In this document: one piece after another, positions 1 to 64,000 of the stretch | Numbering within the stretch: position 1 is the stretch's first letter | Layout of the letters: each line of letters begins with the position of its first letter | From: a bacterium | Lineage (GTDB): Bacteria; Myxococcota; UBA727; JAUIJE01 | Direction of reading: 5' to 3' | Assembly: GCA_030431455.1 (NCBI GenBank) | Contig: JAUIJE010000003.1 | Location: forward strand, 328,360 to 392,359 | DNA length: 64,000 nt | Made by a program: the position numbers and the translations under genes | Notes under the pieces: model-generated | What the model saw: the letters and a program-made list of their open reading frames with translations, nothing else | Databases searched by the model: none | What the model was told of the DNA's origin: nothing

Positions 1-481
1 CGAGGTCGTAGGTCGTGGTCACGTCCTCGAACCCCGCGGCCCGCACCGCGTCGTGCACCGCCCTCGCTTGGTCCGCGAGGGCGGCCTCGGCGAACCCGCG
101 GTCCGGCCGAAACGCGATGTCCAGCCCCGCGATGCGCGGATCGTTCTCGACCCCCGCGGGCACGGCCCCGGCAAATCCCACCACCGCTTGGTGAGGCCCG
201 TCGGGGGTGATGCGCGCGCCGGCGAACGCGTCGGGGTACGTGTCGCGAAGCGTTTGTACGTAGTCAGAGAACGCCGGCTGCCACCCGATGGCGTCCACCG
301 TCTCTGCCCACGTCCAGCCCCGCTCGGCCGCGATGTAGGTCAGGTCCTCGACCCAGCCGGGGTCATCGATGGCCGCCCGGTCAGTGGACCGGTCCGGCCC
401 GCACCCCGCCCCCCCGATCAGGATCGTGGCCAAGCTTGCGCTGATGGTCCCGCCGGTGCCCCGGTTGCTCGTCGTCGTCAC
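1..481 (-). CDS. Putative secreted lipoprotein, 3' end cut by window edge
   Basis: Reading the minus strand from a GTG at 479-481 gives an open frame of about 160 codons running off the left edge without a stop. A GGGGGAG Shine-Dalgarno-like sequence lies about 5 nt upstream. The N-terminus has a short hydrophobic stretch ending in a lipobox-like IGGAGC, which suggests an exported lipoprotein. The following part contains RGWTWAETVDAIGWQ and a block ending FAGAVPAGV. This loosely recalls the N-terminal region of some actinobacterial secreted serine-protease-like proteins, but I see no catalytic motif in the visible part, and that resemblance is inference. The frame, start and codon use look genuine; the function is unknown. 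Confidence 0.55.
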   Translation of the reverse strand, partial: MTTTSNRGTGGTISASLATILIGGAGCGPDRSTDRAAIDDPGWVEDLTYIAAERGWTWAETVDAIGWQPAFSDYVQTLRDTYPDAFAGARITPDGPHQAVVGFAGAVPAGVENDPRIAGLDIAFRPDRGFAEAALADQARAVHDAVRAAGFEDVTTTYDL

Positions 482-647
482 GTGTCTCCCCCGTGCTGCC
501 CACCGCCGGTGGGCATTGACCTTCAGGGGTACCAGGGCGCCGGGGCGCACACCACGCGCCGAACCGCACGCCGTGCGAACCGCGGGCACGCCATCGCACA
601 CAATGTAATTGTAGAAAACTGGGCCGGGCAACCCAAGCCCAGATCGG

Positions 648-1718
648 TCAGAGACTGAAGATGATCGCCCGCAGGGTCTCGTCCATGTCCCGGGTGTTGT
701 TGGCCCCGTTGTGAAACGTGGTGTAGATGATGCGGCCGGGGTCATCCACCAATGCCACAGGAAGAAACTCGAGGAGCACGGGCACGTCGTCCAGGGTCAA
801 CACGTTGCCGTCGTCGTCCTCGTACTGGATGGACGCGGTCATGAGGGGGTTGGCCCCCCCGCCCAGCTCCTGGGGCAGCGCGATGCGCGAGAAGTCGTAC
901 TTCAGGAACGCTTGGCCGTTGCCGATGAGGGACGCGAGCTCTTCGTCCTGGACAAACGCGAGGAAGTCTTGGGCCACCCCCCGCTCGGCGTCGTTGCGCA
1001 CGTCGTCGTCGCCGTACCAGTCCACCGCGTCGGGGTAGAGCAGCTCGAACAGGTCGTAGGCCCAATCCGACAAGTACAGCGAGCCCCCGTCCTCGACGAA
1101 CCGGCGCAGGTTGGTGAGCACGGTCTCGAGGTCGCCGGGGTCGGCGTTGTCCACCGCCCACTCATGGGGGCCGCAGTTGATGAACAGAATGTCATTGCTG
1201 GAGAAGTCGTCGTACACCCCGAACGCCTCCACCAACCAGCTCGGGGTGTTCTCGTCGTGCTCGCCCGACTCGTGGTGGGTGTCCACCACCAGCACGTCGG
1301 TGTAGCCGAGCCGGGCCAGCACCTGCTCGACGCTGTCGTGCCCGTCGTACACCGTCATCGCGATGGTGTCCGGCTTGAGGCAGTCCGCGTCCTCGATCTC
1401 GGTGCGCTCCTCCTCTTTGACCTCGACCCCGTCGAGGGCGGAGGTGAACGAACCCGCCTGCACCCGCAGGGTGTACGTCCCCGGGGGCACGTCCTCGAGC
1501 ACAAACGCGCCCTGGGCGTCGGTCACGGTCTCGACCTCTTGGGTGCTTCCGTCCGCGCGGGGCACCTCGACGAAGACCCGGGCATAGCCGATGCCCACCG
1601 CCTCGCCGGGATCGCACACCCGGCCGGCGATTTCGCCGGGGTACACCACGGGGTCGAGCCCCTCATCACACTGGCACCCACTGAGGGCCAGCAACACCAA
1701 GCCACAACATATGCGCAT
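648..1718 (-). CDS. Lipoprotein with carboxypeptidase-regulatory-like domain
   Basis: A 356-residue protein with a short signal peptide ending in a lipobox (LLALSGC), so it is probably anchored in the outer or inner membrane. Residues ~28-110 form a carboxypeptidase-regulatory-like (transthyretin-type) beta-sandwich, recognisable by GAFVLEDVPPGTYTLRV. The remainder (ADCLKPDTIAMTVYDGHDSV onward) contains FINCGPHEW and GGSLYLSDWAYDLF, the pattern of ThuA/DUF4350-like glutamine-amidotransferase-fold proteins. I see no catalytic Cys. It is followed on the same strand by the upstream kinase gene, 41 bp away. Function is unknown; a surface or structural role is likely. Confidence 0.7.
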   Translation of the reverse strand: MRICCGLVLLALSGCQCDEGLDPVVYPGEIAGRVCDPGEAVGIGYARVFVEVPRADGSTQEVETVTDAQGAFVLEDVPPGTYTLRVQAGSFTSALDGVEVKEEERTEIEDADCLKPDTIAMTVYDGHDSVEQVLARLGYTDVLVVDTHHESGEHDENTPSWLVEAFGVYDDFSSNDILFINCGPHEWAVDNADPGDLETVLTNLRRFVEDGGSLYLSDWAYDLFELLYPDAVDWYGDDDVRNDAERGVAQDFLAFVQDEELASLIGNGQAFLKYDFSRIALPQELGGGANPLMTASIQYEDDDGNVLTLDDVPVLLEFLPVALVDDPGRIIYTTFHNGANNTRDMDETLRAIIFSL

Positions 1719-1759
1719 GGCCTCAGCGTGCCACGGGACCCGGCGGGGTCAAGGCGGCG

Positions 1760-4609
1760 TCAGCGGCGCAACAACCGCAGCGCGTTCTCGGCGTTGGTCT
1801 TGTCCTCTGGGCGCGGGGCGAGCTCGAGCACCCGCTCGTACGAGGGGATCGCCTCGTCGGGCCGGCCCGCGAACCGGAGCGCCTCGGCCAGGCCCAGGTG
1901 CGCCTCCGGGTCCCGCGGGGCGAGCCTCACCGCGGCCCGGAACGAGCGGATCGAGGCCGCGGTCTGGCCGAGGTCGAGCTGGGCCCACCCGAGCCCGCGG
2001 TGGGCCTTGGCCAGGTCCGGGTCTTTGGCCAGCGCCTTTTCGTACAGCCGCACCGCAGGCTTGCTCCGGCCCCGGCGCCGCACGCGCTCGGCCGCGGCCA
2101 GCAGGTCGGCCGCGGACCGGGTCTTGGTCACGGTCTCGTCGTCGTCATCGTCGTCGTCGTCATCGGGCGGCGGCTTCTTCGTGTCCTTCTTCGTGTCCTT
2201 CTTCGTGTCCGTCTTCGCGTCCTTCTTCGTGTCCCCCTCCTCGGCCGGCGCCCCCGCCCCGGTCCCGGTCCCGGTCTCGAGCTGTTGCAGCAACATGCCC
2301 GCGCGGCGGTGGCCTTCGGCTTCGGTGAGCAGCGCGTCGAGCTCGGCCTTGGCGGGGCCGAGCTGTCCCGCGGCGGCCAACGATTGGGCGAGGGCAAACG
2401 CGGCCCGCCGATCACCTTGCCGGGCCAGGTCCCGCAACGTTTGGCGCGCGCTGTCCGCGGCCGGTGAGGCGGGGGCCGCCGTGTGCAGCGCCCACGTGGC
2501 CTCGAGGTAGCGCTGTTCGCGGGCGACCAACGCCGCGTCGTCGCCGGCCCGGGCCGCGGCCACGCGCAGATCTTCGCCCAGCTCGAGGGCGGCCCCGGTC
2601 TTTTTGTGGTGGTGGGCCATGGCCAGGTGCGGCCAGGGGCTGTCCCCCGCCCCCACCCGCGACGACGAGGCCGCGGCGTAGGCGGCGGCGGCGGCGGCCT
2701 CGGCTTGTTTGGCCAGCGCCGGGCGTTTGTCCGCGGGGGCGAGGGCGGCGCGCTCGGACAAGGCCCGGGCGATGCCGCTTTGCAGGAGCGAGGCCGCGGC
2801 CTGTTCGTAGGGATCGGTGGGGGCGGGCACGGTGCTGAGCAGCGCCTCCAATGTCGCTGGGTCGTCTTTGCGCAGGACGCCCAACAATGCGGCTGGAGCG
2901 GTCGGCCCCTTTTGTGGCGTGCTGCGCACCAAGCTCACCACCACCCGGTCGAACACGTCGGGGAACGCGAAGTAGAGCACCACCGGGAAGCTCACCACCA
3001 AGAAGAACAACCCCGCGAACAGCCAGCCCCAAGAGCCCCGGCCTTTGCCCAGCGCGCGGCGCAGGTCCTCGTCGACCAACACCTCCTCGGGGGGGAACGT
3101 GGGGGGCGCATGCTCGCCTCCGTCGGTGGCCGGGGTGCGCGAAAAACCGTCCACCGGGCCGCTCGGCTCCAAGGGCAACGACGCGCCCGCCCCGAGGGTG
3201 AACGCGGGCTCGGCCGCGTCGTGCGCGGCCCGGTCGAACAGCGCGCCCAGGGCCCGGTCGTCCTCGGACGGCGCCCCCGCGGCAGGGGCGGCGGGCCGGG
3301 CCGGCTTTTCGGGCACCCACAGGCCGGTCTCGTCGTCGGGGTCGAAGGGGGCGGGGGCCGGCCCATCGTCGAACAGGTGGCCGAGGGCGTGATGTTCCTC
3401 GAGGGCCACGTCGGGGTTGCCCGCCACCGCGATGCGGTCCTGGCCGGTGAGGTTGCCGAAGAACACCTCTTTGCGGACCTCGTCGAAGTCCTGAAACGCG
3501 AGCACGGTGCCGTCGGCGCGCCGGATCCGGATGGGCTTTTTGTGGTCCTCATCGGTGGGCACCGCCGAGTCCCCCCCCAGGGGCGACTGATCGGCCTCGG
3601 TGGAGAACCGCGGCGGCGGGGTGCGCACCGTCGACGGCGGAGGCTCACGCAGGGGCATTGTCTCGGGGGTGAGGTCGGCGGTGCGCTGCTCGAGCTCATC
3701 GCCGAGCACCCTTTGCACAAAGTCCGCGACCGACACCCGCTTGTCCCGGGGGGTCTTTTCCAAAAACCGCAGCAAGGCGGCGCTGACCTCGGCACAGGAC
3801 GCGAAGCGCCGGCGTGGCTCGCGCTCGAGCATCTTGAGGATGATGTCCTCGAGGACCTGGGGAAAGGCCTTCACGATCGTCGACGGGTGCGGCACCGGAT
3901 GGGTCAAGATCTTGTTGAGGGTCGCGATCTCGCTCTCGGCCTTGAACAGCCGCTTGCCCGTGCACATCTCCCACAACACGATGCCGAGCGAGAACTGATC
4001 GCTCTTGCCGTCGAGCGGCTCGCCGCGCACCTGCTCGGGGGACATGTACTGGAGCTTGCCCTTGACCAGCCCCGCCTGCGTCGAGGTCACGCGGTTTTTG
4101 GCTTTGGCGATGCCGAAATCGACCACCTTGGTCACGCCGTCGGCCCGGACCATGATGTTCTGCGGGCTCACGTCCCGGTGCACAATCTGCAGGTGGTGGC
4201 CCTCGACGTCACAGGCGCGGTGGGCGTGGTCGAGGCCCAGGGACGCGTCGTGCACAATGCGCACCGTGACCTGGAAGGGCAGCCCGATGCCGGCCTTGGC
4301 CGCCGCGTACCACAGGCGCGAGAGGTCCTCGCCCTTGATGTACTCCATCACGATCCAGAACGTGCCGTCCCACTCCCCCACGTCGTACACGCTGACCACG
4401 TTGGGGTGATTGAGCAGCGCGGCCACCCGGGCCTCGTCGAGAAACTGCTCGACGAAGTCTTTGTCGTCCGAAGACTCATGGCGCAGGCTCTTCAGGATCA
4501 CCAACCGGTCGATGCCGGTGATCTGGCGCGCCAGGTACACGTCCCCCATGCCCCCTTGGGCAATGCGTCGGATGAGCTCGTATTTGTTGAACACCCGCCG
4601 GCCGGCCAT
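1760..4609 (-). CDS. Membrane-anchored Ser/Thr protein kinase with TPR tail
   Basis: A 949-residue Hanks-type (PknB-like) kinase. The kinase domain spans residues ~8-290: glycine loop QGGMGDVY, catalytic Lys40, HRD at 144-146 and DFG at 164-166, all intact, so it should be active. Residues ~360-420 hold a compact domain (RADGTVLAFQDFDEVR) that recalls GYF-type modules. One transmembrane helix lies near 525-548. It is followed by an Ala-rich helical region, a KKDTKKDTKK and poly-Asp linker (~805-835), and about three TPRs at the C-terminus. This puts the kinase in the cytoplasm and the TPR part outside. It is divergent from the ion-channel gene, with only about 47 bp between the starts. Confidence 0.92.
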   Translation of the reverse strand: MAGRRVFNKYELIRRIAQGGMGDVYLARQITGIDRLVILKSLRHESSDDKDFVEQFLDEARVAALLNHPNVVSVYDVGEWDGTFWIVMEYIKGEDLSRLWYAAAKAGIGLPFQVTVRIVHDASLGLDHAHRACDVEGHHLQIVHRDVSPQNIMVRADGVTKVVDFGIAKAKNRVTSTQAGLVKGKLQYMSPEQVRGEPLDGKSDQFSLGIVLWEMCTGKRLFKAESEIATLNKILTHPVPHPSTIVKAFPQVLEDIILKMLEREPRRRFASCAEVSAALLRFLEKTPRDKRVSVADFVQRVLGDELEQRTADLTPETMPLREPPPSTVRTPPPRFSTEADQSPLGGDSAVPTDEDHKKPIRIRRADGTVLAFQDFDEVRKEVFFGNLTGQDRIAVAGNPDVALEEHHALGHLFDDGPAPAPFDPDDETGLWVPEKPARPAAPAAGAPSEDDRALGALFDRAAHDAAEPAFTLGAGASLPLEPSGPVDGFSRTPATDGGEHAPPTFPPEEVLVDEDLRRALGKGRGSWGWLFAGLFFLVVSFPVVLYFAFPDVFDRVVVSLVRSTPQKGPTAPAALLGVLRKDDPATLEALLSTVPAPTDPYEQAAASLLQSGIARALSERAALAPADKRPALAKQAEAAAAAAYAAASSSRVGAGDSPWPHLAMAHHHKKTGAALELGEDLRVAAARAGDDAALVAREQRYLEATWALHTAAPASPAADSARQTLRDLARQGDRRAAFALAQSLAAAGQLGPAKAELDALLTEAEGHRRAGMLLQQLETGTGTGAGAPAEEGDTKKDAKTDTKKDTKKDTKKPPPDDDDDDDDDETVTKTRSAADLLAAAERVRRRGRSKPAVRLYEKALAKDPDLAKAHRGLGWAQLDLGQTAASIRSFRAAVRLAPRDPEAHLGLAEALRFAGRPDEAIPSYERVLELAPRPEDKTNAENALRLLRR
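2174..2233. repeat. Five tandem 12-bp units in the kinase linker
   Basis: The unit CTTCTTCGTGTC is present five times head to tail, with the fourth copy changed to CGTCTTCGCGTC. It encodes the Asp-Thr-Lys-Lys repeats of the linker on the minus strand. A (GTC/GTCATC) run coding poly-Asp lies directly to the left. The unit length is a multiple of three, so copy-number change would alter linker length without frameshift. Confidence 0.9.
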
Positions 4610-4656
4610 GCCGGGGACGATATTGTCTTTTCCCCCGCAAAAAAACTCCCCGTCTT

Positions 4657-5550
4657 TTGCCCCCCGCCCATCTGTGCGAATGGCGCGCGGTGCCAGACCC
4701 CACGCCCGTGACCCTGCCGCGCTCGGTGCGCGAATCCGTGGTGATCACCGTCATCGTGATCAACTCCATCGCGATCTTCTGGCGCGCCTTCCCCGACGTG
4801 CCGCCGACGCTGAGCACCGGTCTGTTCGTGATGGACTACGGGTGCACGGTGTATTTTTTGTACGAGGTGGTGGTCAAGCTCCGGGCCGCGGGCCGCACCG
4901 GCTACTTCTCGACCAACTGGAACCGCTTCGACTTCGCGGTGGTCATGGTCAGCCTCCCCATGTTGCTGAGTCCCCTGTTCGACGTGAACGAAGACTTCTC
5001 GGTGGTGTTGCTGCTGCGCCTCGCCCGGCTGCTGCGGTTCTTTCGGCTGATGCGGTTTATTCCCGACGTGGAGCGGGTGTTCGCGGGGGTGCGCCGGGGG
5101 CTCAAGGCCAGCATCGGGGTGTTCTTGGCCCTCGCCCTGTACAACTTCGCCCTCGGCCTCGCCGCCTGCTACCTGTTCCGCGGGGTCGCGCCAGAACACT
5201 TCGGCGACCCCCTGCTCAGCCTCTACAGCATGTTCAAGGTGTTCACCGTCGAGGGATGGTTCGAGATCCCGGACACGGTGGCCCTGCACCACCCGACCTG
5301 GGCGGTGTTCGTGCGGGGGTTTTTCATGTTCGCGGTGGCCACCGGGGGCTTGCTCGGCCTGTCCATGGCCAACGCGGTGTTCGTCGACGAGATGGTCATC
5401 GACAACAACCGCGAGCTCGAGCGGCAGGTGGCGGTGGTGACCGCCCAGCTCGACACTGTGATGCAACAAAACCAGGCCCTGCTCGACCGGTGGAGCTCAG
5501 AGCACGCGCAGGGGAACGCGCCGCCGCCCGAAGGTCCCGGCCCGGGCTGA
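4657..5550 (+). CDS. NaChBac-like voltage-gated cation channel
   Basis: A 297-residue membrane protein with the single-domain six-helix plan of bacterial voltage-gated sodium channels. S1-S3 are hydrophobic (~20-110). S4 carries regularly spaced arginines (RLARLLRFFRLMRF, ~120-135). S5, a pore loop with FTVEGWFEIP (~193-203) and S6 follow, then a C-terminal coiled coil (NRELERQVAVVTAQLDTVMQ) typical of tetramerisation. The filter-like TVEGW replaces the TLESW of NaChBac. The start is TTG 4657 or, equally plausible, GTG 4690. The last 54 bp overlap the convergent radical SAM gene. Channel class is confident; ion selectivity is inferred. Confidence 0.85.
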   Translation: MPPAHLCEWRAVPDPTPVTLPRSVRESVVITVIVINSIAIFWRAFPDVPPTLSTGLFVMDYGCTVYFLYEVVVKLRAAGRTGYFSTNWNRFDFAVVMVSLPMLLSPLFDVNEDFSVVLLLRLARLLRFFRLMRFIPDVERVFAGVRRGLKASIGVFLALALYNFALGLAACYLFRGVAPEHFGDPLLSLYSMFKVFTVEGWFEIPDTVALHHPTWAVFVRGFFMFAVATGGLLGLSMANAVFVDEMVIDNNRELERQVAVVTAQLDTVMQQNQALLDRWSSEHAQGNAPPPEGPGPG

Positions 5551-6555
5551 GAAGCGACCGGCCAGCCGCTGGCCACACGAGGGACAGGCCCCGTCGTCGA
5601 GGCGGTGGCTCAAGATGTTGTACCAGTCGCGCTCGATCAGGACCTCGCCGCAGCCCGCGCAGGTGGTGGTGTCCCCGTCGTGGTCGTGCACGTTGCCGAG
5701 GTAGACGTGCCGCAACCCGTGCTCGTGGGCGATGGCCCGCGCCCGCCGCAGCGTCGACACCGGGGTGGCCGGGGTGTCGCCCATGCGGAAATCGGGGTGG
5801 AACGCCGAGAAGTGCAGCGGCACCTCGCCGGACAGCTCCTCGGCGACAAATGTGCAGAGCTGGTGCAGCTCGGCCTCGTCGTCATTCTGCCCGGGGATGA
5901 GCAGGGTGGTGATCTCGGTCCAGACGTCGGTCTCGTGCACCAGGTAGCGCAGGGTGTCTTTGACCGGCTCGAGGTCGCCGAGGCAGAGGTGGCGGTAGAA
6001 GTCCTGGGTGAATGCCTTGAGGTCGATGTTGACCGCGTCCATGGCCGCGAAAAATTCCGTTCGTGCCTCTGCGGTGATGTAGCCCGCGCTCACCGCGACG
6101 GGGTGAATGCCGCGTGCCCGACAGGCGGCGGCGGTGTCGATGGCGTACTCGGCGAAGATCACGGGGTCGTTGTAGGTGAAGGCCACGCTGGTGCAGTCGT
6201 GGGCGGCGGCGAGGGCGGCGATGTCGTCCGGGCCCTGGCGGGCCTGCAGCTGGTCCATGTGGCGGGCCTTGGAGATGTTCCAGTTCTGGCAGAACTTGCA
6301 GCCGAGGTTGCAGCCCGCGGTGCCGAAGCTGAGCACCGAGGTGCCGGGGTAGAAATGGTTCAGCGGCTTTTTCTCGATGGGGTCGATGCAAAAACCGCTC
6401 GACCGCCCGTAGGTGGTGAGCGCGATGCCGTCGGCCGTGCCCTGGCGCACAAAACAAAAGCCCCGTTGCCCCGGCCGGAGGGCGCACCGCCGCGGACAGA
6501 GGTCGCACACCGCGCGCCCGTCGTCGGCGAGATGAAAGAAGCGACCGGGGGACAT
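5497..6555 (-). CDS. amrS: AmmeMemoRadiSam system radical SAM enzyme
   Basis: A 352-residue radical S-adenosylmethionine protein. The iron-sulfur cluster motif CNLGCKFCQNW (CxxxCxxC) is at ~95-105. An N-terminal Cys pattern CDLCPRRCALRPGQRGFC is characteristic of this AmrS/PflA-like family. The C-terminus has two CxxC pairs (CAGCGEV and CPSCGQ), which suggests a zinc-ribbon-like tail. It is the third gene of a minus-strand operon with the AMMECR1 and LigB/Memo-like genes; a GAGGAGG ribosome site overlaps the end of the AMMECR1 gene. The three families co-occur widely, but the reaction is not established. The 3' end overlaps the channel gene by 54 bp. Confidence 0.9.
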   Translation of the reverse strand: MSPGRFFHLADDGRAVCDLCPRRCALRPGQRGFCFVRQGTADGIALTTYGRSSGFCIDPIEKKPLNHFYPGTSVLSFGTAGCNLGCKFCQNWNISKARHMDQLQARQGPDDIAALAAAHDCTSVAFTYNDPVIFAEYAIDTAAACRARGIHPVAVSAGYITAEARTEFFAAMDAVNIDLKAFTQDFYRHLCLGDLEPVKDTLRYLVHETDVWTEITTLLIPGQNDDEAELHQLCTFVAEELSGEVPLHFSAFHPDFRMGDTPATPVSTLRRARAIAHEHGLRHVYLGNVHDHDGDTTTCAGCGEVLIERDWYNILSHRLDDGACPSCGQRLAGRFSARAGTFGRRRVPLRVL

Positions 6556-6559
6556 CCGC

Positions 6560-7069
6560 TCAGACCTCCTCGAACTTCTGCACCGTGAAGCGAAACAGTG
6601 ACATGGGGCTGCCCTTGGCGATGCCCGCCTTTTGCCGGGCGATGTCCACCTGCTGGGCCGCGCTGTCCACCCCCTCGATGTCGGGCAACAACACCCCGGT
6701 GCGCGGCCCTTGCCGCACCACCACCCCGTACCGGGCGGGGTCGAGGCTGGCCAAGGACGCGATGGCTTCGGGCTCGTCCAGCAATGTCACTTCAATCGTG
6801 ACCTGGTCGAGCTCGGGCCGACGCAAAGGGGCAAAGCGGGGGTCCTCGGTGGCGGCCAACCACGCGCAGCTGGCCAAGTCGTCGGTGAGCCGGGGCCCCT
6901 GGGGCTGGATGCGCCCGATGCAGCCCCGGAGCTTGCCATCGGCCCGGCCGCGCAAGGTCACAAACAGCCCGCGGGGGCGCTCGTCGTCGAGCACCGGGAG
7001 GGTGGGGTCGGCCCCGAAGCCGCGCGCGATGGCGGCCCGGGCCAGGCGGGTGAGGTCATCGCCGGTCAT
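6560..7069 (-). CDS. amrA: AMMECR1-domain protein (AmrA)
   Basis: A 169-residue AMMECR1-family protein. The signature is clear: RGLFVTLRGRADGKLRGCIG at ~30-50, with the conserved LRGCIG. It is followed by the typical beta-rich part, LDQVTIEVTLLDEPEAI, and by GVLLPDIEG. The start at ATG 7067-7069 was chosen because it overlaps the end of the upstream LigB/Memo-like gene by 14 bp and follows TCGGAGGAGACC-type sequence. A longer upstream frame would not match the family. Human AMMECR1 homologues exist, but the biochemical role remains unknown. Confidence 0.92.
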   Translation of the reverse strand: MTGDDLTRLARAAIARGFGADPTLPVLDDERPRGLFVTLRGRADGKLRGCIGRIQPQGPRLTDDLASCAWLAATEDPRFAPLRRPELDQVTIEVTLLDEPEAIASLASLDPARYGVVVRQGPRTGVLLPDIEGVDSAAQQVDIARQKAGIAKGSPMSLFRFTVQKFEEV

Positions 7070-7871
7070 CGGTCTCCTCTTGCCGGGGCCCGTCGAGCAC
7101 GGCCACGAGGTAGCCCACCCCGAAGGGGCCTTCGTAGGACAAGCGCCGGCACCCGGGGAGCGTGGCCGGCCGGCCCAAGGCGCCGCTCGCGACCTCGAGG
7201 GAGTCGACCACGTCCTCGCCCGCGGCGTCGCGGACCGCGGGATCGATGTCCGCCACCGCGTCGAGGGCGCGGGCGTCGACGACGTCGCAGACCGCGCGGT
7301 CAAACCGGGCGCCGGCCGGGTCATGGCCGCCGGGGGCGGCAGGGCTCAGCCGGTGGCTCATGTCCCCCGAGGCGAGCAAGCCCCAGCGCCCCCCCGCCGG
7401 CGCGCAGGCCCGGGCCAGCGTCGCCCCCAGGGCGAGGTTGTCCGCGCGGGTGGTGTGGGCGGACAGGCCGACCACCACGGTGGGCACGTCGACACCGGCC
7501 TGTTGCGCAAACCACAGGGGCACGAACGCGCCGTGATCGAGCTTGTCCCCGGCCAGGCCCACGCCCCCCGCGTCAACAAGCGCCCCGACCACGTCGTCGG
7601 GCACGGTCCACGCGACCTCGACGCCAGGGGCCGAAAACGCCGCGAAGTCGTCGCGCCCCCCTTCGGCCACGACGGAGAACGTCTGCGCCGGCCGCGGGGT
7701 GTGCGGGGAGATCACGACCAGCCCGTCGAGGTCGGCGCGGGCGAGATGGGCCGCGGCCTCGCGCATCGCCCGGGTGGTGGCGGCACATTGCGCCCCCCGG
7801 CCGCCCCCCACCGCGGGGATCACGATGGGGGCGTGGCACATCAACACCGAAGCCGCGTAGGGGTGGGTCAT
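7056..7871 (-). CDS. LigB/Memo-superfamily protein (AmrB-like)
   Basis: A 271-residue protein of the class III extradiol dioxygenase/Memo superfamily. Candidate metal ligands are the His in MCHAPIVIP near the N-terminus, the His in VISPHTPR (~55), and later HG and H residues in KLDHGAFVPLWF and SGDMSHRLSP. The DHGAFVPL segment is more LigB-like than classical AmrB. The start is ATG 7871, preceded at good spacing by GGAGGAG; an upstream GTG at 7886 would bury that site. It is the first gene of the AmrB-AmrA-AmrS operon. Whether it is a true dioxygenase or the non-enzymatic Memo type cannot be told from sequence alone. Confidence 0.82.
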   Translation of the reverse strand: MTHPYAASVLMCHAPIVIPAVGGGRGAQCAATTRAMREAAAHLARADLDGLVVISPHTPRPAQTFSVVAEGGRDDFAAFSAPGVEVAWTVPDDVVGALVDAGGVGLAGDKLDHGAFVPLWFAQQAGVDVPTVVVGLSAHTTRADNLALGATLARACAPAGGRWGLLASGDMSHRLSPAAPGGHDPAGARFDRAVCDVVDARALDAVADIDPAVRDAAGEDVVDSLEVASGALGRPATLPGCRRLSYEGPFGVGYLVAVLDGPRQEETDDRR

Positions 7872-7961
7872 GGGTCTCCTCCCCACAATGTTGACGCCCC
7901 CCGGGCGGGGACAACCGGTGATCTCGGGCCGCGGCGGGGGGTCCCCCGGAGAACGGAACGG

Positions 7962-10900
7962 TCAGGACCCGGCCCGCTCGTCGAGCACGCGCTCCACCGA
8001 GGCGAGCAGCTGCTCAAACTTAAACGGTTTGGAAAGTATCAAATCGATGCCCCGGGCCTTGGCCAGGTCCTGGTCCAGGGTCGCCCCCCACCCGGTGACG
8101 AGACACACCGGGAGGTTGGCGAAACGTTTTTTGACCTCGGCCGCGACCTCGTACCCGTCGAGACCGGGCAGCCCGAGATCGGTGAACACCATCACGAAGT
8201 CGCCGCCCTCGAGGAGCTCGAGCCCGGCGGGGCCATCCGCGGCGGTGAGCACGGTGAAGCCTTCGGTGCTCAAGAAGTCGGTGAGGATGTCGCGGATGTT
8301 CTCCTCGTCGTCGATGACCAAGACCTTGCCGCGTTCGCCGAAGCTCGTCTCCGCCGGCGCCGCCCACTCGTCCCATCCCGCTTCGTCGCCCCCCACCGAA
8401 TCCACCGCGTCCCCCACCGGGGCGGACTCTTCGGTGGTGCTGCCCCCCACGTCCTCCATCGACGTGGTGAGCTCGGCGGTGGGCAACCGGATGCAAAACT
8501 CCGTGCCGTGGCGCGGCCCGGTGGACACGCTGTGCACCTCGAGCTCGCCGTGGTGGCGCTGGATGATGCTGTAGCTGACGGACAGACCGAGCCCGGTGCC
8601 CTTTTCCCCCTTGGTGGTGAAGAACGGATCAAAGATGCGTTGTTTGACGTCCTCGGGGATGCCGGTGCCGGTGTCGCGCACGCGGATGCTGCAGGTGTCC
8701 CCGCCCGGGTCCCGGGTGGCGACGAGGTGCACCTGGCCCCCGTCGGGCATGGCGTCGACCGCGTTGTGCACGAGGTTGATCAACACCTCCCGCAGCTCGT
8801 GGGGGTTGCCCCGCACCGCGAGGTCGCGCTCGCGGCTCTCGACGTAGAGGTCGACCCGCACCCCGCGCTGCAGGGGCTGCTCGCGCCAGCGCGGCCGGGT
8901 GAACTCGGCCACGTCGTCGAGGATCTCGGTCACGCTCACGACCACAAAATCGTCGGTGCTGTCCTGTCGGCCGAGCTCCTGGACCCGGCGCACGGTCTCG
9001 GCCCCGTCGTTGGCGGCCTTTTCAATGATCTCGGCGTGTTTTTTCAGCCCCGGGTCGCTGAGGTTGGCTTTGAGCAACTGGGCGCGGCCGAGGATGGCCC
9101 CGAGCACGTTGTTGAAGTCGTGGGCCACCCCAGCGGCGAGCTCGCCGAGGGCGCGGAGCTTCTCGGACTGCACCAGCTTGTCCTGGGCCGCCTGCAGGTC
9201 GACGAGGGCCTGGTCCCGGGCCGCGAACAGCGCCGCGTTCTTCATCGCGATGGCGAGGTGGGTGGACAGGCCGTCGAGGGTCTTGATCTCGGAGTCGAGC
9301 AACGGGTCGCTGTCCACAAATCCGAGCAACAACCCCCCGAGGAGGTCGCCGTCGGACACGATGGGCGCGGCCACCACCTTGCCGAGGCCGAGGTTGAACA
9401 GCTGGCGGGCGTGGGGGGGCGCGGTCTGGACGTCGCGTTCGGCGGTGAGCTGCACCGGGGCGCGGATGTCCAGGGCCCACTCGAACAGCGAGCCCTTGAC
9501 CCCGAGGGGGGTGCGGTCGTCGGCCCCGGCGGGGCCGGCGCTGAGCAGGGGGGCGATGGCTTGGGCGTCGGGATCGTACTTGCCAATGCTGATGTGGGCG
9601 AAGTCGAACACCCGGCGCAGGCTGCGCGCCACCGTCTTGGCCAGCTCGAGCATGTCCAGCCGGCTGGACACCGCCTTGGCGATCTCGTCGATGGCGAGCA
9701 GCCGCTGCACCGACGCTTGCTCAGCCTCGAGCAAACTGGCCCGGTCGATGGCGGTGCCGAGCAACACCCCGAGGGCGCGCATCAGCTCCTCGTCGGCGTC
9801 GGTGAGGGGGCGCTCATCGCTGAACATGAACGCCGCGCCCACCACCTTGTCCTCGGCGCGCAAGGGCACCACCAGCGCCCCGCTGTACCCGGCGTTGCGG
9901 ACCTCGGGGATGGTGACCCGCTCGTCGGTGATGTTGTGCACGTGCTGGATCACGCCCCGGCGCACCGCGTCCGCGAGCAGGGTCTTGCTTTGCAGTGAGA
10001 TTTGCTGGAGCCGGGCCCGCAGCTTGGCGTCGAGCCCCTTGGCCGCGCGCAGCTCCAGGGTGTCCCGGTGGGGGTCGAGCAAGGAGATGCCCACCGCCGC
10101 CACCCGCAACAGGTCGTGCACCCGCCGGGCCCCGATGTCGAGAATCTCGTCGAGGCTGCGCGCGGCGTTGATCGCGGTGGACACGTCCCCCACCAGGGCG
10201 AACTCGCGGTTTTTGCGGATGATCTCGTTTTCGAAGCTCTTCCGCTCGGTGATGTCCTGCATGATGCCCAATGTGGCTGGACCACCATTGAACTCCACGT
10301 AGGAGATCGACACTTGGGCATCAAAGATCTGCCCGTCCTTGCGCCGGGCCACAAAGTCGTAGCGCGGGGCCACCGGCAGGCCGGCCTCGATGCGCTCCAC
10401 CCGCCGCCGCAGGGTGTCCCGGCTCTGCTCGGCGATGATGTTCTCCTCGATGGAGAAACCCGCGGCCATCAACTCGTCGAGGGGGAAGCCGACCATGGCC
10501 TCGAACTTGGGGTTGGCGTAGGCGAACGCGCCGCCCTGGATGATGTAGATGCCGTCGTTGGAGGTCTCGACGATGGTGCGGAACTGGCGGGTGGTGGCGT
10601 CGAGCCGCGACTCGAGCAGGTCGCGGGTGACCAGGCGCTGAATCAACGCGAGCAGGGGGCGGTCGACCTCGCCCCCGTGGAACACAAAATCGATCACCCC
10701 CGCCTCGGCCACCGCCGCGCGGCCGGGGTGTTCGGCCTCTTGGAAACACACCACCGCCCGGGGCAGCCGCCCGCCTTCGCTGCTCTGGGCCACCCGGCGC
10801 AGGGTCTGCACCCCGACGCTGTCGTCGATGTCCCAGCTCACCAACACCAAGGTGGGCGGGTCTTTGCGGCACCGCTCGACGAGGTCGTCGGCCGACCGGC

Positions 10901-11018
10901 ACACCTCGACGCGCAGCTCGAGCTCATGCTCAAACAACGCCTCGGACACCGCGCGGGCCAAGGCGCGGTCTTGGATGCAGATCAGAACCAGGGGGCCGCT
11001 CGACGGCATGGCCGCCAA
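7962..11018 (-). CDS. Hybrid sensor histidine kinase (REC-PAS-GAF-GAF-HisKA-HATPase-REC)
   Basis: A 1018-residue soluble hybrid kinase. In order: an N-terminal receiver-like domain (~8-125), a PAS domain (~140-260), two GAF domains (~270-430 and ~440-610), a DHp helix with GVAHDFNNVLGAI (~629), a HATPase domain with NLVHNAVDAMP, GTGIPEDV and GTGLGL (~735-850), and a C-terminal receiver with DDEEN and the phospho-acceptor Asp in FTDLGLPG (~945). All kinase motifs are intact and no membrane segment is visible, so it senses a cytoplasmic signal. A start at 11009 is equally possible. It is divergent from the LarC-like gene across a strong inverted repeat. Confidence 0.92.
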   Translation of the reverse strand: MAAMPSSGPLVLICIQDRALARAVSEALFEHELELRVEVCRSADDLVERCRKDPPTLVLVSWDIDDSVGVQTLRRVAQSSEGGRLPRAVVCFQEAEHPGRAAVAEAGVIDFVFHGGEVDRPLLALIQRLVTRDLLESRLDATTRQFRTIVETSNDGIYIIQGGAFAYANPKFEAMVGFPLDELMAAGFSIEENIIAEQSRDTLRRRVERIEAGLPVAPRYDFVARRKDGQIFDAQVSISYVEFNGGPATLGIMQDITERKSFENEIIRKNREFALVGDVSTAINAARSLDEILDIGARRVHDLLRVAAVGISLLDPHRDTLELRAAKGLDAKLRARLQQISLQSKTLLADAVRRGVIQHVHNITDERVTIPEVRNAGYSGALVVPLRAEDKVVGAAFMFSDERPLTDADEELMRALGVLLGTAIDRASLLEAEQASVQRLLAIDEIAKAVSSRLDMLELAKTVARSLRRVFDFAHISIGKYDPDAQAIAPLLSAGPAGADDRTPLGVKGSLFEWALDIRAPVQLTAERDVQTAPPHARQLFNLGLGKVVAAPIVSDGDLLGGLLLGFVDSDPLLDSEIKTLDGLSTHLAIAMKNAALFAARDQALVDLQAAQDKLVQSEKLRALGELAAGVAHDFNNVLGAILGRAQLLKANLSDPGLKKHAEIIEKAANDGAETVRRVQELGRQDSTDDFVVVSVTEILDDVAEFTRPRWREQPLQRGVRVDLYVESRERDLAVRGNPHELREVLINLVHNAVDAMPDGGQVHLVATRDPGGDTCSIRVRDTGTGIPEDVKQRIFDPFFTTKGEKGTGLGLSVSYSIIQRHHGELEVHSVSTGPRHGTEFCIRLPTAELTTSMEDVGGSTTEESAPVGDAVDSVGGDEAGWDEWAAPAETSFGERGKVLVIDDEENIRDILTDFLSTEGFTVLTAADGPAGLELLEGGDFVMVFTDLGLPGLDGYEVAAEVKKRFANLPVCLVTGWGATLDQDLAKARGIDLILSKPFKFEQLLASVERVLDERAGS

Positions 11019-11046
11019 AATGGTTCACCCTGGCGAACTTCGCAAG

Positions 11047-11076
11047 CTTGTCCGGGCGCTTGCGCGGCCGGACAAG
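11047..11076. promoter_or_regulatory. Inverted repeat between divergent kinase and larC-like genes
   Basis: Perfect 9-bp arms, CTTGTCCGG (11047-11055) and CCGGACAAG (11068-11076), flank a spacer that can itself fold as GCGC-TT-GCGC. The element lies in the 75-bp gap between two outward-facing start codons, so an operator for both promoters is plausible. A stem-loop acting in the larC-like leader is an alternative. Confidence 0.5.
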
Positions 11077-11093
11077 GCGCTGGACAATGGCGC

Positions 11094-12107
11094 ATGGTCC
11101 GTTCGGTTCGGCCCGAAAGCAGCACCACCGCCCCGTCCCTCGACGGGGACAGCCTGGTGTTGCACGCCGGGCACGGCCTGGCCGGCGACATGTACGCCGC
11201 CGCCCTCCTCGACCTCGGGCTCGACCCCCACATCGTGCGGCAAGCCCTCGACCAGGCCCACCTCCCCGAGGTCGGCCTCCGGGTCAGCCGCGGCTTCTCC
11301 GCGGGGGTGGCGGGCACCGAGGCGACCTTCGTCGACGGCGCCGGCCGCCCCCTGGAAAAGCCCGTGGCCGAGTCGCGCACCCCCAAGACCACCGGGCGCA
11401 GCCACCGCCACCGCCGGCCCCGCACCGCCCACCGCGAGGGCCGCAGCGCGCCCAAGGCCCAGGCCGTGCTCACCGCGATGCCCACCCCCGACCACGACGA
11501 GGTCGTGCCCGAGGTGGCCGCCCCCGCCCGGCTCGACAAGGCCGAGCGCGTGCACGAGTGGCTCGCCGACGAGGGGGCCCGGGCCCCCGACGTGCTCGCC
11601 CACCTCACCGGCACCGACCTGGCCCCGTTCACCGCCGCGCTGGCGTTGCGCATCGTGCGCCGGGTGTTCGCGGCCCGGGCCGAGCTCGCGGGGCGCGACG
11701 TCGACAAAATCGTGCTCCCCGGGCGCGCGGCCTTGGATCTTTTGTGCGACGCGGTCGCCGCGGCCGCGCTCACCGCCGCAATCCAACCCGTGCGGGTGTT
11801 GTGCACCCCGTTGGCGATGTCGCTGGCCGACACCACCTGGGACGGGGTGCGCATCGCCGGCCCGTGCCCGGTGACGGTGGCCGCGGCCGGCCCGCTCCCC
11901 ACCCGCCTGCGCGATGTGCCCTATGCACCCACCACCCCGACTGGCGCGGCCATCGCGTGGGCCCTCCGCGCCCAACCCTGGGGCCCGTTCGCGGTGACCA
12001 CCCACCAGCGGGGGGTGGGCCTGGGCACCCACCGCCCCGACCACACCCCCAACGCCTTGCTCGTCTACGTCGCCGACGTGGCTCTCGACGAGCCGGGCCC
12101 AATCTGA
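11094..12107 (+). CDS. Divergent LarC-family protein
   Basis: A 337-residue protein that aligns by eye with LarC, the enzyme that inserts nickel into the pyridinium-bisthiocarboxylate nucleotide cofactor. The N-terminal GHGLAGDMYAAALLDLG matches the GDM..AL..LG opening. A basic/His segment follows (HRHRRPRTAHR). AALDLLCDAVAAAAL and RVLCTPLAMS match the middle. TPTGAAIAWAL and GVGLGTHRPDHTPNALLV match the C-terminal part. The HFHE metal-site region expected before the ALD segment reads KIVLPGRAALD, so key ligands appear lost. No larA, larB or larE lies nearby. It may have a changed role; it runs into the next kinase gene after 12 bp. Confidence 0.72.
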   Translation: MVRSVRPESSTTAPSLDGDSLVLHAGHGLAGDMYAAALLDLGLDPHIVRQALDQAHLPEVGLRVSRGFSAGVAGTEATFVDGAGRPLEKPVAESRTPKTTGRSHRHRRPRTAHREGRSAPKAQAVLTAMPTPDHDEVVPEVAAPARLDKAERVHEWLADEGARAPDVLAHLTGTDLAPFTAALALRIVRRVFAARAELAGRDVDKIVLPGRAALDLLCDAVAAAALTAAIQPVRVLCTPLAMSLADTTWDGVRIAGPCPVTVAAAGPLPTRLRDVPYAPTTPTGAAIAWALRAQPWGPFAVTTHQRGVGLGTHRPDHTPNALLVYVADVALDEPGPI

Positions 12108-12119
12108 CAAGCAACCACA

Positions 12120-14717
12120 ATGGCGGACGAGACCGAACACATCGAAAGCGAGGCCCGCGGGTTCGACGATCCCGACGAGGAGACTTCGCCCGAGGTGGTC
12201 AAGCGGGCCAACCCCCGCCGCAATTCGTCCGACCCCATCGCGGTCATCGCCAGCCCCACCCGCAAGCTGCGCACCCGGCTGTGCGACCTCCTCCACCAAA
12301 ATGGCTGGGAGACGGTGGACGTGAAGTCCACCGAAGAGCTCCTCGAGGTCTGCCGCGCGGTCGCCCCGGAGGTCGTGCTCGTCGACGAGGTCCTCGCGGG
12401 CGAAGACCGGGACCCCATCCCCGAGGCGATCAAACAACAAAAGCCCGGCGCGGCCCGGCGCATCATCGCCCTGCTCCACGACCGGTCCGGCGCCCACGTG
12501 GCCTCGGCCATGGCCGAGGGCTACGACGACTTCGTGCTCAACCCCGACGACGACGTCGAGGTCGTGGCCCGGACCACGTCGAACTTGCGGGACTGCCGCA
12601 CCCTGGCCGAGATCCAGGCCCAAAAGCGCGACGCCGCGACCCTGCTCGAGCTGAGCCAGACGTTGGCCAGCTCCCTCGACATGCAGCTCATCCTGCACAT
12701 GGTCAGCCGGCTCATCGCCAACGTGCTCCAGGTCGAGCGCTGCTCGATCATCATCCTCGACCCCGAGCACGAGGACGCGGTGATGGTCGCCGCGTCCGAA
12801 GACCGCAAGGTCCGCGACATCCGCATCCAGCTGCGCGACTACCCCGAGCTGCAACGCTGCGTGGCCAACGGCGCCCCCATCATCATCGAGGACGCGAGCC
12901 GCGACCCGATGTTCGACCACCTCCGGGGCAAGGGCTCACCGATCCAAAAGGTGCGCCTGATGGCGCTGTTCCCCATTGTGTTCGAAGAGCGCGTCACTGG
13001 GGTGCTGTTTCTGCGTTCGCACCACGTGGCCCGGGCCTTGTCGCCGCACGAGCTGCAGTTCGGCCAGACCGTGGCCTCGGCGTGTGCGGTGGCGATCCGC
13101 AACGCGCGCCTGTTCGATTCATTCCGCGACCAGACCGAGCGCATCAACTACATGCGCATGGCCGCAGAAAAACAAATGGAAGCCCTCCGCAAGTACGAGG
13201 ACTTCTTCGAATACGCCGCCGACGGCATGGCCATCGTCGACCTCGACGCCAACATGCTCTACGTCAACCGCGAGGGCCGCCGCCTGTTCGGCGACCCGTC
13301 ACACCATTTCCGCGGCGAGAACTTCCTCGACATCGTCGGCACCGATTCCCGCGCCAACTGGGCCCTGGTCGTCGACGAGGTCCGCCACGGCCGCTTCAAG
13401 AACGAGATGGACTTCGTCATCGTGCGCACCGACGGCGAAGAGCGCATCTTCTCGTTGAGCGCGGGGGGGGCGGGCCAGGACACCGGGCTCATCATCCTCT
13501 CGTTCCGCGACGTCACCGAGACCCGCGAAATGGGCGTCGAGCTGCGCACCACCAAGGACTTCCTCGAGAACCTCATCGATAACAGCGTCGACGCGATCAT
13601 CGCCGCGGACATGAGCGGCAACCTGATGCTGTTCAACAAGGGCGCGGAGAAGATCTACGGCTACACCGCCGACGACGTCATCGGCCAAATCCACGTCAGT
13701 GAGCTGTACCCCCCGCGGGTGGCGATGGAGGTCATGCGCCAACTTCGCGACGAGCGCTGGGGGGGCGTGGGCCGGCTCGAGGCCCAACGCAAATACATCC
13801 GCAACGCCCAAGGCGAGTTCGTGCCCGTGTCCATGACCGCGTCCATCATTTACGAGGACGGGGAAGAGGTCGCCACCGTCGGGGTGTTCACCGACTTGCG
13901 CGACCGGCTCAAGATCGAAGCCGAGCTCTCCAGCGCCCAAGAGGAGCTCATGCGCACCGAGAAGGCGCGGGTCGCGGCCGAGCTCGCGGGCATGGCCGCC
14001 CACGAACTCAACCAGCCCCTCACCTCCGTGCTCGGCTACGCCGAGATGCTCCAGCACAAGATCCCCGGCAGCCAGACCAAAATCCGGCGCCACGTCGAGA
14101 CCATCTACCGCCAAGCCGAGCGCATGGCCGAGATCGTGCGGCGCATCGGGCACATCACCAAGTACGAGACCACCAACTACAGCGCCAGCACCCGCATCCT
14201 CTCCCTCGAGGGCAGCGCCCCGGTGAGCGACGAGGAGCTCGCCCTCGCCGACACCCGGCCCCGCCAGGACGACGACGCCCTCAGCGGCCACACCGTACCA
14301 TTGCGGGCCACCGACGTGGCCGACGCGGTGGCCGCGGCCCGGCGGGAGCGCACCACCGACCTCGCGGGCATGTTCACCCGGCCCAAGCCCAAGCGCGACG
14401 CGGGGTCGGACGCAGATGTCAGCGCGGTGGTGCGGCTCGACACCGTCGACGACGACGACACCCTCCGCAACCGGCGGGCCCGCCGCCGCCGGGAGCGCCT
14501 CAAGGCCCAGGAGCGCACCGATCCCCAGCAGCCCCGCCGGCGGCGCAGCGACGAGGTCACGTCCCCGGGCCAGAAGGTGCCCGCCGCCCTGGTCGACGAG
14601 CCCTACGCCCAAGCCGAGCCCTACGCCCAAGCCGAGCCCGAAGAGGTCACCAACCCCGGGGTGCGGGTGGCCGACCTCAAGCGGGCCCACGACGACAAAT
14701 CCGGCCGAGGCAAATGA
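12120..14717 (+). CDS. PAS/GAF sensor with DHp domain but no ATPase domain
   Basis: An 865-residue soluble sensor. In order: a receiver-like N-terminus (~40-150), a GAF domain (~175-330), two PAS domains (~350-470 and ~480-600), and a DHp helix with the phospho-acceptor motif MAAHELNQPLTSVLGYAEML (~625-645). Instead of a HATPase domain, the chain continues from ~690 as a charged low-complexity tail rich in Arg/Asp, including a doubled PYAQAE. No N, G1 or G2 box is visible. It could be a phosphotransfer partner or a pseudokinase. It overlaps the methyltransferase gene by ATGA. No obvious ribosome site precedes 12120, so coupling with the larC-like gene (12 bp) is likely. Confidence 0.88.
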   Translation: MADETEHIESEARGFDDPDEETSPEVVKRANPRRNSSDPIAVIASPTRKLRTRLCDLLHQNGWETVDVKSTEELLEVCRAVAPEVVLVDEVLAGEDRDPIPEAIKQQKPGAARRIIALLHDRSGAHVASAMAEGYDDFVLNPDDDVEVVARTTSNLRDCRTLAEIQAQKRDAATLLELSQTLASSLDMQLILHMVSRLIANVLQVERCSIIILDPEHEDAVMVAASEDRKVRDIRIQLRDYPELQRCVANGAPIIIEDASRDPMFDHLRGKGSPIQKVRLMALFPIVFEERVTGVLFLRSHHVARALSPHELQFGQTVASACAVAIRNARLFDSFRDQTERINYMRMAAEKQMEALRKYEDFFEYAADGMAIVDLDANMLYVNREGRRLFGDPSHHFRGENFLDIVGTDSRANWALVVDEVRHGRFKNEMDFVIVRTDGEERIFSLSAGGAGQDTGLIILSFRDVTETREMGVELRTTKDFLENLIDNSVDAIIAADMSGNLMLFNKGAEKIYGYTADDVIGQIHVSELYPPRVAMEVMRQLRDERWGGVGRLEAQRKYIRNAQGEFVPVSMTASIIYEDGEEVATVGVFTDLRDRLKIEAELSSAQEELMRTEKARVAAELAGMAAHELNQPLTSVLGYAEMLQHKIPGSQTKIRRHVETIYRQAERMAEIVRRIGHITKYETTNYSASTRILSLEGSAPVSDEELALADTRPRQDDDALSGHTVPLRATDVADAVAAARRERTTDLAGMFTRPKPKRDAGSDADVSAVVRLDTVDDDDTLRNRRARRRRERLKAQERTDPQQPRRRRSDEVTSPGQKVPAALVDEPYAQAEPYAQAEPEEVTNPGVRVADLKRAHDDKSGRGK

Positions 14718-15646
14718 CCGCGTCCGAGATGTTGCGCGGCCGGATCAAAAAGAACCTCCGCCGCGACAAGGCCCTCCTCCGCACCACCACCTGCTACCGC
14801 ATCTACGACCGGGACATCCCCGAAATCCCCCTCGCCCTCGACGTGTACGGCGATTGGTTGCACGCGATTTGGTACGAGACCAAACACGGCCGAAGCGACG
14901 CCGCCGGCCTCGCGCACGCCGAGCAACTCGCCCACACCGCCGCAGAGACATTGTCGATCAACCCCGCCCAGGTGGTGCACAAACGCCGGGCCCGCCGCCT
15001 CAAGGGCCAACAGGTGGGCCGGCTCGACGACACCGGCCAACGCTTGGTGGTCGAGGAGGACGGGCGCCGTTACGGGGTCAACCTCCAGGACTTCATCGAC
15101 ACCGGGCTGTTCCTCGACCACCGCCCCCTGCGGTCCCGCATCGCCGACACCGCCCGCGACCGCCGGGTGCTCAACCTCTTCTGCTACACCGGGAGCCTCT
15201 CGGTGGCCGCGGCCCAGGGGGGCGCCACCCACGTGACCTCGGTGGACCTGTCCGAGCGTTACCTCGCCTGGGCCGAGGACAACTTCCGGCTCAACCGCCT
15301 GGACCCCGCCGCCCACCGCACCGTGGCCACCGATTGCCGGGCGTTCCTCGACGACGATCGCACGGCCTACGATCTCATCGTGCTCGATCCTCCCATCGCC
15401 TCCACCAGCGCCCGGGCCCGAGATTTCGACGTGCAGGCCGACGCCACCTGGTTCATCACCCGGTGCCTGGACCGCCTCGCCCCCGGGGGCGTCCTCTACT
15501 TCTCCACCCCCCTGACCACCTTCGTCCTCGACGACCGTGTCCGGGCCCGGGCCGCGGTCCAAGACCTCACCGCCGCCACCACCCCGAAGGCGTTCCGGCA
15601 CCAGCCACACCAATGTTATTTGATTGAGCCGGGCCGCGCGACCTAG
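14714..15646 (+). CDS. RlmK-like 23S rRNA methyltransferase
   Basis: A 310-residue class I SAM-dependent methyltransferase that resembles the C-terminal (RlmK, m7G2069) half of RlmL and the RlmI family. YRIYDRDIPEIPLALDVYGDW is the typical N-terminal segment. Motif I is LNLFCYTGSLSVAAAQGG (~150-167), followed by VTSVDLS. The catalytic-loop equivalent is VLDPPIAS, followed by DVQ as in RlmK. It stands alone here, without the THUMP/RlmL half found in enterobacteria. It overlaps the upstream sensor gene by ATGA. Its TAG stop sits in a CTAG shared with the stop of dnaA on the other strand. Confidence 0.82.
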   Translation: MTASEMLRGRIKKNLRRDKALLRTTTCYRIYDRDIPEIPLALDVYGDWLHAIWYETKHGRSDAAGLAHAEQLAHTAAETLSINPAQVVHKRRARRLKGQQVGRLDDTGQRLVVEEDGRRYGVNLQDFIDTGLFLDHRPLRSRIADTARDRRVLNLFCYTGSLSVAAAQGGATHVTSVDLSERYLAWAEDNFRLNRLDPAAHRTVATDCRAFLDDDRTAYDLIVLDPPIASTSARARDFDVQADATWFITRCLDRLAPGGVLYFSTPLTTFVLDDRVRARAAVQDLTAATTPKAFRHQPHQCYLIEPGRAT

Positions 15647-17082
15647 CCGAGGGTCTTTTCCAGCCGCGACACCACCGCTTGGATGCCGGCGTCCGTCGAG
15701 AGCAAGCCCTCGACCTTGCGCACCGAGGCCATCACCGTGGTGTGGTCGCGCCCAAAAAAGCGGCCGATCTCGGGGAGCGAAGCGGCCAGGTGCCGCCGGC
15801 AGAGATACATCGCGAGCTGGCGGGCCCGGGTCACGCTGCGCTGCCGGCTCTTGCCGCAAATGTCACTGCGCCGCATGTCGTAATAGGCGGCCACGGTGTC
15901 CACGATTTGCGGGAAGGAGAGTGACTCCTTCTTGCGGAGCATGGGCCGGAGCACGTCCTTGACCAGCTCGAGGGTGGGCGCGACCTGGGTCATCGAGCAG
16001 TACGCGGAGATGCGCAGCAACGCGCCCTCCAGGGTGCGCACCGACGAGCGCACGTGGTCGGCGAGGTAGTGGAGCACCTCCCGGGGCACATCGAGGCCCA
16101 ACGTCTGGGCCTTGCGCTCGAGGATCGCGACCCGCGTCTCCATCTCCGGGGGCTGGATGTCGGCGATGAGCCCCCAGGACAGCCGCGTGGACAGGCGCGA
16201 GGCCAGGCCTTTGATCTCGTGCGGGTAGCGGTCGGCGGTGACCACGATCTGCTTTTTGCACTGATAGAGCGCATTGAAGGTGTGAAAGAACTCGTCCTGG
16301 GACGCGTCCTTGCCGGCCAAGAACTGGATGTCGTCGACGAGCAAGATGTCGAGCCCGTTGCGGTACCGCAGGCGGAACTGGTCGAACCGGCGGTTGCGGA
16401 TCTCGGTGATGTACTCGTTCACCCATTGCTCGGCCGAGAGGTACACCACCCGCAGCGACGGGTTGAGCCGGCGGGCCTCGTTGCCGATGGCCTGCAACAG
16501 GTGCGTCTTGCCCAGGCCGCTGTTGCCGAACAAAAAGAGCGGGCTGTACCGCTCGGCCGGGGCCTCCGCCACCGCCCGGCAGGCCGCGAAGGCCATGCGG
16601 TTGCTCGGTCCCTCGACGAAGGTGTCGAAGGTGTGGCGCGAATCGAGCGGGTAGCCGGCGATGCCCGCGGGGGCCTCGTCGCCGCGGTGCAAAGACACCA
16701 CGGGGGCGGCGCTGCGGGGGGCCATCAACGGCGCGGCCGGGCGCGGGGGCTGGTCGTCGAGCACCGGGGGGGCGGTGGCCGCGGCGGGGGCGGGCGCGTC
16801 GCCCACGATGAGCTGCACGTCGACGGGCGCTTGGGCGCCGGCGGTGGCCAACGCACGAAGCTCGTCGAGATAATGATCGTTCACCCAGTCGCGGTGAAAG
16901 GCCGAGGGCGCGGCCAGCACCAGCACGTGCGCGCTCGATGACGGGTGCAGCTGCAAGGGCTCGAAGAAGCCGCGGAAGGTGAACAGGCTGGTCTTCTGCG
17001 CGAGGCGTTGCAGCAGGTCGTTGTAGACCGCGCGGACCGCATCTTGGGCGGGGCGTTGGCTCGGCTCATGACCCGATGGCAC
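15643..17082 (-). CDS. dnaA: Chromosomal replication initiator DnaA
   Basis: A 479-residue DnaA with all four domains. Domain I (~10-95) includes FTFRGFFEPLQL, a Pro/Ala linker follows, and then the AAA+ domain: Walker A GNSGLGKTHLLQAIGNEA, Walker B DILLVDDIQFLAGKD, sensor 1 VVTADRYPHEI. The C-terminal DNA-binding domain has the signature region RSVTRARQLAMYLCRR and GRDHTTVMASVRKVE. The GTG at 17080-17082 is preferred because it follows GCGAGG and begins just before domain I; 71 extra codons upstream look non-coding. dnaN is not adjacent. Its stop shares CTAG with the convergent methyltransferase stop. Confidence 0.97.
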   Translation of the reverse strand: MPSGHEPSQRPAQDAVRAVYNDLLQRLAQKTSLFTFRGFFEPLQLHPSSSAHVLVLAAPSAFHRDWVNDHYLDELRALATAGAQAPVDVQLIVGDAPAPAAATAPPVLDDQPPRPAAPLMAPRSAAPVVSLHRGDEAPAGIAGYPLDSRHTFDTFVEGPSNRMAFAACRAVAEAPAERYSPLFLFGNSGLGKTHLLQAIGNEARRLNPSLRVVYLSAEQWVNEYITEIRNRRFDQFRLRYRNGLDILLVDDIQFLAGKDASQDEFFHTFNALYQCKKQIVVTADRYPHEIKGLASRLSTRLSWGLIADIQPPEMETRVAILERKAQTLGLDVPREVLHYLADHVRSSVRTLEGALLRISAYCSMTQVAPTLELVKDVLRPMLRKKESLSFPQIVDTVAAYYDMRRSDICGKSRQRSVTRARQLAMYLCRRHLAASLPEIGRFFGRDHTTVMASVRKVEGLLSTDAGIQAVVSRLEKTLG

Positions 17083-17487
17083 CCAAACCTCGCCGCGGTC
17101 TTCAGACAACAGTGCACCCGCCCGCGGAGTTGTTCGGTCCGCGTCAAAGCCGCTTCCCTCGACGAGAAACGCGCTGTTTTGTGGTGATCCCGATCTGATC
17201 GGGGAGCTTGTTTGTAGCCGACCTGTCACACACCTTTCAAGGGTTGTGCTCGGAAAGTTTTGGCGGCGCGTTAACTGCGCGAAAACGTTTGCCACGACGC
17301 GTTGACCAAAGACACGTTCGGTCTGCGCGCATCATGAACCTGTGGTTGGCAATGATCGCCGCGGTGCCGTGGCGCCCGCTTTGGTGAACCTTTTTCGTGA
17401 CCTAGCGCGATCTCCTCCACGGAGCGTGAAGATCCCGGTCGAGGCGAACAAGATCGTCACACCTTTGGCCGATCGCATCGGCTTCGA
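17083..17487. other. 405-bp non-coding region upstream of dnaA
   Basis: No gene is supported here. The region must hold the dnaA promoter and is less GC-rich than its surroundings, with runs such as GCTGTTTTGTGG and GGAAAGTTTTGG. It contains a perfect palindrome CCCGATC-T-GATCGGG (17189-17203) and GTTAAC near 17270. Only weak DnaA-box-like words are visible (TGTGGTGAT, TGTCACACA, TGTGGTTGG, each far from TTATNCACA). It could be part of an origin, but the sequence alone does not show a box cluster. Confidence 0.4.
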
Positions 17488-18372
17488 TCACTCGCACACC
17501 GCGTCTGTGTTGTTGCCGCCGGTGTCGCGCGCCCCTTGGGAGGTGGTGTCCATGAGGGTCTGCGCGACCTCGCACGCGGGCAGCTGGGGGTTGTCGCAGA
17601 CGCACACCCCCCCTTGGACGTTGGTCAGGTCGGGGGCGGTCCACACCGCGAGCAGCGGGTTGTCGCGGATGATCAGGTCCCCGTCCACATCCAGCAGCGA
17701 CGGCATCTCGACCTCGAGCAAGTCGACGTTGCGCTCGATCGCCGCCGGCCCCCCGATGTGTTGCAGGCTGTTGCACCGCAGCGCGATCAACCCGGGGTTG
17801 GTGAGCGCCACCCCGCCCCCGATGGCCAGTCCCCCCACCGTCTGCAGGTCCGGCAACGACAGCGTGGCCGGCAGGTGGCTCTTGAGCCGCATCTCCCCCG
17901 CCACGTCGAACAGATCGCCCAGGCCCAAAAACGTGAGCGCGCCGTTGTCTTCGACGACAACCCCGCCCCCCACGCGGAACAGCGACGGGAGCTGCACGGT
18001 GGTGAGCGCGGGGTTGCCCACGATGCGCAGATCGCCCTCCACCGTGAACAGGTCCGGCAGGTTGACCACCCCGAGCGCTTCGTTGGCCTGGATGATCACG
18101 TCGCCGCCGACCTCGAACAGCACCGTGCCCACCACGGAGTCGAGCGCGGTCCCGTCGACGAGCAAGCTGCCCTCGATGGAGAACCGGTCCTCGAGCGCGT
18201 CGGGGTTCTCCCCGAGGTCCACCGGCGGCGGCGGGCGCAGCGGGTCGCCGGACGGCACGTAGGTGCGCGCGTCCTCGCCGAGGTAGATCCGCTTGGGCTC
18301 CCCGCAGGAGAGCGCGAGGGCCAGCGCCAGACCCAACCCCCCGCACACCGCGCGTGTTGTTGTCGTCGTCAT
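17488..18372 (-). CDS. Receptor-L-like repeat lipoprotein
   Basis: A 294-residue lipoprotein: signal peptide with lipobox LALALSC, then a Pro-rich stretch. From ~60 onward are beta-helical repeats of about 25 residues (GDVIIQANEALGVVNLPDLF, GDLRIVGNPALTTVQLPSLF and similar) that look like the receptor L-domain/leucine-rich solenoid fold. It ends with a short Cys-containing segment (CVCDNPQLPACE). It is closely similar in repeat style to the larger lipoprotein at 41909-44152. It is probably a cell-surface binding or structural protein. The start was chosen for its signal peptide; the frame upstream encodes only low-complexity Thr-Ala. Confidence 0.8.
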   Translation of the reverse strand: MTTTTTRAVCGGLGLALALALSCGEPKRIYLGEDARTYVPSGDPLRPPPPVDLGENPDALEDRFSIEGSLLVDGTALDSVVGTVLFEVGGDVIIQANEALGVVNLPDLFTVEGDLRIVGNPALTTVQLPSLFRVGGGVVVEDNGALTFLGLGDLFDVAGEMRLKSHLPATLSLPDLQTVGGLAIGGGVALTNPGLIALRCNSLQHIGGPAAIERNVDLLEVEMPSLLDVDGDLIIRDNPLLAVWTAPDLTNVQGGVCVCDNPQLPACEVAQTLMDTTSQGARDTGGNNTDAVCE

Positions 18373-18463
18373 CGCCGGCAATCTACCCCGCCCGCGAAGA
18401 AGACAAAACCACGCGACGCCGACCTTCGTCGACGCCGCGTGGCCGCGCCCGGGACAGGCTGGG

Positions 18464-19261
<798 letters not shown>

Positions 19262-19346
19262 GTGGCTCTCCACGGTTGGGGGGTTCGTGGAGAGATTGGG
19301 AGCCGCGGAGAAGATCCGTCACCGCGGCGGCGGATCTTTTGATCCG

Positions 19347-20285
19347 CTACCGCGTCTGCTGAAGCGCGGCGTCGATGGGAAGCATCATCATGCTTTGGGG
19401 GAAACGCTGCTTGAACCGCTCGGCCCGGGCCCGGGCCTCTTTGGTCTGCCCCGCCGCCACCAACGCGAGCACGGTGAGGCCGTCCCGCTCCTCGGTGAGC
19501 TTGCCCTGGGGGAACCGCTTGCGGTGTTCGCTCAGGCGGGCGAGGGCCTCTTTGGCGTTGCCGCGGGACAGGGCGGTGCGTGCCACCTCAATGAGACTGC
19601 GCTCTTGGGCGAGGCCGGTGTCGGTCTCCCCGCTGACCTTGGGCGGCGCTTTGGCCACCCGGCGCTTGGGCTTTTTCGCCACCGGGACGGGCTTGTCGGC
19701 GGCGGGCTCGACCGGGTCGTCGACGACGTCGTCCCCGGTCTCATCGCCGGCGCGGGCCGGATCGGGGGGCGCCGGCTGGTACACGATCTTCGGCGGGGCT
19801 TGCACGAGCTCAGGCTGCACCACCGCGACGGTGGTGCCGCCGACCATGGTCCCGGCCACGAAGGTGCCGATCAACACCGGCTTGGCCAACACCGCCATCA
19901 AGCCCGCGCTCGTCGCCGCCCCGGCCGCGCCCGCGGTGGCCGCGCCGGTGGCCGCCGCGCCTGCGGTCGCGGCCGCGCCCGCGGTGGCCGCGCCGGTGGC
20001 GGCGGCGCCCTTGACCGCGGCCGCCCCCGCGGCGGTGCCGATGGCCTTGGGGGCCGCGGTGGCCGCGGCGGTGCCCGCGGCGTCGACGAGGTCGAGGCCC
20101 GACGACGCCGCGTCACCGAGCAGCTCGCCCGCGGCCGCGGCCCCGACCAGGGAGATGCCCAGGCTCGCCGACAACCGTCGACCGACCCGGCTTTTGACCT
20201 CGCCGTCGGGGTCGGGCGTGGCCCGCGCGGCCCCGAGCAGCGCGCTGATGTCGTCGGGGAGGGGAGGAAGCTTCTCGTCGGTCAC
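19347..20285 (-). CDS. Ala-rich membrane protein in sigma-factor operon
   Basis: A 312-residue protein. The N-terminal ~45 residues are soluble, then a long Ala/Gly/Thr-rich region is followed by one transmembrane helix (AVLAKPVLIGTFVAGTMVGG, ~128-150). Next come a Pro/Lys-rich linker and a C-terminal helical domain (~225-312) with TPR-like pairs such as ALARLSEHRKRFPQGKL. It starts at a GTG that overlaps the ECF sigma stop (GTGA). Its position directly after the sigma gene and single membrane span suggest an anti-sigma or envelope-stress sensor role, but no known anti-sigma motif is visible. Confidence 0.75.
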   Translation of the reverse strand: MTDEKLPPLPDDISALLGAARATPDPDGEVKSRVGRRLSASLGISLVGAAAAGELLGDAASSGLDLVDAAGTAAATAAPKAIGTAAGAAAVKGAAATGAATAGAAATAGAAATGAATAGAAGAATSAGLMAVLAKPVLIGTFVAGTMVGGTTVAVVQPELVQAPPKIVYQPAPPDPARAGDETGDDVVDDPVEPAADKPVPVAKKPKRRVAKAPPKVSGETDTGLAQERSLIEVARTALSRGNAKEALARLSEHRKRFPQGKLTEERDGLTVLALVAAGQTKEARARAERFKQRFPQSMMMLPIDAALQQTR

Positions 20286-20938
20286 GATGGCACCTCCTCC
20301 ATTGTACCGTTCGCCGCGCGCTCGGCCTGGAGCTGCCGCACCGCTTGGGTGAAGCGCTCCCGGGCGAGGCGCAGGCGCGAATAACAGGTGTTCAAGGGCA
20401 CGCCGAGGGTCTCGGCGATGACCGGCATGGTGTGGCCCTCGAGCTCGTGCAGCACAAACACCGCGCGCTTGTCGGTGTCGAGGGTGTCCATCGCGCGGTA
20501 GACGAGGGCCTGCTGCTCTTTTTGCGCGAGCACCGCGTCCTGCCGCTGGGTGCTTTCGTCCACCGCCATCACGTCGTCGTCCACCACTTCACGTTTGTGT
20601 TGGGCCCGGCGCCGAAAGTCCGACGCGACCCGAAAGCTGATGCCGAGCAACCACGGCTTGACCGGGCGGCTCTGATCGAACTCGTCGAGCTTTTTGTGCA
20701 CCACAATGAACACGTCGTGGGCCGCGTCCTCGAGGTCGCGTTCCCACACGCCGTAGCGGCGCAACGAGTGCCAGACGTAGTTGAAGTGTGCATCGTAGAC
20801 CTGGCGAAAAAAGCTCTCTCGTTCGGCCGCCGTCATCCGGGGCGCAGGGGGGGTCGCGGGCCCTTGGGCCGGCGCAGGTTCGGCAAGGCTCATGCCTTCC
20901 ACACCTTTGGTTTGGGAACCGGACCCCTGATCCGTCAT
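20282..20938 (-). CDS. ECF-family RNA polymerase sigma factor
   Basis: A 218-residue sigma-70 family protein of the extracytoplasmic-function type. Region 2 is at ~55-125 (YDAHFNYVWHSLRRYGV, DLEDAAHDVFIVVHKKL). Region 4 is at ~145-200, with the helix-turn-helix MPVIAETLGVPLNTCYSRLRLARERF. There is no region 1 or 3. The ATG at 20936-20938 overlaps the stop of the upstream gene (ATGA); an internal ATG at 20893 is a second candidate. It is the middle gene of a three-gene minus-strand operon (outer-envelope protein, sigma, Ala-rich membrane protein). Confidence 0.92.
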   Translation of the reverse strand: MTDQGSGSQTKGVEGMSLAEPAPAQGPATPPAPRMTAAERESFFRQVYDAHFNYVWHSLRRYGVWERDLEDAAHDVFIVVHKKLDEFDQSRPVKPWLLGISFRVASDFRRRAQHKREVVDDDVMAVDESTQRQDAVLAQKEQQALVYRAMDTLDTDKRAVFVLHELEGHTMPVIAETLGVPLNTCYSRLRLARERFTQAVRQLQAERAANGTMEEVPS

Positions 20939-22056
20939 GGAACGGAAACCACCAGGGCAGATCCCACCCCCAACGTGATGCGCTCGGTCTTCCACACCCG
21001 GCTGTCGAGCGGCCCCACCACGGCCTCGTATTGGAACATCGGAACCTCTAAGTCCGCGTAAATCCTCAGGAAAAACCAGTCCAGGACCGGCCACCAGGGG
21101 GCGATGGGGATCTCCACCCCGCCCCGCGTGCCCGCGGAGAGATAGGGCACAAACGGGAACACGTCACCATCGACAAACCCGATGCCGGAGATCGCCTGGA
21201 CCCCGAACGCGGCCGTGCCGCACCCAAACGCCACCGAAAAGTGGCCGCACACCATGCCCTGGGCGATGTCGCGCTCGGCCCACACCGCGCCCGCGCCCCC
21301 CATCACCACCATGCCGGTGGGCGGGTCGCGGTGCAGCTCGAGCCCGACGGACAAAAACCGATACCGCACCCCCGCGCCGATGGTTCCCCCCAGGGCCAAG
21401 CGCGGGGTGGGGCCGTACACCAAGGTCGGCCCCGCCCACGCCGAGAACGACCACGGGAACGACAGCGCCTCGGTCGACCGGGCCACGTCGACCTCGGGCC
21501 CGGTGCTCGAGGGGGGCGGCGGGGGCGGCCCTTCCTCGTCGGGGTCGACCGGGGGCACAAAACGCGCGGGGGCCGGGCCCGCGGCGCGCGGTTGGATCAC
21601 GATGGTCGTCGGGGCGACCGTGCGCGAGGGCTCGACCTGGGCCTCGGGGGGCGGCGGGGGCGGCCCTTCCTCGTCGGGCACGGGGGGCGGCGCGGGCCGG
21701 GTGACGCTCATCGGGTCGATGGCGATGCTGATGGCCAGCTCCAACGCCTTGGACAGCTCAAAACAGTCCGAGGTCTCGCTCACCACCTCGCGCTCGCCGA
21801 CGAGCTTGGTCCCGTCGAACAGGCGCACCGCCCCGAGCAGGCCTTGTTCGTGTTTGTTCACCGTGGCCACCACCCGGCGCTTGGCGTGGGGCACAAACGG
21901 CCGGTAGCCGAGCCGCGCGGCCACCGCGTCCTGGACCGCCTGGGCGTCGGGACAGCCCTCGGCCCCCGCACCCAACGTATATGCAAAGCCGATGCGGGGC
22001 GTGTCCTCCGCCGGGCCTTGTCCCATCACCGCCAACAACAGAAGCGCTGCCTGCAC
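20935..22056 (-). CDS. Exported envelope protein, first gene of sigma operon
   Basis: A 373-residue protein with a short signal peptide (MQAALLLLAVMGQGPA). An N-terminal soluble domain (~20-125) contains two conserved Cys and ends ALELAISIAIDPMSV. It is followed by a Pro-rich linker carrying the duplicated DEEGPPPPPP motif. The C-terminal part (~205-373) is rich in alternating hydrophobic strands (GVRYRFLSVGLELHR, LPYLSAGTRGGVEI-like), as in a small outer-membrane beta-barrel. This domain plan, next to an ECF sigma gene, recurs in Myxococcota by my recollection. Exact function is unknown. Confidence 0.75.
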   Translation of the reverse strand: MQAALLLLAVMGQGPAEDTPRIGFAYTLGAGAEGCPDAQAVQDAVAARLGYRPFVPHAKRRVVATVNKHEQGLLGAVRLFDGTKLVGEREVVSETSDCFELSKALELAISIAIDPMSVTRPAPPPVPDEEGPPPPPPEAQVEPSRTVAPTTIVIQPRAAGPAPARFVPPVDPDEEGPPPPPPSSTGPEVDVARSTEALSFPWSFSAWAGPTLVYGPTPRLALGGTIGAGVRYRFLSVGLELHRDPPTGMVVMGGAGAVWAERDIAQGMVCGHFSVAFGCGTAAFGVQAISGIGFVDGDVFPFVPYLSAGTRGGVEIPIAPWWPVLDWFFLRIYADLEVPMFQYEAVVGPLDSRVWKTERITLGVGSALVVSVP

Positions 22057-22103
22057 GTCGGGAGTCTACCCGCTCTTGCTCCCACCTGCTAAAGGCCATC
22101 GCC

Positions 22104-24800
<2,697 letters not shown>

Positions 24801-24873
24801 GGGCCGCGTACGCGCCGTGCGTTCCGACCGCCACGACGGTAGATTGGTCCTTTGATCGGGAGTTCACGGTCGG

Positions 24874-25500
24874 ATGTTGATGTTGCTCGCCCTGTCGCTG
24901 CTCGGCGCCGCCACCGTGGCGAGCGTGGTCGCCTACCAGCGCACCGCCCAGCGGCTGCCCCCCGCCCAGGAGCGGCAAGCCCGGCTGCTCCTCGAGCCCG
25001 AGCCCGAGGGGCCGGCCGAGGAAAAGACATTGGCCACCCTCAGCGTGGGCGACGTCATCGTCGACGGGGACGAGGACTGGTTGATCACCGGCACCCTGCA
25101 CTGCAAAGAAGAGCAGGACCTGTGGCGGCGCCACCGGGTGTACAGCGGCAACGAAGAGGCCTGGTTTGACGTGTACAAAGACGGCACCTGGCAGGCGGCG
25201 TTTATGCGCACCGCCGACGACCTGCCCGCGTTCGGCTCGCTGATGAGCGGGCTGACCTACCGGGGCATGCCGTTTCGGCTCAAGCGCCGGGGCGATTGCC
25301 GGGTGCGCCGGGAGGGCGACGCCGCCGCCCTCGCCGAGGTCGTGCAGTACACCTGGTACGAGGGGCCGGGCGGTCACCGGCTCTACGTCGAGGAGTCCGC
25401 CGGGACCCGCCAGGCCTTCACCGGGGCCCGCGTGCTCGAGGATGGCTTGAGCCTGATGGAGGGCCGACCGGACGACGACGACGAGCTGTTCACCGGATGA
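24874..25500 (+). CDS. DUF4178 protein with N-terminal membrane anchor
   Basis: A 208-residue protein. An N-terminal hydrophobic helix (LMLLALSLLGAATVASVVAY) anchors it. From ~50 onward it matches the DUF4178 pattern: a small beta-rich domain beginning LSVGDVIVDGDEDWLITGTL and including WFDVYKD and YEGPGGHRLYVEE. DUF4178 proteins have no established biochemical role. The FHA gene follows 13 bp downstream on the same strand, so the two are probably co-transcribed. Confidence 0.8.
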   Translation: MLMLLALSLLGAATVASVVAYQRTAQRLPPAQERQARLLLEPEPEGPAEEKTLATLSVGDVIVDGDEDWLITGTLHCKEEQDLWRRHRVYSGNEEAWFDVYKDGTWQAAFMRTADDLPAFGSLMSGLTYRGMPFRLKRRGDCRVRREGDAAALAEVVQYTWYEGPGGHRLYVEESAGTRQAFTGARVLEDGLSLMEGRPDDDDELFTG

Positions 25501-25513
25501 CCGCGGCGGGCAC

Positions 25514-26800
25514 ATGACCAGCCGGCGGTTTGGCCCGCGCACCTTTTCCGGACGACGGGGGCGGCGCAAACCGCGGCGACGGGCCGACCACGACGGGATG
25601 TTTCTGCCCCCGGTGGGCCCCGTCGAGGACGACGACCGGCGCTTGCCCGCGGCCACCGGGGTGACCGAAGATCAGTCCCGGAGCTTGTCCGACGTGGTGT
25701 TTGGGTTTTTCAAAAAGCGCAAAGAGCGCCCCGAGGAGCGCGGCGACCCCGCGCCCTCCGACGATCCCGTGCGCCGCATCCTCGCCATCCCCCGGGGGGC
25801 GGCCCGGCTGGACATGTTTGCACAGACATTGGTCGAGCTCATGCCCGGCACCCACGGCCACCGGGGGGTGGCCCTCGCCTTCCACCGCGAACTCTCGTCG
25901 ATGGCGGATCAGGCCCAGGTCCCCCTCGCGGTGTTGCGGCCCCGGGTCGAAGCCTGCGCCCAGGCCTTGATGGAAGCGGGCGAACACGAGCGCGCCGGCG
26001 AGCTTCTGCGCGCCATCGGCAAGCGCCACCAAGCCGCCGAGCTGTTCGTGTCCGCGGGCGCGGTCGAGGAGCTGGAGAAGATCCATTTCGACCTCGAGCA
26101 CGAGGAGGGCGGTCCGCGGCTGGACGCGCGCCTCTCGTTCGAACGGTTCGAGACGTTGTATCTCGTGGGCATGCGCCAAGCCGCCCTCGAGGCCCTGCGC
26201 ACCGCGTGTCGGCTGTGGGCCGACAATGACATTTACCGCCAAGTGCTCGACGCGGTGAGCGTCAAGGTCCTCGACCAGGGCAGCTGCCTGCTCACCGGGG
26301 GCGGCGGCGAAATCAAACTGCATTGGTCGTGGCCGGTGGTCATCGGCCGGGGCGAAGACGTGCAGGTGCGGCTCGCGTCCCCGCTTCTGTCCCGGCAGCA
26401 CGCCGAGGTCGCGCTCGTCGACGACACCCCCTACGCGCGGCCCCTGGAAGACCGCGTGGGCCTGGCGGTGGACGGGGCCCGGGTGAGCGGCCCCGCCGCC
26501 CTTCTGCCCCGGGGCGAGCTCGACGTGGGCGGGGTGGTGGTGGGCTATGAGGTCGGCCCCGCCGCGGTGCGGTTCGCCCCCGCCCCCGACGAGCAGGTGG
26601 TGATCGGCCGGCGCCCCACCGTCGAGGTTTTTCCCCAGGTGCGCATCACCCGGGAGGCCAACCGCCAGGTGGTGCTGCAGCCCACCGACGCGGCCTTGCT
26701 CAACCACGAGCCGATCAAACAGCCGACGTTGCTGATGGCGGGGGACAAGCTCGTGGTGGGGGACGCGACCTACACCGTGGACCGGCTCGACCGCCGTTGA
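25514..26800 (+). CDS. FHA-domain protein
   Basis: A 428-residue soluble protein. The first ~240 residues are basic then helical, with TPR-like segments (HERAGELLRAIGKRHQAAELF). A forkhead-associated phosphothreonine-binding domain lies at ~270-360 with the core GRGEDVQVRL and SRQHAEVALVDD. A second, more degenerate beta domain ends the protein. FHA proteins read Thr phosphorylation, so partnership with the Hanks-type kinase encoded convergently 6 bp downstream is a natural inference. Only 6 bp separate the two stop codons. Confidence 0.88.
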   Translation: MTSRRFGPRTFSGRRGRRKPRRRADHDGMFLPPVGPVEDDDRRLPAATGVTEDQSRSLSDVVFGFFKKRKERPEERGDPAPSDDPVRRILAIPRGAARLDMFAQTLVELMPGTHGHRGVALAFHRELSSMADQAQVPLAVLRPRVEACAQALMEAGEHERAGELLRAIGKRHQAAELFVSAGAVEELEKIHFDLEHEEGGPRLDARLSFERFETLYLVGMRQAALEALRTACRLWADNDIYRQVLDAVSVKVLDQGSCLLTGGGGEIKLHWSWPVVIGRGEDVQVRLASPLLSRQHAEVALVDDTPYARPLEDRVGLAVDGARVSGPAALLPRGELDVGGVVVGYEVGPAAVRFAPAPDEQVVIGRRPTVEVFPQVRITREANRQVVLQPTDAALLNHEPIKQPTLLMAGDKLVVGDATYTVDRLDRR

Positions 26801-26806
26801 CGAGGG

Positions 26807-28945
26807 TCAGCGCCCTTTGGCGCAGCGGTCGATGCATTGGTTCGCGCGTTTGGTCCACTTGGCGAGCACCGCTTGGTCGGTGGTGGTCATCGCCTCCAGG
26901 GCCGATTTTCGCACCCCGCGCGCACAGGTCGCGCCCCGCGAGACGCAGCCTTGGTCCTTCAGAAAGTCGAGCTTTTGACGAGGCGTGCCGTCCTTGGCGA
27001 GCTTGACGTAGCTCTGGTCGATGGCGGCCAACGGGGGCGGCGCGGGGGCGGCCGGGGCCGGGGCGGGGGCGGCCGCGGGCTTCGGCTCCTCGGCCGCTTT
27101 GGGCTCCGGGGCCTTCGACGACGTGCGTTTGGTGCGGCGGCTGCTTTTGCGCCGGGTCTTGCGGCTCGAGCGCGTGCGGGACTTGCCGTCGTCGTCGTCG
27201 TCATCGACCTCGGCGGACGCCGCGGCCGGGGTCGGGTCCTCGTCGACGGCGGGGTCCTCGTCGTCCGCGGCGACGGGCGCGGTCTCGGCGGGGGCGGGCT
27301 CGGCGGGGGCGGCGGCGGGCTCGACGTCGTCGGCGGGGGGGGCGGCGGGTTCGTCCACCACCGCCACCGCGGGATCGCTGTCGCCCCCGGTGCGCAACAC
27401 CGCCAGGCCCACGACCACCCCGAGCAGCACCGCGATGATCGCGCCCGCGGCGATGAGCAACACCGAGCGCGAACGACGCGGGGCCATGTGCCGGGGGTCT
27501 CCGTGCCCGGGCGCGGCGGGGATCTCATCGGAGCGGATGATGTGCGTTTTGTTTTGCACCACCGGGCTGCGCGACGACGACACCGTCGGCGTCCGGGTGT
27601 CGAAGGGGTCGCTGGTGTCCGCTTGCAGCGAACGGAACCGGGCCAAGTCGCGCGGCGCCGCGGGCTCTTCCGAGGACATCTGCAACATGTCTTTGGGCAG
27701 CTCGAGGGTGTTGGCGTCCTCGTCCACCTCCGGCGCGCGTTCGCGGCTCGCGGTGGTGTCGTCTTCGAGGGCCTGGGCCATGGTGTCGCCCAGCACCTCG
27801 CCGTCGATCACGGTCTTCTCGTCGGGGCGCAAGGGGATCACCGGCGATGACTCGTTGGGCCGGGACCGGGCAAAACTCTGCGACTCCTCGGGCGCTTCCT
27901 CGACCGCGGTCTGGGGCATGGCGCTGACTTTTTGAAACCGCGCGAGCAGCTCACGGTGCGCGGCCGCGTCGTCGGGGAACGCGTCGAGCATGAACCCGCG
28001 CACGTTGCGCGACCCCGCGCGCATCCGGCGATCAAACTGGTAGCCGAGCAGCGCCTCGCGGAAGTCGCCGCAGGTGGCGAAGCGCTCCTCGCGATCGGCG
28101 GACAACGCCTTTTCGAGAATCGCGCGCAGGGTGTCGTCGAGGCGCTCCATGCGCCGGGGCGTGAACCCGCCGCGCCCCGCGATCTGCCAAATCTCGTCGA
28201 AGCTCATCGCCTCGTAAAAACGTTCGCCCGCGAGCAGCTCGTACAACAACATCGCCACCGCGAACTGATCGGCCCGGCCGTCGACACCGTCCCCGCGCGC
28301 CTGCTCGGGGGCCATGTACTGCATCTTGCCCATGACCACGTGGGGCTGGGTCTGTTCGACCTTTTTGGTCGACTGGGCGAGGCCAAAATCGATCAGTTTG
28401 ATCTCGCCTTCGAAGTTGACCATCACGTTCTGCGGGGACACGTCGCGGTGCACGAGCTTGAGCGACTCCCCGGTCACCGGGTCGGTGTGGCGGTGCGCGT
28501 AGTCGAGCGCCTCGAGGACCTCGCACACCACGTGCAGAATCAGGTCTTCACCGAGGGTCTGCCCGCGGTTTTTGAGCTTGGTCTGGATGGTGCGCAGGTC
28601 GCGCCCCACGATGAACTCCATGGCCAGGAAGTACTGCTGGCCCACGCGCCCCACGTCGAAGATTTGGCAGATGTTGCGGTGGTTGAGCTGCACCACCACC
28701 CGGGCCTCGTCGATGAACCGCGCGACGTACTCCCGGTCGACGGTGTAGTTGCCGCGCAGGGTCTTCACCACGCAGTACTTTTCGATGCCCGCGAGGTTGC
28801 CGTGTTTGGCGAGGAACACCTCACCCATGCCCCCCCGGGCGAGTCGATGCAGCAACAGGTACTGGCCGAAGGGGCGGGGGAATTCCTGCATCTGCCCGGG
28901 CGACTGTGCCACTGCGGCCGGCGCGCTGTCTGATGCCTCGGTCAT
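26807..28945 (-). CDS. Membrane-anchored Ser/Thr protein kinase
   Basis: A 712-residue Hanks-type kinase. The kinase domain is at ~25-300: ARGGMGEVFLAK, catalytic Lys61, HRD at 166-168 and DFG at 186-188, all present. A disordered regulatory linker leads to one transmembrane helix (SVLLIAAGAIIAVLLGVVVG, ~490-515). Outside it is an acidic/Ala-Pro and then Lys/Arg-rich stretch with a small C-terminal domain containing three or four Cys (GCVSRGATCARG, CIDRCAKGR). The start at ATG 28943-28945 follows GGGGAT. It is divergent from the PEGA protein gene across 207 bp that include a small inverted repeat CGGAC-7-GTCCG (29001-29017). Confidence 0.92.
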   Translation of the reverse strand: MTEASDSAPAAVAQSPGQMQEFPRPFGQYLLLHRLARGGMGEVFLAKHGNLAGIEKYCVVKTLRGNYTVDREYVARFIDEARVVVQLNHRNICQIFDVGRVGQQYFLAMEFIVGRDLRTIQTKLKNRGQTLGEDLILHVVCEVLEALDYAHRHTDPVTGESLKLVHRDVSPQNVMVNFEGEIKLIDFGLAQSTKKVEQTQPHVVMGKMQYMAPEQARGDGVDGRADQFAVAMLLYELLAGERFYEAMSFDEIWQIAGRGGFTPRRMERLDDTLRAILEKALSADREERFATCGDFREALLGYQFDRRMRAGSRNVRGFMLDAFPDDAAAHRELLARFQKVSAMPQTAVEEAPEESQSFARSRPNESSPVIPLRPDEKTVIDGEVLGDTMAQALEDDTTASRERAPEVDEDANTLELPKDMLQMSSEEPAAPRDLARFRSLQADTSDPFDTRTPTVSSSRSPVVQNKTHIIRSDEIPAAPGHGDPRHMAPRRSRSVLLIAAGAIIAVLLGVVVGLAVLRTGGDSDPAVAVVDEPAAPPADDVEPAAAPAEPAPAETAPVAADDEDPAVDEDPTPAAASAEVDDDDDDGKSRTRSSRKTRRKSSRRTKRTSSKAPEPKAAEEPKPAAAPAPAPAAPAPPPLAAIDQSYVKLAKDGTPRQKLDFLKDQGCVSRGATCARGVRKSALEAMTTTDQAVLAKWTKRANQCIDRCAKGR

Positions 28946-29152
28946 TGGATCCCCACCACAACTCCCCGTGGATAAGGGAAGTATAACCCTGCCCACCCAC
29001 CGGACGTGAAGTGTCCGACCGTGATCCAGGGCGTATGGGACCGCGCCCCCACGCGCCGCGCGCACCCCCGGCCGGTCGGGTCTGGGCCCAGGATCAGAAA
29101 CTTCCCGGGACCAGAATTGAGTCCCCCGAGAACCCGCGGTAACGTCCCGCTG

Positions 29153-30157
29153 ATGCTCGACAAATTCATACGCCCGTGCGCGTTGTTGGTGTGTACGTCC
29201 GTGTGTGCGTCCGGCGCCTGGGCCCAGGCCGACCGCATCGCCATCATGCCGATGGAAGCGGTCAACATCGAGAGCCAGGTCCGCAACAACGTCGTCAACC
29301 TCAACAAATACTCCGTCGAGCCCGCGCAACAGACGCGCGACGCGGTGATCGCGGCCAAGGACTTGGGCATCGACTGCCAGGGCGCCGATCCCAAGTGTCT
29401 CGCCGGCCTGGGCCGGCTGTCCGGCCTGAGCCGCATCATCGTGGCCGAGTACGACGACAAAACAACCAAGCTGACCCTCACGTCCATTTCCGTGGCCGGC
29501 GCCAGCGTCGAGCAAAGTGTGACCCGAGACCTCGGCCCGGTGAACGACCAAGCCGGCAACATCCGCGTCACCGTGCTCGAGCTGCTCGACCCCGCCGCCC
29601 TCAACGGGCGGGCGTTCATCGGCACCGGCAACATCGCCGCCGAGGTCTTTGTCGACGGGACCAAGGTCGGCACCGCCCCGCTCGATGAGCCCCTCTCGCT
29701 GTCGCCCGGGCCGCACCAGCTGCGCATTGTCGCCGACGGCTACGACCCCTTCGAGAGCGAGATCAACGTCGGCATCGGGCAAGACGTCCAGGTTCAGGCC
29801 AACCTCACCAAGCCCACCGCCGGCGGCGAGGCCGGGGGGATCTCGGTCCACCCGGTGTTGCTCATCGGCTCGGTGATCGGCGGGTTGATGCTCACCGCCG
29901 GGGTGGTGCTCGCGGTGGGCGGGGTCGGGGTCGCGCTGGCCAACGAGGCCCAGCTTTGGGATAGCGACTGCTACACCGATTTCGGCGCGATCATTTCCGG
30001 CGACCCGCGCTGTCAGGCGGGCACGGCCACGCCCGAGACCCAACGGGTGGCCACCACGTCATGGATCGTGGGCGCCTCGGGCGCCGGGGTGGCCTTGACC
30101 GGGGTCGCGGTCGCCGCCGCGGGCATCACCGTGGGCACGCTCCTCGACGACGAGTAA
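29153..30157 (+). CDS. Exported PEGA-domain protein
   Basis: A 334-residue protein with a signal peptide (CALLVCTSVCASGAWA). Residues ~25-165 form a domain with conserved DCQGADPKCLAGLGRLSG. A PEGA beta domain follows at ~165-220 (EVFVDGTKVGTAPLDEPLSL). Two C-terminal transmembrane segments (~235-262 and ~298-325) flank a Cys-containing loop (DSDCYTDFG, GDPRCQAG). PEGA proteins usually sit in the cell envelope and may bind surface polymers. It lies 80 bp upstream of tolR on the same strand, in the place where tolQ might be expected. Confidence 0.8.
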   Translation: MLDKFIRPCALLVCTSVCASGAWAQADRIAIMPMEAVNIESQVRNNVVNLNKYSVEPAQQTRDAVIAAKDLGIDCQGADPKCLAGLGRLSGLSRIIVAEYDDKTTKLTLTSISVAGASVEQSVTRDLGPVNDQAGNIRVTVLELLDPAALNGRAFIGTGNIAAEVFVDGTKVGTAPLDEPLSLSPGPHQLRIVADGYDPFESEINVGIGQDVQVQANLTKPTAGGEAGGISVHPVLLIGSVIGGLMLTAGVVLAVGGVGVALANEAQLWDSDCYTDFGAIISGDPRCQAGTATPETQRVATTSWIVGASGAGVALTGVAVAAAGITVGTLLDDE

Positions 30158-30237
30158 TGACCGGGCGGGCCCAGAGCCGGCTTTATCCAAACGATTGAAT
30201 CGGCTAGGCCCTTCGCGCGTTCACAAGGTGCGAAGCA

Positions 30238-30678
30238 ATGGCGTTTTCGACGAAGAACAGCGGACCGATGAGCGACATCAACGTCACCCCGTTGGTGGAC
30301 GTGATGCTGGTGCTGTTGATCATTTTTATGGTCACCGCCCCGATGCTGACCCAGGGGGTCGAGGTCGAGCTCCCCGGCACCCCCGACGCCGAGCCCGTGC
30401 CCGGTGACGACGAGCGCTTGATCCTCACCGTGACCCAAGACGAGCGCGTGTACCTCGGCACCACCGAGATCCCCAAAGACCGGGTGAGCGACGTGCTGTC
30501 CAACAACGCGCGGCTGGCCACGGAAAAAGAGCTCTACCTGCACGCCGACCACCGGCTGCCCTACGGGGTGGTGGTGGCGGTGATGGCGGCGGCGAAAAAA
30601 GGCGGGGCCCAGTCGCTGGCCATGGTCACCGACCCGGTGGCGAAGACCCCGGCAGGTGCAAAGGCATTGGACGAATGA
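30238..30678 (+). CDS. tolR: ExbD/TolR-family protein
   Basis: A 146-residue ExbD/TolR protein: a short cytoplasmic N-terminus, then a transmembrane helix with the proton-path Asp (SDINVTPLVDVMLVLLIIFM). The periplasmic domain ends with the MTDPV-like segment LAMVTDPVAK. It normally works with TolQ/ExbB in a proton-driven motor. It overlaps the TolA/TonB-like gene by ATGA, and that gene overlaps tolB likewise, so the three are translationally coupled. No TolQ homologue is present in the window. Confidence 0.93.
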   Translation: MAFSTKNSGPMSDINVTPLVDVMLVLLIIFMVTAPMLTQGVEVELPGTPDAEPVPGDDERLILTVTQDERVYLGTTEIPKDRVSDVLSNNARLATEKELYLHADHRLPYGVVVAVMAAAKKGGAQSLAMVTDPVAKTPAGAKALDE

Positions 30679-31436
30679 GCGCCCTCGCGTCCCGCGCCGG
30701 CCAGAACCGCATCCTGATGATCTTCATCGGGACCAGCCTGGCGCTGCACGTGGCGTTCGTGGTGGTGGTGGCGGTGACGTTGTCCTGGGGGAAAAAGCCG
30801 CCCGCGCCGCCCCCGGCGATCAAGACGCGGCTGGTGAAGCTCGGCAAGCAGCGCGACGAAAAGCTCCTGCCCCGGATCGAAAAGAAGGCCCCGCCGCCGC
30901 CGTCGAAAAAGTCGCCCCCCGACGTCCAGAAAGACAAAAAGACCAAAGAGCCGACCCCGAAAAAAGAGCCAGACAAAGAGCCCACCCCGTCGGCGATGGA
31001 CGTGCTCAACAAGTTCAAAGAAAAGCACGCCGACGAGCAGGATCAGCCGAGCCTCTCGGACCTCATCGCCGAGCGCACCAAGACCACCGACGAGGGCCAC
31101 GAGCAAGGCAGCAAAATTGGCACCGAGGTGTCCGGCCGGCTGCGCGCGACCTACAACGACGAAATCCTCGCCAAGATGCAGAGCAACCTCGAGGTCCCCA
31201 ACACCCTCAGCGACGAAGAGCGCGTGCGCCTCAAGGCCCGCGTGTTCCTCCGCATCGACGGGGACGGCTCGCTGCTCTCATCGAAGGTGACCCGAAAAAG
31301 CGGCAACCCCACGTTCGACAACGCGGTGTTGGCCACAGTGAAAAAGAGTGCCCCCTTCTCTGCGCCGCCCCTGACCGAGCGCGATTTTTATCGCAACGGG
31401 GTGAGCGTCAACCTTTGTCCTTCGAGTTGTCGATGA
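30675..31436 (+). CDS. TolA/TonB-like energy transducer
   Basis: A 253-residue protein with one N-terminal transmembrane helix (ILMIFIGTSLALHVAFVVVV). A Lys/Pro/Asp-rich periplasm-spanning linker follows (~35-130). The C-terminal TonB/TolA-like domain (~160-253) contains VFLRIDGDGSLLSSKVTRKSGN and FDNAVLATVKKSAPF. Its position between tolR and tolB and the ATGA overlaps on both sides indicate the TolA role (linking inner and outer membrane), though its C-terminal fold reads as TonB-family. Confidence 0.88.
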   Translation: MSALASRAGQNRILMIFIGTSLALHVAFVVVVAVTLSWGKKPPAPPPAIKTRLVKLGKQRDEKLLPRIEKKAPPPPSKKSPPDVQKDKKTKEPTPKKEPDKEPTPSAMDVLNKFKEKHADEQDQPSLSDLIAERTKTTDEGHEQGSKIGTEVSGRLRATYNDEILAKMQSNLEVPNTLSDEERVRLKARVFLRIDGDGSLLSSKVTRKSGNPTFDNAVLATVKKSAPFSAPPLTERDFYRNGVSVNLCPSSCR

Positions 31437-32773
31437 CATTCGCCCCCCCTTCGCTTCGTGTCTTTGGCTTGGTGTCCGTGCTCTGCATCGGTGCCGCCGC
31501 GCCCTCCTTCGCCCAGGAGGACACCGCCACCGAGGACGGACCGCTCATCGGCGAGGTCGAGGGGGCCTCGTTCAAGCTGTTCCCGTTGGCCGTGCCCGAC
31601 ATCCGCGTCGCCGACAAGCGCTCCGACGAGCGCCGGCCCGCGGTGGGCATCACGTCGGTGCTGCGTCGTGACCTCGCCCTCACCGGGGTGTTCGAAGTCC
31701 TCAAGCCCCAGAGCTACCTCGACACCGACGGGCTGGCCAAGGGCGACGTGAAGTTCGACGACTGGCTCAACATCGGCGCCGACGGGGTGCTCAAGGCCCA
31801 GCTCACCGGCACCCCCGACAAGTTCACGGTGCAGGTCTACGCCTACCAGGTGGCGAGCACCGATCAGGTCCTGTCCCAGTCCTACGCCGGCACCAAGGAC
31901 ACCATCCGCGACGTCGCCCACCGCATCGCCGACGACGTGGTCAAGGCGTTCACCGGCTTGCCCGGGGTCGCGCGCACTCACATTGTGGCGGTCAAAAAGG
32001 TCGCCGGCTCCAAGCACGTGTTCATCATGGACGCCGACGGTGAGCGCCAACGCCAGCTCACCCGCGCGGGCACCCTCAACCTCTTGCCCTCCTGGGCCCC
32101 CGACGGCCGTTCGGTGCTGTTCACCAGCTACCGCTACGACAACCCCGACCTGTTCGAGATCTCCATCGCCGGCGGACCCGCGCGCCGGGTGTCGTCCCGG
32201 CCCGGCCTCAACACCGGTGGCCGCATCTCCCCCGACGGCCAGACCATCGCCCTGACCCTGTCCAAAGACGGCAACAGCGAAATCTACCTGCTCGACCGCC
32301 AAGGGGGCCTCAAAAAGCGCCTCACCAGCTCATGGGGCATCGACACCTCGCCCTACTTCTCCCCCGACGGCAGCAACATTGTGTTCGTGTCGTCGCGGGC
32401 CGGCAACCCCCACCTCTACCGCATGCCCGCGGCGGGGGGCAAAGCCGAGCGGTTGACCTTCCAGGGCAAGTACAACCAGACCCCGGCCTACAGCCCCAAA
32501 GGCAATAAGATTGCGTTCACCGCGCGCGACGAGTTCAACCGCTTCGACCTCTTCATCTACCACGTCGAGGACGGCAAGATCACGCGGGTCACCCAGGACC
32601 AAGGCAACAACGAAGACCCGTCCTTCGCCCCCAACGGCAACCTCATCACCTTCATCTCCGACCGCACCGGTTCGCGGCAAGTGTGGATCGGCACCCTCGA
32701 CGGCCGCTTCCAAGAACGCATCACCACCACCGGCCGCTACAGCTCCCCCAACTGGGGCCCGTTCGAGAAGTAG
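31433..32773 (+). CDS. tolB: Tol-Pal system protein TolB
   Basis: A 446-residue periplasmic TolB. The signal peptide ends in APSFAQ. The N-terminal domain (~30-165) has the TolB opening FKLFPLAVPDIRVADKRS. The C-terminal six-bladed propeller (~175-446) is built from WD40-like/DPP repeats such as SWAPDGRSVLFTSYR, YFSPDGSNIVFVSSR and AYSPKGNKIAFTAR. It starts inside the stop of the tolA-like gene. A pal gene would be expected next, but a small unrelated gene follows. Confidence 0.95.
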   Translation: MTFAPPSLRVFGLVSVLCIGAAAPSFAQEDTATEDGPLIGEVEGASFKLFPLAVPDIRVADKRSDERRPAVGITSVLRRDLALTGVFEVLKPQSYLDTDGLAKGDVKFDDWLNIGADGVLKAQLTGTPDKFTVQVYAYQVASTDQVLSQSYAGTKDTIRDVAHRIADDVVKAFTGLPGVARTHIVAVKKVAGSKHVFIMDADGERQRQLTRAGTLNLLPSWAPDGRSVLFTSYRYDNPDLFEISIAGGPARRVSSRPGLNTGGRISPDGQTIALTLSKDGNSEIYLLDRQGGLKKRLTSSWGIDTSPYFSPDGSNIVFVSSRAGNPHLYRMPAAGGKAERLTFQGKYNQTPAYSPKGNKIAFTARDEFNRFDLFIYHVEDGKITRVTQDQGNNEDPSFAPNGNLITFISDRTGSRQVWIGTLDGRFQERITTTGRYSSPNWGPFEK

Positions 32774-32814
32774 ACGCGCCTTTCCCCGCGGGGGGCGCTG
32801 GTTACACTCCCGGC

Positions 32815-33162
32815 ATGCTCCGCGACGACGTCATCCTGCGCCAGATCAACCGCTTGGTCGAAGGCATCCTCCAAGGCCGGGCGGCCAAAAAGCAGGACCC
32901 CATCACCTGGGCGGTGAGCCTCGACGAGATGATCGAGGACCTCTTCGGCCTGTCCCCGGCCCTGGCCCGCCGTCTCAGCCCGGGTTCGCTCCGGTCGTTG
33001 CTCACGGCCCAGGGTCCGCACGCCCCGGTGGCCCTCGGGGTGCTCTTGTGCCAATCGGAGGACGAACGGGACGTGGCCCAGGGCCGTGCGCTGCTCGCCG
33101 GTGTCGACCTGGACGACCTCCCCCCCGAACTGGCCGCGTTGGTCCCCGGAGACTTTCCATGA
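32815..33162 (+). CDS. Small helical protein of unknown function
   Basis: A 115-residue soluble, mostly helical protein beginning MLRDDVILRQINRLVEGILQ. This opening recalls short proteins annotated DUF6483 in other phyla, but that likeness is weak. There is no signal peptide, metal motif or enzymatic signature. It lies 41 bp after tolB and overlaps the next gene by ATGA, so it belongs to the same transcription unit as the exported methyltransferase-like protein. Confidence 0.65.
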   Translation: MLRDDVILRQINRLVEGILQGRAAKKQDPITWAVSLDEMIEDLFGLSPALARRLSPGSLRSLLTAQGPHAPVALGVLLCQSEDERDVAQGRALLAGVDLDDLPPELAALVPGDFP

Positions 33163-33980
33163 ACATTGTGCACGCCCCGCTTCTGAGCGCCCTGCTCGCC
33201 CTCCCCGTCGCCGCCCAAGGAGGCCCCGTGTCCCAGCCTGCATCCCCCCCGCCGGCGTCGGCGGACAAGCCCCACCAATGCAAACACGAGGGCCACACCC
33301 CCGACCAGTGCCCCCACAAAGGCCAAAAAGGGCACGACCACCACCACGGGGCGCACCACACCCCCGGGGCGATGCACAAGGAGGGCATGCACGCCCACCA
33401 CCGGTTCGACAACGCCGAGAAGTGGGCCGAGCACTTCGACGCCGCGGAGCGCGCGGCCTGGCAAAAGCCCGACGCGGTGATCGACCTGCTCGCCCTCTCG
33501 GACAATGCTCATGTGGCCGACATTGGCTCGGCCACCGGCTACTTCGCGGCCCGCATCGCCAAGCGGGTGCCCAATGGCCACGTGTGGGGGGTCGACATCG
33601 AACCCGACATGGTGCGCTACCTCAACGATCGCGCCCAAAAAGAAGGCCTCACCAACCTCGTCTCCACCCTGGGCGCGGCCGACAACCCCCAGCTCACCAA
33701 TCCCGTCGACGTGGTCTTGGTCGTCGACACCTACCACCACATCGCCGACCGCACCGCCTACTTTGAGCGCCTGCGCAACCAGATCAAACCCGGCGGGGTC
33801 GTGGCCATCGTCGACTTCAAGGACCACGCGACCCCGCACGGGCCGCCCCCCAAAATGCGCTTGAGCGCCCAGCAGGTCATCGACGAGCTCCAGCCCGCCG
33901 ACTACAGCCTCATGCTCCTCGACGAGACCACCTTGCCCGAGCAGTACGTGTTGGTGTTCAAGGCCAACGCCAAAAACTGA
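33159..33980 (+). CDS. Exported His-rich methyltransferase-like protein
   Basis: A 273-residue protein. It begins with a signal peptide (MNIVHAPLLSALLALPVAAQ), then a His/Lys/Cys-rich segment (~35-80, with HQCKHEGHTPDQCPHKG and HDHHHGAHH) that looks metal-binding. A class I methyltransferase fold follows: motif I VADIGSATGYFAARIA (~120), acidic strand-2 end VDIEPDM, motif IV VLVVDTYHHIAD. SAM is not expected in the periplasm, so either export does not happen or the domain binds something else. The ATG overlaps the preceding stop, and copy 33158 of the dispersed word spans it. Confidence 0.82.
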   Translation: MNIVHAPLLSALLALPVAAQGGPVSQPASPPPASADKPHQCKHEGHTPDQCPHKGQKGHDHHHGAHHTPGAMHKEGMHAHHRFDNAEKWAEHFDAAERAAWQKPDAVIDLLALSDNAHVADIGSATGYFAARIAKRVPNGHVWGVDIEPDMVRYLNDRAQKEGLTNLVSTLGAADNPQLTNPVDVVLVVDTYHHIADRTAYFERLRNQIKPGGVVAIVDFKDHATPHGPPPKMRLSAQQVIDELQPADYSLMLLDETTLPEQYVLVFKANAKN

Positions 33981-34033
33981 CGTTCACCGACTGGCCGCGG
34001 TTTGGTAGGGTGGCCGCACCGCAGGTTGCGGTT

Positions 34034-34074
34034 CCCGACGAGACGCGCCGTACCGGGTGAGGACAAGACGACGC
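34034..34074 (+). promoter_or_regulatory. Guanidine-III (ykkC-III) riboswitch
   Basis: The stretch CCCGACGAGACGCGCCGTAC (34034-34053), then CGGGTGA and GGACAAGACGACGC (to 34074), reproduces the conserved guanidine-III aptamer: an ACGAG loop, the CGCGCCGTAC-CGGG pairing and the GGACAAGACG pseudoknot strand. It ends 12 nt before the start codon of a SugE/Gdx exporter and only 2 nt before the GGAG ribosome site. Ligand binding therefore most likely frees the site and switches translation on. This is recalled family knowledge matched by eye, not a covariance search. Confidence 0.88.
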
Positions 34075-34086
34075 ACGGAGGCATTT

Positions 34087-34419
34087 ATGTCGTCGTGGCT
34101 GTTGGTCATTGGCGCGGGCGTTCTCGAGGTGGTGTGGGCCGCGGGCCTGCGCCAGTCGCGTGGCTTCACCCTTCCCGGCTGGACGGTGCTGACCGTCATC
34201 GGCATCGCCGCGAGCATGTGGATGCTCGCGCTCTCGGTGCGCACCCTGCCCGTCGGCACCGCCTACGCGGTGTGGGTGGGCGTGGGCGTGTGCGGCTCGG
34301 CCCTGTTTGGCGCGTGGGTCTTCGGCGAGCACGTGCCCCCGGTGCGGGTCCTGTTCTTGGTGATGCTCGTGGTCGCGATCATCGGGCTCAAGCTCACCGC
34401 CCATCCCGCCCCGGCCTGA
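34087..34419 (+). CDS. gdx: Guanidinium exporter, SMR family
   Basis: A 110-residue four-helix small multidrug resistance protein of the SugE/Gdx branch. The conserved Glu is in VLEVVWAAGLRQS (~13-25), and the GTAYAVWVGVG helix-2/3 signature and IGLKL ending are typical. Gdx proteins exchange guanidinium for protons across the inner membrane. The ATG follows GGAGG at suitable spacing, and the upstream guanidine-III riboswitch independently supports the substrate. Confidence 0.95.
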   Translation: MSSWLLVIGAGVLEVVWAAGLRQSRGFTLPGWTVLTVIGIAASMWMLALSVRTLPVGTAYAVWVGVGVCGSALFGAWVFGEHVPPVRVLFLVMLVVAIIGLKLTAHPAPA

Positions 34420-34428
34420 CCCCGCCGG

Positions 34429-35388
34429 TCACGCCTGGGCGTGCCAGGCCACGGTCTCGGCAAAACACGTCTCGAGATCGCGCGGGGTCCACCCCGCCAC
34501 GTCGCGCAGCCGTTGCCCGTTGCACTCGACGTAGGGCGCGGCGTCGCGCAGCTTGTCCCGGTTGAACGGGCTTTTGCCCCGGACCAAACACGTCACCGCC
34601 TCGAGGGTGGCGGCCAGCGTCCACAACGCGGGCCGGGGCACGGGCACCGCCCAGGGGTCGCGCCGGCCCATGGCCCGGGCGAAGCCGCGGGCGAGCTCGG
34701 GGATCGACGTGGACACCCCCTGCTCGACGAAGAACGCGTCCCCCGACGTGGTGGGGGCGTCGAGCAACGCCACGATGCCGTCCGCGGTGTCGCGCCCCGA
34801 ACAGATCGCCATCTTGCGCGGCCCCACGTCGAGGACCACCCCGCGGCGCGCCATCTCCAGCACCGGCACAATGCGACTGTCTCGCGGACCGAACAGGGCC
34901 GGGGGCCGCACGATCACGGTGTGCACTTGGTCTTTGTACCCGCGCACCACCGCCTCGGCCTTGTGTTTGGACAGCCCGTACCGGCTCGCGGGCCGGGGCG
35001 CGCTGTCGTCGTCGTGGGGCCGGCCCTTTTGGCTCGGGCCCACCGCGGCCAGCGACGAGACCAACACCGCGCGCGGGGTCTTTTGTTGGGCCATCGCGGC
35101 CCAGAGCTTTTCGGTGGGGGCGACGTTGAGCGCCTCCATCTCGGCCAGCGACGTGACCTTGCCCCCGCCCGCGCTGTGCACCACCGCGTCGATGCCGGCC
35201 AGGGCCGCGACGAGGTCGTCGTGGGGGGCGCGGAAGTCGACGACACGTTTTTCGAAGCCGTGCGCGTCGATGAAGGTGGTGTCCGAGCTTTGGCGAACGG
35301 CCGCCACCGGCTCGTGGCCAGCGGCCCGCAACGACTCCAACAGGTGAGAACCCAAAAACCCGCTCGCCCCGGTGACCAACACCCGCAT
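34429..35388 (-). CDS. NAD(P)-dependent epimerase/dehydratase
   Basis: A 319-residue extended short-chain dehydrogenase. The nucleotide-binding motif TGASGFLGSHL is at the N-terminus, and the catalytic YGLSKHKAE (YxxxK) at ~140. A VRPPALFGPRDSRIVPV segment typical of NAD-dependent epimerases and 3-beta-HSD-like enzymes is at ~165. The start was set at MRVLVTG; six codons upstream form an alternative. Substrate is not predictable. It is convergent with gdx, 9 bp apart. Confidence 0.88.
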   Translation of the reverse strand: MRVLVTGASGFLGSHLLESLRAAGHEPVAAVRQSSDTTFIDAHGFEKRVVDFRAPHDDLVAALAGIDAVVHSAGGGKVTSLAEMEALNVAPTEKLWAAMAQQKTPRAVLVSSLAAVGPSQKGRPHDDDSAPRPASRYGLSKHKAEAVVRGYKDQVHTVIVRPPALFGPRDSRIVPVLEMARRGVVLDVGPRKMAICSGRDTADGIVALLDAPTTSGDAFFVEQGVSTSIPELARGFARAMGRRDPWAVPVPRPALWTLAATLEAVTCLVRGKSPFNRDKLRDAAPYVECNGQRLRDVAGWTPRDLETCFAETVAWHAQA

Positions 35389-35474
35389 GTCTGCCTCCCG
35401 ACCCATAATAGGTCACTTGATTAATTAACGCACGGCCGCCGGCATTCGGCAAGGCCGCGGCGTCACCTGTCAGG

Positions 35475-36149
35475 TCAGGACGAGAGGTTGCGCTGGGCGG
35501 TGGCGGGCAGGTCGCGCCACGCGGACAGGTCGAGGTCGGCCGCGGGGTCTTTGCCGTCCAGGTGGTCGAACAGATACGAGAGCGCGTCGAACCCCCAGAA
35601 CAGTTCGCGGCCCACAATCATACTGGGCACCCCGAACACCCCTTGTTCGATGGCGGACTCGGTGTTGGCCCGCAGCTGGGCCTTGACCTCGAAGCTGCCC
35701 GCGGCCTCGATCAAACCCGCCCCGTCGAGCCCTGCGTCGTCGAGCGCGGCCTGGGTCACCGCCGCGTCGTCGAGCCCCGCGGCCCCGTAGCGCTTGCCCC
35801 CCCAGGCCACCGCGTACAGCGCGCTCACCGCGGTGGGCTGGACGTCGGGCCGGGCCGCACACACCGCCCGCAGGGCGAGCAGCGGGTTGAACGGATGGGC
35901 CGGCGGGGGCACGAGCTTGACCCCCACCTTGGCCGCGCCGCGCACCACATCCTTGAACACGTAGGTGCGCTTGTCGGGAATCTCCGCCGGGCCTTTTTGT
36001 CCCCCGTGCTGCAACAACGGCGCGAGCAGGGTGGGCAACACCTCGAGGTGGAAATCGCCTCGGACCTTTTGGGCATCGAGCAGCGCGTGCCACGCGAGGT
36101 AGGCGTAGGGGGACAGGAAGTCGAAATGAAACTGCACGGTCTTCATCAT
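35475..36149 (-). CDS. DsbA/HCCA-isomerase-like oxidoreductase
   Basis: A 224-residue thioredoxin-fold protein of the 2-hydroxychromene-2-carboxylate isomerase (kappa GST-like/DsbA) family. FHFDFLSPYAYLAW at ~6-19 carries the conserved SPYAY with Ser in place of the DsbA Cys. The C-terminal VFGVPSMIVGRELFWGFD matches the family cis-Pro loop (GVPS). Such enzymes use glutathione-like thiols on aromatic substrates. The ATG overlaps the previous stop. It is last in a three-gene overlapping operon (37689 to 35475). Confidence 0.88.
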   Translation of the reverse strand: MMKTVQFHFDFLSPYAYLAWHALLDAQKVRGDFHLEVLPTLLAPLLQHGGQKGPAEIPDKRTYVFKDVVRGAAKVGVKLVPPPAHPFNPLLALRAVCAARPDVQPTAVSALYAVAWGGKRYGAAGLDDAAVTQAALDDAGLDGAGLIEAAGSFEVKAQLRANTESAIEQGVFGVPSMIVGRELFWGFDALSYLFDHLDGKDPAADLDLSAWRDLPATAQRNLSS

Positions 36150-37000
36150 TGCTCCAGCGCATCCAGCGCCAGGTACACGCTGATCATCGCCTCGGGTCCG
36201 TCGACCCGCGCCTTGAACAAATGCTGGGCCCCGAGTTTGACCGCGGCGTGACCACACAAGCGCTGGGCCATGGTGGGGGGGCAAAACAGCTCGGCGGCGG
36301 TGAGCGCGCGCAGGCCACGCCCGGCGCCCTTCTTGGCCCGCGCGCCCCGCTCCCGCTGGTCCTCGGGGAGCGCTTCATTGCCCCAGCCCCAAATGAAATT
36401 GCGTGACTCTTCATGGTGGGTGGCGAGCACGGTGGCGCGGAACGTCGCCACCGGCGCCTCTTGGGCCAAAAACTCGATGCGCCCCGCGGCCACGTCCAGG
36501 GCATAGCGGTCGCTCTTTTCGTGCAGTGACAGGGGGAGGAGCTGTTGCTCGGCCTCGGCGGTCTGGTTGAGCGCCGCGAACAGGGCCGGGGTGTGAAAGA
36601 ACACCTCTTGTTCGCTCTGGTCGATGCGCCGCTTGACCCGCACCACGTCGTCGGCGTCCACCCACCAAAAGGCCTGGGCCCCGTCACCGTCGGGGGGCCG
36701 CAGCACCAGCTTGCCGCGCTGGGGGGCAAAGCGGATGCGCTCGCCGAACATGTGGCCGAGCGCGCCGATCAGGGCGTTGAGCGTGTCGAGCACCTCGTCG
36801 TCGGCGTAGCCCAACTCCGGCCGCGGCGGCGCCGCCGCCGGCGCGGTGCCGGTGAGATCGATGAGGCAAATCTGCGCCCCGTCGTCGGTGGGGCCGAACG
36901 CGAGCTCGGCCTCGGACACCGGCCGCTCAAACGCCAGCGGCAACCAATCGTAGAGCTCGAAAAAGAGTTCGTCGGGGCTGATGGGTTGTTCTTCGGTCAA
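36146..37000 (-). CDS. Conserved protein, DUF6882-like
   Basis: A 284-residue soluble protein starting at TTG, which overlaps the upstream stop as TTGA. The central segment ATVLATHHEESRNFIWGWGN (~195-215) resembles the WAWAN signature of DUF6882 proteins. The N-terminal half (~1-120) is acidic, with no recognised motif. There is no signal peptide or membrane segment. It is translationally coupled to both neighbours. Family assignment is from memory and tentative; function is unknown. Confidence 0.65.
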   Translation of the reverse strand: MTEEQPISPDELFFELYDWLPLAFERPVSEAELAFGPTDDGAQICLIDLTGTAPAAAPPRPELGYADDEVLDTLNALIGALGHMFGERIRFAPQRGKLVLRPPDGDGAQAFWWVDADDVVRVKRRIDQSEQEVFFHTPALFAALNQTAEAEQQLLPLSLHEKSDRYALDVAAGRIEFLAQEAPVATFRATVLATHHEESRNFIWGWGNEALPEDQRERGARAKKGAGRGLRALTAAELFCPPTMAQRLCGHAAVKLGAQHLFKARVDGPEAMISVYLALDALEQ

Positions 37001-37689
37001 AACCGCACCTCGGCCGCGACGGGGCCGGGCGCCTCGAGCGCCGCGCGGTCCTCCGCCTTCGCCATGTCACTGTAGGTGTTCAGGGCGAGCACCGGCATCA
37101 GATAAAACACATTGAGCGGAATGAGCACCGGCGGACACACCAACGTCGACAACGCGTGCAGGGCGGCATAGCCGACCATGGTCCAGACATAGCCCTCGGG
37201 CGCGCGCTCGGTCAGCACCGGCAAAAACCACACCGTGGGGAAAAACTCCCCGAACACCCCCGACACCACCCAGAACAGCAGCACCTTGTCCGCGACATCG
37301 GCGTGCAGGTCGTCATCGAGCCAGACCGGAAACGCCCGCTCGATCAGCCCCTTCTTCGGAGAGATTTCTTTTTCCTGTGAAATTAGGGAGTTAGACGCAG
37401 GTGGGCCGAGGGCCCGCCCCCACCGCCGCCACGGCTTCCCCGCACGGGCGAACCCGTCCGTGCCCCCGACGTGTTCGTTCGGGGGAGCCGCTTTGTCGGT
37501 TACCCGCTCGACACGCTCCGGCGCGCGGGTTGAGCGGACCCTCTTGATGTCATCCGGGCGGCCGGGCCGGCAGTTGCGGTCGGTCGCCCCAACCGTGCAG
37601 AAAGAATCAGAAATTTCGCCAGATCCAGCCGCCGCGGGCGCCGCCGCGACAAGTCCCACGCACACCCAACCCAGCACGGTCCGGCCCAT
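36997..37689 (-). CDS. Membrane protein, first gene of the isomerase operon
   Basis: A 230-residue protein with a signal peptide (MGRTVLGWVCVGLVAAAPAAAG) and a poorly conserved Arg/Pro-rich middle. Three hydrophobic segments lie in the C-terminal 110 residues (VLLFWVVSGVFGEFFPTVWF, TMVGYAALHALSTLVC and PPVLIPLNVFYLMPVLAL). No family is recognised. The start was chosen for the signal peptide; upstream codons run antisense to the rpmH promoter and gene. Confidence 0.6.
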   Translation of the reverse strand: MGRTVLGWVCVGLVAAAPAAAGSGEISDSFCTVGATDRNCRPGRPDDIKRVRSTRAPERVERVTDKAAPPNEHVGGTDGFARAGKPWRRWGRALGPPASNSLISQEKEISPKKGLIERAFPVWLDDDLHADVADKVLLFWVVSGVFGEFFPTVWFLPVLTERAPEGYVWTMVGYAALHALSTLVCPPVLIPLNVFYLMPVLALNTYSDMAKAEDRAALEAPGPVAAEVRF

Positions 37690-37773
37690 GGGGGGCGTGT
37701 GGTGGCGGGAGGTTTTGCCGTCAATGCCCAAAGGACAAAGAGCTTTTCGGCCCCGCTTTTCGCCGGTCGGGAG

Positions 37774-37801
37774 TTGACATCGCCGCCTGCGATCGTAGGT
37801 A
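37774..37801 (+). promoter_or_regulatory. Sigma-70-type promoter of rpmH
   Basis: A perfect -35 hexamer TTGACA (37774-37779) is separated by 16 bp from a -10-like TAGGTA (37796-37801). Transcription would start about 12 nt before the rpmH ATG. The -35 is exact and the position is right; the -10 is a moderate match. Confidence 0.65.
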
Positions 37802-37819
37802 TGGCGGTCGGAGAATGTC

Positions 37820-37969
37820 ATGAAACGTACGTACCAACCCTCCCGGATCAAACGTCGCCGCACCCACGGTTTCCGTGCGCGGATGGCCACCGCCGGAGGC
37901 AAAAAGACCATCGCGCGCCGTCGCGCGCACGGGCGCAAGCGCCTGGCCCCGTCGACCTACAAGAAGTAG
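37820..37969 (+). CDS. rpmH: 50S ribosomal protein L34
   Basis: A 49-residue protein, [20 protein letters not shown] then [20 protein letters not shown] and RLAPSTYKK, a textbook L34 of normal length. The ATG at 37820 follows GGAG by six bases. It is two bases from rnpA, forming the conserved rpmH-rnpA pair. Confidence 0.98.
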
Positions 37970-37971
37970 CG

Positions 37972-38421
37972 ATGGGCCCCGCCACCGGGGACCGGCCCGA
38001 CAGGGCCCGCCAAGACGAGACGCTTCCCAAGTCCTTGCGGTTGTTGCGCCGCAGGGACTTTTTGCGTGCGCAGCGCCAGGGCCACAGCGGGGTCGCGGGG
38101 GCGATCAAGGTGCAGCGCCGCGACACCCCGCAGTTCGCGGGGCGGGTCGGCCTGACCGTGTCCAAAAAGGTCGGCAACGCGGTCGCCCGCAACCGCGTGA
38201 AGCGGCGGCTGCGGGATGTGTTGCGACGGGAAAAGGGCCTGTTCGACAGGTGCGACCTGGTGGTGATCGCCCTGCCCGGCGCGGCTACGCGAAGCTACCT
38301 GGAGCTGGCCGAAGATCTGCGGCAAGCGGTGGCGACGGCGCAAACGGCGTCGAGCGCGGCCCCGCGGCGAGGTCCGCGGCGCGGCGGAGGCCGATCAAAA
38401 GGCCGCACACCCCGCCGGTGA
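37972..38421 (+). CDS. rnpA: Ribonuclease P protein component
   Basis: A 149-residue RnpA. LPKSLRLLRRRDFLRAQRQG opens the fold, FAGRVGLTVSKKVGNAVARN is the central strand, and the RNA-binding signature NRVKRRLRDVLRR is intact (~68-80). The C-terminus carries an extra ~25-residue Arg/Gly/Ser tail (APRRGPRRGGGRSKGRTPRR). That tail overlaps 137 bp of the convergent membrane-protein gene. It works with RNase P RNA in tRNA 5' processing. yidD and yidC, normally next, are absent here. Confidence 0.95.
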   Translation: MGPATGDRPDRARQDETLPKSLRLLRRRDFLRAQRQGHSGVAGAIKVQRRDTPQFAGRVGLTVSKKVGNAVARNRVKRRLRDVLRREKGLFDRCDLVVIALPGAATRSYLELAEDLRQAVATAQTASSAAPRRGPRRGGGRSKGRTPRR

Positions 38422-38896
38422 CGACGAGGGTCCCGAAAAACACCGCCTCGGAGGTGTGCAGGGTCATCGCCATGTACCCGGTGACGTGAGCCAAGCCCCA
38501 CCCGCTGCCCAGCAACGTGCCGAGCCCCACCGCCACGGTGCGGGGCCGTTCCTCGGCGCGGCGGCCGTCGGCCACGGGGGTGTAGACCCGACCGGTCCCG
38601 GTGCGGCGCAGGCGGCGGCGCACCCGGAGCCACAGCCGGGACAGCGGGGGCTCGAGCACCGCCAACAGGCCGCGCACGATCAGCATCAGCCCGAGGGTGA
38701 CGGGCACACAGAACATCGCGTTGAGCACCCCGATGAGCACCACCGCGTCGGCGTCGACGTGGCGGGGGACGCGCCCGATGGGGCCGGCGGCGGCGACGAG
38801 CCCATCGACCACAAACAGGCCGAGCATCGGCATCAGCCAGGCCACAAACACGACGGTGAAGTACGATGGCCGCGGGGTTTTCGTCGGGGTGTTCAT
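38285..38896 (-). CDS. Four-helix membrane protein of unknown function
   Basis: A 203-residue integral membrane protein with four hydrophobic segments: YFTVVFVAWLMPMLGLFVVD, VVLIGVLNAMFCVPVTLGLM, TVAVGLGTLLGSGWGLAHVT and AVFFGTLVVTGGVCGLLIGL. A basic cytoplasmic loop lies in the middle. A GGAGG site precedes ATG 38896. The last 137 bp overlap rnpA on the opposite strand. No family is recognised. Confidence 0.7.
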   Translation of the reverse strand: MNTPTKTPRPSYFTVVFVAWLMPMLGLFVVDGLVAAAGPIGRVPRHVDADAVVLIGVLNAMFCVPVTLGLMLIVRGLLAVLEPPLSRLWLRVRRRLRRTGTGRVYTPVADGRRAEERPRTVAVGLGTLLGSGWGLAHVTGYMAMTLHTSEAVFFGTLVVTGGVCGLLIGLRRAADLAAGPRSTPFAPSPPLAADLRPAPGSFA

Positions 38897-38955
38897 CTTT
38901 TGACCTCCGCGGAACAGGTTGGCCCAACAACGACGAGGGTGGTGTGCATATTCCC

Positions 38956-41514
38956 GTGAACGGTCGCATCGTGAGCTTGGTCGGTCTGGTGATGGCCGCC
39001 GCTGGTTGTCCCACCGACGACGGACCACCGCCCGGGCCCCAGACGGTGTGGGAGGTGGACGACACCACGGTGGCGTTTTCGCTCTCACCGTTCGGGTGGA
39101 CGGTCACCCGGGGCGATGACGAGGTGTCGCGCAGCCGGTCCGGACAGGGACATTGTGCTCCCCTGGCCATGGGCCTGCGGCCCTTCGACGACAGCGGCGG
39201 ACGCTTCCACCGGCCGGATGCGCCCGGCGACGACGTGGTGTGGCTGACCAGCGGCGACGCGGAGGCCACCGACGACGGGCTGGTGGTCACGCTCGCCTCC
39301 GCCGACGGCGCGTTCGAGAGTGAGGCGGTGGTCGAGGTCACCGGCTCGGGAGAGTACGTCCAGCTCACGGTGCGCACCGACGAGAACCCCCGGGCGTTGG
39401 CGCTGTTTTCCTTCTGTATGGACTTTCACGACGACGAGCACGCGGTGGGCGGAGGCGAACGTTTTGAGAGCCCCGACCTCGCCGGCCGCACCATTCCCCT
39501 CTACCTCCTCGCCCCCGGGCCGTACGACTCCGGGACCAACGAGACCCACGCCCCGGTGCCGTTTTTGGCCACCTCCCGCGATCTGGGCCTGGTGCTCGAC
39601 TCCGAAGCCCCCGCCGCCTTCGACGTGGGCGACACCGATCCAGAGGCATTGTTGGTGCGCACCCAAGACCCCGCCCCCCGGCTGTTGCTCCGGGCCGGAG
39701 CGGATATGGTGGACAGCGCCGCGGCCCACGCCCGCCGCATGGGCCTGCCCCCCATGCCCCCGGACTGGGCCCTCGCCCCCCAACAATGGCGCAACGAGCA
39801 CGCCCTCACCCTCGACGACGACGGCAACGTGATCAAGTCCGGCCAGGACCGGGTGATCGAGGACGCCGAGACCATGCGCGCCCTCGACCTCCCCGCCACC
39901 GCGATGTGGATCGACGCCCCCTGGTCGACGGGGTACACCACCTTCGCCTTCAACCCCGTGCAGTTCCCCGACCCGCCCGCCATGTTCGCACGGCTCGACG
40001 AGCTCGGCTACCGCGCCATCGTGTGGGCCACCGACAACGTCAACCGGTCCGACGACAGCGACCAGCAAGTGGGCATGGAGCCGTACGCGACCCTCGACCT
40101 TTACAATGACTATGCAAGCCAAGGCTATCTGGTGCAGACCCAGAGCGGCGAGCCGTTCAACTTTCCCTGGGGCCGTGGCGAAGGGGGGTACCTGGACTTC
40201 ACCAACCCCGACGCGGTCGCCGCCTGGCGGGCGATGATGCGCCCCTTGCTCGAGCTCGGGGTGCGGGGGTTCAAGCTCGACTACGGCGAGACCATGCGCC
40301 CCAACCTGCTCACCTTGGAGAACGACCTCGTGGCGTTCGCCGACGGCAGCACCGCCAGGACCATGCACACCCGCCACGCGCGGCTTTACCACGAGGCGTT
40401 CATCGCTGAGCTGTCGGAGGTGCACCCGGACGATTGGTTCATCATCACCCGCACCGGGGGGGTGTACGACCAAAAGAACGGGGTCGCGATTTGGCCCGGC
40501 GACCTCGACAACGACTTCGCCGAGGCGGGCTTGGTCAACGACGAGGGCGCCTTGACCGTGGGGGGCCTGCCCGCGGGCATCAGCGGGGCGGTGTCGAGTT
40601 CGATGAGCGGCTATCCCCTGTATGGGTCGGACATCGGCGGCTACCGGGGCGGCGCCCCCGACCGGGACGTGTACCTCCGTTGGATCGCGGCCGGCACCAT
40701 GCAGACGATCATGCAGCTCGGGGGCGGGGGCACCGGTGATGTCACCCACAACCCGTGGGAGCAGCTCGACGACGGCACCTACCGCTACGGCGAGGACGCG
40801 GTGGACATCTACCGCGGCTATGCCCGGTGGCGCATTCGCTGGTTCCCGGTGTGGAAACAAGTCCTGCTCGACGCCACCACCCGGGGCACGCCCCCGCTGC
40901 GCCCCACCGGAGCCATGGCCCCCGAGGAGCCCGCCGCGTGGGCGGACCGATACAGTTACTTTGTGGGCGAGCACATTCTGGTCGCCCCCGCCATCGATGC
41001 CGCCACCACCCGGGAGGTGTTCATCCCCCCGGGCCGGTTCTGCCGGTATGAAACCGGGGCCTGCGTCGACGGCCCCGCGGTGCAGAGCTTCGACGTCGCC
41101 CTCGACGAGCTGTTGGTGTTCGTGGAGGCGGGCACCGCGGTGGCCGAGATGGGTCCCGACCTGGTCACGTTGGTCAACGACGCCGGTCCGGACGTGGGCG
41201 ACCTCGCCGCGGCGGGCAGCGCCCGGCAGCTGCGCCTGTACCCCGCCGACCGGCCCACCGACACGACCTTGCTGGACGGCATCGATGTGCACCTCGAGGA
41301 CGGGTTGGCCGACGTGCAGAGCGAAGACGCCCGGCGCTTTGTCGTGTGGTGGATGGCCCCGGGAGCAACCACATTGGCGGTGGACGGCAACGCCGTGCCC
41401 GAGGTCGCGGCGGACGCGATCTACACCTGCGAGCCGCCCTGCGCCTCGGTGCTCGACGGCGTCCCCGTCGTGGCCGTGACCGGCTCGTCGTTCTCGGTGG
41501 CGGCCACCAACTGA
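38956..41514 (+). CDS. Glycoside hydrolase family 31 lipoprotein
   Basis: An 852-residue GH31-type glycosidase (alpha-glucosidase/xylosidase clan). A GTG start gives a signal peptide with lipobox MAAAGC. The N-terminal beta domain includes HAVGGGERFESPDLAG. The catalytic barrel contains TAMWIDAPWSTGYTTF, the nucleophile region GVRGFKLDYGETMRP, a downstream acid/base region around WPGDLDNDF, and then GSDIGGYRGG. A C-terminal beta domain completes it. It is probably a surface glycosidase acting on alpha-linked sugars. No transporter or partner enzyme is nearby. The 3' end overlaps a convergent small gene by 94 bp. Confidence 0.88.
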   Translation: MNGRIVSLVGLVMAAAGCPTDDGPPPGPQTVWEVDDTTVAFSLSPFGWTVTRGDDEVSRSRSGQGHCAPLAMGLRPFDDSGGRFHRPDAPGDDVVWLTSGDAEATDDGLVVTLASADGAFESEAVVEVTGSGEYVQLTVRTDENPRALALFSFCMDFHDDEHAVGGGERFESPDLAGRTIPLYLLAPGPYDSGTNETHAPVPFLATSRDLGLVLDSEAPAAFDVGDTDPEALLVRTQDPAPRLLLRAGADMVDSAAAHARRMGLPPMPPDWALAPQQWRNEHALTLDDDGNVIKSGQDRVIEDAETMRALDLPATAMWIDAPWSTGYTTFAFNPVQFPDPPAMFARLDELGYRAIVWATDNVNRSDDSDQQVGMEPYATLDLYNDYASQGYLVQTQSGEPFNFPWGRGEGGYLDFTNPDAVAAWRAMMRPLLELGVRGFKLDYGETMRPNLLTLENDLVAFADGSTARTMHTRHARLYHEAFIAELSEVHPDDWFIITRTGGVYDQKNGVAIWPGDLDNDFAEAGLVNDEGALTVGGLPAGISGAVSSSMSGYPLYGSDIGGYRGGAPDRDVYLRWIAAGTMQTIMQLGGGGTGDVTHNPWEQLDDGTYRYGEDAVDIYRGYARWRIRWFPVWKQVLLDATTRGTPPLRPTGAMAPEEPAAWADRYSYFVGEHILVAPAIDAATTREVFIPPGRFCRYETGACVDGPAVQSFDVALDELLVFVEAGTAVAEMGPDLVTLVNDAGPDVGDLAAAGSARQLRLYPADRPTDTTLLDGIDVHLEDGLADVQSEDARRFVVWWMAPGATTLAVDGNAVPEVAADAIYTCEPPCASVLDGVPVVAVTGSSFSVAATN

Positions 41515-41822
41515 TTCGGGAGGTCACCGCGCTTTTTGGCGTAGAGGGCCGAAATCCCGCGAAGGGACAAAGCCCCCGGCCGCGGCGCGGACAAAAACGT
41601 ACGAATCCGGGTGACCACCGCGTCGTAGGTCTGGTCGGTCACCAGCTCCACCAACCGCAGTTGATCCGGCGCGTTGTCGTCGTCCACGTACACCAACAGC
41701 GCGGCCTTGGCCGGCACGTCGGACAGCCGGGCAAACGGCCGCACCTGCACGATGCGATCGGGCCGCACCGTCTTCAGCTCGCCCCCGGACGTGACGTGAA
41801 GCGGGTAGATCGTTCTGTCCAT
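41421..41822 (-). CDS. Small conserved-looking protein, unknown
   Basis: A 133-residue protein beginning MDRTIYPLHVTSGGELKTVR. The first ~85 residues read as a compact beta-alpha domain ending YDAVVTRIRTFLSAP. The last ~45 are low complexity and are antisense to the end of the GH31 gene. A GGGGG ribosome-site-like run precedes the ATG. No family is recognised. Confidence 0.5.
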   Translation of the reverse strand: MDRTIYPLHVTSGGELKTVRPDRIVQVRPFARLSDVPAKAALLVYVDDDNAPDQLRLVELVTDQTYDAVVTRIRTFLSAPRPGALSLRGISALYAKKRGDLPNQLVAATENDEPVTATTGTPSSTEAQGGSQV

Positions 41823-41908
41823 GTGTCACCCCCTGACGACCTTCAACGTGTGTCGCGGCCCCCCGGGGCGCAAGGCCTGCAGATCTCGGTCGGGGTATAG
41901 TCGTCGAC

Positions 41909-44152
41909 ATGAACAAGACGACGACTTGGTGTGGCCTGTTCGTTCTCGCCGCCGCGGCGGGGTGCCCGCAAGATGAATGCGCCAGTGGGTTCGACTGCGC
42001 CGCGGGCGAGACGTGTGTGTTGTCGGACACCGGCAACGTGTGTGCACCCGTGGGCGGAGACGGCGACGCCGATGGGGAGCCACGGGTGGACCTGACGGTG
42101 TGGTTCGGCGAGGACATGCTGCCGGTGGTGGGCGGCCAGATCGTGGCCAGCGCGGGCGCGACCCTGCGCGCCGAGATGGAGCTCACCGGCCCGGTGCGGG
42201 CCGAGAGCTGCCGGCTGTACGTGGCCGGGGTCGAGATCGGGGCGATGGACGCGGACGCGGGGCTGGTGTTTGCCGCCGCCGAGGGCCTGGTCCGGGTGTC
42301 GTGCGAGAGCGAAGCGAACACCACCATCATCGACGACCTCGAGCTCGGGCTCGCCCGCATCGACTCAGTTACATTGGAGGACGAGGCCTACTTGGTGGGC
42401 GAGTCCATCGAGGTCACGTTCACCGGGGCGCGGCTTGGCCCCTGCGCGATCGAGGGCGGGAACGTCGCGGCCTCGACCCCCGCGGGGGGCACCGGGGTGC
42501 TCGCGGCCAACGCGTCGCCCACCGCGACCCAACCCGTCACGGTGTCGTGCGAAGGGCCCACCGGACCGGTGCCCGATGTCACCGTGGACGTGCCGGTGTG
42601 GGACCTGACCGCGGCGCTCTCGGTCTCGACCACCGAGGTGGCGTTCGGCACCCCGCTCACGGTGTCGTGGGCGGTGGACGGGGCTGAGTTCTGTGCGCTC
42701 ACCGACGACATCCATGGCCAGTACCTGGTGCCCAACCTGCCCAACCTGGGGTCCACCCTGAACGAACTGGTCAACTTCGAGCTCACCTTGCCGTACTCGG
42801 TGCGCGTGGTCCTGCTCTGCCGCCAGGGCACGACCGAAAAGCGGAGCGCGCCCATCGAGCTGTTGAGCGTTCCCGTGTTCGACGCGCTGGTCGTGTCCCA
42901 CCGAGACGCGGGCGACGGCAGCCTCGCGCTTCAGGTGGCGTTCGCGACCCGGGGCATGTTTCCCGACACCTGTGCGGTGCTCGTCGACGACGACGAGGTC
43001 TACACCGAGCAGTTCAACAACACCGGCACCCCCGCCCGCGGCCCCTTCTTCCAGGGCTTGCCCCTGTCCCTCCCCGACGACGCGCTGTCGCGGGTCAACC
43101 TCCGCTGCCACGAAGGCCTCACCGACGTCACCTCCCCGCCCGTGTTCGTCTACCGGGGGGACGTCACCACCGCCCCCGACCCCGGCCAAGCCGGCGACGT
43201 CACCCTCAGCGGCAATCTCGACCTCGAGCCCGCCACCACCGCGCTGCCGGGGGCGTTCTCCGCCCTCGTCGAGGTCGGCGGCAATGTCACCCTGGATGGC
43301 ACCGCGCTCACCGATACCTTCGTGGCCGGCGCCCCCCCGGGGCTCAGCTTTCTCTACGGCGACCTCCTGGTGAGCAACAACCCCAGCCTCGGTGGCCTCG
43401 ACCTGCCGGCGCTGCAGATGGTGTCCGGCGCGGTGCGCATCTCCCTCAACCCCGCCCTCACCGCCGCGGATCTATCCAGCCTCAACGAGGTGGGCCGCGA
43501 TCTCTACCTCCTGGAGAACGCGTGGACCACGCTGTCGCTCCCCGCCCTGGGCCACATCGGCCAAGACCTCTACCTCGACGGCACCGACGGGGGCGGCAAC
43601 TACAGTGACACACTGCAGTCCCTTTCGCTTCCCGTACTCGAGGCGATCGACCGCGACGTGTACCTGCAGTGGCGGGGGTCGCTCGCCACCCTCGACGTAC
43701 CTGCGCTCGAGACCGTGGGGGGCAACTTCGAGATGAGCTTCGCCCCCGCCCTCGCCATCACCGGCCCGGCGCTGTCCACCATTGGTGGCTACTTCGGCAC
43801 TTTGTTTGTGAACACCGCCGCGATGTCCTTCCCGGTATTGGTGCAGAGCGCAGGGTTCATCCTCGGCCTCACCGAGGGCGACGGGACGTTGCGCGACCTG
43901 CGCGATATCTTCCCCTGTTACGACACCGTCGACCCCATCACCCCGCCCGATGGCGAGACCGCGTTCGACTTCACCGTCGGGTCCAACCAGGACATCGACT
44001 GTGCCAGCGTGGTGGCCTTCGCCTGCGGCCTCGCCGACCTCCCCGGCACGCTGGGCATTCAACAAAATGGCGGCGCCTGTCCCGACGCCATCGACGAGAC
44101 CAACATCGACTGCACCATCACCGCCCCGCCCGTGTGTGAAGGCGCGCCATGA
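41909..44152 (+). CDS. Large receptor-L-like lipoprotein
   Basis: A 747-residue lipoprotein (lipobox LAAAAGC). A Cys-rich N-terminal module follows the anchor (CASGFDCAAGETCVLSDTGN). Three or four Ig-like beta domains come next (~55-430). From ~430 on are receptor-L-type solenoid repeats such as GGNVTLDGTALTDTF, GDLLVSNNPSLGGLDLPALQ and GQDLYLDG. The repeats closely match those of the lipoprotein at 17488-18372. It is likely a surface-exposed binding protein. It overlaps the esterase gene by ATGA, so the two are coupled. Confidence 0.8.
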   Translation: MNKTTTWCGLFVLAAAAGCPQDECASGFDCAAGETCVLSDTGNVCAPVGGDGDADGEPRVDLTVWFGEDMLPVVGGQIVASAGATLRAEMELTGPVRAESCRLYVAGVEIGAMDADAGLVFAAAEGLVRVSCESEANTTIIDDLELGLARIDSVTLEDEAYLVGESIEVTFTGARLGPCAIEGGNVAASTPAGGTGVLAANASPTATQPVTVSCEGPTGPVPDVTVDVPVWDLTAALSVSTTEVAFGTPLTVSWAVDGAEFCALTDDIHGQYLVPNLPNLGSTLNELVNFELTLPYSVRVVLLCRQGTTEKRSAPIELLSVPVFDALVVSHRDAGDGSLALQVAFATRGMFPDTCAVLVDDDEVYTEQFNNTGTPARGPFFQGLPLSLPDDALSRVNLRCHEGLTDVTSPPVFVYRGDVTTAPDPGQAGDVTLSGNLDLEPATTALPGAFSALVEVGGNVTLDGTALTDTFVAGAPPGLSFLYGDLLVSNNPSLGGLDLPALQMVSGAVRISLNPALTAADLSSLNEVGRDLYLLENAWTTLSLPALGHIGQDLYLDGTDGGGNYSDTLQSLSLPVLEAIDRDVYLQWRGSLATLDVPALETVGGNFEMSFAPALAITGPALSTIGGYFGTLFVNTAAMSFPVLVQSAGFILGLTEGDGTLRDLRDIFPCYDTVDPITPPDGETAFDFTVGSNQDIDCASVVAFACGLADLPGTLGIQQNGGACPDAIDETNIDCTITAPPVCEGAP

Positions 44153-44916
44153 TCGCCCTCGGCGTCACCCTCGCCCTCGCCGCGTCCCCCACCCCGGCCT
44201 GCGGCCTGGCCGCTGGCGAACACACCATCACCGCCGGCGAGCAGACCCGCGCTTACCTCGTCGAGCGACCGGCCACCCTCGCCCCCGACGCTCCCGTGGT
44301 GTTCATTTGGCACGGATGGGGCGCAGACCGCGCGTCGATCCTGCGGGCCTTTCGCGACCTCGCCCCCGACGGTGCGCTGCTGGTGTCGGCCCAAGGCCTG
44401 CCCCGCACCTTCCCGGGACTGAAGGGGACCCGCGATGGCTGGCAGGTCCGGGCGGGTGAGTACCACGACCGAGACTTGGCGTTGTTCGACGCTCTCTATG
44501 GTGTTCTGACTCAGTCCCATTGCTCAGACCTCAAGCACGTCTACTCGGTCGGCTTTTCCAACGGGGCGTTCTTCTCCAACCTGCTCGCCTGCCGCCGGGG
44601 CGACAAACTACACGGCATTGTGCCCGTCGCCGGCGGGGGCCCGTTTGAGAAGACCTGTCACCCCGCGCTGCCCACCCTCCTGTTGCACGGCCGTGCCGAT
44701 CCCGTGGTGGCCTTTTCGCGGGCGGAGGCCACCGCCGAGACCTGGGCCGCGTCGGTGCGGTGCCGGGACACGGTGGCCATTCCCGACGACGGCTGCGCGG
44801 TGTCCCCGGGCTGCGATGCCCACCTCGAAATGTGTGTGCACCCCGGCAAACACACGTTCCCCGCGTCCCTGCGCCCCCGGGTGCGCGCGTTTTTGCACGA
44901 GCTCGCCCGACGCTGA
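44149..44916 (+). CDS. Secreted PHB-depolymerase/feruloyl-esterase-like hydrolase
   Basis: A 255-residue alpha/beta hydrolase with a signal peptide (MIALGVTLALAASPTPACG). FIWHGWGADRAS forms the oxyanion region, SVGFSNGAFFSNLLAC carries the nucleophile Ser (~142), HGRADPVVAF the Asp, and VHPGKHTFP the His. The layout matches the LpqC/polyhydroxybutyrate depolymerase family (esterase D-like). It is coupled by ATGA to the upstream L-domain lipoprotein, which suggests that the surface protein and the esterase act together. Confidence 0.85.
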   Translation: MIALGVTLALAASPTPACGLAAGEHTITAGEQTRAYLVERPATLAPDAPVVFIWHGWGADRASILRAFRDLAPDGALLVSAQGLPRTFPGLKGTRDGWQVRAGEYHDRDLALFDALYGVLTQSHCSDLKHVYSVGFSNGAFFSNLLACRRGDKLHGIVPVAGGGPFEKTCHPALPTLLLHGRADPVVAFSRAEATAETWAASVRCRDTVAIPDDGCAVSPGCDAHLEMCVHPGKHTFPASLRPRVRAFLHELARR

Positions 44917-44994
44917 GCGCTGGGTGATTTCACACACCGCGGTGCGCCAACCAGATTGGTTTTTTGCCCCCGGGTGTTCAGGTACATTGGTGCC

Positions 44995-45537
44995 ATGCGC
45001 CGTCCTCGCATGCGCCCGACCTTTCGCCTGCCGTTGTCGGTGGACGGCGAATCGCTGCTCGCCACCATCGAGGAAAACCTGCGGTGCGAAGAGCACGGCA
45101 TCTGTGGCGTGGTCATCGCCCCCAACGCCGACCTGCGCATCCCCGAGGGCGAGCAGCATTTCTTTTCCCCGGTGCTGGCCCTGAAGGTGGCCGACATCGA
45201 CGGTCAAATGACATTGCTGGGACGGTTCGCCCCGCACCCACACATCTGGATGCTGTACATGTGTGTGTATGGCGTGCTCGCGATGGTCGCCACCGGCGGC
45301 GCGATGTACGGCGCGTCGCAGTGGATTCTCCACCAGCCCCCCTGGGCGCTCTGGTTCGTGCCCGCGGCGGCGGTGCTCATGGGCTTCGTCTACGGGGCCG
45401 CCTTCATCGGGCAGGGGCTCGGCTCCGAACAGATGTACGAGCTGCGCACATTCCTCGACCACGTGCTCGCGTCTCTGGGGCACGTCCCGTCGACGCACGA
45501 CGGGCACTCGGGCCCGGGACCGGCGGCACCGGGCTAG
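44995..45537 (+). CDS. Two-helix membrane protein, unknown
   Basis: A 180-residue protein. A soluble N-terminal ~85 residues (FRLPLSVDGESLLATIEENL) is followed by two transmembrane helices (HIWMLYMCVYGVLAMVATGG and PWALWFVPAAAVLMGFVYGA) and a helical C-terminal tail. No family is recognised. A dispersed-word copy (44979-44989) sits 5 bp upstream of the start codon, one of the few intergenic copies. Confidence 0.65.
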   Translation: MRRPRMRPTFRLPLSVDGESLLATIEENLRCEEHGICGVVIAPNADLRIPEGEQHFFSPVLALKVADIDGQMTLLGRFAPHPHIWMLYMCVYGVLAMVATGGAMYGASQWILHQPPWALWFVPAAAVLMGFVYGAAFIGQGLGSEQMYELRTFLDHVLASLGHVPSTHDGHSGPGPAAPG

Positions 45538-45641
45538 AGCGCATCCATCGCGTCCAGCGCGTCAAAGTCATTCGTGCCGGGCGCTCGTCGTGCCCTGCCG
45601 AGCGCACCCCAGCTTTGATTCTGAGACGTGCTCTTTTTCGT

Positions 45642-47645
45642 TCAGCCGGTTTTGGGCTTGTGGCCAAACCGGCTCTTTTTCGTCCCCGGCTTCTTCGCCG
45701 CCGCGGGCCGCGGCTTCTTCTTGGGCCCGGAGGTCTTCTTGGCGCCGGGCGCGGCACCGTCCGGCTTGTTCGCGGGGCTGCGCGGCGGGGGCTTGCCCGC
45801 CGCTTTTCCCTTTTTGCCGTCCCCTTTGCGCCACCGCTGCTTTTCCCCCGTCGGCTTTTCGTGGCGCTTCTTGCGCGCCGCCCCGCCCTTGGGGGCCGGG
45901 CGCGGGGGCCGTCCGCCCCCGTCGTCGTCGTCGTGGCGGGCATGGCTGGGCCGGGGCTTGTTGGTCCCGGCCTTCTTGACCCGAATCTTTTGGGGCTTGT
46001 CCTGGGGGGCGTCATCGGGGTTGGCCCACCACAGGTCCGCGGCGTGGCCGCGCAGAAAAAAGTTCTGCCCCGCCAGCCGCTCGGCCTCCGAGCGCTCCAA
46101 CATAATGAAACTGCGCCGGGGCAAAACCGTGACTTTGCCGATGGCCCCCCCGGGCACACCCTTTTCATTGATCAGCGCCCCCACCAGGTCCCCGGGGCGC
46201 AGGCCTTTGTGCCGCCCCACCGTGACCATGAGCTCGACCCCGTCCTCGATGCCCGCGCTCGATTCGCGTTCTTTGCGCGTGCGGGTGGCCTTTTGGGTCC
46301 ACGCCGGCGGGGCCTCGTCGGGCACGGTCTCGAGGTCGATCCCTTCGTCGGCGGCGAGCAGCTCGAGGCTGGCGCACAGGATGCTCATCAGGTCGATGTT
46401 CTCGTCGAGCATCTCGACCAGGTCCACCGTGCGCTCCTTGGGCCCTTCGTTGACCTGCTGGTACAGGCGGGCGAACAGCTTTTCTCGTCGGGCGGTCTCG
46501 ATTTCGGCATCCGAGGGGACCTGGACCTCTTCGATGGGCGCGTCGAGCGCCTTTTGAAACCGGCGAATGCGCGGGCGTTCGCGCGGGGTGACCAAGGAGA
46601 TCGCGGTGCCCTCGCGGCCCGCGCGCCCGGTGCGGCCGATGCGGTGTACGTACACCTCGGGGTCATCGGGCAGGTCGAGGTTGACCACGTGGGTGATGTG
46701 GTCGACGTCGATGCCCCGCGCGGCCACGTCGGTGGCGATGACGACGTCGATGCGCTGGGCCCGCAGCTTGGTGAGCACCCGTTCGCGCGCGGCTTGGGCG
46801 AGGTCACCGTGGATGGCGTCCACCGCCACCCCGCGCACCGCCAATGCATCTGCAGCCTCTGCACAGCCCCGGCGGGTCCGCGCGAACACCAGCATCGCGT
46901 CGTGGTCAGTGGCATCGAGCAGGCGCACCAGCGCGTCGATTTTGCTCCGCTGGGGCACGTACAGCACCTGCTGGGTGATGTGGGTGGTGGTCAGCCCCTC
47001 GCTCTCCACGTGCACGTTCACCGGGTTGTGCAGGTACTTGGCGGCGATGCGCCGGATGGGGTCGGGCATGGTCGCAGAAAACAATGCCACTTGACGGTCG
47101 TCGGAGGTCTGCTGAAGGATCTCCTCGACGTCCTCCAGAAAGCCCATGCGCAACATCTCGTCGGCCTCGTCGAGGACGAACATGCGCACCCCGGACAAGT
47201 CCAAGCTCCCCCGGCGCACATGGTCGAGCACCCGTCCGGGGGTGCCCACGACCACGGGCACGCCTTTTTTCAGTGCCTGCAGTTGCGGCGGAAACGGCGC
47301 GCCCCCGTACACACACAACAGGCGCACGGGGAGCTTCTTGGCCATCGCCCGCATCGCGTCGGTGACCTGGAGGGCGAGCTCGCGCGTCGGGCACAGCACG
47401 ATGGCGCGCACCGTGTTGTCGCCCTCTTTGACGTTCTCGAGGACCGGCAGGCCGAACGCGGCGGTCTTGCCCGACCCGGTGCGTGCCCCCCCGACGACGT
47501 CGTGCCCCTCGAGCAGCGCGGGAATGGCCTCGAGCTGAATCGGCGTGGGCTCGACAAAACCCATGGTGTCGAGGGCGCTCAGGATGCGCTCGTCGAGCCC
47601 GAGGGTGGCAAAGGGGGTGTCAGCGGAAGCAGCAGCGTCGGACAT
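45642..47645 (-). CDS. DEAD-box RNA helicase with RNA-binding tail
   Basis: A 667-residue DEAD-box helicase. FATLGLDERILSALDTMGF is the Q-motif region, then GARTGSGKTAA (Walker A), PTRELALQ, DEADEMLRMGF, FSATMP, ATDVAARGIDVDHI and HRIGRTGRAG. A DbpA/CsdA-type RNA-binding domain (~475-545, GLRPGDLVGALINEKGV) and a long Lys/Arg/Gly-rich tail follow. It probably acts in ribosome assembly or RNA decay, as CsdA/DeaD does. The start at ATG 47645 was chosen at the Q-motif domain; the frame upstream is the decayed propeller remnant. Confidence 0.94.
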   Translation of the reverse strand: MSDAAASADTPFATLGLDERILSALDTMGFVEPTPIQLEAIPALLEGHDVVGGARTGSGKTAAFGLPVLENVKEGDNTVRAIVLCPTRELALQVTDAMRAMAKKLPVRLLCVYGGAPFPPQLQALKKGVPVVVGTPGRVLDHVRRGSLDLSGVRMFVLDEADEMLRMGFLEDVEEILQQTSDDRQVALFSATMPDPIRRIAAKYLHNPVNVHVESEGLTTTHITQQVLYVPQRSKIDALVRLLDATDHDAMLVFARTRRGCAEAADALAVRGVAVDAIHGDLAQAARERVLTKLRAQRIDVVIATDVAARGIDVDHITHVVNLDLPDDPEVYVHRIGRTGRAGREGTAISLVTPRERPRIRRFQKALDAPIEEVQVPSDAEIETARREKLFARLYQQVNEGPKERTVDLVEMLDENIDLMSILCASLELLAADEGIDLETVPDEAPPAWTQKATRTRKERESSAGIEDGVELMVTVGRHKGLRPGDLVGALINEKGVPGGAIGKVTVLPRRSFIMLERSEAERLAGQNFFLRGHAADLWWANPDDAPQDKPQKIRVKKAGTNKPRPSHARHDDDDGGGRPPRPAPKGGAARKKRHEKPTGEKQRWRKGDGKKGKAAGKPPPRSPANKPDGAAPGAKKTSGPKKKPRPAAAKKPGTKKSRFGHKPKTG

Positions 47646-47699
47646 GCCCGGGTGTGTCACGTTGGGATCGGGATGGCGAGAATTGTCTCGCTCCGGAGA

Positions 47700-47985
47700 T
47701 GGCGGGCACACGTGGCGGTTCTCGAGAGAGGCGTAGGTGACTTGGCCGGTCTCGGAGATGCCGGTGATGCGGTTGCCGTCGAGGTTGAGCAACGCTGGCA
47801 GCCAACCCGGTGCGGGGGCGCGTTTGCGTGTGCACGCTTCGGTCACGATGGAGACCCGGAGCCTCCTCAGGGTCCGGGTGATGGAACCACGTTGTCCACA
47901 CGACCTCGGGTGCGCTCACGACCGTGCTTTCCCACAAGGAAAAGGCGGGTTGCTCGTCCGGACCGTTGGGCGGCCAGCGCTCCCA
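47700..47985 (-). pseudogene. Decayed 3' tail of a third propeller-like lipoprotein
   Basis: In one frame, the segment ending at ~47700 reads DGNRITGISETGQVTYASLE followed by NRHVCP. It aligns without gaps over about 49 residues with the C-terminus of the intact neighbour (DGDRLIGISARGQVTWAALA followed by NHYACP), with roughly 20 identities. The preceding homologous part lies in other frames (ESTVVSAPEVVWTTW around 47930, WPPNGPDEQPAFPCG around 47980). The copy is therefore frameshifted, has lost its 5' part, and has no stop of its own before the helicase start. Confidence 0.75.
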
Positions 47986-48021
47986 TCCCGAAGGACGGTG
48001 GACGCCTCTCTCGGCACAGTC

Positions 48022-50955
48022 TCATTGTGCCTCCGGACAAGCGTAGTGGTTGGCCAGAGCCGCCCACGTGACTTGACCGCGGGCGGAGATTCCGATCAGA
48101 CGGTCCCCGTCGATGCCAACGAATTCTGGGTGGCCGCCCAGCGGCGCCTGAAACTCCCGCACACACCCCGCCCGGGCGAGGTTGAGACGCCAACCAGCGT
48201 CGGGGCCGCCCACCCTGGTCGACCAGGCGTCGCCCCCGGGGGCCAGCACCGTTTCAGCTGCGAACTGGCCCGGCCCGTCCGGCCACAACGAGGGCCAGGT
48301 CAACCAGCCGTCGCCTCGCCGTTCGTGCACAAGACCGGCACCTTCCACCACCGCCCACCAGGACCCGTCCGATGCGACTCGGAAATCCGCGAGCATAGAG
48401 AGCCGCATCCCGGGAGGTTGCTCCACCACGACCCAACTCTCCGGCCCCACCCGCCGCGACAGTACGCCGTTGAGGGTGCTGGTGGTGTCCACGGTCAACA
48501 TCCACAGCGCGCCTTGGGCATCAAAATGGACGCGCCGCCAGAGGTACGGTGGGCCCGGGATCAACGTCTCTCGCGTCCAGCTGCCGTCCGGTTCGAGAAA
48601 ATCGAGCCAGGCGCCGTTCGGACCATCGACGGCAAACACCATCCGGCCGCTCGCGTCGGCGGCCGCGTCGGACACGGTGCCGACCCAATCGGGCGGGACC
48701 TCGACCTCGTGCCATGCATCATTGCGCCAGGACCAAACGCCATGCTCTGCGCCCCCCCAGGGACCGGCCACGAGCCCCAAGAGTTCGTCCTCCTGGCCGC
48801 GCACAAGGGCGTCGATGCGAGGGGTGTTCGCGGGGTCCCTGAACCACCGGTCCTGCTGCGGATCAAACCAGATGAGATCGTCCCGATGGTACCGCTCTCC
48901 ACCTTTGACCGCGACCCACTCCCCCGCCGCCACCGCCCCGCGGACCTCGACCACATAGCCGGGAACCTCGAACGTGCTCACAACCTGCCCCTTGGGCGAG
49001 AGCAGACGTCCCTCCTCACTGCCCAACACGACGAGATGGCCCGCGGGCAAAGCGCAGATGTGGGTCATCCCGTCGAGCGGGACCTCGAGCTGCGCCTCCG
49101 CGTCGGCGGTGTCGGGGGCGGACCAAACCCCGACCGAGGTCACGAACCAGATTCGATCGCGGGCGTGAGCAACGCCAGTGACATTGTCCAACGAATCCGG
49201 GGTCCCGATTTCGCCCAACGGGCGCATGTACCCATCGGTGGTCACCACCGTCCACACCAGATGCGCGTCGCTGGTTCGACCTGCGATCACCGCCCGCCCG
49301 TCGCCCAAATCCGCGAACGAGGCAGCTCGAAAACCGAGCGGGAACTTTTCGCCGTGACCGTCTCCAACCAAGATCACAAACGAGCCCAGCTCGTGAGGCG
49401 CCCAATGCACCGACGCCCGGGCCGTCAACGCCGCCACCCGACCGTCTTGCCCGGTGGTGAGCGGGATCAGACCACCCGGCTCGACGGTGGGGACGACCTC
49501 CCAAGCCCCATCACGGTGGTGCATCAGCTCCCCGGTCGTGCTGCCCACCCACATGTCTTCCGTGGACTGACCATACACACCTGAGGTGGGCTCCCCCGGG
49601 GGCAGCGGTACCGCCACAGGCTGTAGCGCGCCCGGACCGTGGAGGACCCGCATCCCTTGCCTGCGCGTCACCATCAGACCATCGCCGCCTATGGTGGATA
49701 GCTCAAACCGCAGCGGCATGTCACCCGGGACCGCCGTGCACCCCACCCGCTCCGGGTGCGCGGAGAATGACCGCCCGTAGATCTCCCATTCGTGCTTGAG
49801 CGAGAACATCCGCCCTTGGTCGGCTACCCCGTATCTCGTGCAGGTCCGGGGCAGCTGCTCCTCCCAGGCACCGGCGTCGTACCGCCAAAGCCCCCCGAGC
49901 ACGCCGGCGGCGTACACGCGACCGCCGTCCCGGCGCACGCGGTAGGTCGGCCCGCCCTGGTCTGGGGCATCGCGTCCCCGCCCGTCGGGGCTCACCGACG
50001 ACAACTGGCCAGTCGCGTCATCGAGCACGAACACCTCGTCGCCCGACACCATCGCCGCAGAACCGTGGTGCCAGGTTGATGTTGCGACCCCAAAATCTTC
50101 CCCGAACTGCCCGGGGCGCGAGACATCCACGACCTCGCCGTCTCGCCACCACCGGTCCACAAACCAGAAGTTGTCCGCCGACCAGCCGGCGAACTTCGTG
50201 TCCGGTGAGTTTCCGATCACCGACAGCAGACTCTCCCAAGTCCCGTCCAGCGACCGCCGCTTGAGGTTCTCCGCGTCCCGCGCGAACACCTCACCCGTCG
50301 GAGCCACCCACAACACGTATCCCGCCTCGGTCGACCGAGTCTCCGAGCTCAGTCCATCCAGCGTTCCCACGCGCACACCATCGCCCCACCACACAAGCCC
50401 GGTCTCTGCATCCACGGCGATCGTGCGCGTCGGGGTTGGTTCCTCAGCCGCGTAGCCAATGTCATTGTCTTGTATTCGGTATATCGTCTTCTTGGTCGCC
50501 ACCCAGACCGTGTCCCCCCAGGACTCTACCGCGATCGGGACCTCGCCGGCTTCGGCGAAGACCGCGCGCGCCCACTCGCCCGCCCGACGCGCGTACAGGT
50601 GCCGATCAACCACCAGCCACAGGTCGCCCGTGTTCGTTTCCGTGACGTCGGTCAGCGCACCCCCGGCGTACGGCACTGCCTCGGCGCACCAACCCTGGTG
50701 GTCGCAAAAACACGTCGTGAACACCATCCGCTCAGCATCGTCTACCTCTGGCGGCGCACACGGCGCGTGAATCACATCGACGTCGGGACCGGGGACACCT
50801 CCATCTCCCGTTCCCGGTCCTGTGCCCCCCGCCGGGAACGGCACCGGCGCGGCGAAGTTGTCCACTTCGCGAACGACCGGGTCCCCGTCGCTGCAGCCCG
50901 CAACGGCGAGATTGACGACGGCGTGCATGAAAACTGCGACCCGACGTGGTGTCAC
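48022..50955 (-). CDS. Propeller-like lipoprotein, paralogue B
   Basis: A 977-residue protein. A GTG start at 50953-50955 overlaps the upstream stop (GTGA) and gives a signal peptide with lipobox NLAVAGC. A Cys-containing domain follows (TTCFCDHQGWCAEAV, ~75-90). The rest is a chain of short beta repeats with W-rich strands (GDLWLVVDRHLYARRAGEW, DTVWVATKKTIYRI), the look of a beta-propeller such as kelch or two-component-regulator propellers. There is no enzymatic motif. It is clearly paralogous to the next gene over its first ~150 residues and throughout in style. GC is lower than in the surrounding genes. Confidence 0.82.
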   Translation of the reverse strand: MTPRRVAVFMHAVVNLAVAGCSDGDPVVREVDNFAAPVPFPAGGTGPGTGDGGVPGPDVDVIHAPCAPPEVDDAERMVFTTCFCDHQGWCAEAVPYAGGALTDVTETNTGDLWLVVDRHLYARRAGEWARAVFAEAGEVPIAVESWGDTVWVATKKTIYRIQDNDIGYAAEEPTPTRTIAVDAETGLVWWGDGVRVGTLDGLSSETRSTEAGYVLWVAPTGEVFARDAENLKRRSLDGTWESLLSVIGNSPDTKFAGWSADNFWFVDRWWRDGEVVDVSRPGQFGEDFGVATSTWHHGSAAMVSGDEVFVLDDATGQLSSVSPDGRGRDAPDQGGPTYRVRRDGGRVYAAGVLGGLWRYDAGAWEEQLPRTCTRYGVADQGRMFSLKHEWEIYGRSFSAHPERVGCTAVPGDMPLRFELSTIGGDGLMVTRRQGMRVLHGPGALQPVAVPLPPGEPTSGVYGQSTEDMWVGSTTGELMHHRDGAWEVVPTVEPGGLIPLTTGQDGRVAALTARASVHWAPHELGSFVILVGDGHGEKFPLGFRAASFADLGDGRAVIAGRTSDAHLVWTVVTTDGYMRPLGEIGTPDSLDNVTGVAHARDRIWFVTSVGVWSAPDTADAEAQLEVPLDGMTHICALPAGHLVVLGSEEGRLLSPKGQVVSTFEVPGYVVEVRGAVAAGEWVAVKGGERYHRDDLIWFDPQQDRWFRDPANTPRIDALVRGQEDELLGLVAGPWGGAEHGVWSWRNDAWHEVEVPPDWVGTVSDAAADASGRMVFAVDGPNGAWLDFLEPDGSWTRETLIPGPPYLWRRVHFDAQGALWMLTVDTTSTLNGVLSRRVGPESWVVVEQPPGMRLSMLADFRVASDGSWWAVVEGAGLVHERRGDGWLTWPSLWPDGPGQFAAETVLAPGGDAWSTRVGGPDAGWRLNLARAGCVREFQAPLGGHPEFVGIDGDRLIGISARGQVTWAALANHYACPEAQ

Positions 50956-53759
50956 GGATTCACCGAATCGTCGCTCGCGCATTCATATTCACTGTTGATG
51001 GTTGCGGTGTACAAGGAGCCGTCAGAGCCGAGGACCCGCAGGCGGCCCCCCTCCACGTCCAGTGCGCGCCACGCATATGTTCCTTCAAAGATGTGGTGAC
51101 AGGAACCATTGAAACGCCCAAAACGGTGGCCGATCCCATCGGGGGTTTCTCCAGACCACCAAATATCATTGGGAGAAGAGTAGTGAAGGACCGGCCCGAC
51201 CAGGATCGACTGATCGTCATCGTCGACGATCTCTTGGAGGCGGTTGCCGGTCCATTCCCACAGACCCATGCCTAGAGCGACGGCGAACGAAACGCTTTCG
51301 AGCGGACCGTCGAGGCGCACCATCGCACCAGCGCCATCGCCCTGTTGGATCAGGTTCGGTGGGTCATCACCCAGCTGGCGATAGAGGCGGCCGCGGTCGC
51401 CGCACGCCATTCCCACCCAAACGTCACCGGCGTCGTCGAGTCGCACGTCGTGCACGTCGGGCGCTTCGTTGGGACATGGGTCGAACTGAATGACCTGCCA
51501 GGGCTCCCCCTCGCGACCACGGGCCAGCCATGCAGCCCGCTTCTCCACCACCGCGACTTCACCAAGATGGTTCATCGCCACCGGAGCGTGGCCCACCTCC
51601 GACTGCGGCAACCGCGACGACGGGCGCCAATCCTGAAGATCTCCCGAAAACAGCACCGTCGACGTCCGTTCCCCCTGCTTCGACGCCACCCACCCGGTGT
51701 TCTCGTCTCCCGCTACGTCCGACACCACAGGCTCGTCGGAAAGGGCACGGGTTGTCCGCCCGGTTTCGGGGTCGTAGATCATCAACTCGTCGCCGAACGT
51801 CGTCCTCGCCCGGAGGACGACGTTTTTCCCTGCGAACGCAGCCTGTTGCACCAATCCTTCAGTATTTTCCATGCTCTCGACGGTGAACGACAGGTCACCG
51901 AGCGACACCCTCCTGATCTCGTTCTGGAATATCAGCAGCATTGTGTCGTCGGCATCGAACAGAATCTCGAGCGGGGTTGCGTCGTCCAGGACGCCCGACA
52001 CTTCGGTGGGGGGATCGTCGGCGGATTCCCATCGCCACAATCGGTTATGACCGCTCAGCCAAACCTGACCGCCAGGATGAGTGCCCATCGTCAGGGACTC
52101 GCGTCCCTCGACCACAAAGTGCACGGGCCCGAACGTCCCCTCTGGGGTCAGAGTGGTGGCCCACTGAGCGTCGTCAAGGCGACCGGTGAGGGCGGCACGG
52201 TTCCCCCAGGAAGACACCGCCTGAACCTTCAGCGGTGCCTCAATGAGCTGCGTCACTCCATCACGATGAACCACGAGGATCTCGTTCCCCAGATATCCGC
52301 TGACGCGCCCCACCAGCGCTGCGCCGGGCAACTGCACCAGTTCTTCGATGACCACACCTTCGCGGTGGGGGTACACCGACATGCGGCCGTTCCGCCAATG
52401 ATACAGCGCGCCGTGGTCCGAGCCGAACCAAACATCGTCCAGAGAGGTCCCCGACACCGCGGTCATCCCTGACAATGCATCTGGACCAAGCGGCCGCACC
52501 TCTTGGGTCGGCCGGGCATGGTAGCGGCGGCCCTCCTGATCGAACACGATCACGCCTTGGTCAAGCTGCCCCATGCCGAACTGCCATACCGGCCCGCGCG
52601 GCACGGCGCAGGCGGTGTTGTCCGGGGGACGGACCAGACCAAAGGAGGGCGAAGCCTGGCTCCAGGGATCCTGCACGATGCCGATGCTGCTCGTGTGCCG
52701 GGCCTGCACCAAGGGGCAGGGTCCACGTGGCAACAGGGCTGTTTGGCCAGCTGCGGAAATTCGCACGATTTGTCGGGAGTTCCACTGCGTGACGAGCACG
52801 TCCCCACTCGCATCGCGGAAGAGGCTGCGTGCGTGCTCGGGCGCTCTGGTGGGTGAGGCCCAGCCGCTGGTGGTGAGTTCGAACAGTCGGCCGGTGCGCG
52901 CTCCGATCAAGAATCCACCGTCCGGCGACGTCCGAACCGCGCCGCCCTCGGGTCCTGCAAGTGGTCCACCCGAAAACGGCCGTGGAACCAAAGGCATCGT
53001 GTACGTCTGGTAACTCCCGTCCTGCCACCACAGGACATCCTGGTCGCGCACGATCCAAAAGTCGTCCACGTCGAGCGGAGCGATGTAGCCGTCCAGGTTC
53101 TCGCCGTCCAAGACGATCTCGCGAACAGGTTCGCCAGGAACCTCGATGAGAACCCGGCCTTCGTCGGGAACCAACGAAAAGCTCGTGTCGTCAGGCAACA
53201 GCGCCGAGAACAAGGTGTCCGGAGAGCCCCATGTGACTGAAAAATCGTGGTTCACGAGGCGTCCACCGACGAGGGCACGGCCCTCTGAATCGATGAACAA
53301 AGAGGGAACGTTCGGGCCGACCAACGAGATTTCGCTCGTTCCGCGAATGGTGCCGAGGTGCCAGCGCCACAGCGTTCGTGTCGTCAACACCCACACGAAC
53401 TCGCCCCGCGCCTCCACCGCGACCGGCAGCTCGCCACGGATGAACACGAATCGACTCCACACCCCACCCTCGCGAAGAAAAAGCGTTCCCTGACCCACCA
53501 CCCACAGGTCTCCCCTCTCGGTTTCCGCTACGTCGTCGATCCGCCCAGCCGTGAATGGGACCTGCTCGGGGCAAAACCCCACCGCGGTGCAGAGACAGGT
53601 CGTGCGCAAGGGAGGAGTCAGCCCGTCGGCGTCGGTTTCGAAGGCCTCCTCCGAGGGCGGCGAACAGGTGGGAGCGATTGGAGGCGATGGAGGCGAACCC
53701 ACGCCACACCCGAGGCCCAGCCCGATCACCAACCACAGCCCGCGGATCACAACCCTCAC
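50952..53759 (-). CDS. Propeller-like lipoprotein, paralogue A
   Basis: A 935-residue lipoprotein (lipobox GLGLGC). The N-terminal Cys domain TTCLCTAVGFCPEQVPFTAG matches paralogue B position by position, followed by GDLWVVGQGTLFLREGGVWS. The remainder is beta repeats (NTAACAV-, WRWESADD-, RHWRNGR-type strands with W at blade ends), consistent with two propellers. It is first in a two-gene operon. Base composition falls to about 55-60% GC in places, well below the rest of the window. Function is unknown; surface-exposed ligand binding is likely. Confidence 0.82.
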   Translation of the reverse strand: MRVVIRGLWLVIGLGLGCGVGSPPSPPIAPTCSPPSEEAFETDADGLTPPLRTTCLCTAVGFCPEQVPFTAGRIDDVAETERGDLWVVGQGTLFLREGGVWSRFVFIRGELPVAVEARGEFVWVLTTRTLWRWHLGTIRGTSEISLVGPNVPSLFIDSEGRALVGGRLVNHDFSVTWGSPDTLFSALLPDDTSFSLVPDEGRVLIEVPGEPVREIVLDGENLDGYIAPLDVDDFWIVRDQDVLWWQDGSYQTYTMPLVPRPFSGGPLAGPEGGAVRTSPDGGFLIGARTGRLFELTTSGWASPTRAPEHARSLFRDASGDVLVTQWNSRQIVRISAAGQTALLPRGPCPLVQARHTSSIGIVQDPWSQASPSFGLVRPPDNTACAVPRGPVWQFGMGQLDQGVIVFDQEGRRYHARPTQEVRPLGPDALSGMTAVSGTSLDDVWFGSDHGALYHWRNGRMSVYPHREGVVIEELVQLPGAALVGRVSGYLGNEILVVHRDGVTQLIEAPLKVQAVSSWGNRAALTGRLDDAQWATTLTPEGTFGPVHFVVEGRESLTMGTHPGGQVWLSGHNRLWRWESADDPPTEVSGVLDDATPLEILFDADDTMLLIFQNEIRRVSLGDLSFTVESMENTEGLVQQAAFAGKNVVLRARTTFGDELMIYDPETGRTTRALSDEPVVSDVAGDENTGWVASKQGERTSTVLFSGDLQDWRPSSRLPQSEVGHAPVAMNHLGEVAVVEKRAAWLARGREGEPWQVIQFDPCPNEAPDVHDVRLDDAGDVWVGMACGDRGRLYRQLGDDPPNLIQQGDGAGAMVRLDGPLESVSFAVALGMGLWEWTGNRLQEIVDDDDQSILVGPVLHYSSPNDIWWSGETPDGIGHRFGRFNGSCHHIFEGTYAWRALDVEGGRLRVLGSDGSLYTATINSEYECASDDSVNP

Positions 53760-53803
53760 ATAAGGATTGTGTCACACCCCGACCAGCGCCCACCAGCGGC
53801 CCA

Positions 53804-53836
53804 CAAAAAAAGCCTCCCGACGGGGAGGCTCTTTTT
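53804..53836. terminator. Bidirectional rho-independent terminator
   Basis: The stem AGCCTCCC (53811-53818), loop GACG, then GGGAGGCT (53823-53830) is flanked by seven As on the left and five Ts on the right. It can therefore stop transcription in both directions. Its evident job is ending the minus-strand thioredoxin-like gene 20 bp to the right. Confidence 0.92.
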
Positions 53837-53849
53837 AGACCAGGACCGG

Positions 53850-54545
53850 TCAGCTCGTCGGGTCACGCTTGCCGGAGAGAATCTCTTCGAAGTACTTCAC
53901 CGTGCCGATGTTGTACCAGTCACGCGGCCCAATGAACTTCACCGCCACCTGCCCGTCGGGGCTGATCAGGTACGACTCGGGAAACTTCCGGGTGCCGTAC
54001 ATGCCGGTGGACACCTTTTTTGTCCGGTCCCACAACACCTTGAACGAAGGGTCGTTGTCCCCGAAGAAGCGCTTCACTTCATTCCAGTCCTCGTCGACGG
54101 AGATCGCGACCATGGTCAGGCCTTTGTCTTTGAAGCGCCGGTTGAGCATTTCCATCGACGGCATCTCGTCACGACAGGGCGGACACCAAGTCGCCCAGAA
54201 GTTCACGAACACCCATTGGCCACGCAGGTTGGCGAGGTTGACCATCTCGCCGGTGTTGCCGTCGGGGAGCGAAAAGGTCGGGGCCTGAATGTCCTTGATC
54301 GGGGTCGGCTCGACGACGCTGTCCATCACCAGGCGCGCCATCTTGATGCGCTTGTCCATCCCGTAGGCCACCAGCCCGGCGAGCAACGCGATGGCGCAAT
54401 AGAAAAACACGCCCTTCACCCACGGCTGCACCACCCACTGGCGCTCCGAGTACATGATGCCGGTGAGGCGCTCCTTTTCCGTGCGGCCGTCGTCGCTGGC
54501 CTGTTCGGTGGACTCGTCCTGTTGTTCAACTTCCGCGTCGGTCAC
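53850..54545 (-). CDS. TlpA/ResA-like membrane thioredoxin
   Basis: A 231-residue protein: an acidic cytoplasmic N-terminus, one transmembrane helix (GVFFYCAIALLAGLVAYGM, ~45-63), then a periplasmic thioredoxin fold with active site WATWCPPC (~117-124), GLTMVAISVDED and the cis-Pro region RKFPESYLI. Such proteins reduce disulfides in apocytochrome c or other exported proteins. It starts at GTG 54545 after GGGGAGAG and ends at the strong terminator, so it is a single-gene unit. Confidence 0.92.
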   Translation of the reverse strand: MTDAEVEQQDESTEQASDDGRTEKERLTGIMYSERQWVVQPWVKGVFFYCAIALLAGLVAYGMDKRIKMARLVMDSVVEPTPIKDIQAPTFSLPDGNTGEMVNLANLRGQWVFVNFWATWCPPCRDEMPSMEMLNRRFKDKGLTMVAISVDEDWNEVKRFFGDNDPSFKVLWDRTKKVSTGMYGTRKFPESYLISPDGQVAVKFIGPRDWYNIGTVKYFEEILSGKRDPTS

Positions 54546-54648
54546 GACTCTCCCCTGTCGTCAGGTCCGAAGAAGATAGCGAATCTCCGGAGAAAACCCC
54601 ACGGAACCGCAGATGCTTCCCGCCGATGGCAACCGTCTGATTTCATTA

Positions 54649-54658
54649 TCAAATTTGA
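54649..54658. promoter_or_regulatory. AT-rich palindrome in 263-bp intergenic region
   Basis: The gap 54546-54808 between two divergent genes is mostly GC-rich and non-coding, but contains an AT-rich island (54638-54660) with the perfect palindrome TCAAATTTGA. On the minus strand it is followed by GATAATG, a fair -10 candidate for the thioredoxin gene. This is probably promoter or operator DNA; nothing else is visible in the gap. Confidence 0.35.
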
Positions 54659-54808
54659 ACGATCTGACCGGATCTTGGCCGACCGGGGACAGGCCCCCGG
54701 CCCGGCTCCCGGCGCCGGCCCGCGCCGCCGCCCGATGTCTCAGATCTGCGCCGCGATGCAGCCGGGACAAAAAGGCGTCACACTCAAAACCAAGCGTGAG
54801 GTGTGGAC

Positions 54809-55327
54809 ATGCACCGTCCCCTGAAACGACATTCTGTGCACCGGCCCCCCGCCCGTCCGCGGCGTCGCCGGGGGTTCACCTCCAAAGCCTTGCTGCCCAT
54901 CGCCGCGGTGTCGCGCAGCATCGCCGCCCTCCCCGACCCCATCTCCTTTTCCGGGCCCACGTCCCGGACCCTCGGGGCGGTGCGCTTTTCGGCGCCGCTT
55001 CTGTTCGGGGGCTGGATGGTGGCGCTGCTGTTCCAAGGGGTGCTCGCGCCCAGCATCTTTTTGGGCGCCACCGCCAGCGGGTGCTTTTTGTCCATCGGCT
55101 GCGAGCTCTGGCTGCGCCGCCGGCAAAATCACCTGCAGAAGAATGCAATCTCATTGTGGCGCTACGCCGAGCGACACCTCGGCCCCGAGCACGAACTCAC
55201 CGAGCGCGCGCGCAAGGACGCCATGGTCCTGTCCCAGAGCTTGACCCTCAACATGCTCACCCGCATCGAGGAGCGGCTCAAGTACACCTGGGAGCTGGTC
55301 CGCACCCGGCCCATCGCCTTGCGGTAG
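54809..55327 (+). CDS. Small membrane protein with helical tail
   Basis: A 172-residue protein: a basic N-terminal ~25 residues, then two adjacent hydrophobic segments (APLLFGGWMVALLFQGVLAP and SIFLGATASGCFLSIGCELW), and a charged helical C-terminal half (RRRQNHLQKNAISLWRYAER, LTLNMLTRIEERLKYTWELV). GAGG precedes the ATG at 54809; a GTG two codons upstream is less well placed. No family is recognised. It is convergent with the TetR gene, 3 bp apart. Confidence 0.65.
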   Translation: MHRPLKRHSVHRPPARPRRRRGFTSKALLPIAAVSRSIAALPDPISFSGPTSRTLGAVRFSAPLLFGGWMVALLFQGVLAPSIFLGATASGCFLSIGCELWLRRRQNHLQKNAISLWRYAERHLGPEHELTERARKDAMVLSQSLTLNMLTRIEERLKYTWELVRTRPIALR

Positions 55328-55330
55328 CCC

Positions 55331-55894
55331 TCACCCTCGTCGACGAATCCCCGACAACAGCGCCTCGAGGCTCTCGCCCACCCGGGCCCGGGCCGCGACC
55401 TCGTCGTCGGCGGTGACGATGGCCATCGCCCCCTCGACGATCGCCCCCTTGAGGATGGGGGCCAAAAACCGGGGGTCGTGACCGGACAGCTCCCCCGACG
55501 CCGCGAGCGCGGCCATCGTGCCCGCGAGCAGGTGGTCGGTGCGCGAGGCCTCGAGCAGGCGCCACTGTTCGAGCCCGAGCACGGTGGCCGCCTCGGTGTA
55601 CGCGTGGCGCACCGGCGGGGTGAGGCACGCGTCGAGCACCGCGTTCATGCCCGCCCGGAGCTTGTCCCAGGGATCGTCGACCGCGGCCATTTTCTCCGCC
55701 GCGATGCCGGCCACGTCGTCGACGATCTGCTCGATCACCGCGCGGTACAGCCCGAGCTTGTGCTCGAAGTGGTGATACACCGCCCCGGTGGTGAGCCCCG
55801 ACCTGCGCGCGAGCTCCCCCACCGAGGTGTTGGCGTAGCCCTTGGACACGAACAGCGCGTGCGCGGTCTGCAACAGGTCTTCGCGGGCGCCCAT
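55331..55894 (-). CDS. TetR-family transcriptional regulator
   Basis: A 187-residue repressor. The helix-turn-helix at the N-terminus is canonical: LLQTAHALFVSKGYANTSVG, ELARRSGLTTGAVYHHFEHK. The remaining ~130 residues are the helical ligand-binding domain. Start and previous stop overlap as TGATG, so it is the last gene of the operon 57337-55331. A 21-bp palindrome in that operon's promoter is the probable binding site, implying autoregulation. Confidence 0.93.
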   Translation of the reverse strand: MGAREDLLQTAHALFVSKGYANTSVGELARRSGLTTGAVYHHFEHKLGLYRAVIEQIVDDVAGIAAEKMAAVDDPWDKLRAGMNAVLDACLTPPVRHAYTEAATVLGLEQWRLLEASRTDHLLAGTMAALAASGELSGHDPRFLAPILKGAIVEGAMAIVTADDEVAARARVGESLEALLSGIRRRG

Positions 55895-56892
55895 CACCCC
55901 GGCGATAGCACCTCCGCGTGCAGGGCGTCGACATCCGCGGCTTTGGTCGGGGTGACGTCCGGGGCCTTGCCCCCTTGGGCCGGGCACACCGCGTTCATGG
56001 TGCCGGCGAGGGCGTTTTGCACCGACGGGGCCAGGCGCCGGGTCCCGTCGTCGAGGGCATAGCTGACCCCGTCGATGGCATCCCCGGTGCCGCCCATGCT
56101 GCTCTGCAGCGCGCGGGCCTGCGCCTGGGGCGTGCGCAGCACCCCCGGGTCCTGGTGGGTGAACAGCGCTTTGCCCGACATCTGCAAGGTGAGCTTGGTC
56201 CACCCCACCGCCGACGCGTTGGCCAGCGACTGTTCCCAGTTGGGGGGAAACTCATTCTTCTCGAACAGCAACCGCATGTCACTGATCGACACCCGCTTCT
56301 TCCCCCCCTCGATGTGACCGAACGCTTCGAGCAACAGCGCGAACTCCCCCGCGCTCTTGGCGCGGTCCACGACGTGATTCGCCCCGGGGTCTTGGGCGTT
56401 GGCCGCGGAAAAGGCGCGTACAAAGTCGTCCGCGGTCATCGTCTTGCCGTCCGTGGAGTGGGACGTGACCGCCCGGAACGCGGCCTCGGAAAAACCCGCC
56501 GCGGACAGGATGCCGGTGTCGCCGGGATGGTCGCCTTTGCTGCCCACGAGGTGGATGGGGTCGTAGGTGGTGCGGGTGAAAAACCATCCCCCGCCTTCGG
56601 GCTTGTGGTTTTGCCGGGCGAAGAACGCGGGCACCCGGCCAAAGTCCGGGCCCAGCACCTCTTTCAGCCGATCGATGGGCGCGGTCTGCCCGTCAAAGCC
56701 GAGCACCCCCGCCTTGAGCGCGGTGCGGATGAAGGGGCAGTGGGTGTCCCGCAACATCTCGTCGCTGACCGGGGCGGTGTGGGCCGCGGGGGCCGCGGCT
56801 TTTGCTGTGCTCGTCGACGAGGACGGCGGCGGCGGCGCGGACGCGGGGCGGCGGGCGGTGGGGCCGAGGGGGTTTTTCAAGGTGGGGCGCAT
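55894..56892 (-). CDS. Unknown protein between DUF1795 and TetR genes
   Basis: A 332-residue protein. The first ~45 residues are Pro/Ser/Ala-rich and disordered. The rest is globular, with HCPFIRTALKAGVLGFDG (~85), GGGWFFTRTTYDPIHLVG, SHSTDGKTMTADDFVRAFSA and FALLLEAFGHIEGGK. The Cys-Pro motif near the start and the acidic helices distantly recall heme-haloperoxidase-like proteins, which is only an impression. There is no signal peptide. The start was set at MRPTLKNPLG, 1 bp after the DUF1795 stop. Confidence 0.7.
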   Translation of the reverse strand: MRPTLKNPLGPTARRPASAPPPPSSSTSTAKAAAPAAHTAPVSDEMLRDTHCPFIRTALKAGVLGFDGQTAPIDRLKEVLGPDFGRVPAFFARQNHKPEGGGWFFTRTTYDPIHLVGSKGDHPGDTGILSAAGFSEAAFRAVTSHSTDGKTMTADDFVRAFSAANAQDPGANHVVDRAKSAGEFALLLEAFGHIEGGKKRVSISDMRLLFEKNEFPPNWEQSLANASAVGWTKLTLQMSGKALFTHQDPGVLRTPQAQARALQSSMGGTGDAIDGVSYALDDGTRRLAPSVQNALAGTMNAVCPAQGGKAPDVTPTKAADVDALHAEVLSPG

Positions 56893-56893
56893 C

Positions 56894-57337
56894 TCAGTCC
56901 TCCCGCCGGCCGAGCTGGGCCAGGGTCTGCAAATGTTCCTGGATGGCTTCGTCGGTGAGCCGGGCGGCGTCGGCGGTGATGGTGCCGGCGGTGAGCACGC
57001 GCCCATCGAGGCGCAGCCCGTGCCATTGCCGCAGCCGCACCACGCCCATCGCGGGCAGGGTGAGCGCGATCAACCGGCCGGGGGTGCCGTCGGCGAACAG
57101 CAACGTGCCGGTCTCGACCTCCTGCAGGTCGCCGAGGCTGCTCAAGAGCTCGGCCAGGCGCTGGTGCGCGAGTTCGTCGAGGGTCGCGTCCGGGGGCACG
57201 GCTTGGCGGTGCACGATCAAGTTCGGCCGGACCCCTTGGACCGGGCGCCCGGTGCGCCGGTCGATGCCCCCCGCGGCCGGGGGCGCGCGAAAGATGAAGC
57301 GCTCTTCTTCGAGCTCGTAGGCGGGGGGCGGCAGCAT
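56894..57337 (-). CDS. DcrB-like DUF1795 protein
   Basis: A 147-residue protein of the DcrB/DUF1795 (PsbP-fold) type. The layout fits: RPNLIVHRQAVPPDATLDEL, AHQRLAELLSSLGD, GTPGRLIALTLP, LRQWHGLRLDGRVLTAGTIT. Relatives are often encoded in type VI secretion loci, but no T6SS gene is seen here. It has a strong GGAGG ribosome site and is first in the three-gene operon that ends in the TetR regulator, with a palindromic operator 30 bp upstream. Confidence 0.8.
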   Translation of the reverse strand: MLPPPAYELEEERFIFRAPPAAGGIDRRTGRPVQGVRPNLIVHRQAVPPDATLDELAHQRLAELLSSLGDLQEVETGTLLFADGTPGRLIALTLPAMGVVRLRQWHGLRLDGRVLTAGTITADAARLTDEAIQEHLQTLAQLGRRED

Positions 57338-57366
57338 GAGGAACCTCCTGGGATCGGGTGCGGCAG

Positions 57367-57387
57367 CAACATAACATCATTATGTTG
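57367..57387. promoter_or_regulatory. TetR-type operator palindrome
   Basis: Perfect 8-bp arms CAACATAA and TTATGTTG flank 5 bp (CATCA). This AT-rich 21-bp element lies 30 bp upstream of the first gene of an operon that ends with a TetR repressor. Size, symmetry and place fit a TetR operator overlapping the promoter. Confidence 0.75.
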
Positions 57388-57520
57388 TTTGTAACCAGTC
57401 GATTTTGTGATCCTTTTGGCGCCGAAGGCCCCCTCCGGCGCCGCTGTCCGCCGCCGGTCGCCGGCCGGGGCCGGTGGGGGCCGGTTTTTTGGAGGCGGGA
57501 TCGGCCGCTGCTAGCGTCGA

Positions 57521-58195
57521 ATGATGTCGCATCACCTCGTCGCCGCCGGCCTGTTCGTGTCCTTGCTCGCCCCCGCCGGGGCCCTCGCCGCCGAGAGCCG
57601 CGCCGGGACCCCGCCGCTGCCGGCCCAATCGGTGGGCGAAGGCTGGCAAGACGACACCGGCGGCTTTTATCTCGAGACCCTGGCCAGAAAGACGCTCACC
57701 GCGCTGGATTCGGTGGGCGTGGCCCTCACCGACAACCCCAAAAACCCCACCGGGCCCATCACCGGCGCCGGGGTCTGGGGCTGTTACATCGGCGGGCTGC
57801 TGTCGCTGTCCGGGGCCCCGATGTTCCCCGGCCTGGCGTCGGCCTTGAGCACCGCCATCGCGGGCATGGTCGGCGCGTTCAACAGTGGACAATCGGTCCT
57901 GCCCATCATGCTGTGGACCATCCCCGGCATCGTGTTCGGCGCCCTGTTGAGCGCGGCCGGCCTCGGCTTGGCGGTGGGCCTGACCTGGGCCTTTTTTGCC
58001 TGGCCCGCGGTGTTCACCGCCCCGGTCATCGGCATCGTGTCCGCGGGCATTCTCGTCTACGGGGTGCTGTCCACCGCGGCGGGTCCACTGACATTGGCAG
58101 GCATCGTACACGCCGAGGACGGCATGACCGCCGCCGCCCTCGCGGAGCGGGGCTTGCCCCCCGCGGACCGGCGCCTGGTCTACCAATCCTACTGA
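57521..58195 (+). CDS. Multi-span membrane protein, unknown
   Basis: A 224-residue protein: signal peptide (LVAAGLFVSLLAPAGALA), a soluble stretch (~25-75), then four closely spaced hydrophobic segments (~78-195) rich in Gly and Ala, and a short polar tail. An alternative ATG lies one codon downstream. No family is recognised. It is convergent with the DUF4215 lipoprotein. Confidence 0.7.
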   Translation: MMSHHLVAAGLFVSLLAPAGALAAESRAGTPPLPAQSVGEGWQDDTGGFYLETLARKTLTALDSVGVALTDNPKNPTGPITGAGVWGCYIGGLLSLSGAPMFPGLASALSTAIAGMVGAFNSGQSVLPIMLWTIPGIVFGALLSAAGLGLAVGLTWAFFAWPAVFTAPVIGIVSAGILVYGVLSTAAGPLTLAGIVHAEDGMTAAALAERGLPPADRRLVYQSY

Positions 58196-58216
58196 TTGGC
58201 TCCCCGCCGCCGGGCG

Positions 58217-59554
58217 TCACCCATCGGGGTCCCCCAGGTCGGTCAACAACACCAGCGCCGCGCCCCCCGCGCCGGGGTTGAGCTGTCGCAGGCCGACCCG
58301 CCGGGTGCCCCCGGCGTCCTCGTTCCACTGCACCGCCCCACACCCGCCGAGCTCTGGGTAGGCGTCGGCGGACGAGCTTTCGAGCAGCACCGGGAGGTTC
58401 AACCCGTTGTACACGTCGATGACGTAGTCGGGGTCATCGTCGGGCGCGCAGTGGCCCACGTCGCCGCGGAACACCTCCAACCGGTAGGTCCGGCCAAACG
58501 CGGCCTCGAAGGTGAAGTAGTCGATGCCCGTCACGGCGGCCACGCCGTAAAAGGTCGGCACCCCCACCGACAAGGGGGTGGCGTCGGCGACCATGTTGTT
58601 GGGTTCGATCTCCGCTTCGGTGCACTGGTGACAGCCGTCGGCCACCGTGATGTTTTCGTCGTCGCACACCTCGCCGGGGGTGCCGCAAAAATTGGGCAGT
58701 CCGTACGGCCACTCGACCACCAGCTCGGTGACCCGGACGAAATAGAGCGGAATGTCATCGTCGAAGGCCCGGTCGTACAGGCGCACCACGCGCTCACCGC
58801 TGGCCCCGGTCTCGGTCCATTGGAAGTAGGGACAAGCCCCGAACCGGTCCTGGACCTGGTCATCGTCCAGCGCATAGGGCGCGTAGGTCGGCCCCTCCTG
58901 GTACAGGGCCATCTCGAGGTCAGCGTCGTCAGGCGAGTCGGGGCACAGCCCCAGCTCGTCGCGGAAGACCTCGATGCGGTAAGCCCGCCCCGTCACCACC
59001 GAGAACCGAAAGTAGTCTTGGTCGCCCGCCGCCAACGACGCGCGCACCGGTTCGCCGAGGGGCAAGGGGGTCGCGGCCACGAGGTTGTCGTTGGGCTCGA
59101 CCTCTACCCATTGGCATTGGTCACAACCGTCGTCGGGGTCGGCGTCCCCGTCGTCGCATTGTTCGCCCGGGTCGAGGATGGTGTTGCCGCAGCCCGGGCC
59201 CGCGTCCGCCCCGGCGTCAGGCCCCGCGTCGGGCGCATGCCCCCCGGCGTCGAGCCCCGCGTCGATGGCGCCGCCGTCAGCGCCCGCGTCGAGGGCGCCG
59301 CCGTCCGCGCCCGCGTCGGGGCCCGGTCCGGCCGCGTCCCACAGCCGCTGCGCATCGCCCGGCCCGGCGTCGTCGTCGGGAAAGCCCGCGTCGGGTCCCC
59401 CGCCGGCGTCCCGGCGCGCACCGCCCGCGTCGAGGGCCGCGGACGCGTCCGGGGCCCCGGGCTCAACCGGTTGGTACAAGAAAGAGCAGCCCGCGGCGGC
59501 GCCGACGAGCACCGCGCAAACGCCCCACGTCCAGGGATGGTGACGACCCAGCAT
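58217..59554 (-). CDS. DUF4215/PPC-repeat lipoprotein
   Basis: A 445-residue lipoprotein (lipobox GAAAGC). A long Asp-Ala-Gly-rich linker (~35-120, PDAGADGGALDAGADGG-like) leads to a DUF4215 Cys module (GCGNTILDPGEQCDDGDADP, DDGCDQC) and two bacterial pre-peptidase C-terminal (PPC) domains (VEPNDNLVAATPL...DYFRFSV and IEPNNMVADATPL...DYFTFEA). A second DUF4215-like hinge (CGTPGEVCDDENITVADGCH) lies between them. This is a typical surface protein style in Myxococcota. It has no catalytic domain. Confidence 0.88.
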   Translation of the reverse strand: MLGRHHPWTWGVCAVLVGAAAGCSFLYQPVEPGAPDASAALDAGGARRDAGGGPDAGFPDDDAGPGDAQRLWDAAGPGPDAGADGGALDAGADGGAIDAGLDAGGHAPDAGPDAGADAGPGCGNTILDPGEQCDDGDADPDDGCDQCQWVEVEPNDNLVAATPLPLGEPVRASLAAGDQDYFRFSVVTGRAYRIEVFRDELGLCPDSPDDADLEMALYQEGPTYAPYALDDDQVQDRFGACPYFQWTETGASGERVVRLYDRAFDDDIPLYFVRVTELVVEWPYGLPNFCGTPGEVCDDENITVADGCHQCTEAEIEPNNMVADATPLSVGVPTFYGVAAVTGIDYFTFEAAFGRTYRLEVFRGDVGHCAPDDDPDYVIDVYNGLNLPVLLESSSADAYPELGGCGAVQWNEDAGGTRRVGLRQLNPGAGGAALVLLTDLGDPDG

Positions 59555-59563
59555 GGGCTGGGC

Positions 59564-59770
59564 TCAGCCGCGCTTGACCACCTCGTACAGCACCAGCGGC
59601 CAGGTGAGCACGAACATGATGGTCAAAAAGGCGCGCAGCGGTCCGTGCACATCGTCGTCTTCCATGTCGATGGACATCTCGATCTCCAGCGCCATCGACT
59701 GCCACACCGATGCGGTGGTGATCATGCCGAGCACCAAATAGGAGACCAGGACCACGTGCGGAACGCTCAT
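59564..59770 (-). CDS. Small two-helix membrane protein
   Basis: A 68-residue protein with two hydrophobic segments (HVVLVSYLVLGMITTASVW and AFLTIMFVLTWPLVLYEVV) separated by an acidic stretch (EIEMSIDMEDDDVHG). GGAGG lies just before ATG 59770, which supports this start over the longer upstream frame. No family is recognised. Confidence 0.65.
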   Translation of the reverse strand: MSVPHVVLVSYLVLGMITTASVWQSMALEIEMSIDMEDDDVHGPLRAFLTIMFVLTWPLVLYEVVKRG

Positions 59771-59891
59771 GGCCTCCAGTGTAGCCACCCGCGCGCGCGG
59801 ACGCGAGCCGATCGACGCGGGTGTCGCAAGAACGCACCGCGTCGGGCGGGGGGCGCGAAAGGTCGTTGCCTTTTTGGCCCGAGATGTTCGG

Positions 59892-60287
59892 ATGGTCTCG
59901 ATGGGTAAACGCATTCTGTTCGCCGCCGGCTTGATCGGCGCCTTGGCCGTCGTCCTCGGGGCGTTCGGCGCCCACGCCCTCGAAAAATGGGCGCTCACCC
60001 TCGCCGACGGGGCCAAGCGGCTCGAGTGGTGGGCCACCGCCAGCCGCTACCACTTCTGGCACGCGCTGTTGTTGCTCGGCATCGGCGTGCTCGCCCAGCG
60101 CCGCCCCGCCCCCCTCCTGCAGAGCGCGGCGATCTCCTGCGTGGCCGGAATCGTCTTATTTTCCGGGAGCTTGTACGTGATGACGGGCACCGGCATCAAA
60201 GCCCTGGGCATGGTCACGCCCATCGGGGGCGTGCTGCTGATCGCCTCGTGGGTGATGCTCGCGGTCGCGGTCCGCAACGATTCCTAG
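59892..60287 (+). CDS. DUF423 membrane protein
   Basis: A 131-residue four-helix membrane protein of the DUF423 family. The opening LFAAGLIGALAVVLGAFGAHAL is the family signature, followed by a helix with WHALLLLGIGVLAQ, then FSGSLYVMTGTG and TPIGGVLLIASWVMLAVA. The start is either ATG 59892 or ATG 59901. Function is unknown although the family is widespread. Confidence 0.9.
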   Translation: MVSMGKRILFAAGLIGALAVVLGAFGAHALEKWALTLADGAKRLEWWATASRYHFWHALLLLGIGVLAQRRPAPLLQSAAISCVAGIVLFSGSLYVMTGTGIKALGMVTPIGGVLLIASWVMLAVAVRNDS

Positions 60288-60293
60288 GGCGCT

Positions 60294-61610
60294 CTAGAAC
60301 AGCCCGCCGCCGGGGCCGGCGGCCTCTTTGGGGATGTCCGGGTCGTCGGGCCGGACCTCGACGATGATTTTGATCGGGGCCGCGCCCCCGCGTTGGTCGC
60401 GCAACATGCCGAACAGCGCGGCCCGGGGCAGCGGATCGCCATCCGCCCAGTCCTCGGGCGCGATGTCGTCGAAGAAGGGCAACGTCCACACCACGTCGAG
60501 GCTCGACTGCAGCTGGGTTTGGGTTTGGCCGGGGGCCGAGCCCGCGGTGGTGTACCAGCTGATGATCGGGTCTTCGTAGCGGTTCTCAAGGGTGATGCTC
60601 TGGTTGTCGATGTCGAAGGTGTAGACCTGGTAGGCCTCGACCGCGCCCGGCGCGAGGATGGGCCGCAGGTTGAGGCGGGCCCCGGAGTGGGCGCGGATGG
60701 TGGCGGTGGCCCCGATGGTGGCGCGGGTCCCGAAGTGGATGGGCACCGGGGGGATGCCGGTCTCGAGGAAGGCCTCTTCCTCCGCCTGGGCATCGTAGAA
60801 GTCGAACCCGACGACGATGGGGTTTTGGTTGGTGGTCTTCGGGAACAGACAGTCGGCGGGCCCCTCGACGAAGGTGTCGGGGTTGGGGTCCTCCCCGCAC
60901 AGCTTGAGGCCGAGCACCTGGACCAAGGCGTCGGCGAAGCCGGGGGGCAATGCAGGATCATTGAGGTCGAGCCCCAGGGGCAGGCGCTTGAAGGCGCGCT
61001 CGGTGCGCACGTCGAACGCGCTGGGGTTTTCCAGGTCCATGACGAAGCGCGGCAGCGAGGGAAAAATGTCGAACCCGGCCACCCCGTCGCGGTTGCGCAA
61101 CAGCGCGTCCATCACCGGCACGGTGAAGGTGTAATCGTAGCTCATCTGCACGAACTGCCCGGTGGGATCGGCGGCGCGATCCACCGCGTCGTGTTCGCGC
61201 GACTGGGGGGTGAGCAGCGCGCCGATGGCGGCCCGGTCTTCTTCTTGTTGGGCCGGGTCCTCAGAGAAGATGCGCGACTCGACCCACTCGGCGTGGTCGA
61301 AGTCGATGCAGGAGGCGTCTTGCCCGTCGGGGCACAGCTGCATGGTGGAGTTGGCGCCCGGCGCGCCCCGGGGATCGAAGGCGTAGACGGTCACATTGAC
61401 GTCGTACTCGGGCAACGGAAACCCGGGGAACCGGTCCTCGATGGGGATGGTGGTGTAGAGCGCGGAGTACAGAATCTCGGCCGGCTCGGTGACCATGCCG
61501 AGGATGCGCAGGTCGTTGAGCTGATTCTGTTGGTCAAAGTTATTGCACGCGGTGAGGGCGGCGAGCATGCCGGCCAGCGCGACGAGGCGGGGGAGACGAG
61601 GGCGCAACAT
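60294..61610 (-). CDS. Lipoprotein paired with TonB-dependent receptor
   Basis: A 438-residue lipoprotein (lipobox LAALTAC). The N-terminal ~220 residues have a beta-rich look with NQLNDLRILGMVTEPAEI, and the C-terminal part includes HFGTRATIGATATIRAHSG and IIVEVRPDDPD. It is translationally coupled to the TonB-dependent receptor (TGATG overlap). The layout resembles receptor plus surface-lipoprotein pairs, so a substrate-capturing role is a reasonable guess. No family is recognised. Confidence 0.75.
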   Translation of the reverse strand: MLRPRLPRLVALAGMLAALTACNNFDQQNQLNDLRILGMVTEPAEILYSALYTTIPIEDRFPGFPLPEYDVNVTVYAFDPRGAPGANSTMQLCPDGQDASCIDFDHAEWVESRIFSEDPAQQEEDRAAIGALLTPQSREHDAVDRAADPTGQFVQMSYDYTFTVPVMDALLRNRDGVAGFDIFPSLPRFVMDLENPSAFDVRTERAFKRLPLGLDLNDPALPPGFADALVQVLGLKLCGEDPNPDTFVEGPADCLFPKTTNQNPIVVGFDFYDAQAEEEAFLETGIPPVPIHFGTRATIGATATIRAHSGARLNLRPILAPGAVEAYQVYTFDIDNQSITLENRYEDPIISWYTTAGSAPGQTQTQLQSSLDVVWTLPFFDDIAPEDWADGDPLPRAALFGMLRDQRGGAAPIKIIVEVRPDDPDIPKEAAGPGGGLF

Positions 61611-64000
61611 CAGAACTCTCCCTGCAGACCGAAGTTGGGGAGGATGGGCAGCCCTTGGATGATCTCGCGCTCCCGGGCGCGGTAGTCGATCTGGTACTGC
61701 TCGGCGTTGACCTGGTTGTAGACGTTGAGCAGGTCGAGGTACGGGGTGAACGAGAAGTTGTCGAACACGAACTTCCGGTCGATGCGGAAGTCCAGCTGGT
61801 GGAAGGTCGGCAGCCGGGTGCTCCGGGCGGGCTGGGGCAAGGCGTTGTAGCTGGTGGTGTCGAGGTCGTGGACCGAGCCCACCGGCAGCGTCGCGGGGTT
61901 GCCGGACACCAGCCGGAAGCGGCCCCCGAAGGTAAAGCCCAACGGCAGGTTGAGTTGGCCCACCAGCGTCAGGATGTGGGTCTGGTCGAACTGGGTGAGG
62001 ATGAAGGAGTCGCGGTTTTCGCTGGTGTCGATTTCGGTGCGAGACAATGTATAGGCAATCCAACCGAACGCGCCGACCTCGGAGAAGATCTTGTCGAGGT
62101 AGCCGAAGTAGAGGTCGGGGCCGAGGATCGCTTTGTACCAATCCCGCAGGAAGGTGATGGGGTACTTGCCGATTTCGTGACGCAGCAAGAACTCGGCGCC
62201 GAGGGTGCGGCCGAGCCCTTGGTTGGTGAGGTTGACGGGCCGGATCTTGCCGTTGCCTTCGTTGATGAGCTCGTTGGTGCCCTGCAGGAGAAGGTCGCGG
62301 CCGGTGAAGTACATCTGCACGTCGAGGTTGAGGTACTGGGTGAGCGATTGCTCGACTCCGCCGATGAACTGCCAGGCCCGCGGCATCACCAGGTAGGGGT
62401 TGCCGGTGTTGCTGTTGAGGTCTTGGGCGGTGGGGGGCTGGCGGTAGACGCCCATCGCGCCCTTGAGGGTGGTGCCGGGCAACACCGTGAGCCGGCCGGT
62501 GATGCGGGGATCGACCGACCACAGCAAGGGGCGGTCGCTGATGAGATTCTCGCCGGCGTCGAGTTCTTCTTCGTCGATGACAAAGTAGGCGAGGTCGAAG
62601 CGCACCGAGGGCACAATCTTGAACCACTCGGTGGGTTGGAAGATGCCTTCGGCGTAGGTCCCGAACGCGTGCTGCTGGCCCTGGGCCGCGATCGCGGTGT
62701 TCTCGTCGGGAATGCGGAACTGCACCCGGGGAAACGCGGTGATCTCGTTCGGGATGGGAAACTCAAGCGAGAAGTCTTGGGTCTGGCCGAGGTAGTCGAT
62801 GCCCACCGCGGCCTCGAGCGCGTCCGAGGCCCGCCACCGCAACTCGTCGCGCACCCCCCAGTTGCGTGAGCCCGAGCCCAACCCGCCCTCGAGGCCGAAG
62901 GAGCCGCCAAAGCCGAGGTCGGTGCCGTCGATGCCGACAAAGGGTTGGAAAAAATGGGTCAAGCCACCGGGGAGTTTGCTCGTCCAGCGGCCCACGATGC
63001 GGTGAAAGCTCTGCTTGACCCCGAAGTTGAACTCGGTGCCGCCGGTGGCGCCCACCACCGAGAGGTCGTCGTCGGAGCCAAACATGAACAGCGACAGAGT
63101 CTGGCCGGTCCAGGGCTCGATGCTGGCCTTGAGTTGGTAGTCCCAGTACACCGGCGCGGCGATGATGCCGCCCGCCTCGGGCACGAAGATGTCCAATGCC
63201 AAGGGAATGAGCGCATCGATGTAGGAGCGCCGGGCCGCGGCCGCGACCGTGACCTTGGGGAAGCCTTCGATCTCCACCGGCCCCCCGAAGAAAAAGCTGG
63301 TGTCGATGACGCTCACGTCGGTGAAGCCGCGGAACGACTTCATCTTGAGCTCGCGCGAGGACACGTCGACGATGCCGGCGGTGGCGCGCCCGTAGTAGGC
63401 CCCGAAGCCCCCGGGGTAGAAGTCGAGGGTCTCGAGGAACTCGGCGTTGACCACGCTCTTGAGACCCCCGAAGTGGTAGACGATGGGGATGGGGACCCCG
63501 TCGAAGTAGATGCCGGTGTCGGCGGGGTTGGCCCCGCGCACGATCAGCGCGCCCCCCGCGAAGGGCGCGCGGGCCAGGCCGGGGAGGTTTTCGATCACCC
63601 GGAGGGGATCGCCAAATGTGCCTGGAACCTTGCGCACCTCTTCGCGGGTGAGCTGCACCTTGGCCACTTCCTTGCGGGCCTTTTTCTCCCGCACCACGGT
63701 CTCGAGGCGGTTGCTGACCAGGGGGTCGAGGTAGACGATGACCTCGGTGCGCTCCTTGAACGAGAAGCTCTCCTCGACGAAGCTGGGCTCGAACTCGGCG
63801 AGGCCGAAGCTCACCCGGTGGGTGCCCTCGGGCACGCCGTAGAAAAAGAACCGTCCCTCGGCATCGCTGAACGTGGTGCGCTCCTCGATGGGGTACTCGA
63901 AGTTCGGGTCGTTGATGTCGGTGCCCTCGGGGATCGCGCCTTCGATCACCACCGTGACCTCGACCCCTTCGAGGGCCTCTTTGCTCCCCGCCTCGCGCAC
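61610..64000 (-). CDS. TonB-dependent receptor, 5' end outside window
   Basis: 796 residues are visible; the N-terminus is cut by the right edge. A carboxypeptidase-regulatory-like beta domain comes first (~1-95, FSDAEGRFFFYGVPEGTHRV). A plug domain follows (~100-235, GGALIVRGANPADTGIYFDG and GGLKSVVNAEFLETLDFYPG). Then comes a long 22-strand-type barrel ending in QLDFRIDRKFVFDNFSFTPY and a terminal Phe. It resembles outer-membrane importers driven by TonB/ExbBD. The substrate is unknown. It is coupled to the lipoprotein gene downstream. Confidence 0.92.
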   Translation of the reverse strand: MREAGSKEALEGVEVTVVIEGAIPEGTDINDPNFEYPIEERTTFSDAEGRFFFYGVPEGTHRVSFGLAEFEPSFVEESFSFKERTEVIVYLDPLVSNRLETVVREKKARKEVAKVQLTREEVRKVPGTFGDPLRVIENLPGLARAPFAGGALIVRGANPADTGIYFDGVPIPIVYHFGGLKSVVNAEFLETLDFYPGGFGAYYGRATAGIVDVSSRELKMKSFRGFTDVSVIDTSFFFGGPVEIEGFPKVTVAAAARRSYIDALIPLALDIFVPEAGGIIAAPVYWDYQLKASIEPWTGQTLSLFMFGSDDDLSVVGATGGTEFNFGVKQSFHRIVGRWTSKLPGGLTHFFQPFVGIDGTDLGFGGSFGLEGGLGSGSRNWGVRDELRWRASDALEAAVGIDYLGQTQDFSLEFPIPNEITAFPRVQFRIPDENTAIAAQGQQHAFGTYAEGIFQPTEWFKIVPSVRFDLAYFVIDEEELDAGENLISDRPLLWSVDPRITGRLTVLPGTTLKGAMGVYRQPPTAQDLNSNTGNPYLVMPRAWQFIGGVEQSLTQYLNLDVQMYFTGRDLLLQGTNELINEGNGKIRPVNLTNQGLGRTLGAEFLLRHEIGKYPITFLRDWYKAILGPDLYFGYLDKIFSEVGAFGWIAYTLSRTEIDTSENRDSFILTQFDQTHILTLVGQLNLPLGFTFGGRFRLVSGNPATLPVGSVHDLDTTSYNALPQPARSTRLPTFHQLDFRIDRKFVFDNFSFTPYLDLLNVYNQVNAEQYQIDYRAREREIIQGLPILPNFGLQGEF

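Follow-up and report, generated by a model that had tools for sequence, protein, structure and literature searches.

A guanidine-III riboswitch beside a predicted Gdx-type exporter gene in a Myxococcota genome

Positions 34013–34077 on the forward strand of a 64,000-nucleotide stretch of bacterial DNA (the window) are very probably a guanidine-III riboswitch, which would raise expression of the adjoining Gdx-type SMR exporter (34087–34419) when it binds guanidinium. Guanidine is a toxic metabolite, and the guanidine-III RNA class senses it. The aptamer is identifiable as a member of that class, keeps its ligand contacts, carries a compensatory change in one pair of its pseudoknot and adjoins a Gdx-type gene, an arrangement that recurs in the phylum. 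Going by the literature on the class, free guanidinium would bind the pseudoknot (G7, G17 and C6) and lock it, and the locked aptamer would then raise expression of the SMR exporter at 34087–34419, by control of translation and/or of mRNA stability. The exporter would in turn pump guanidinium out in exchange for protons. The features on which the argument is built are as follows.

34013–34077, forward strand: guanidine-III riboswitch, full RF01763 model (56.4 bits, gathering score 36; model positions 1–67)
34018–34032, forward strand: five-pair hairpin ACCGC/GCGGU, which the Rfam model places 5′ of the crystallised region (alignment to model positions 6–20)
34034–34074, forward strand: 41-nt minimal aptamer, an H-type pseudoknot, counterpart of the crystallised Thermobifida fusca RNA (35 of 41 bases equal)
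34034–34057, forward strand: pseudoknot helix P1, 34034–34037 with 34054–34057, in which pair 3–22 is C–G and not G–C (listed pairs, counts over 69 leaders, helix as defined in PMC5696562)
34045–34074, forward strand: helix P2, 34045–34051 with 34068–34074, in which pair 15–38 is C·A (C–G in the crystal; listed pairs, 69 leaders)
34039–34050, forward strand: guanidine-contacting C6 (34039), G7 (34040) and G17 (34050), all conserved (contacts as described in PMC5696562)
34077–34081, forward strand: Shine-Dalgarno-like GGAGG, beginning 3 nt past the last aptamer nucleotide (from the sequence)
34075–34096, forward strand: predicted local hairpin in which the first codons pair with the GGAGG region (from folding, with or without the aptamer)
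34087–34419, forward strand: gene for a predicted Gdx-type SMR transporter, 110 aa (PF00893; 6wk5; NF008512 the top model but below its cut-off; residues)

The aptamer and its crystallised counterpart

A sequence-only reading of this DNA had proposed a guanidine-III riboswitch and suggested a search with the Rfam covariance model. That search gives a score well above the gathering score, with a match over the whole of RF01763 (1–67 of 67 positions) at an E-value of 5.4e-9 for the entire window, or 5.1e-11 when a 601-base stretch is searched alone. No other Rfam family reaches its threshold in the window, and guanidine-III is matched nowhere else in the genome (7,717,383 bases in 28 contigs). 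Together with the contact bases, the adjoining SMR gene and the recurrence in the phylum, the score bears out the proposed class. The interval first put forward, 34034–34419, starts at the base equivalent to nucleotide 1 of the crystallised 41-mer and ends with the stop codon of the SMR gene; to this the Rfam model adds the 5′ hairpin from 34013.

In the RNA crystallised from T. fusca, P1 is formed by nucleotides 1–4 with 21–24 and P2 by 12–18 with 35–41, and guanidine is contacted by G7, G17 and C6, as described in PMC5696562. The same paper gives a Kd of 60 micromolar for guanidine. We aligned the sequence printed in that paper by eye with 34034–34074. The two RNAs (the crystal structure being 5NWQ) share the 41-nt length, the pseudoknot with P2, the three contact nucleotides and the conserved ACGAG and GACAAGACG cores, and differ at six bases (3, 10, 11, 22, 26 and 38), so that the earlier description of the leader as matching the short aptamer almost base for base is a fair one. 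All four P1 pairs are standard, as are six of the seven P2 pairs, the remaining one being the C·A, and the contact bases C, G and G are present at 34039, 34040 and 34050.

Two of the departures could be compared across 69 leaders, comprising 64 from the phylum, four from plasmid records and one from a named Opitutaceae locus (two further leaders, L066 and L183, were left out). Positions 3 and 22 have changed together from G–C to C–G, a compensated pseudoknot pair that is found in only three of the leaders, namely this one and those of genomes G159 and G160. As the Rfam consensus line does not include the pseudoknot helix, the double change counts as evidence in addition to the score. Pair 15–38 is C·A in 64 of the leaders, including this one, U–A in two and C–G in three, and C·A is therefore the rule in the phylum rather than a defect of this copy; the pair may be an A+·C wobble.

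The exporter gene and guanidine metabolism in the genome

The open reading frame at 34087–34419 starts with ATG, encodes 110 residues and matches PF00893 (SMR) with 85.1 bits against a cut-off of 23.7; no further SMR match occurs in the genome. Its nearest solved structures are 6wk5 (E 1.1e-23) and 8vxu (3.1e-23), which we take to be entries of the Gdx-Clo guanidinium exporter, with EmrE-type chains at 5.7e-11 and weaker. According to PMC7695847, Gdx proteins conserve W16 where Qac proteins have Gly or Ala, and E13, S42 and W62 also lie in the site. The protein retains E14, W17, S43, Y60 and W63, equivalent to E13, W16, S42, Y59 and W62, in a full-length alignment with Gdx-Clo, which comes from another phylum. 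The top NCBIfam model is the SugE equivalog NF008512, with a score of 93.3 bits that falls under the 126-bit cut-off; as this cut-off is an NCBI naming threshold and not a definition of the subtype, we keep the assignment on the residues and relatives. By these sequence criteria the protein is a Gdx-type SMR transporter, as had been expected of the gene downstream.

The Trp-16 equivalent is present in 63 of 63 other riboswitch-linked SMR proteins of the phylum. Among 24 further SMR loci of the phylum that we judged not to be riboswitch-linked, 23 of which could be aligned, 11 have Trp, six Gly and six Ala.

The sequence-only reading had remarked that a carboxylase or urea-degradation gene is missing from the window, and for a carboxylase pathway the absence extends to the whole genome. 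There is no DUF1989 gene in the genome, and nothing in it exceeds the cut-off of the urea/guanidine carboxylase model (1303.85 bits), the best score being 556. The stretches below the cut-off are separate and partial, and we read them as biotin carboxylases and biotinyl domains. The 556-bit stretch itself (G000:C25:110758-112125) is biotin-carboxylase-like and contains one in-frame TGA. Two arginase-family genes resemble solved arginases or agmatinases most closely, with 7esr, presumably a guanidinase, scoring lower or absent. Additionally, no guanidine-I or guanidine-II riboswitches were found in the genome. The assembly is 96.87% complete, so the absence of guanidine genes is no proof, but export would seem to be the one guanidine defence that can be recognised in this genome.

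Recurrence in the phylum and beyond

The RNA is present in 61 of 195 genomes of the phylum, with 65 matches, 64 of them above the gathering score. When all 65 stretches were examined, an SMR-encoding match was found beside 64, and the one without (L066) is the match below threshold. Within the same order, none of the 15 other genomes has a guanidine-III RNA; an SMR match is present in three, and both of the proteins examined (G174 was left out) have Gly at position 17. The earlier statement that this lineage handles free guanidine thus stands in a narrow reading, for one genome with both RNA and exporter, and does not carry over to the rest of the order.

The closest 41-nt aptamers, one base different, are those of G159 and G160, which belong to another family, while the top-matching SMR protein (57.5%) comes from G161, of the same genus. 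In a tree of 73 SMR proteins, picked by hand from 172 rows with a match, the protein lies on a long, unresolved branch, a position as compatible with vertical descent as with horizontal transfer.

All 80 of the nearest named homologues were scanned for guanidine riboswitches, which lie just upstream of 36 of them, 35 being of class II and one of class III. Guanidine-II RNAs preceding sugE/gdx, found in Enterobacteriaceae and others, resemble the present case in the gene controlled, but their aptamer fold is unrelated. The myxobacteria were once placed within the delta-Proteobacteria, an older class. Weinberg et al. listed the motif for Actinobacteria and delta-Proteobacteria in 2010 (PMC2864571), and the present taxonomic range is therefore not new. 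Searches of viral contigs and phages yielded no copy of the aptamer.

Several aptamers with altered cores were seen in the course of these comparisons. A plasmid of Streptomyces sp. NBC_01001 (NZ_CP108712.1, about 547426–547488; L183) has a guanidine-III match of 42.5 bits, above threshold, which is followed not by an SMR gene but by one with the annotation Ohr family peroxiredoxin. Its conserved core is GCAC, against ACAA for the class, and the RNA may be a variant or relic. A further four aptamers, L065 (genome G147) and L062–L064 (G125, G137 and G136), precede SMR genes and have ACAA replaced by GCAC or GTAA; L062–L064 are each a second copy, the other aptamer of the genome having the higher score.

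Control of expression and competing readings

In the published view guanidine stabilises the fold and exposes the ribosome site, turning expression ON (PMC5696562), and a 2025 review states that guanidine-III also guards mRNA stability by obstructing RNase E, besides acting on translation (PMC12186494). The aptamer here does end right at the ribosome site, as the sequence-only reading had it, with the ATG at 34087 and GGAGG beginning 3 nt past its end, compared to the 16 nt given for the ribosome site of T. fusca in PMC5696562. Translational ON control, which the same reading had drawn from this position, fits the class literature and the site, but the support from folding is no better than that from shuffled controls. 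Holding the aptamer makes the start region cheaper to open, the predicted energy falling from 12.1 to 7.6 kcal/mol, a gain of 4.5, compared to a mean gain of 5.7 kcal/mol for shuffled aptamers, 69 of 100 of which gain at least as much, in what is a weak test as it contains neither pseudoknot nor ligand terms. The local hairpin between GGAGG and the first codons is predicted for the held and the free aptamer alike, and the stretch 34075–34110 folds with a z of −1.26, 23 of 200 shuffles being equally stable. Translational ON control of this gene is plausible from the literature and goes beyond what the sequence demonstrates.

The gain in opening energy is above the leader's own shuffled mean in 55 of the 69 leaders, averaging 6.6 against 4.5 kcal/mol, from 100 shuffles each for 13 leaders and 20 for the other 56, most of the leaders being close relatives; the present leader is not among the 55. 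One arrangement that might account for a switch is that the 3′ strand of P2, GACGACGC, acts as the switching strand in the phylum, with its complement shifting from clade to clade between the Shine-Dalgarno sequence, the nucleotides ahead of the start and the early codons. Without ligand the strand would hide the start by pairing to GUCGU, GCGUC or GUCGUC, at the ribosome site or in the first codons, and binding of guanidine would recapture it into P2. It complements GUCGUC at the start codon in this leader, and GUCGU after the Shine-Dalgarno sequence or GCGUC before the ATG in relatives. We consider this arrangement unlikely; the complementarity between the P2 3′ strand and the start region has p = 0.077 against dinucleotide shuffles in this leader, falls below 0.07 in four of the 69 (L019, L061, L182 and L065), and is not significant overall.

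A scan of 33800–34500 for sigma-70 promoters and terminators, other promoter types being outside its range, was empty, and thus no promoter or transcriptional expression platform was identified. Just upstream on the same strand is an open reading frame with a methyltransferase domain (33246–33980), preceded within the protein by a His-rich stretch. It ends 32 nt before the Rfam match, so co-transcription is possible. Further upstream, 30656–32773 (forward strand) is a long open reading frame whose second half appears from its translation to be TolB-like, with beta-propeller repeats.

Three points count against a riboswitch that raises expression of a Gdx-type exporter, namely the result of the folding test, the C·A pair at 15–38, which the Rfam model tolerates, and the missed SugE cut-off. 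The first of these bears on a reading in which a genuine, guanidine-binding aptamer acts mainly on mRNA stability, the bound pseudoknot blocking RNase E scanning and initiation not being switched directly. Such obstruction of RNase E is stated for the class in PMC12186494, and a start-site switch in this leader finds folding support no better than chance. However, both that review and PMC5696562 lead one to expect translational control as well, the ribosome site is only 3 nt from the aptamer, and a folding test that includes neither the pseudoknot nor the ligand is a weak one. We regard control mainly through mRNA stability as a minority possibility, though a serious one.

The other two points are those that would fit a relic or variant aptamer, insensitive to guanidine, in front of a Qac-type multidrug pump, since the leader departs from the crystal sequence at six positions, C·A among them, and the transporter misses the SugE cut-off. 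Yet every contact base is kept, the paired change at 3–22 preserves the pseudoknot, the C·A is seen in nearly all leaders, and W16 and other Gdx residues are retained in the transporter, which leaves a relic very improbable. More improbable still, to the point of being negligible, is a chance Rfam match in GC-rich sequence. The window is indeed GC-rich, and minimum-energy folding of the aptamer stretch as a single strand is no better than that of shuffles (z of 1.05 and 1.25), but ordinary folding cannot see a pseudoknot, and that it gives nothing for this aptamer was to be expected. The match is full-length, has an E-value that is very low, is single in 7.7 Mb and lies just upstream of the expected gene, and all but one of its 65 counterparts in the phylum lie beside an SMR gene.

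The pairing of a guanidine-III riboswitch with a Gdx-type exporter gene in this genome is a sound but ordinary case that leaves knowledge of the class unchanged. With it a sparsely sampled order gains a guanidine sensor and exporter that are well supported, and pair 3–22 provides a natural compensatory change in the pseudoknot.
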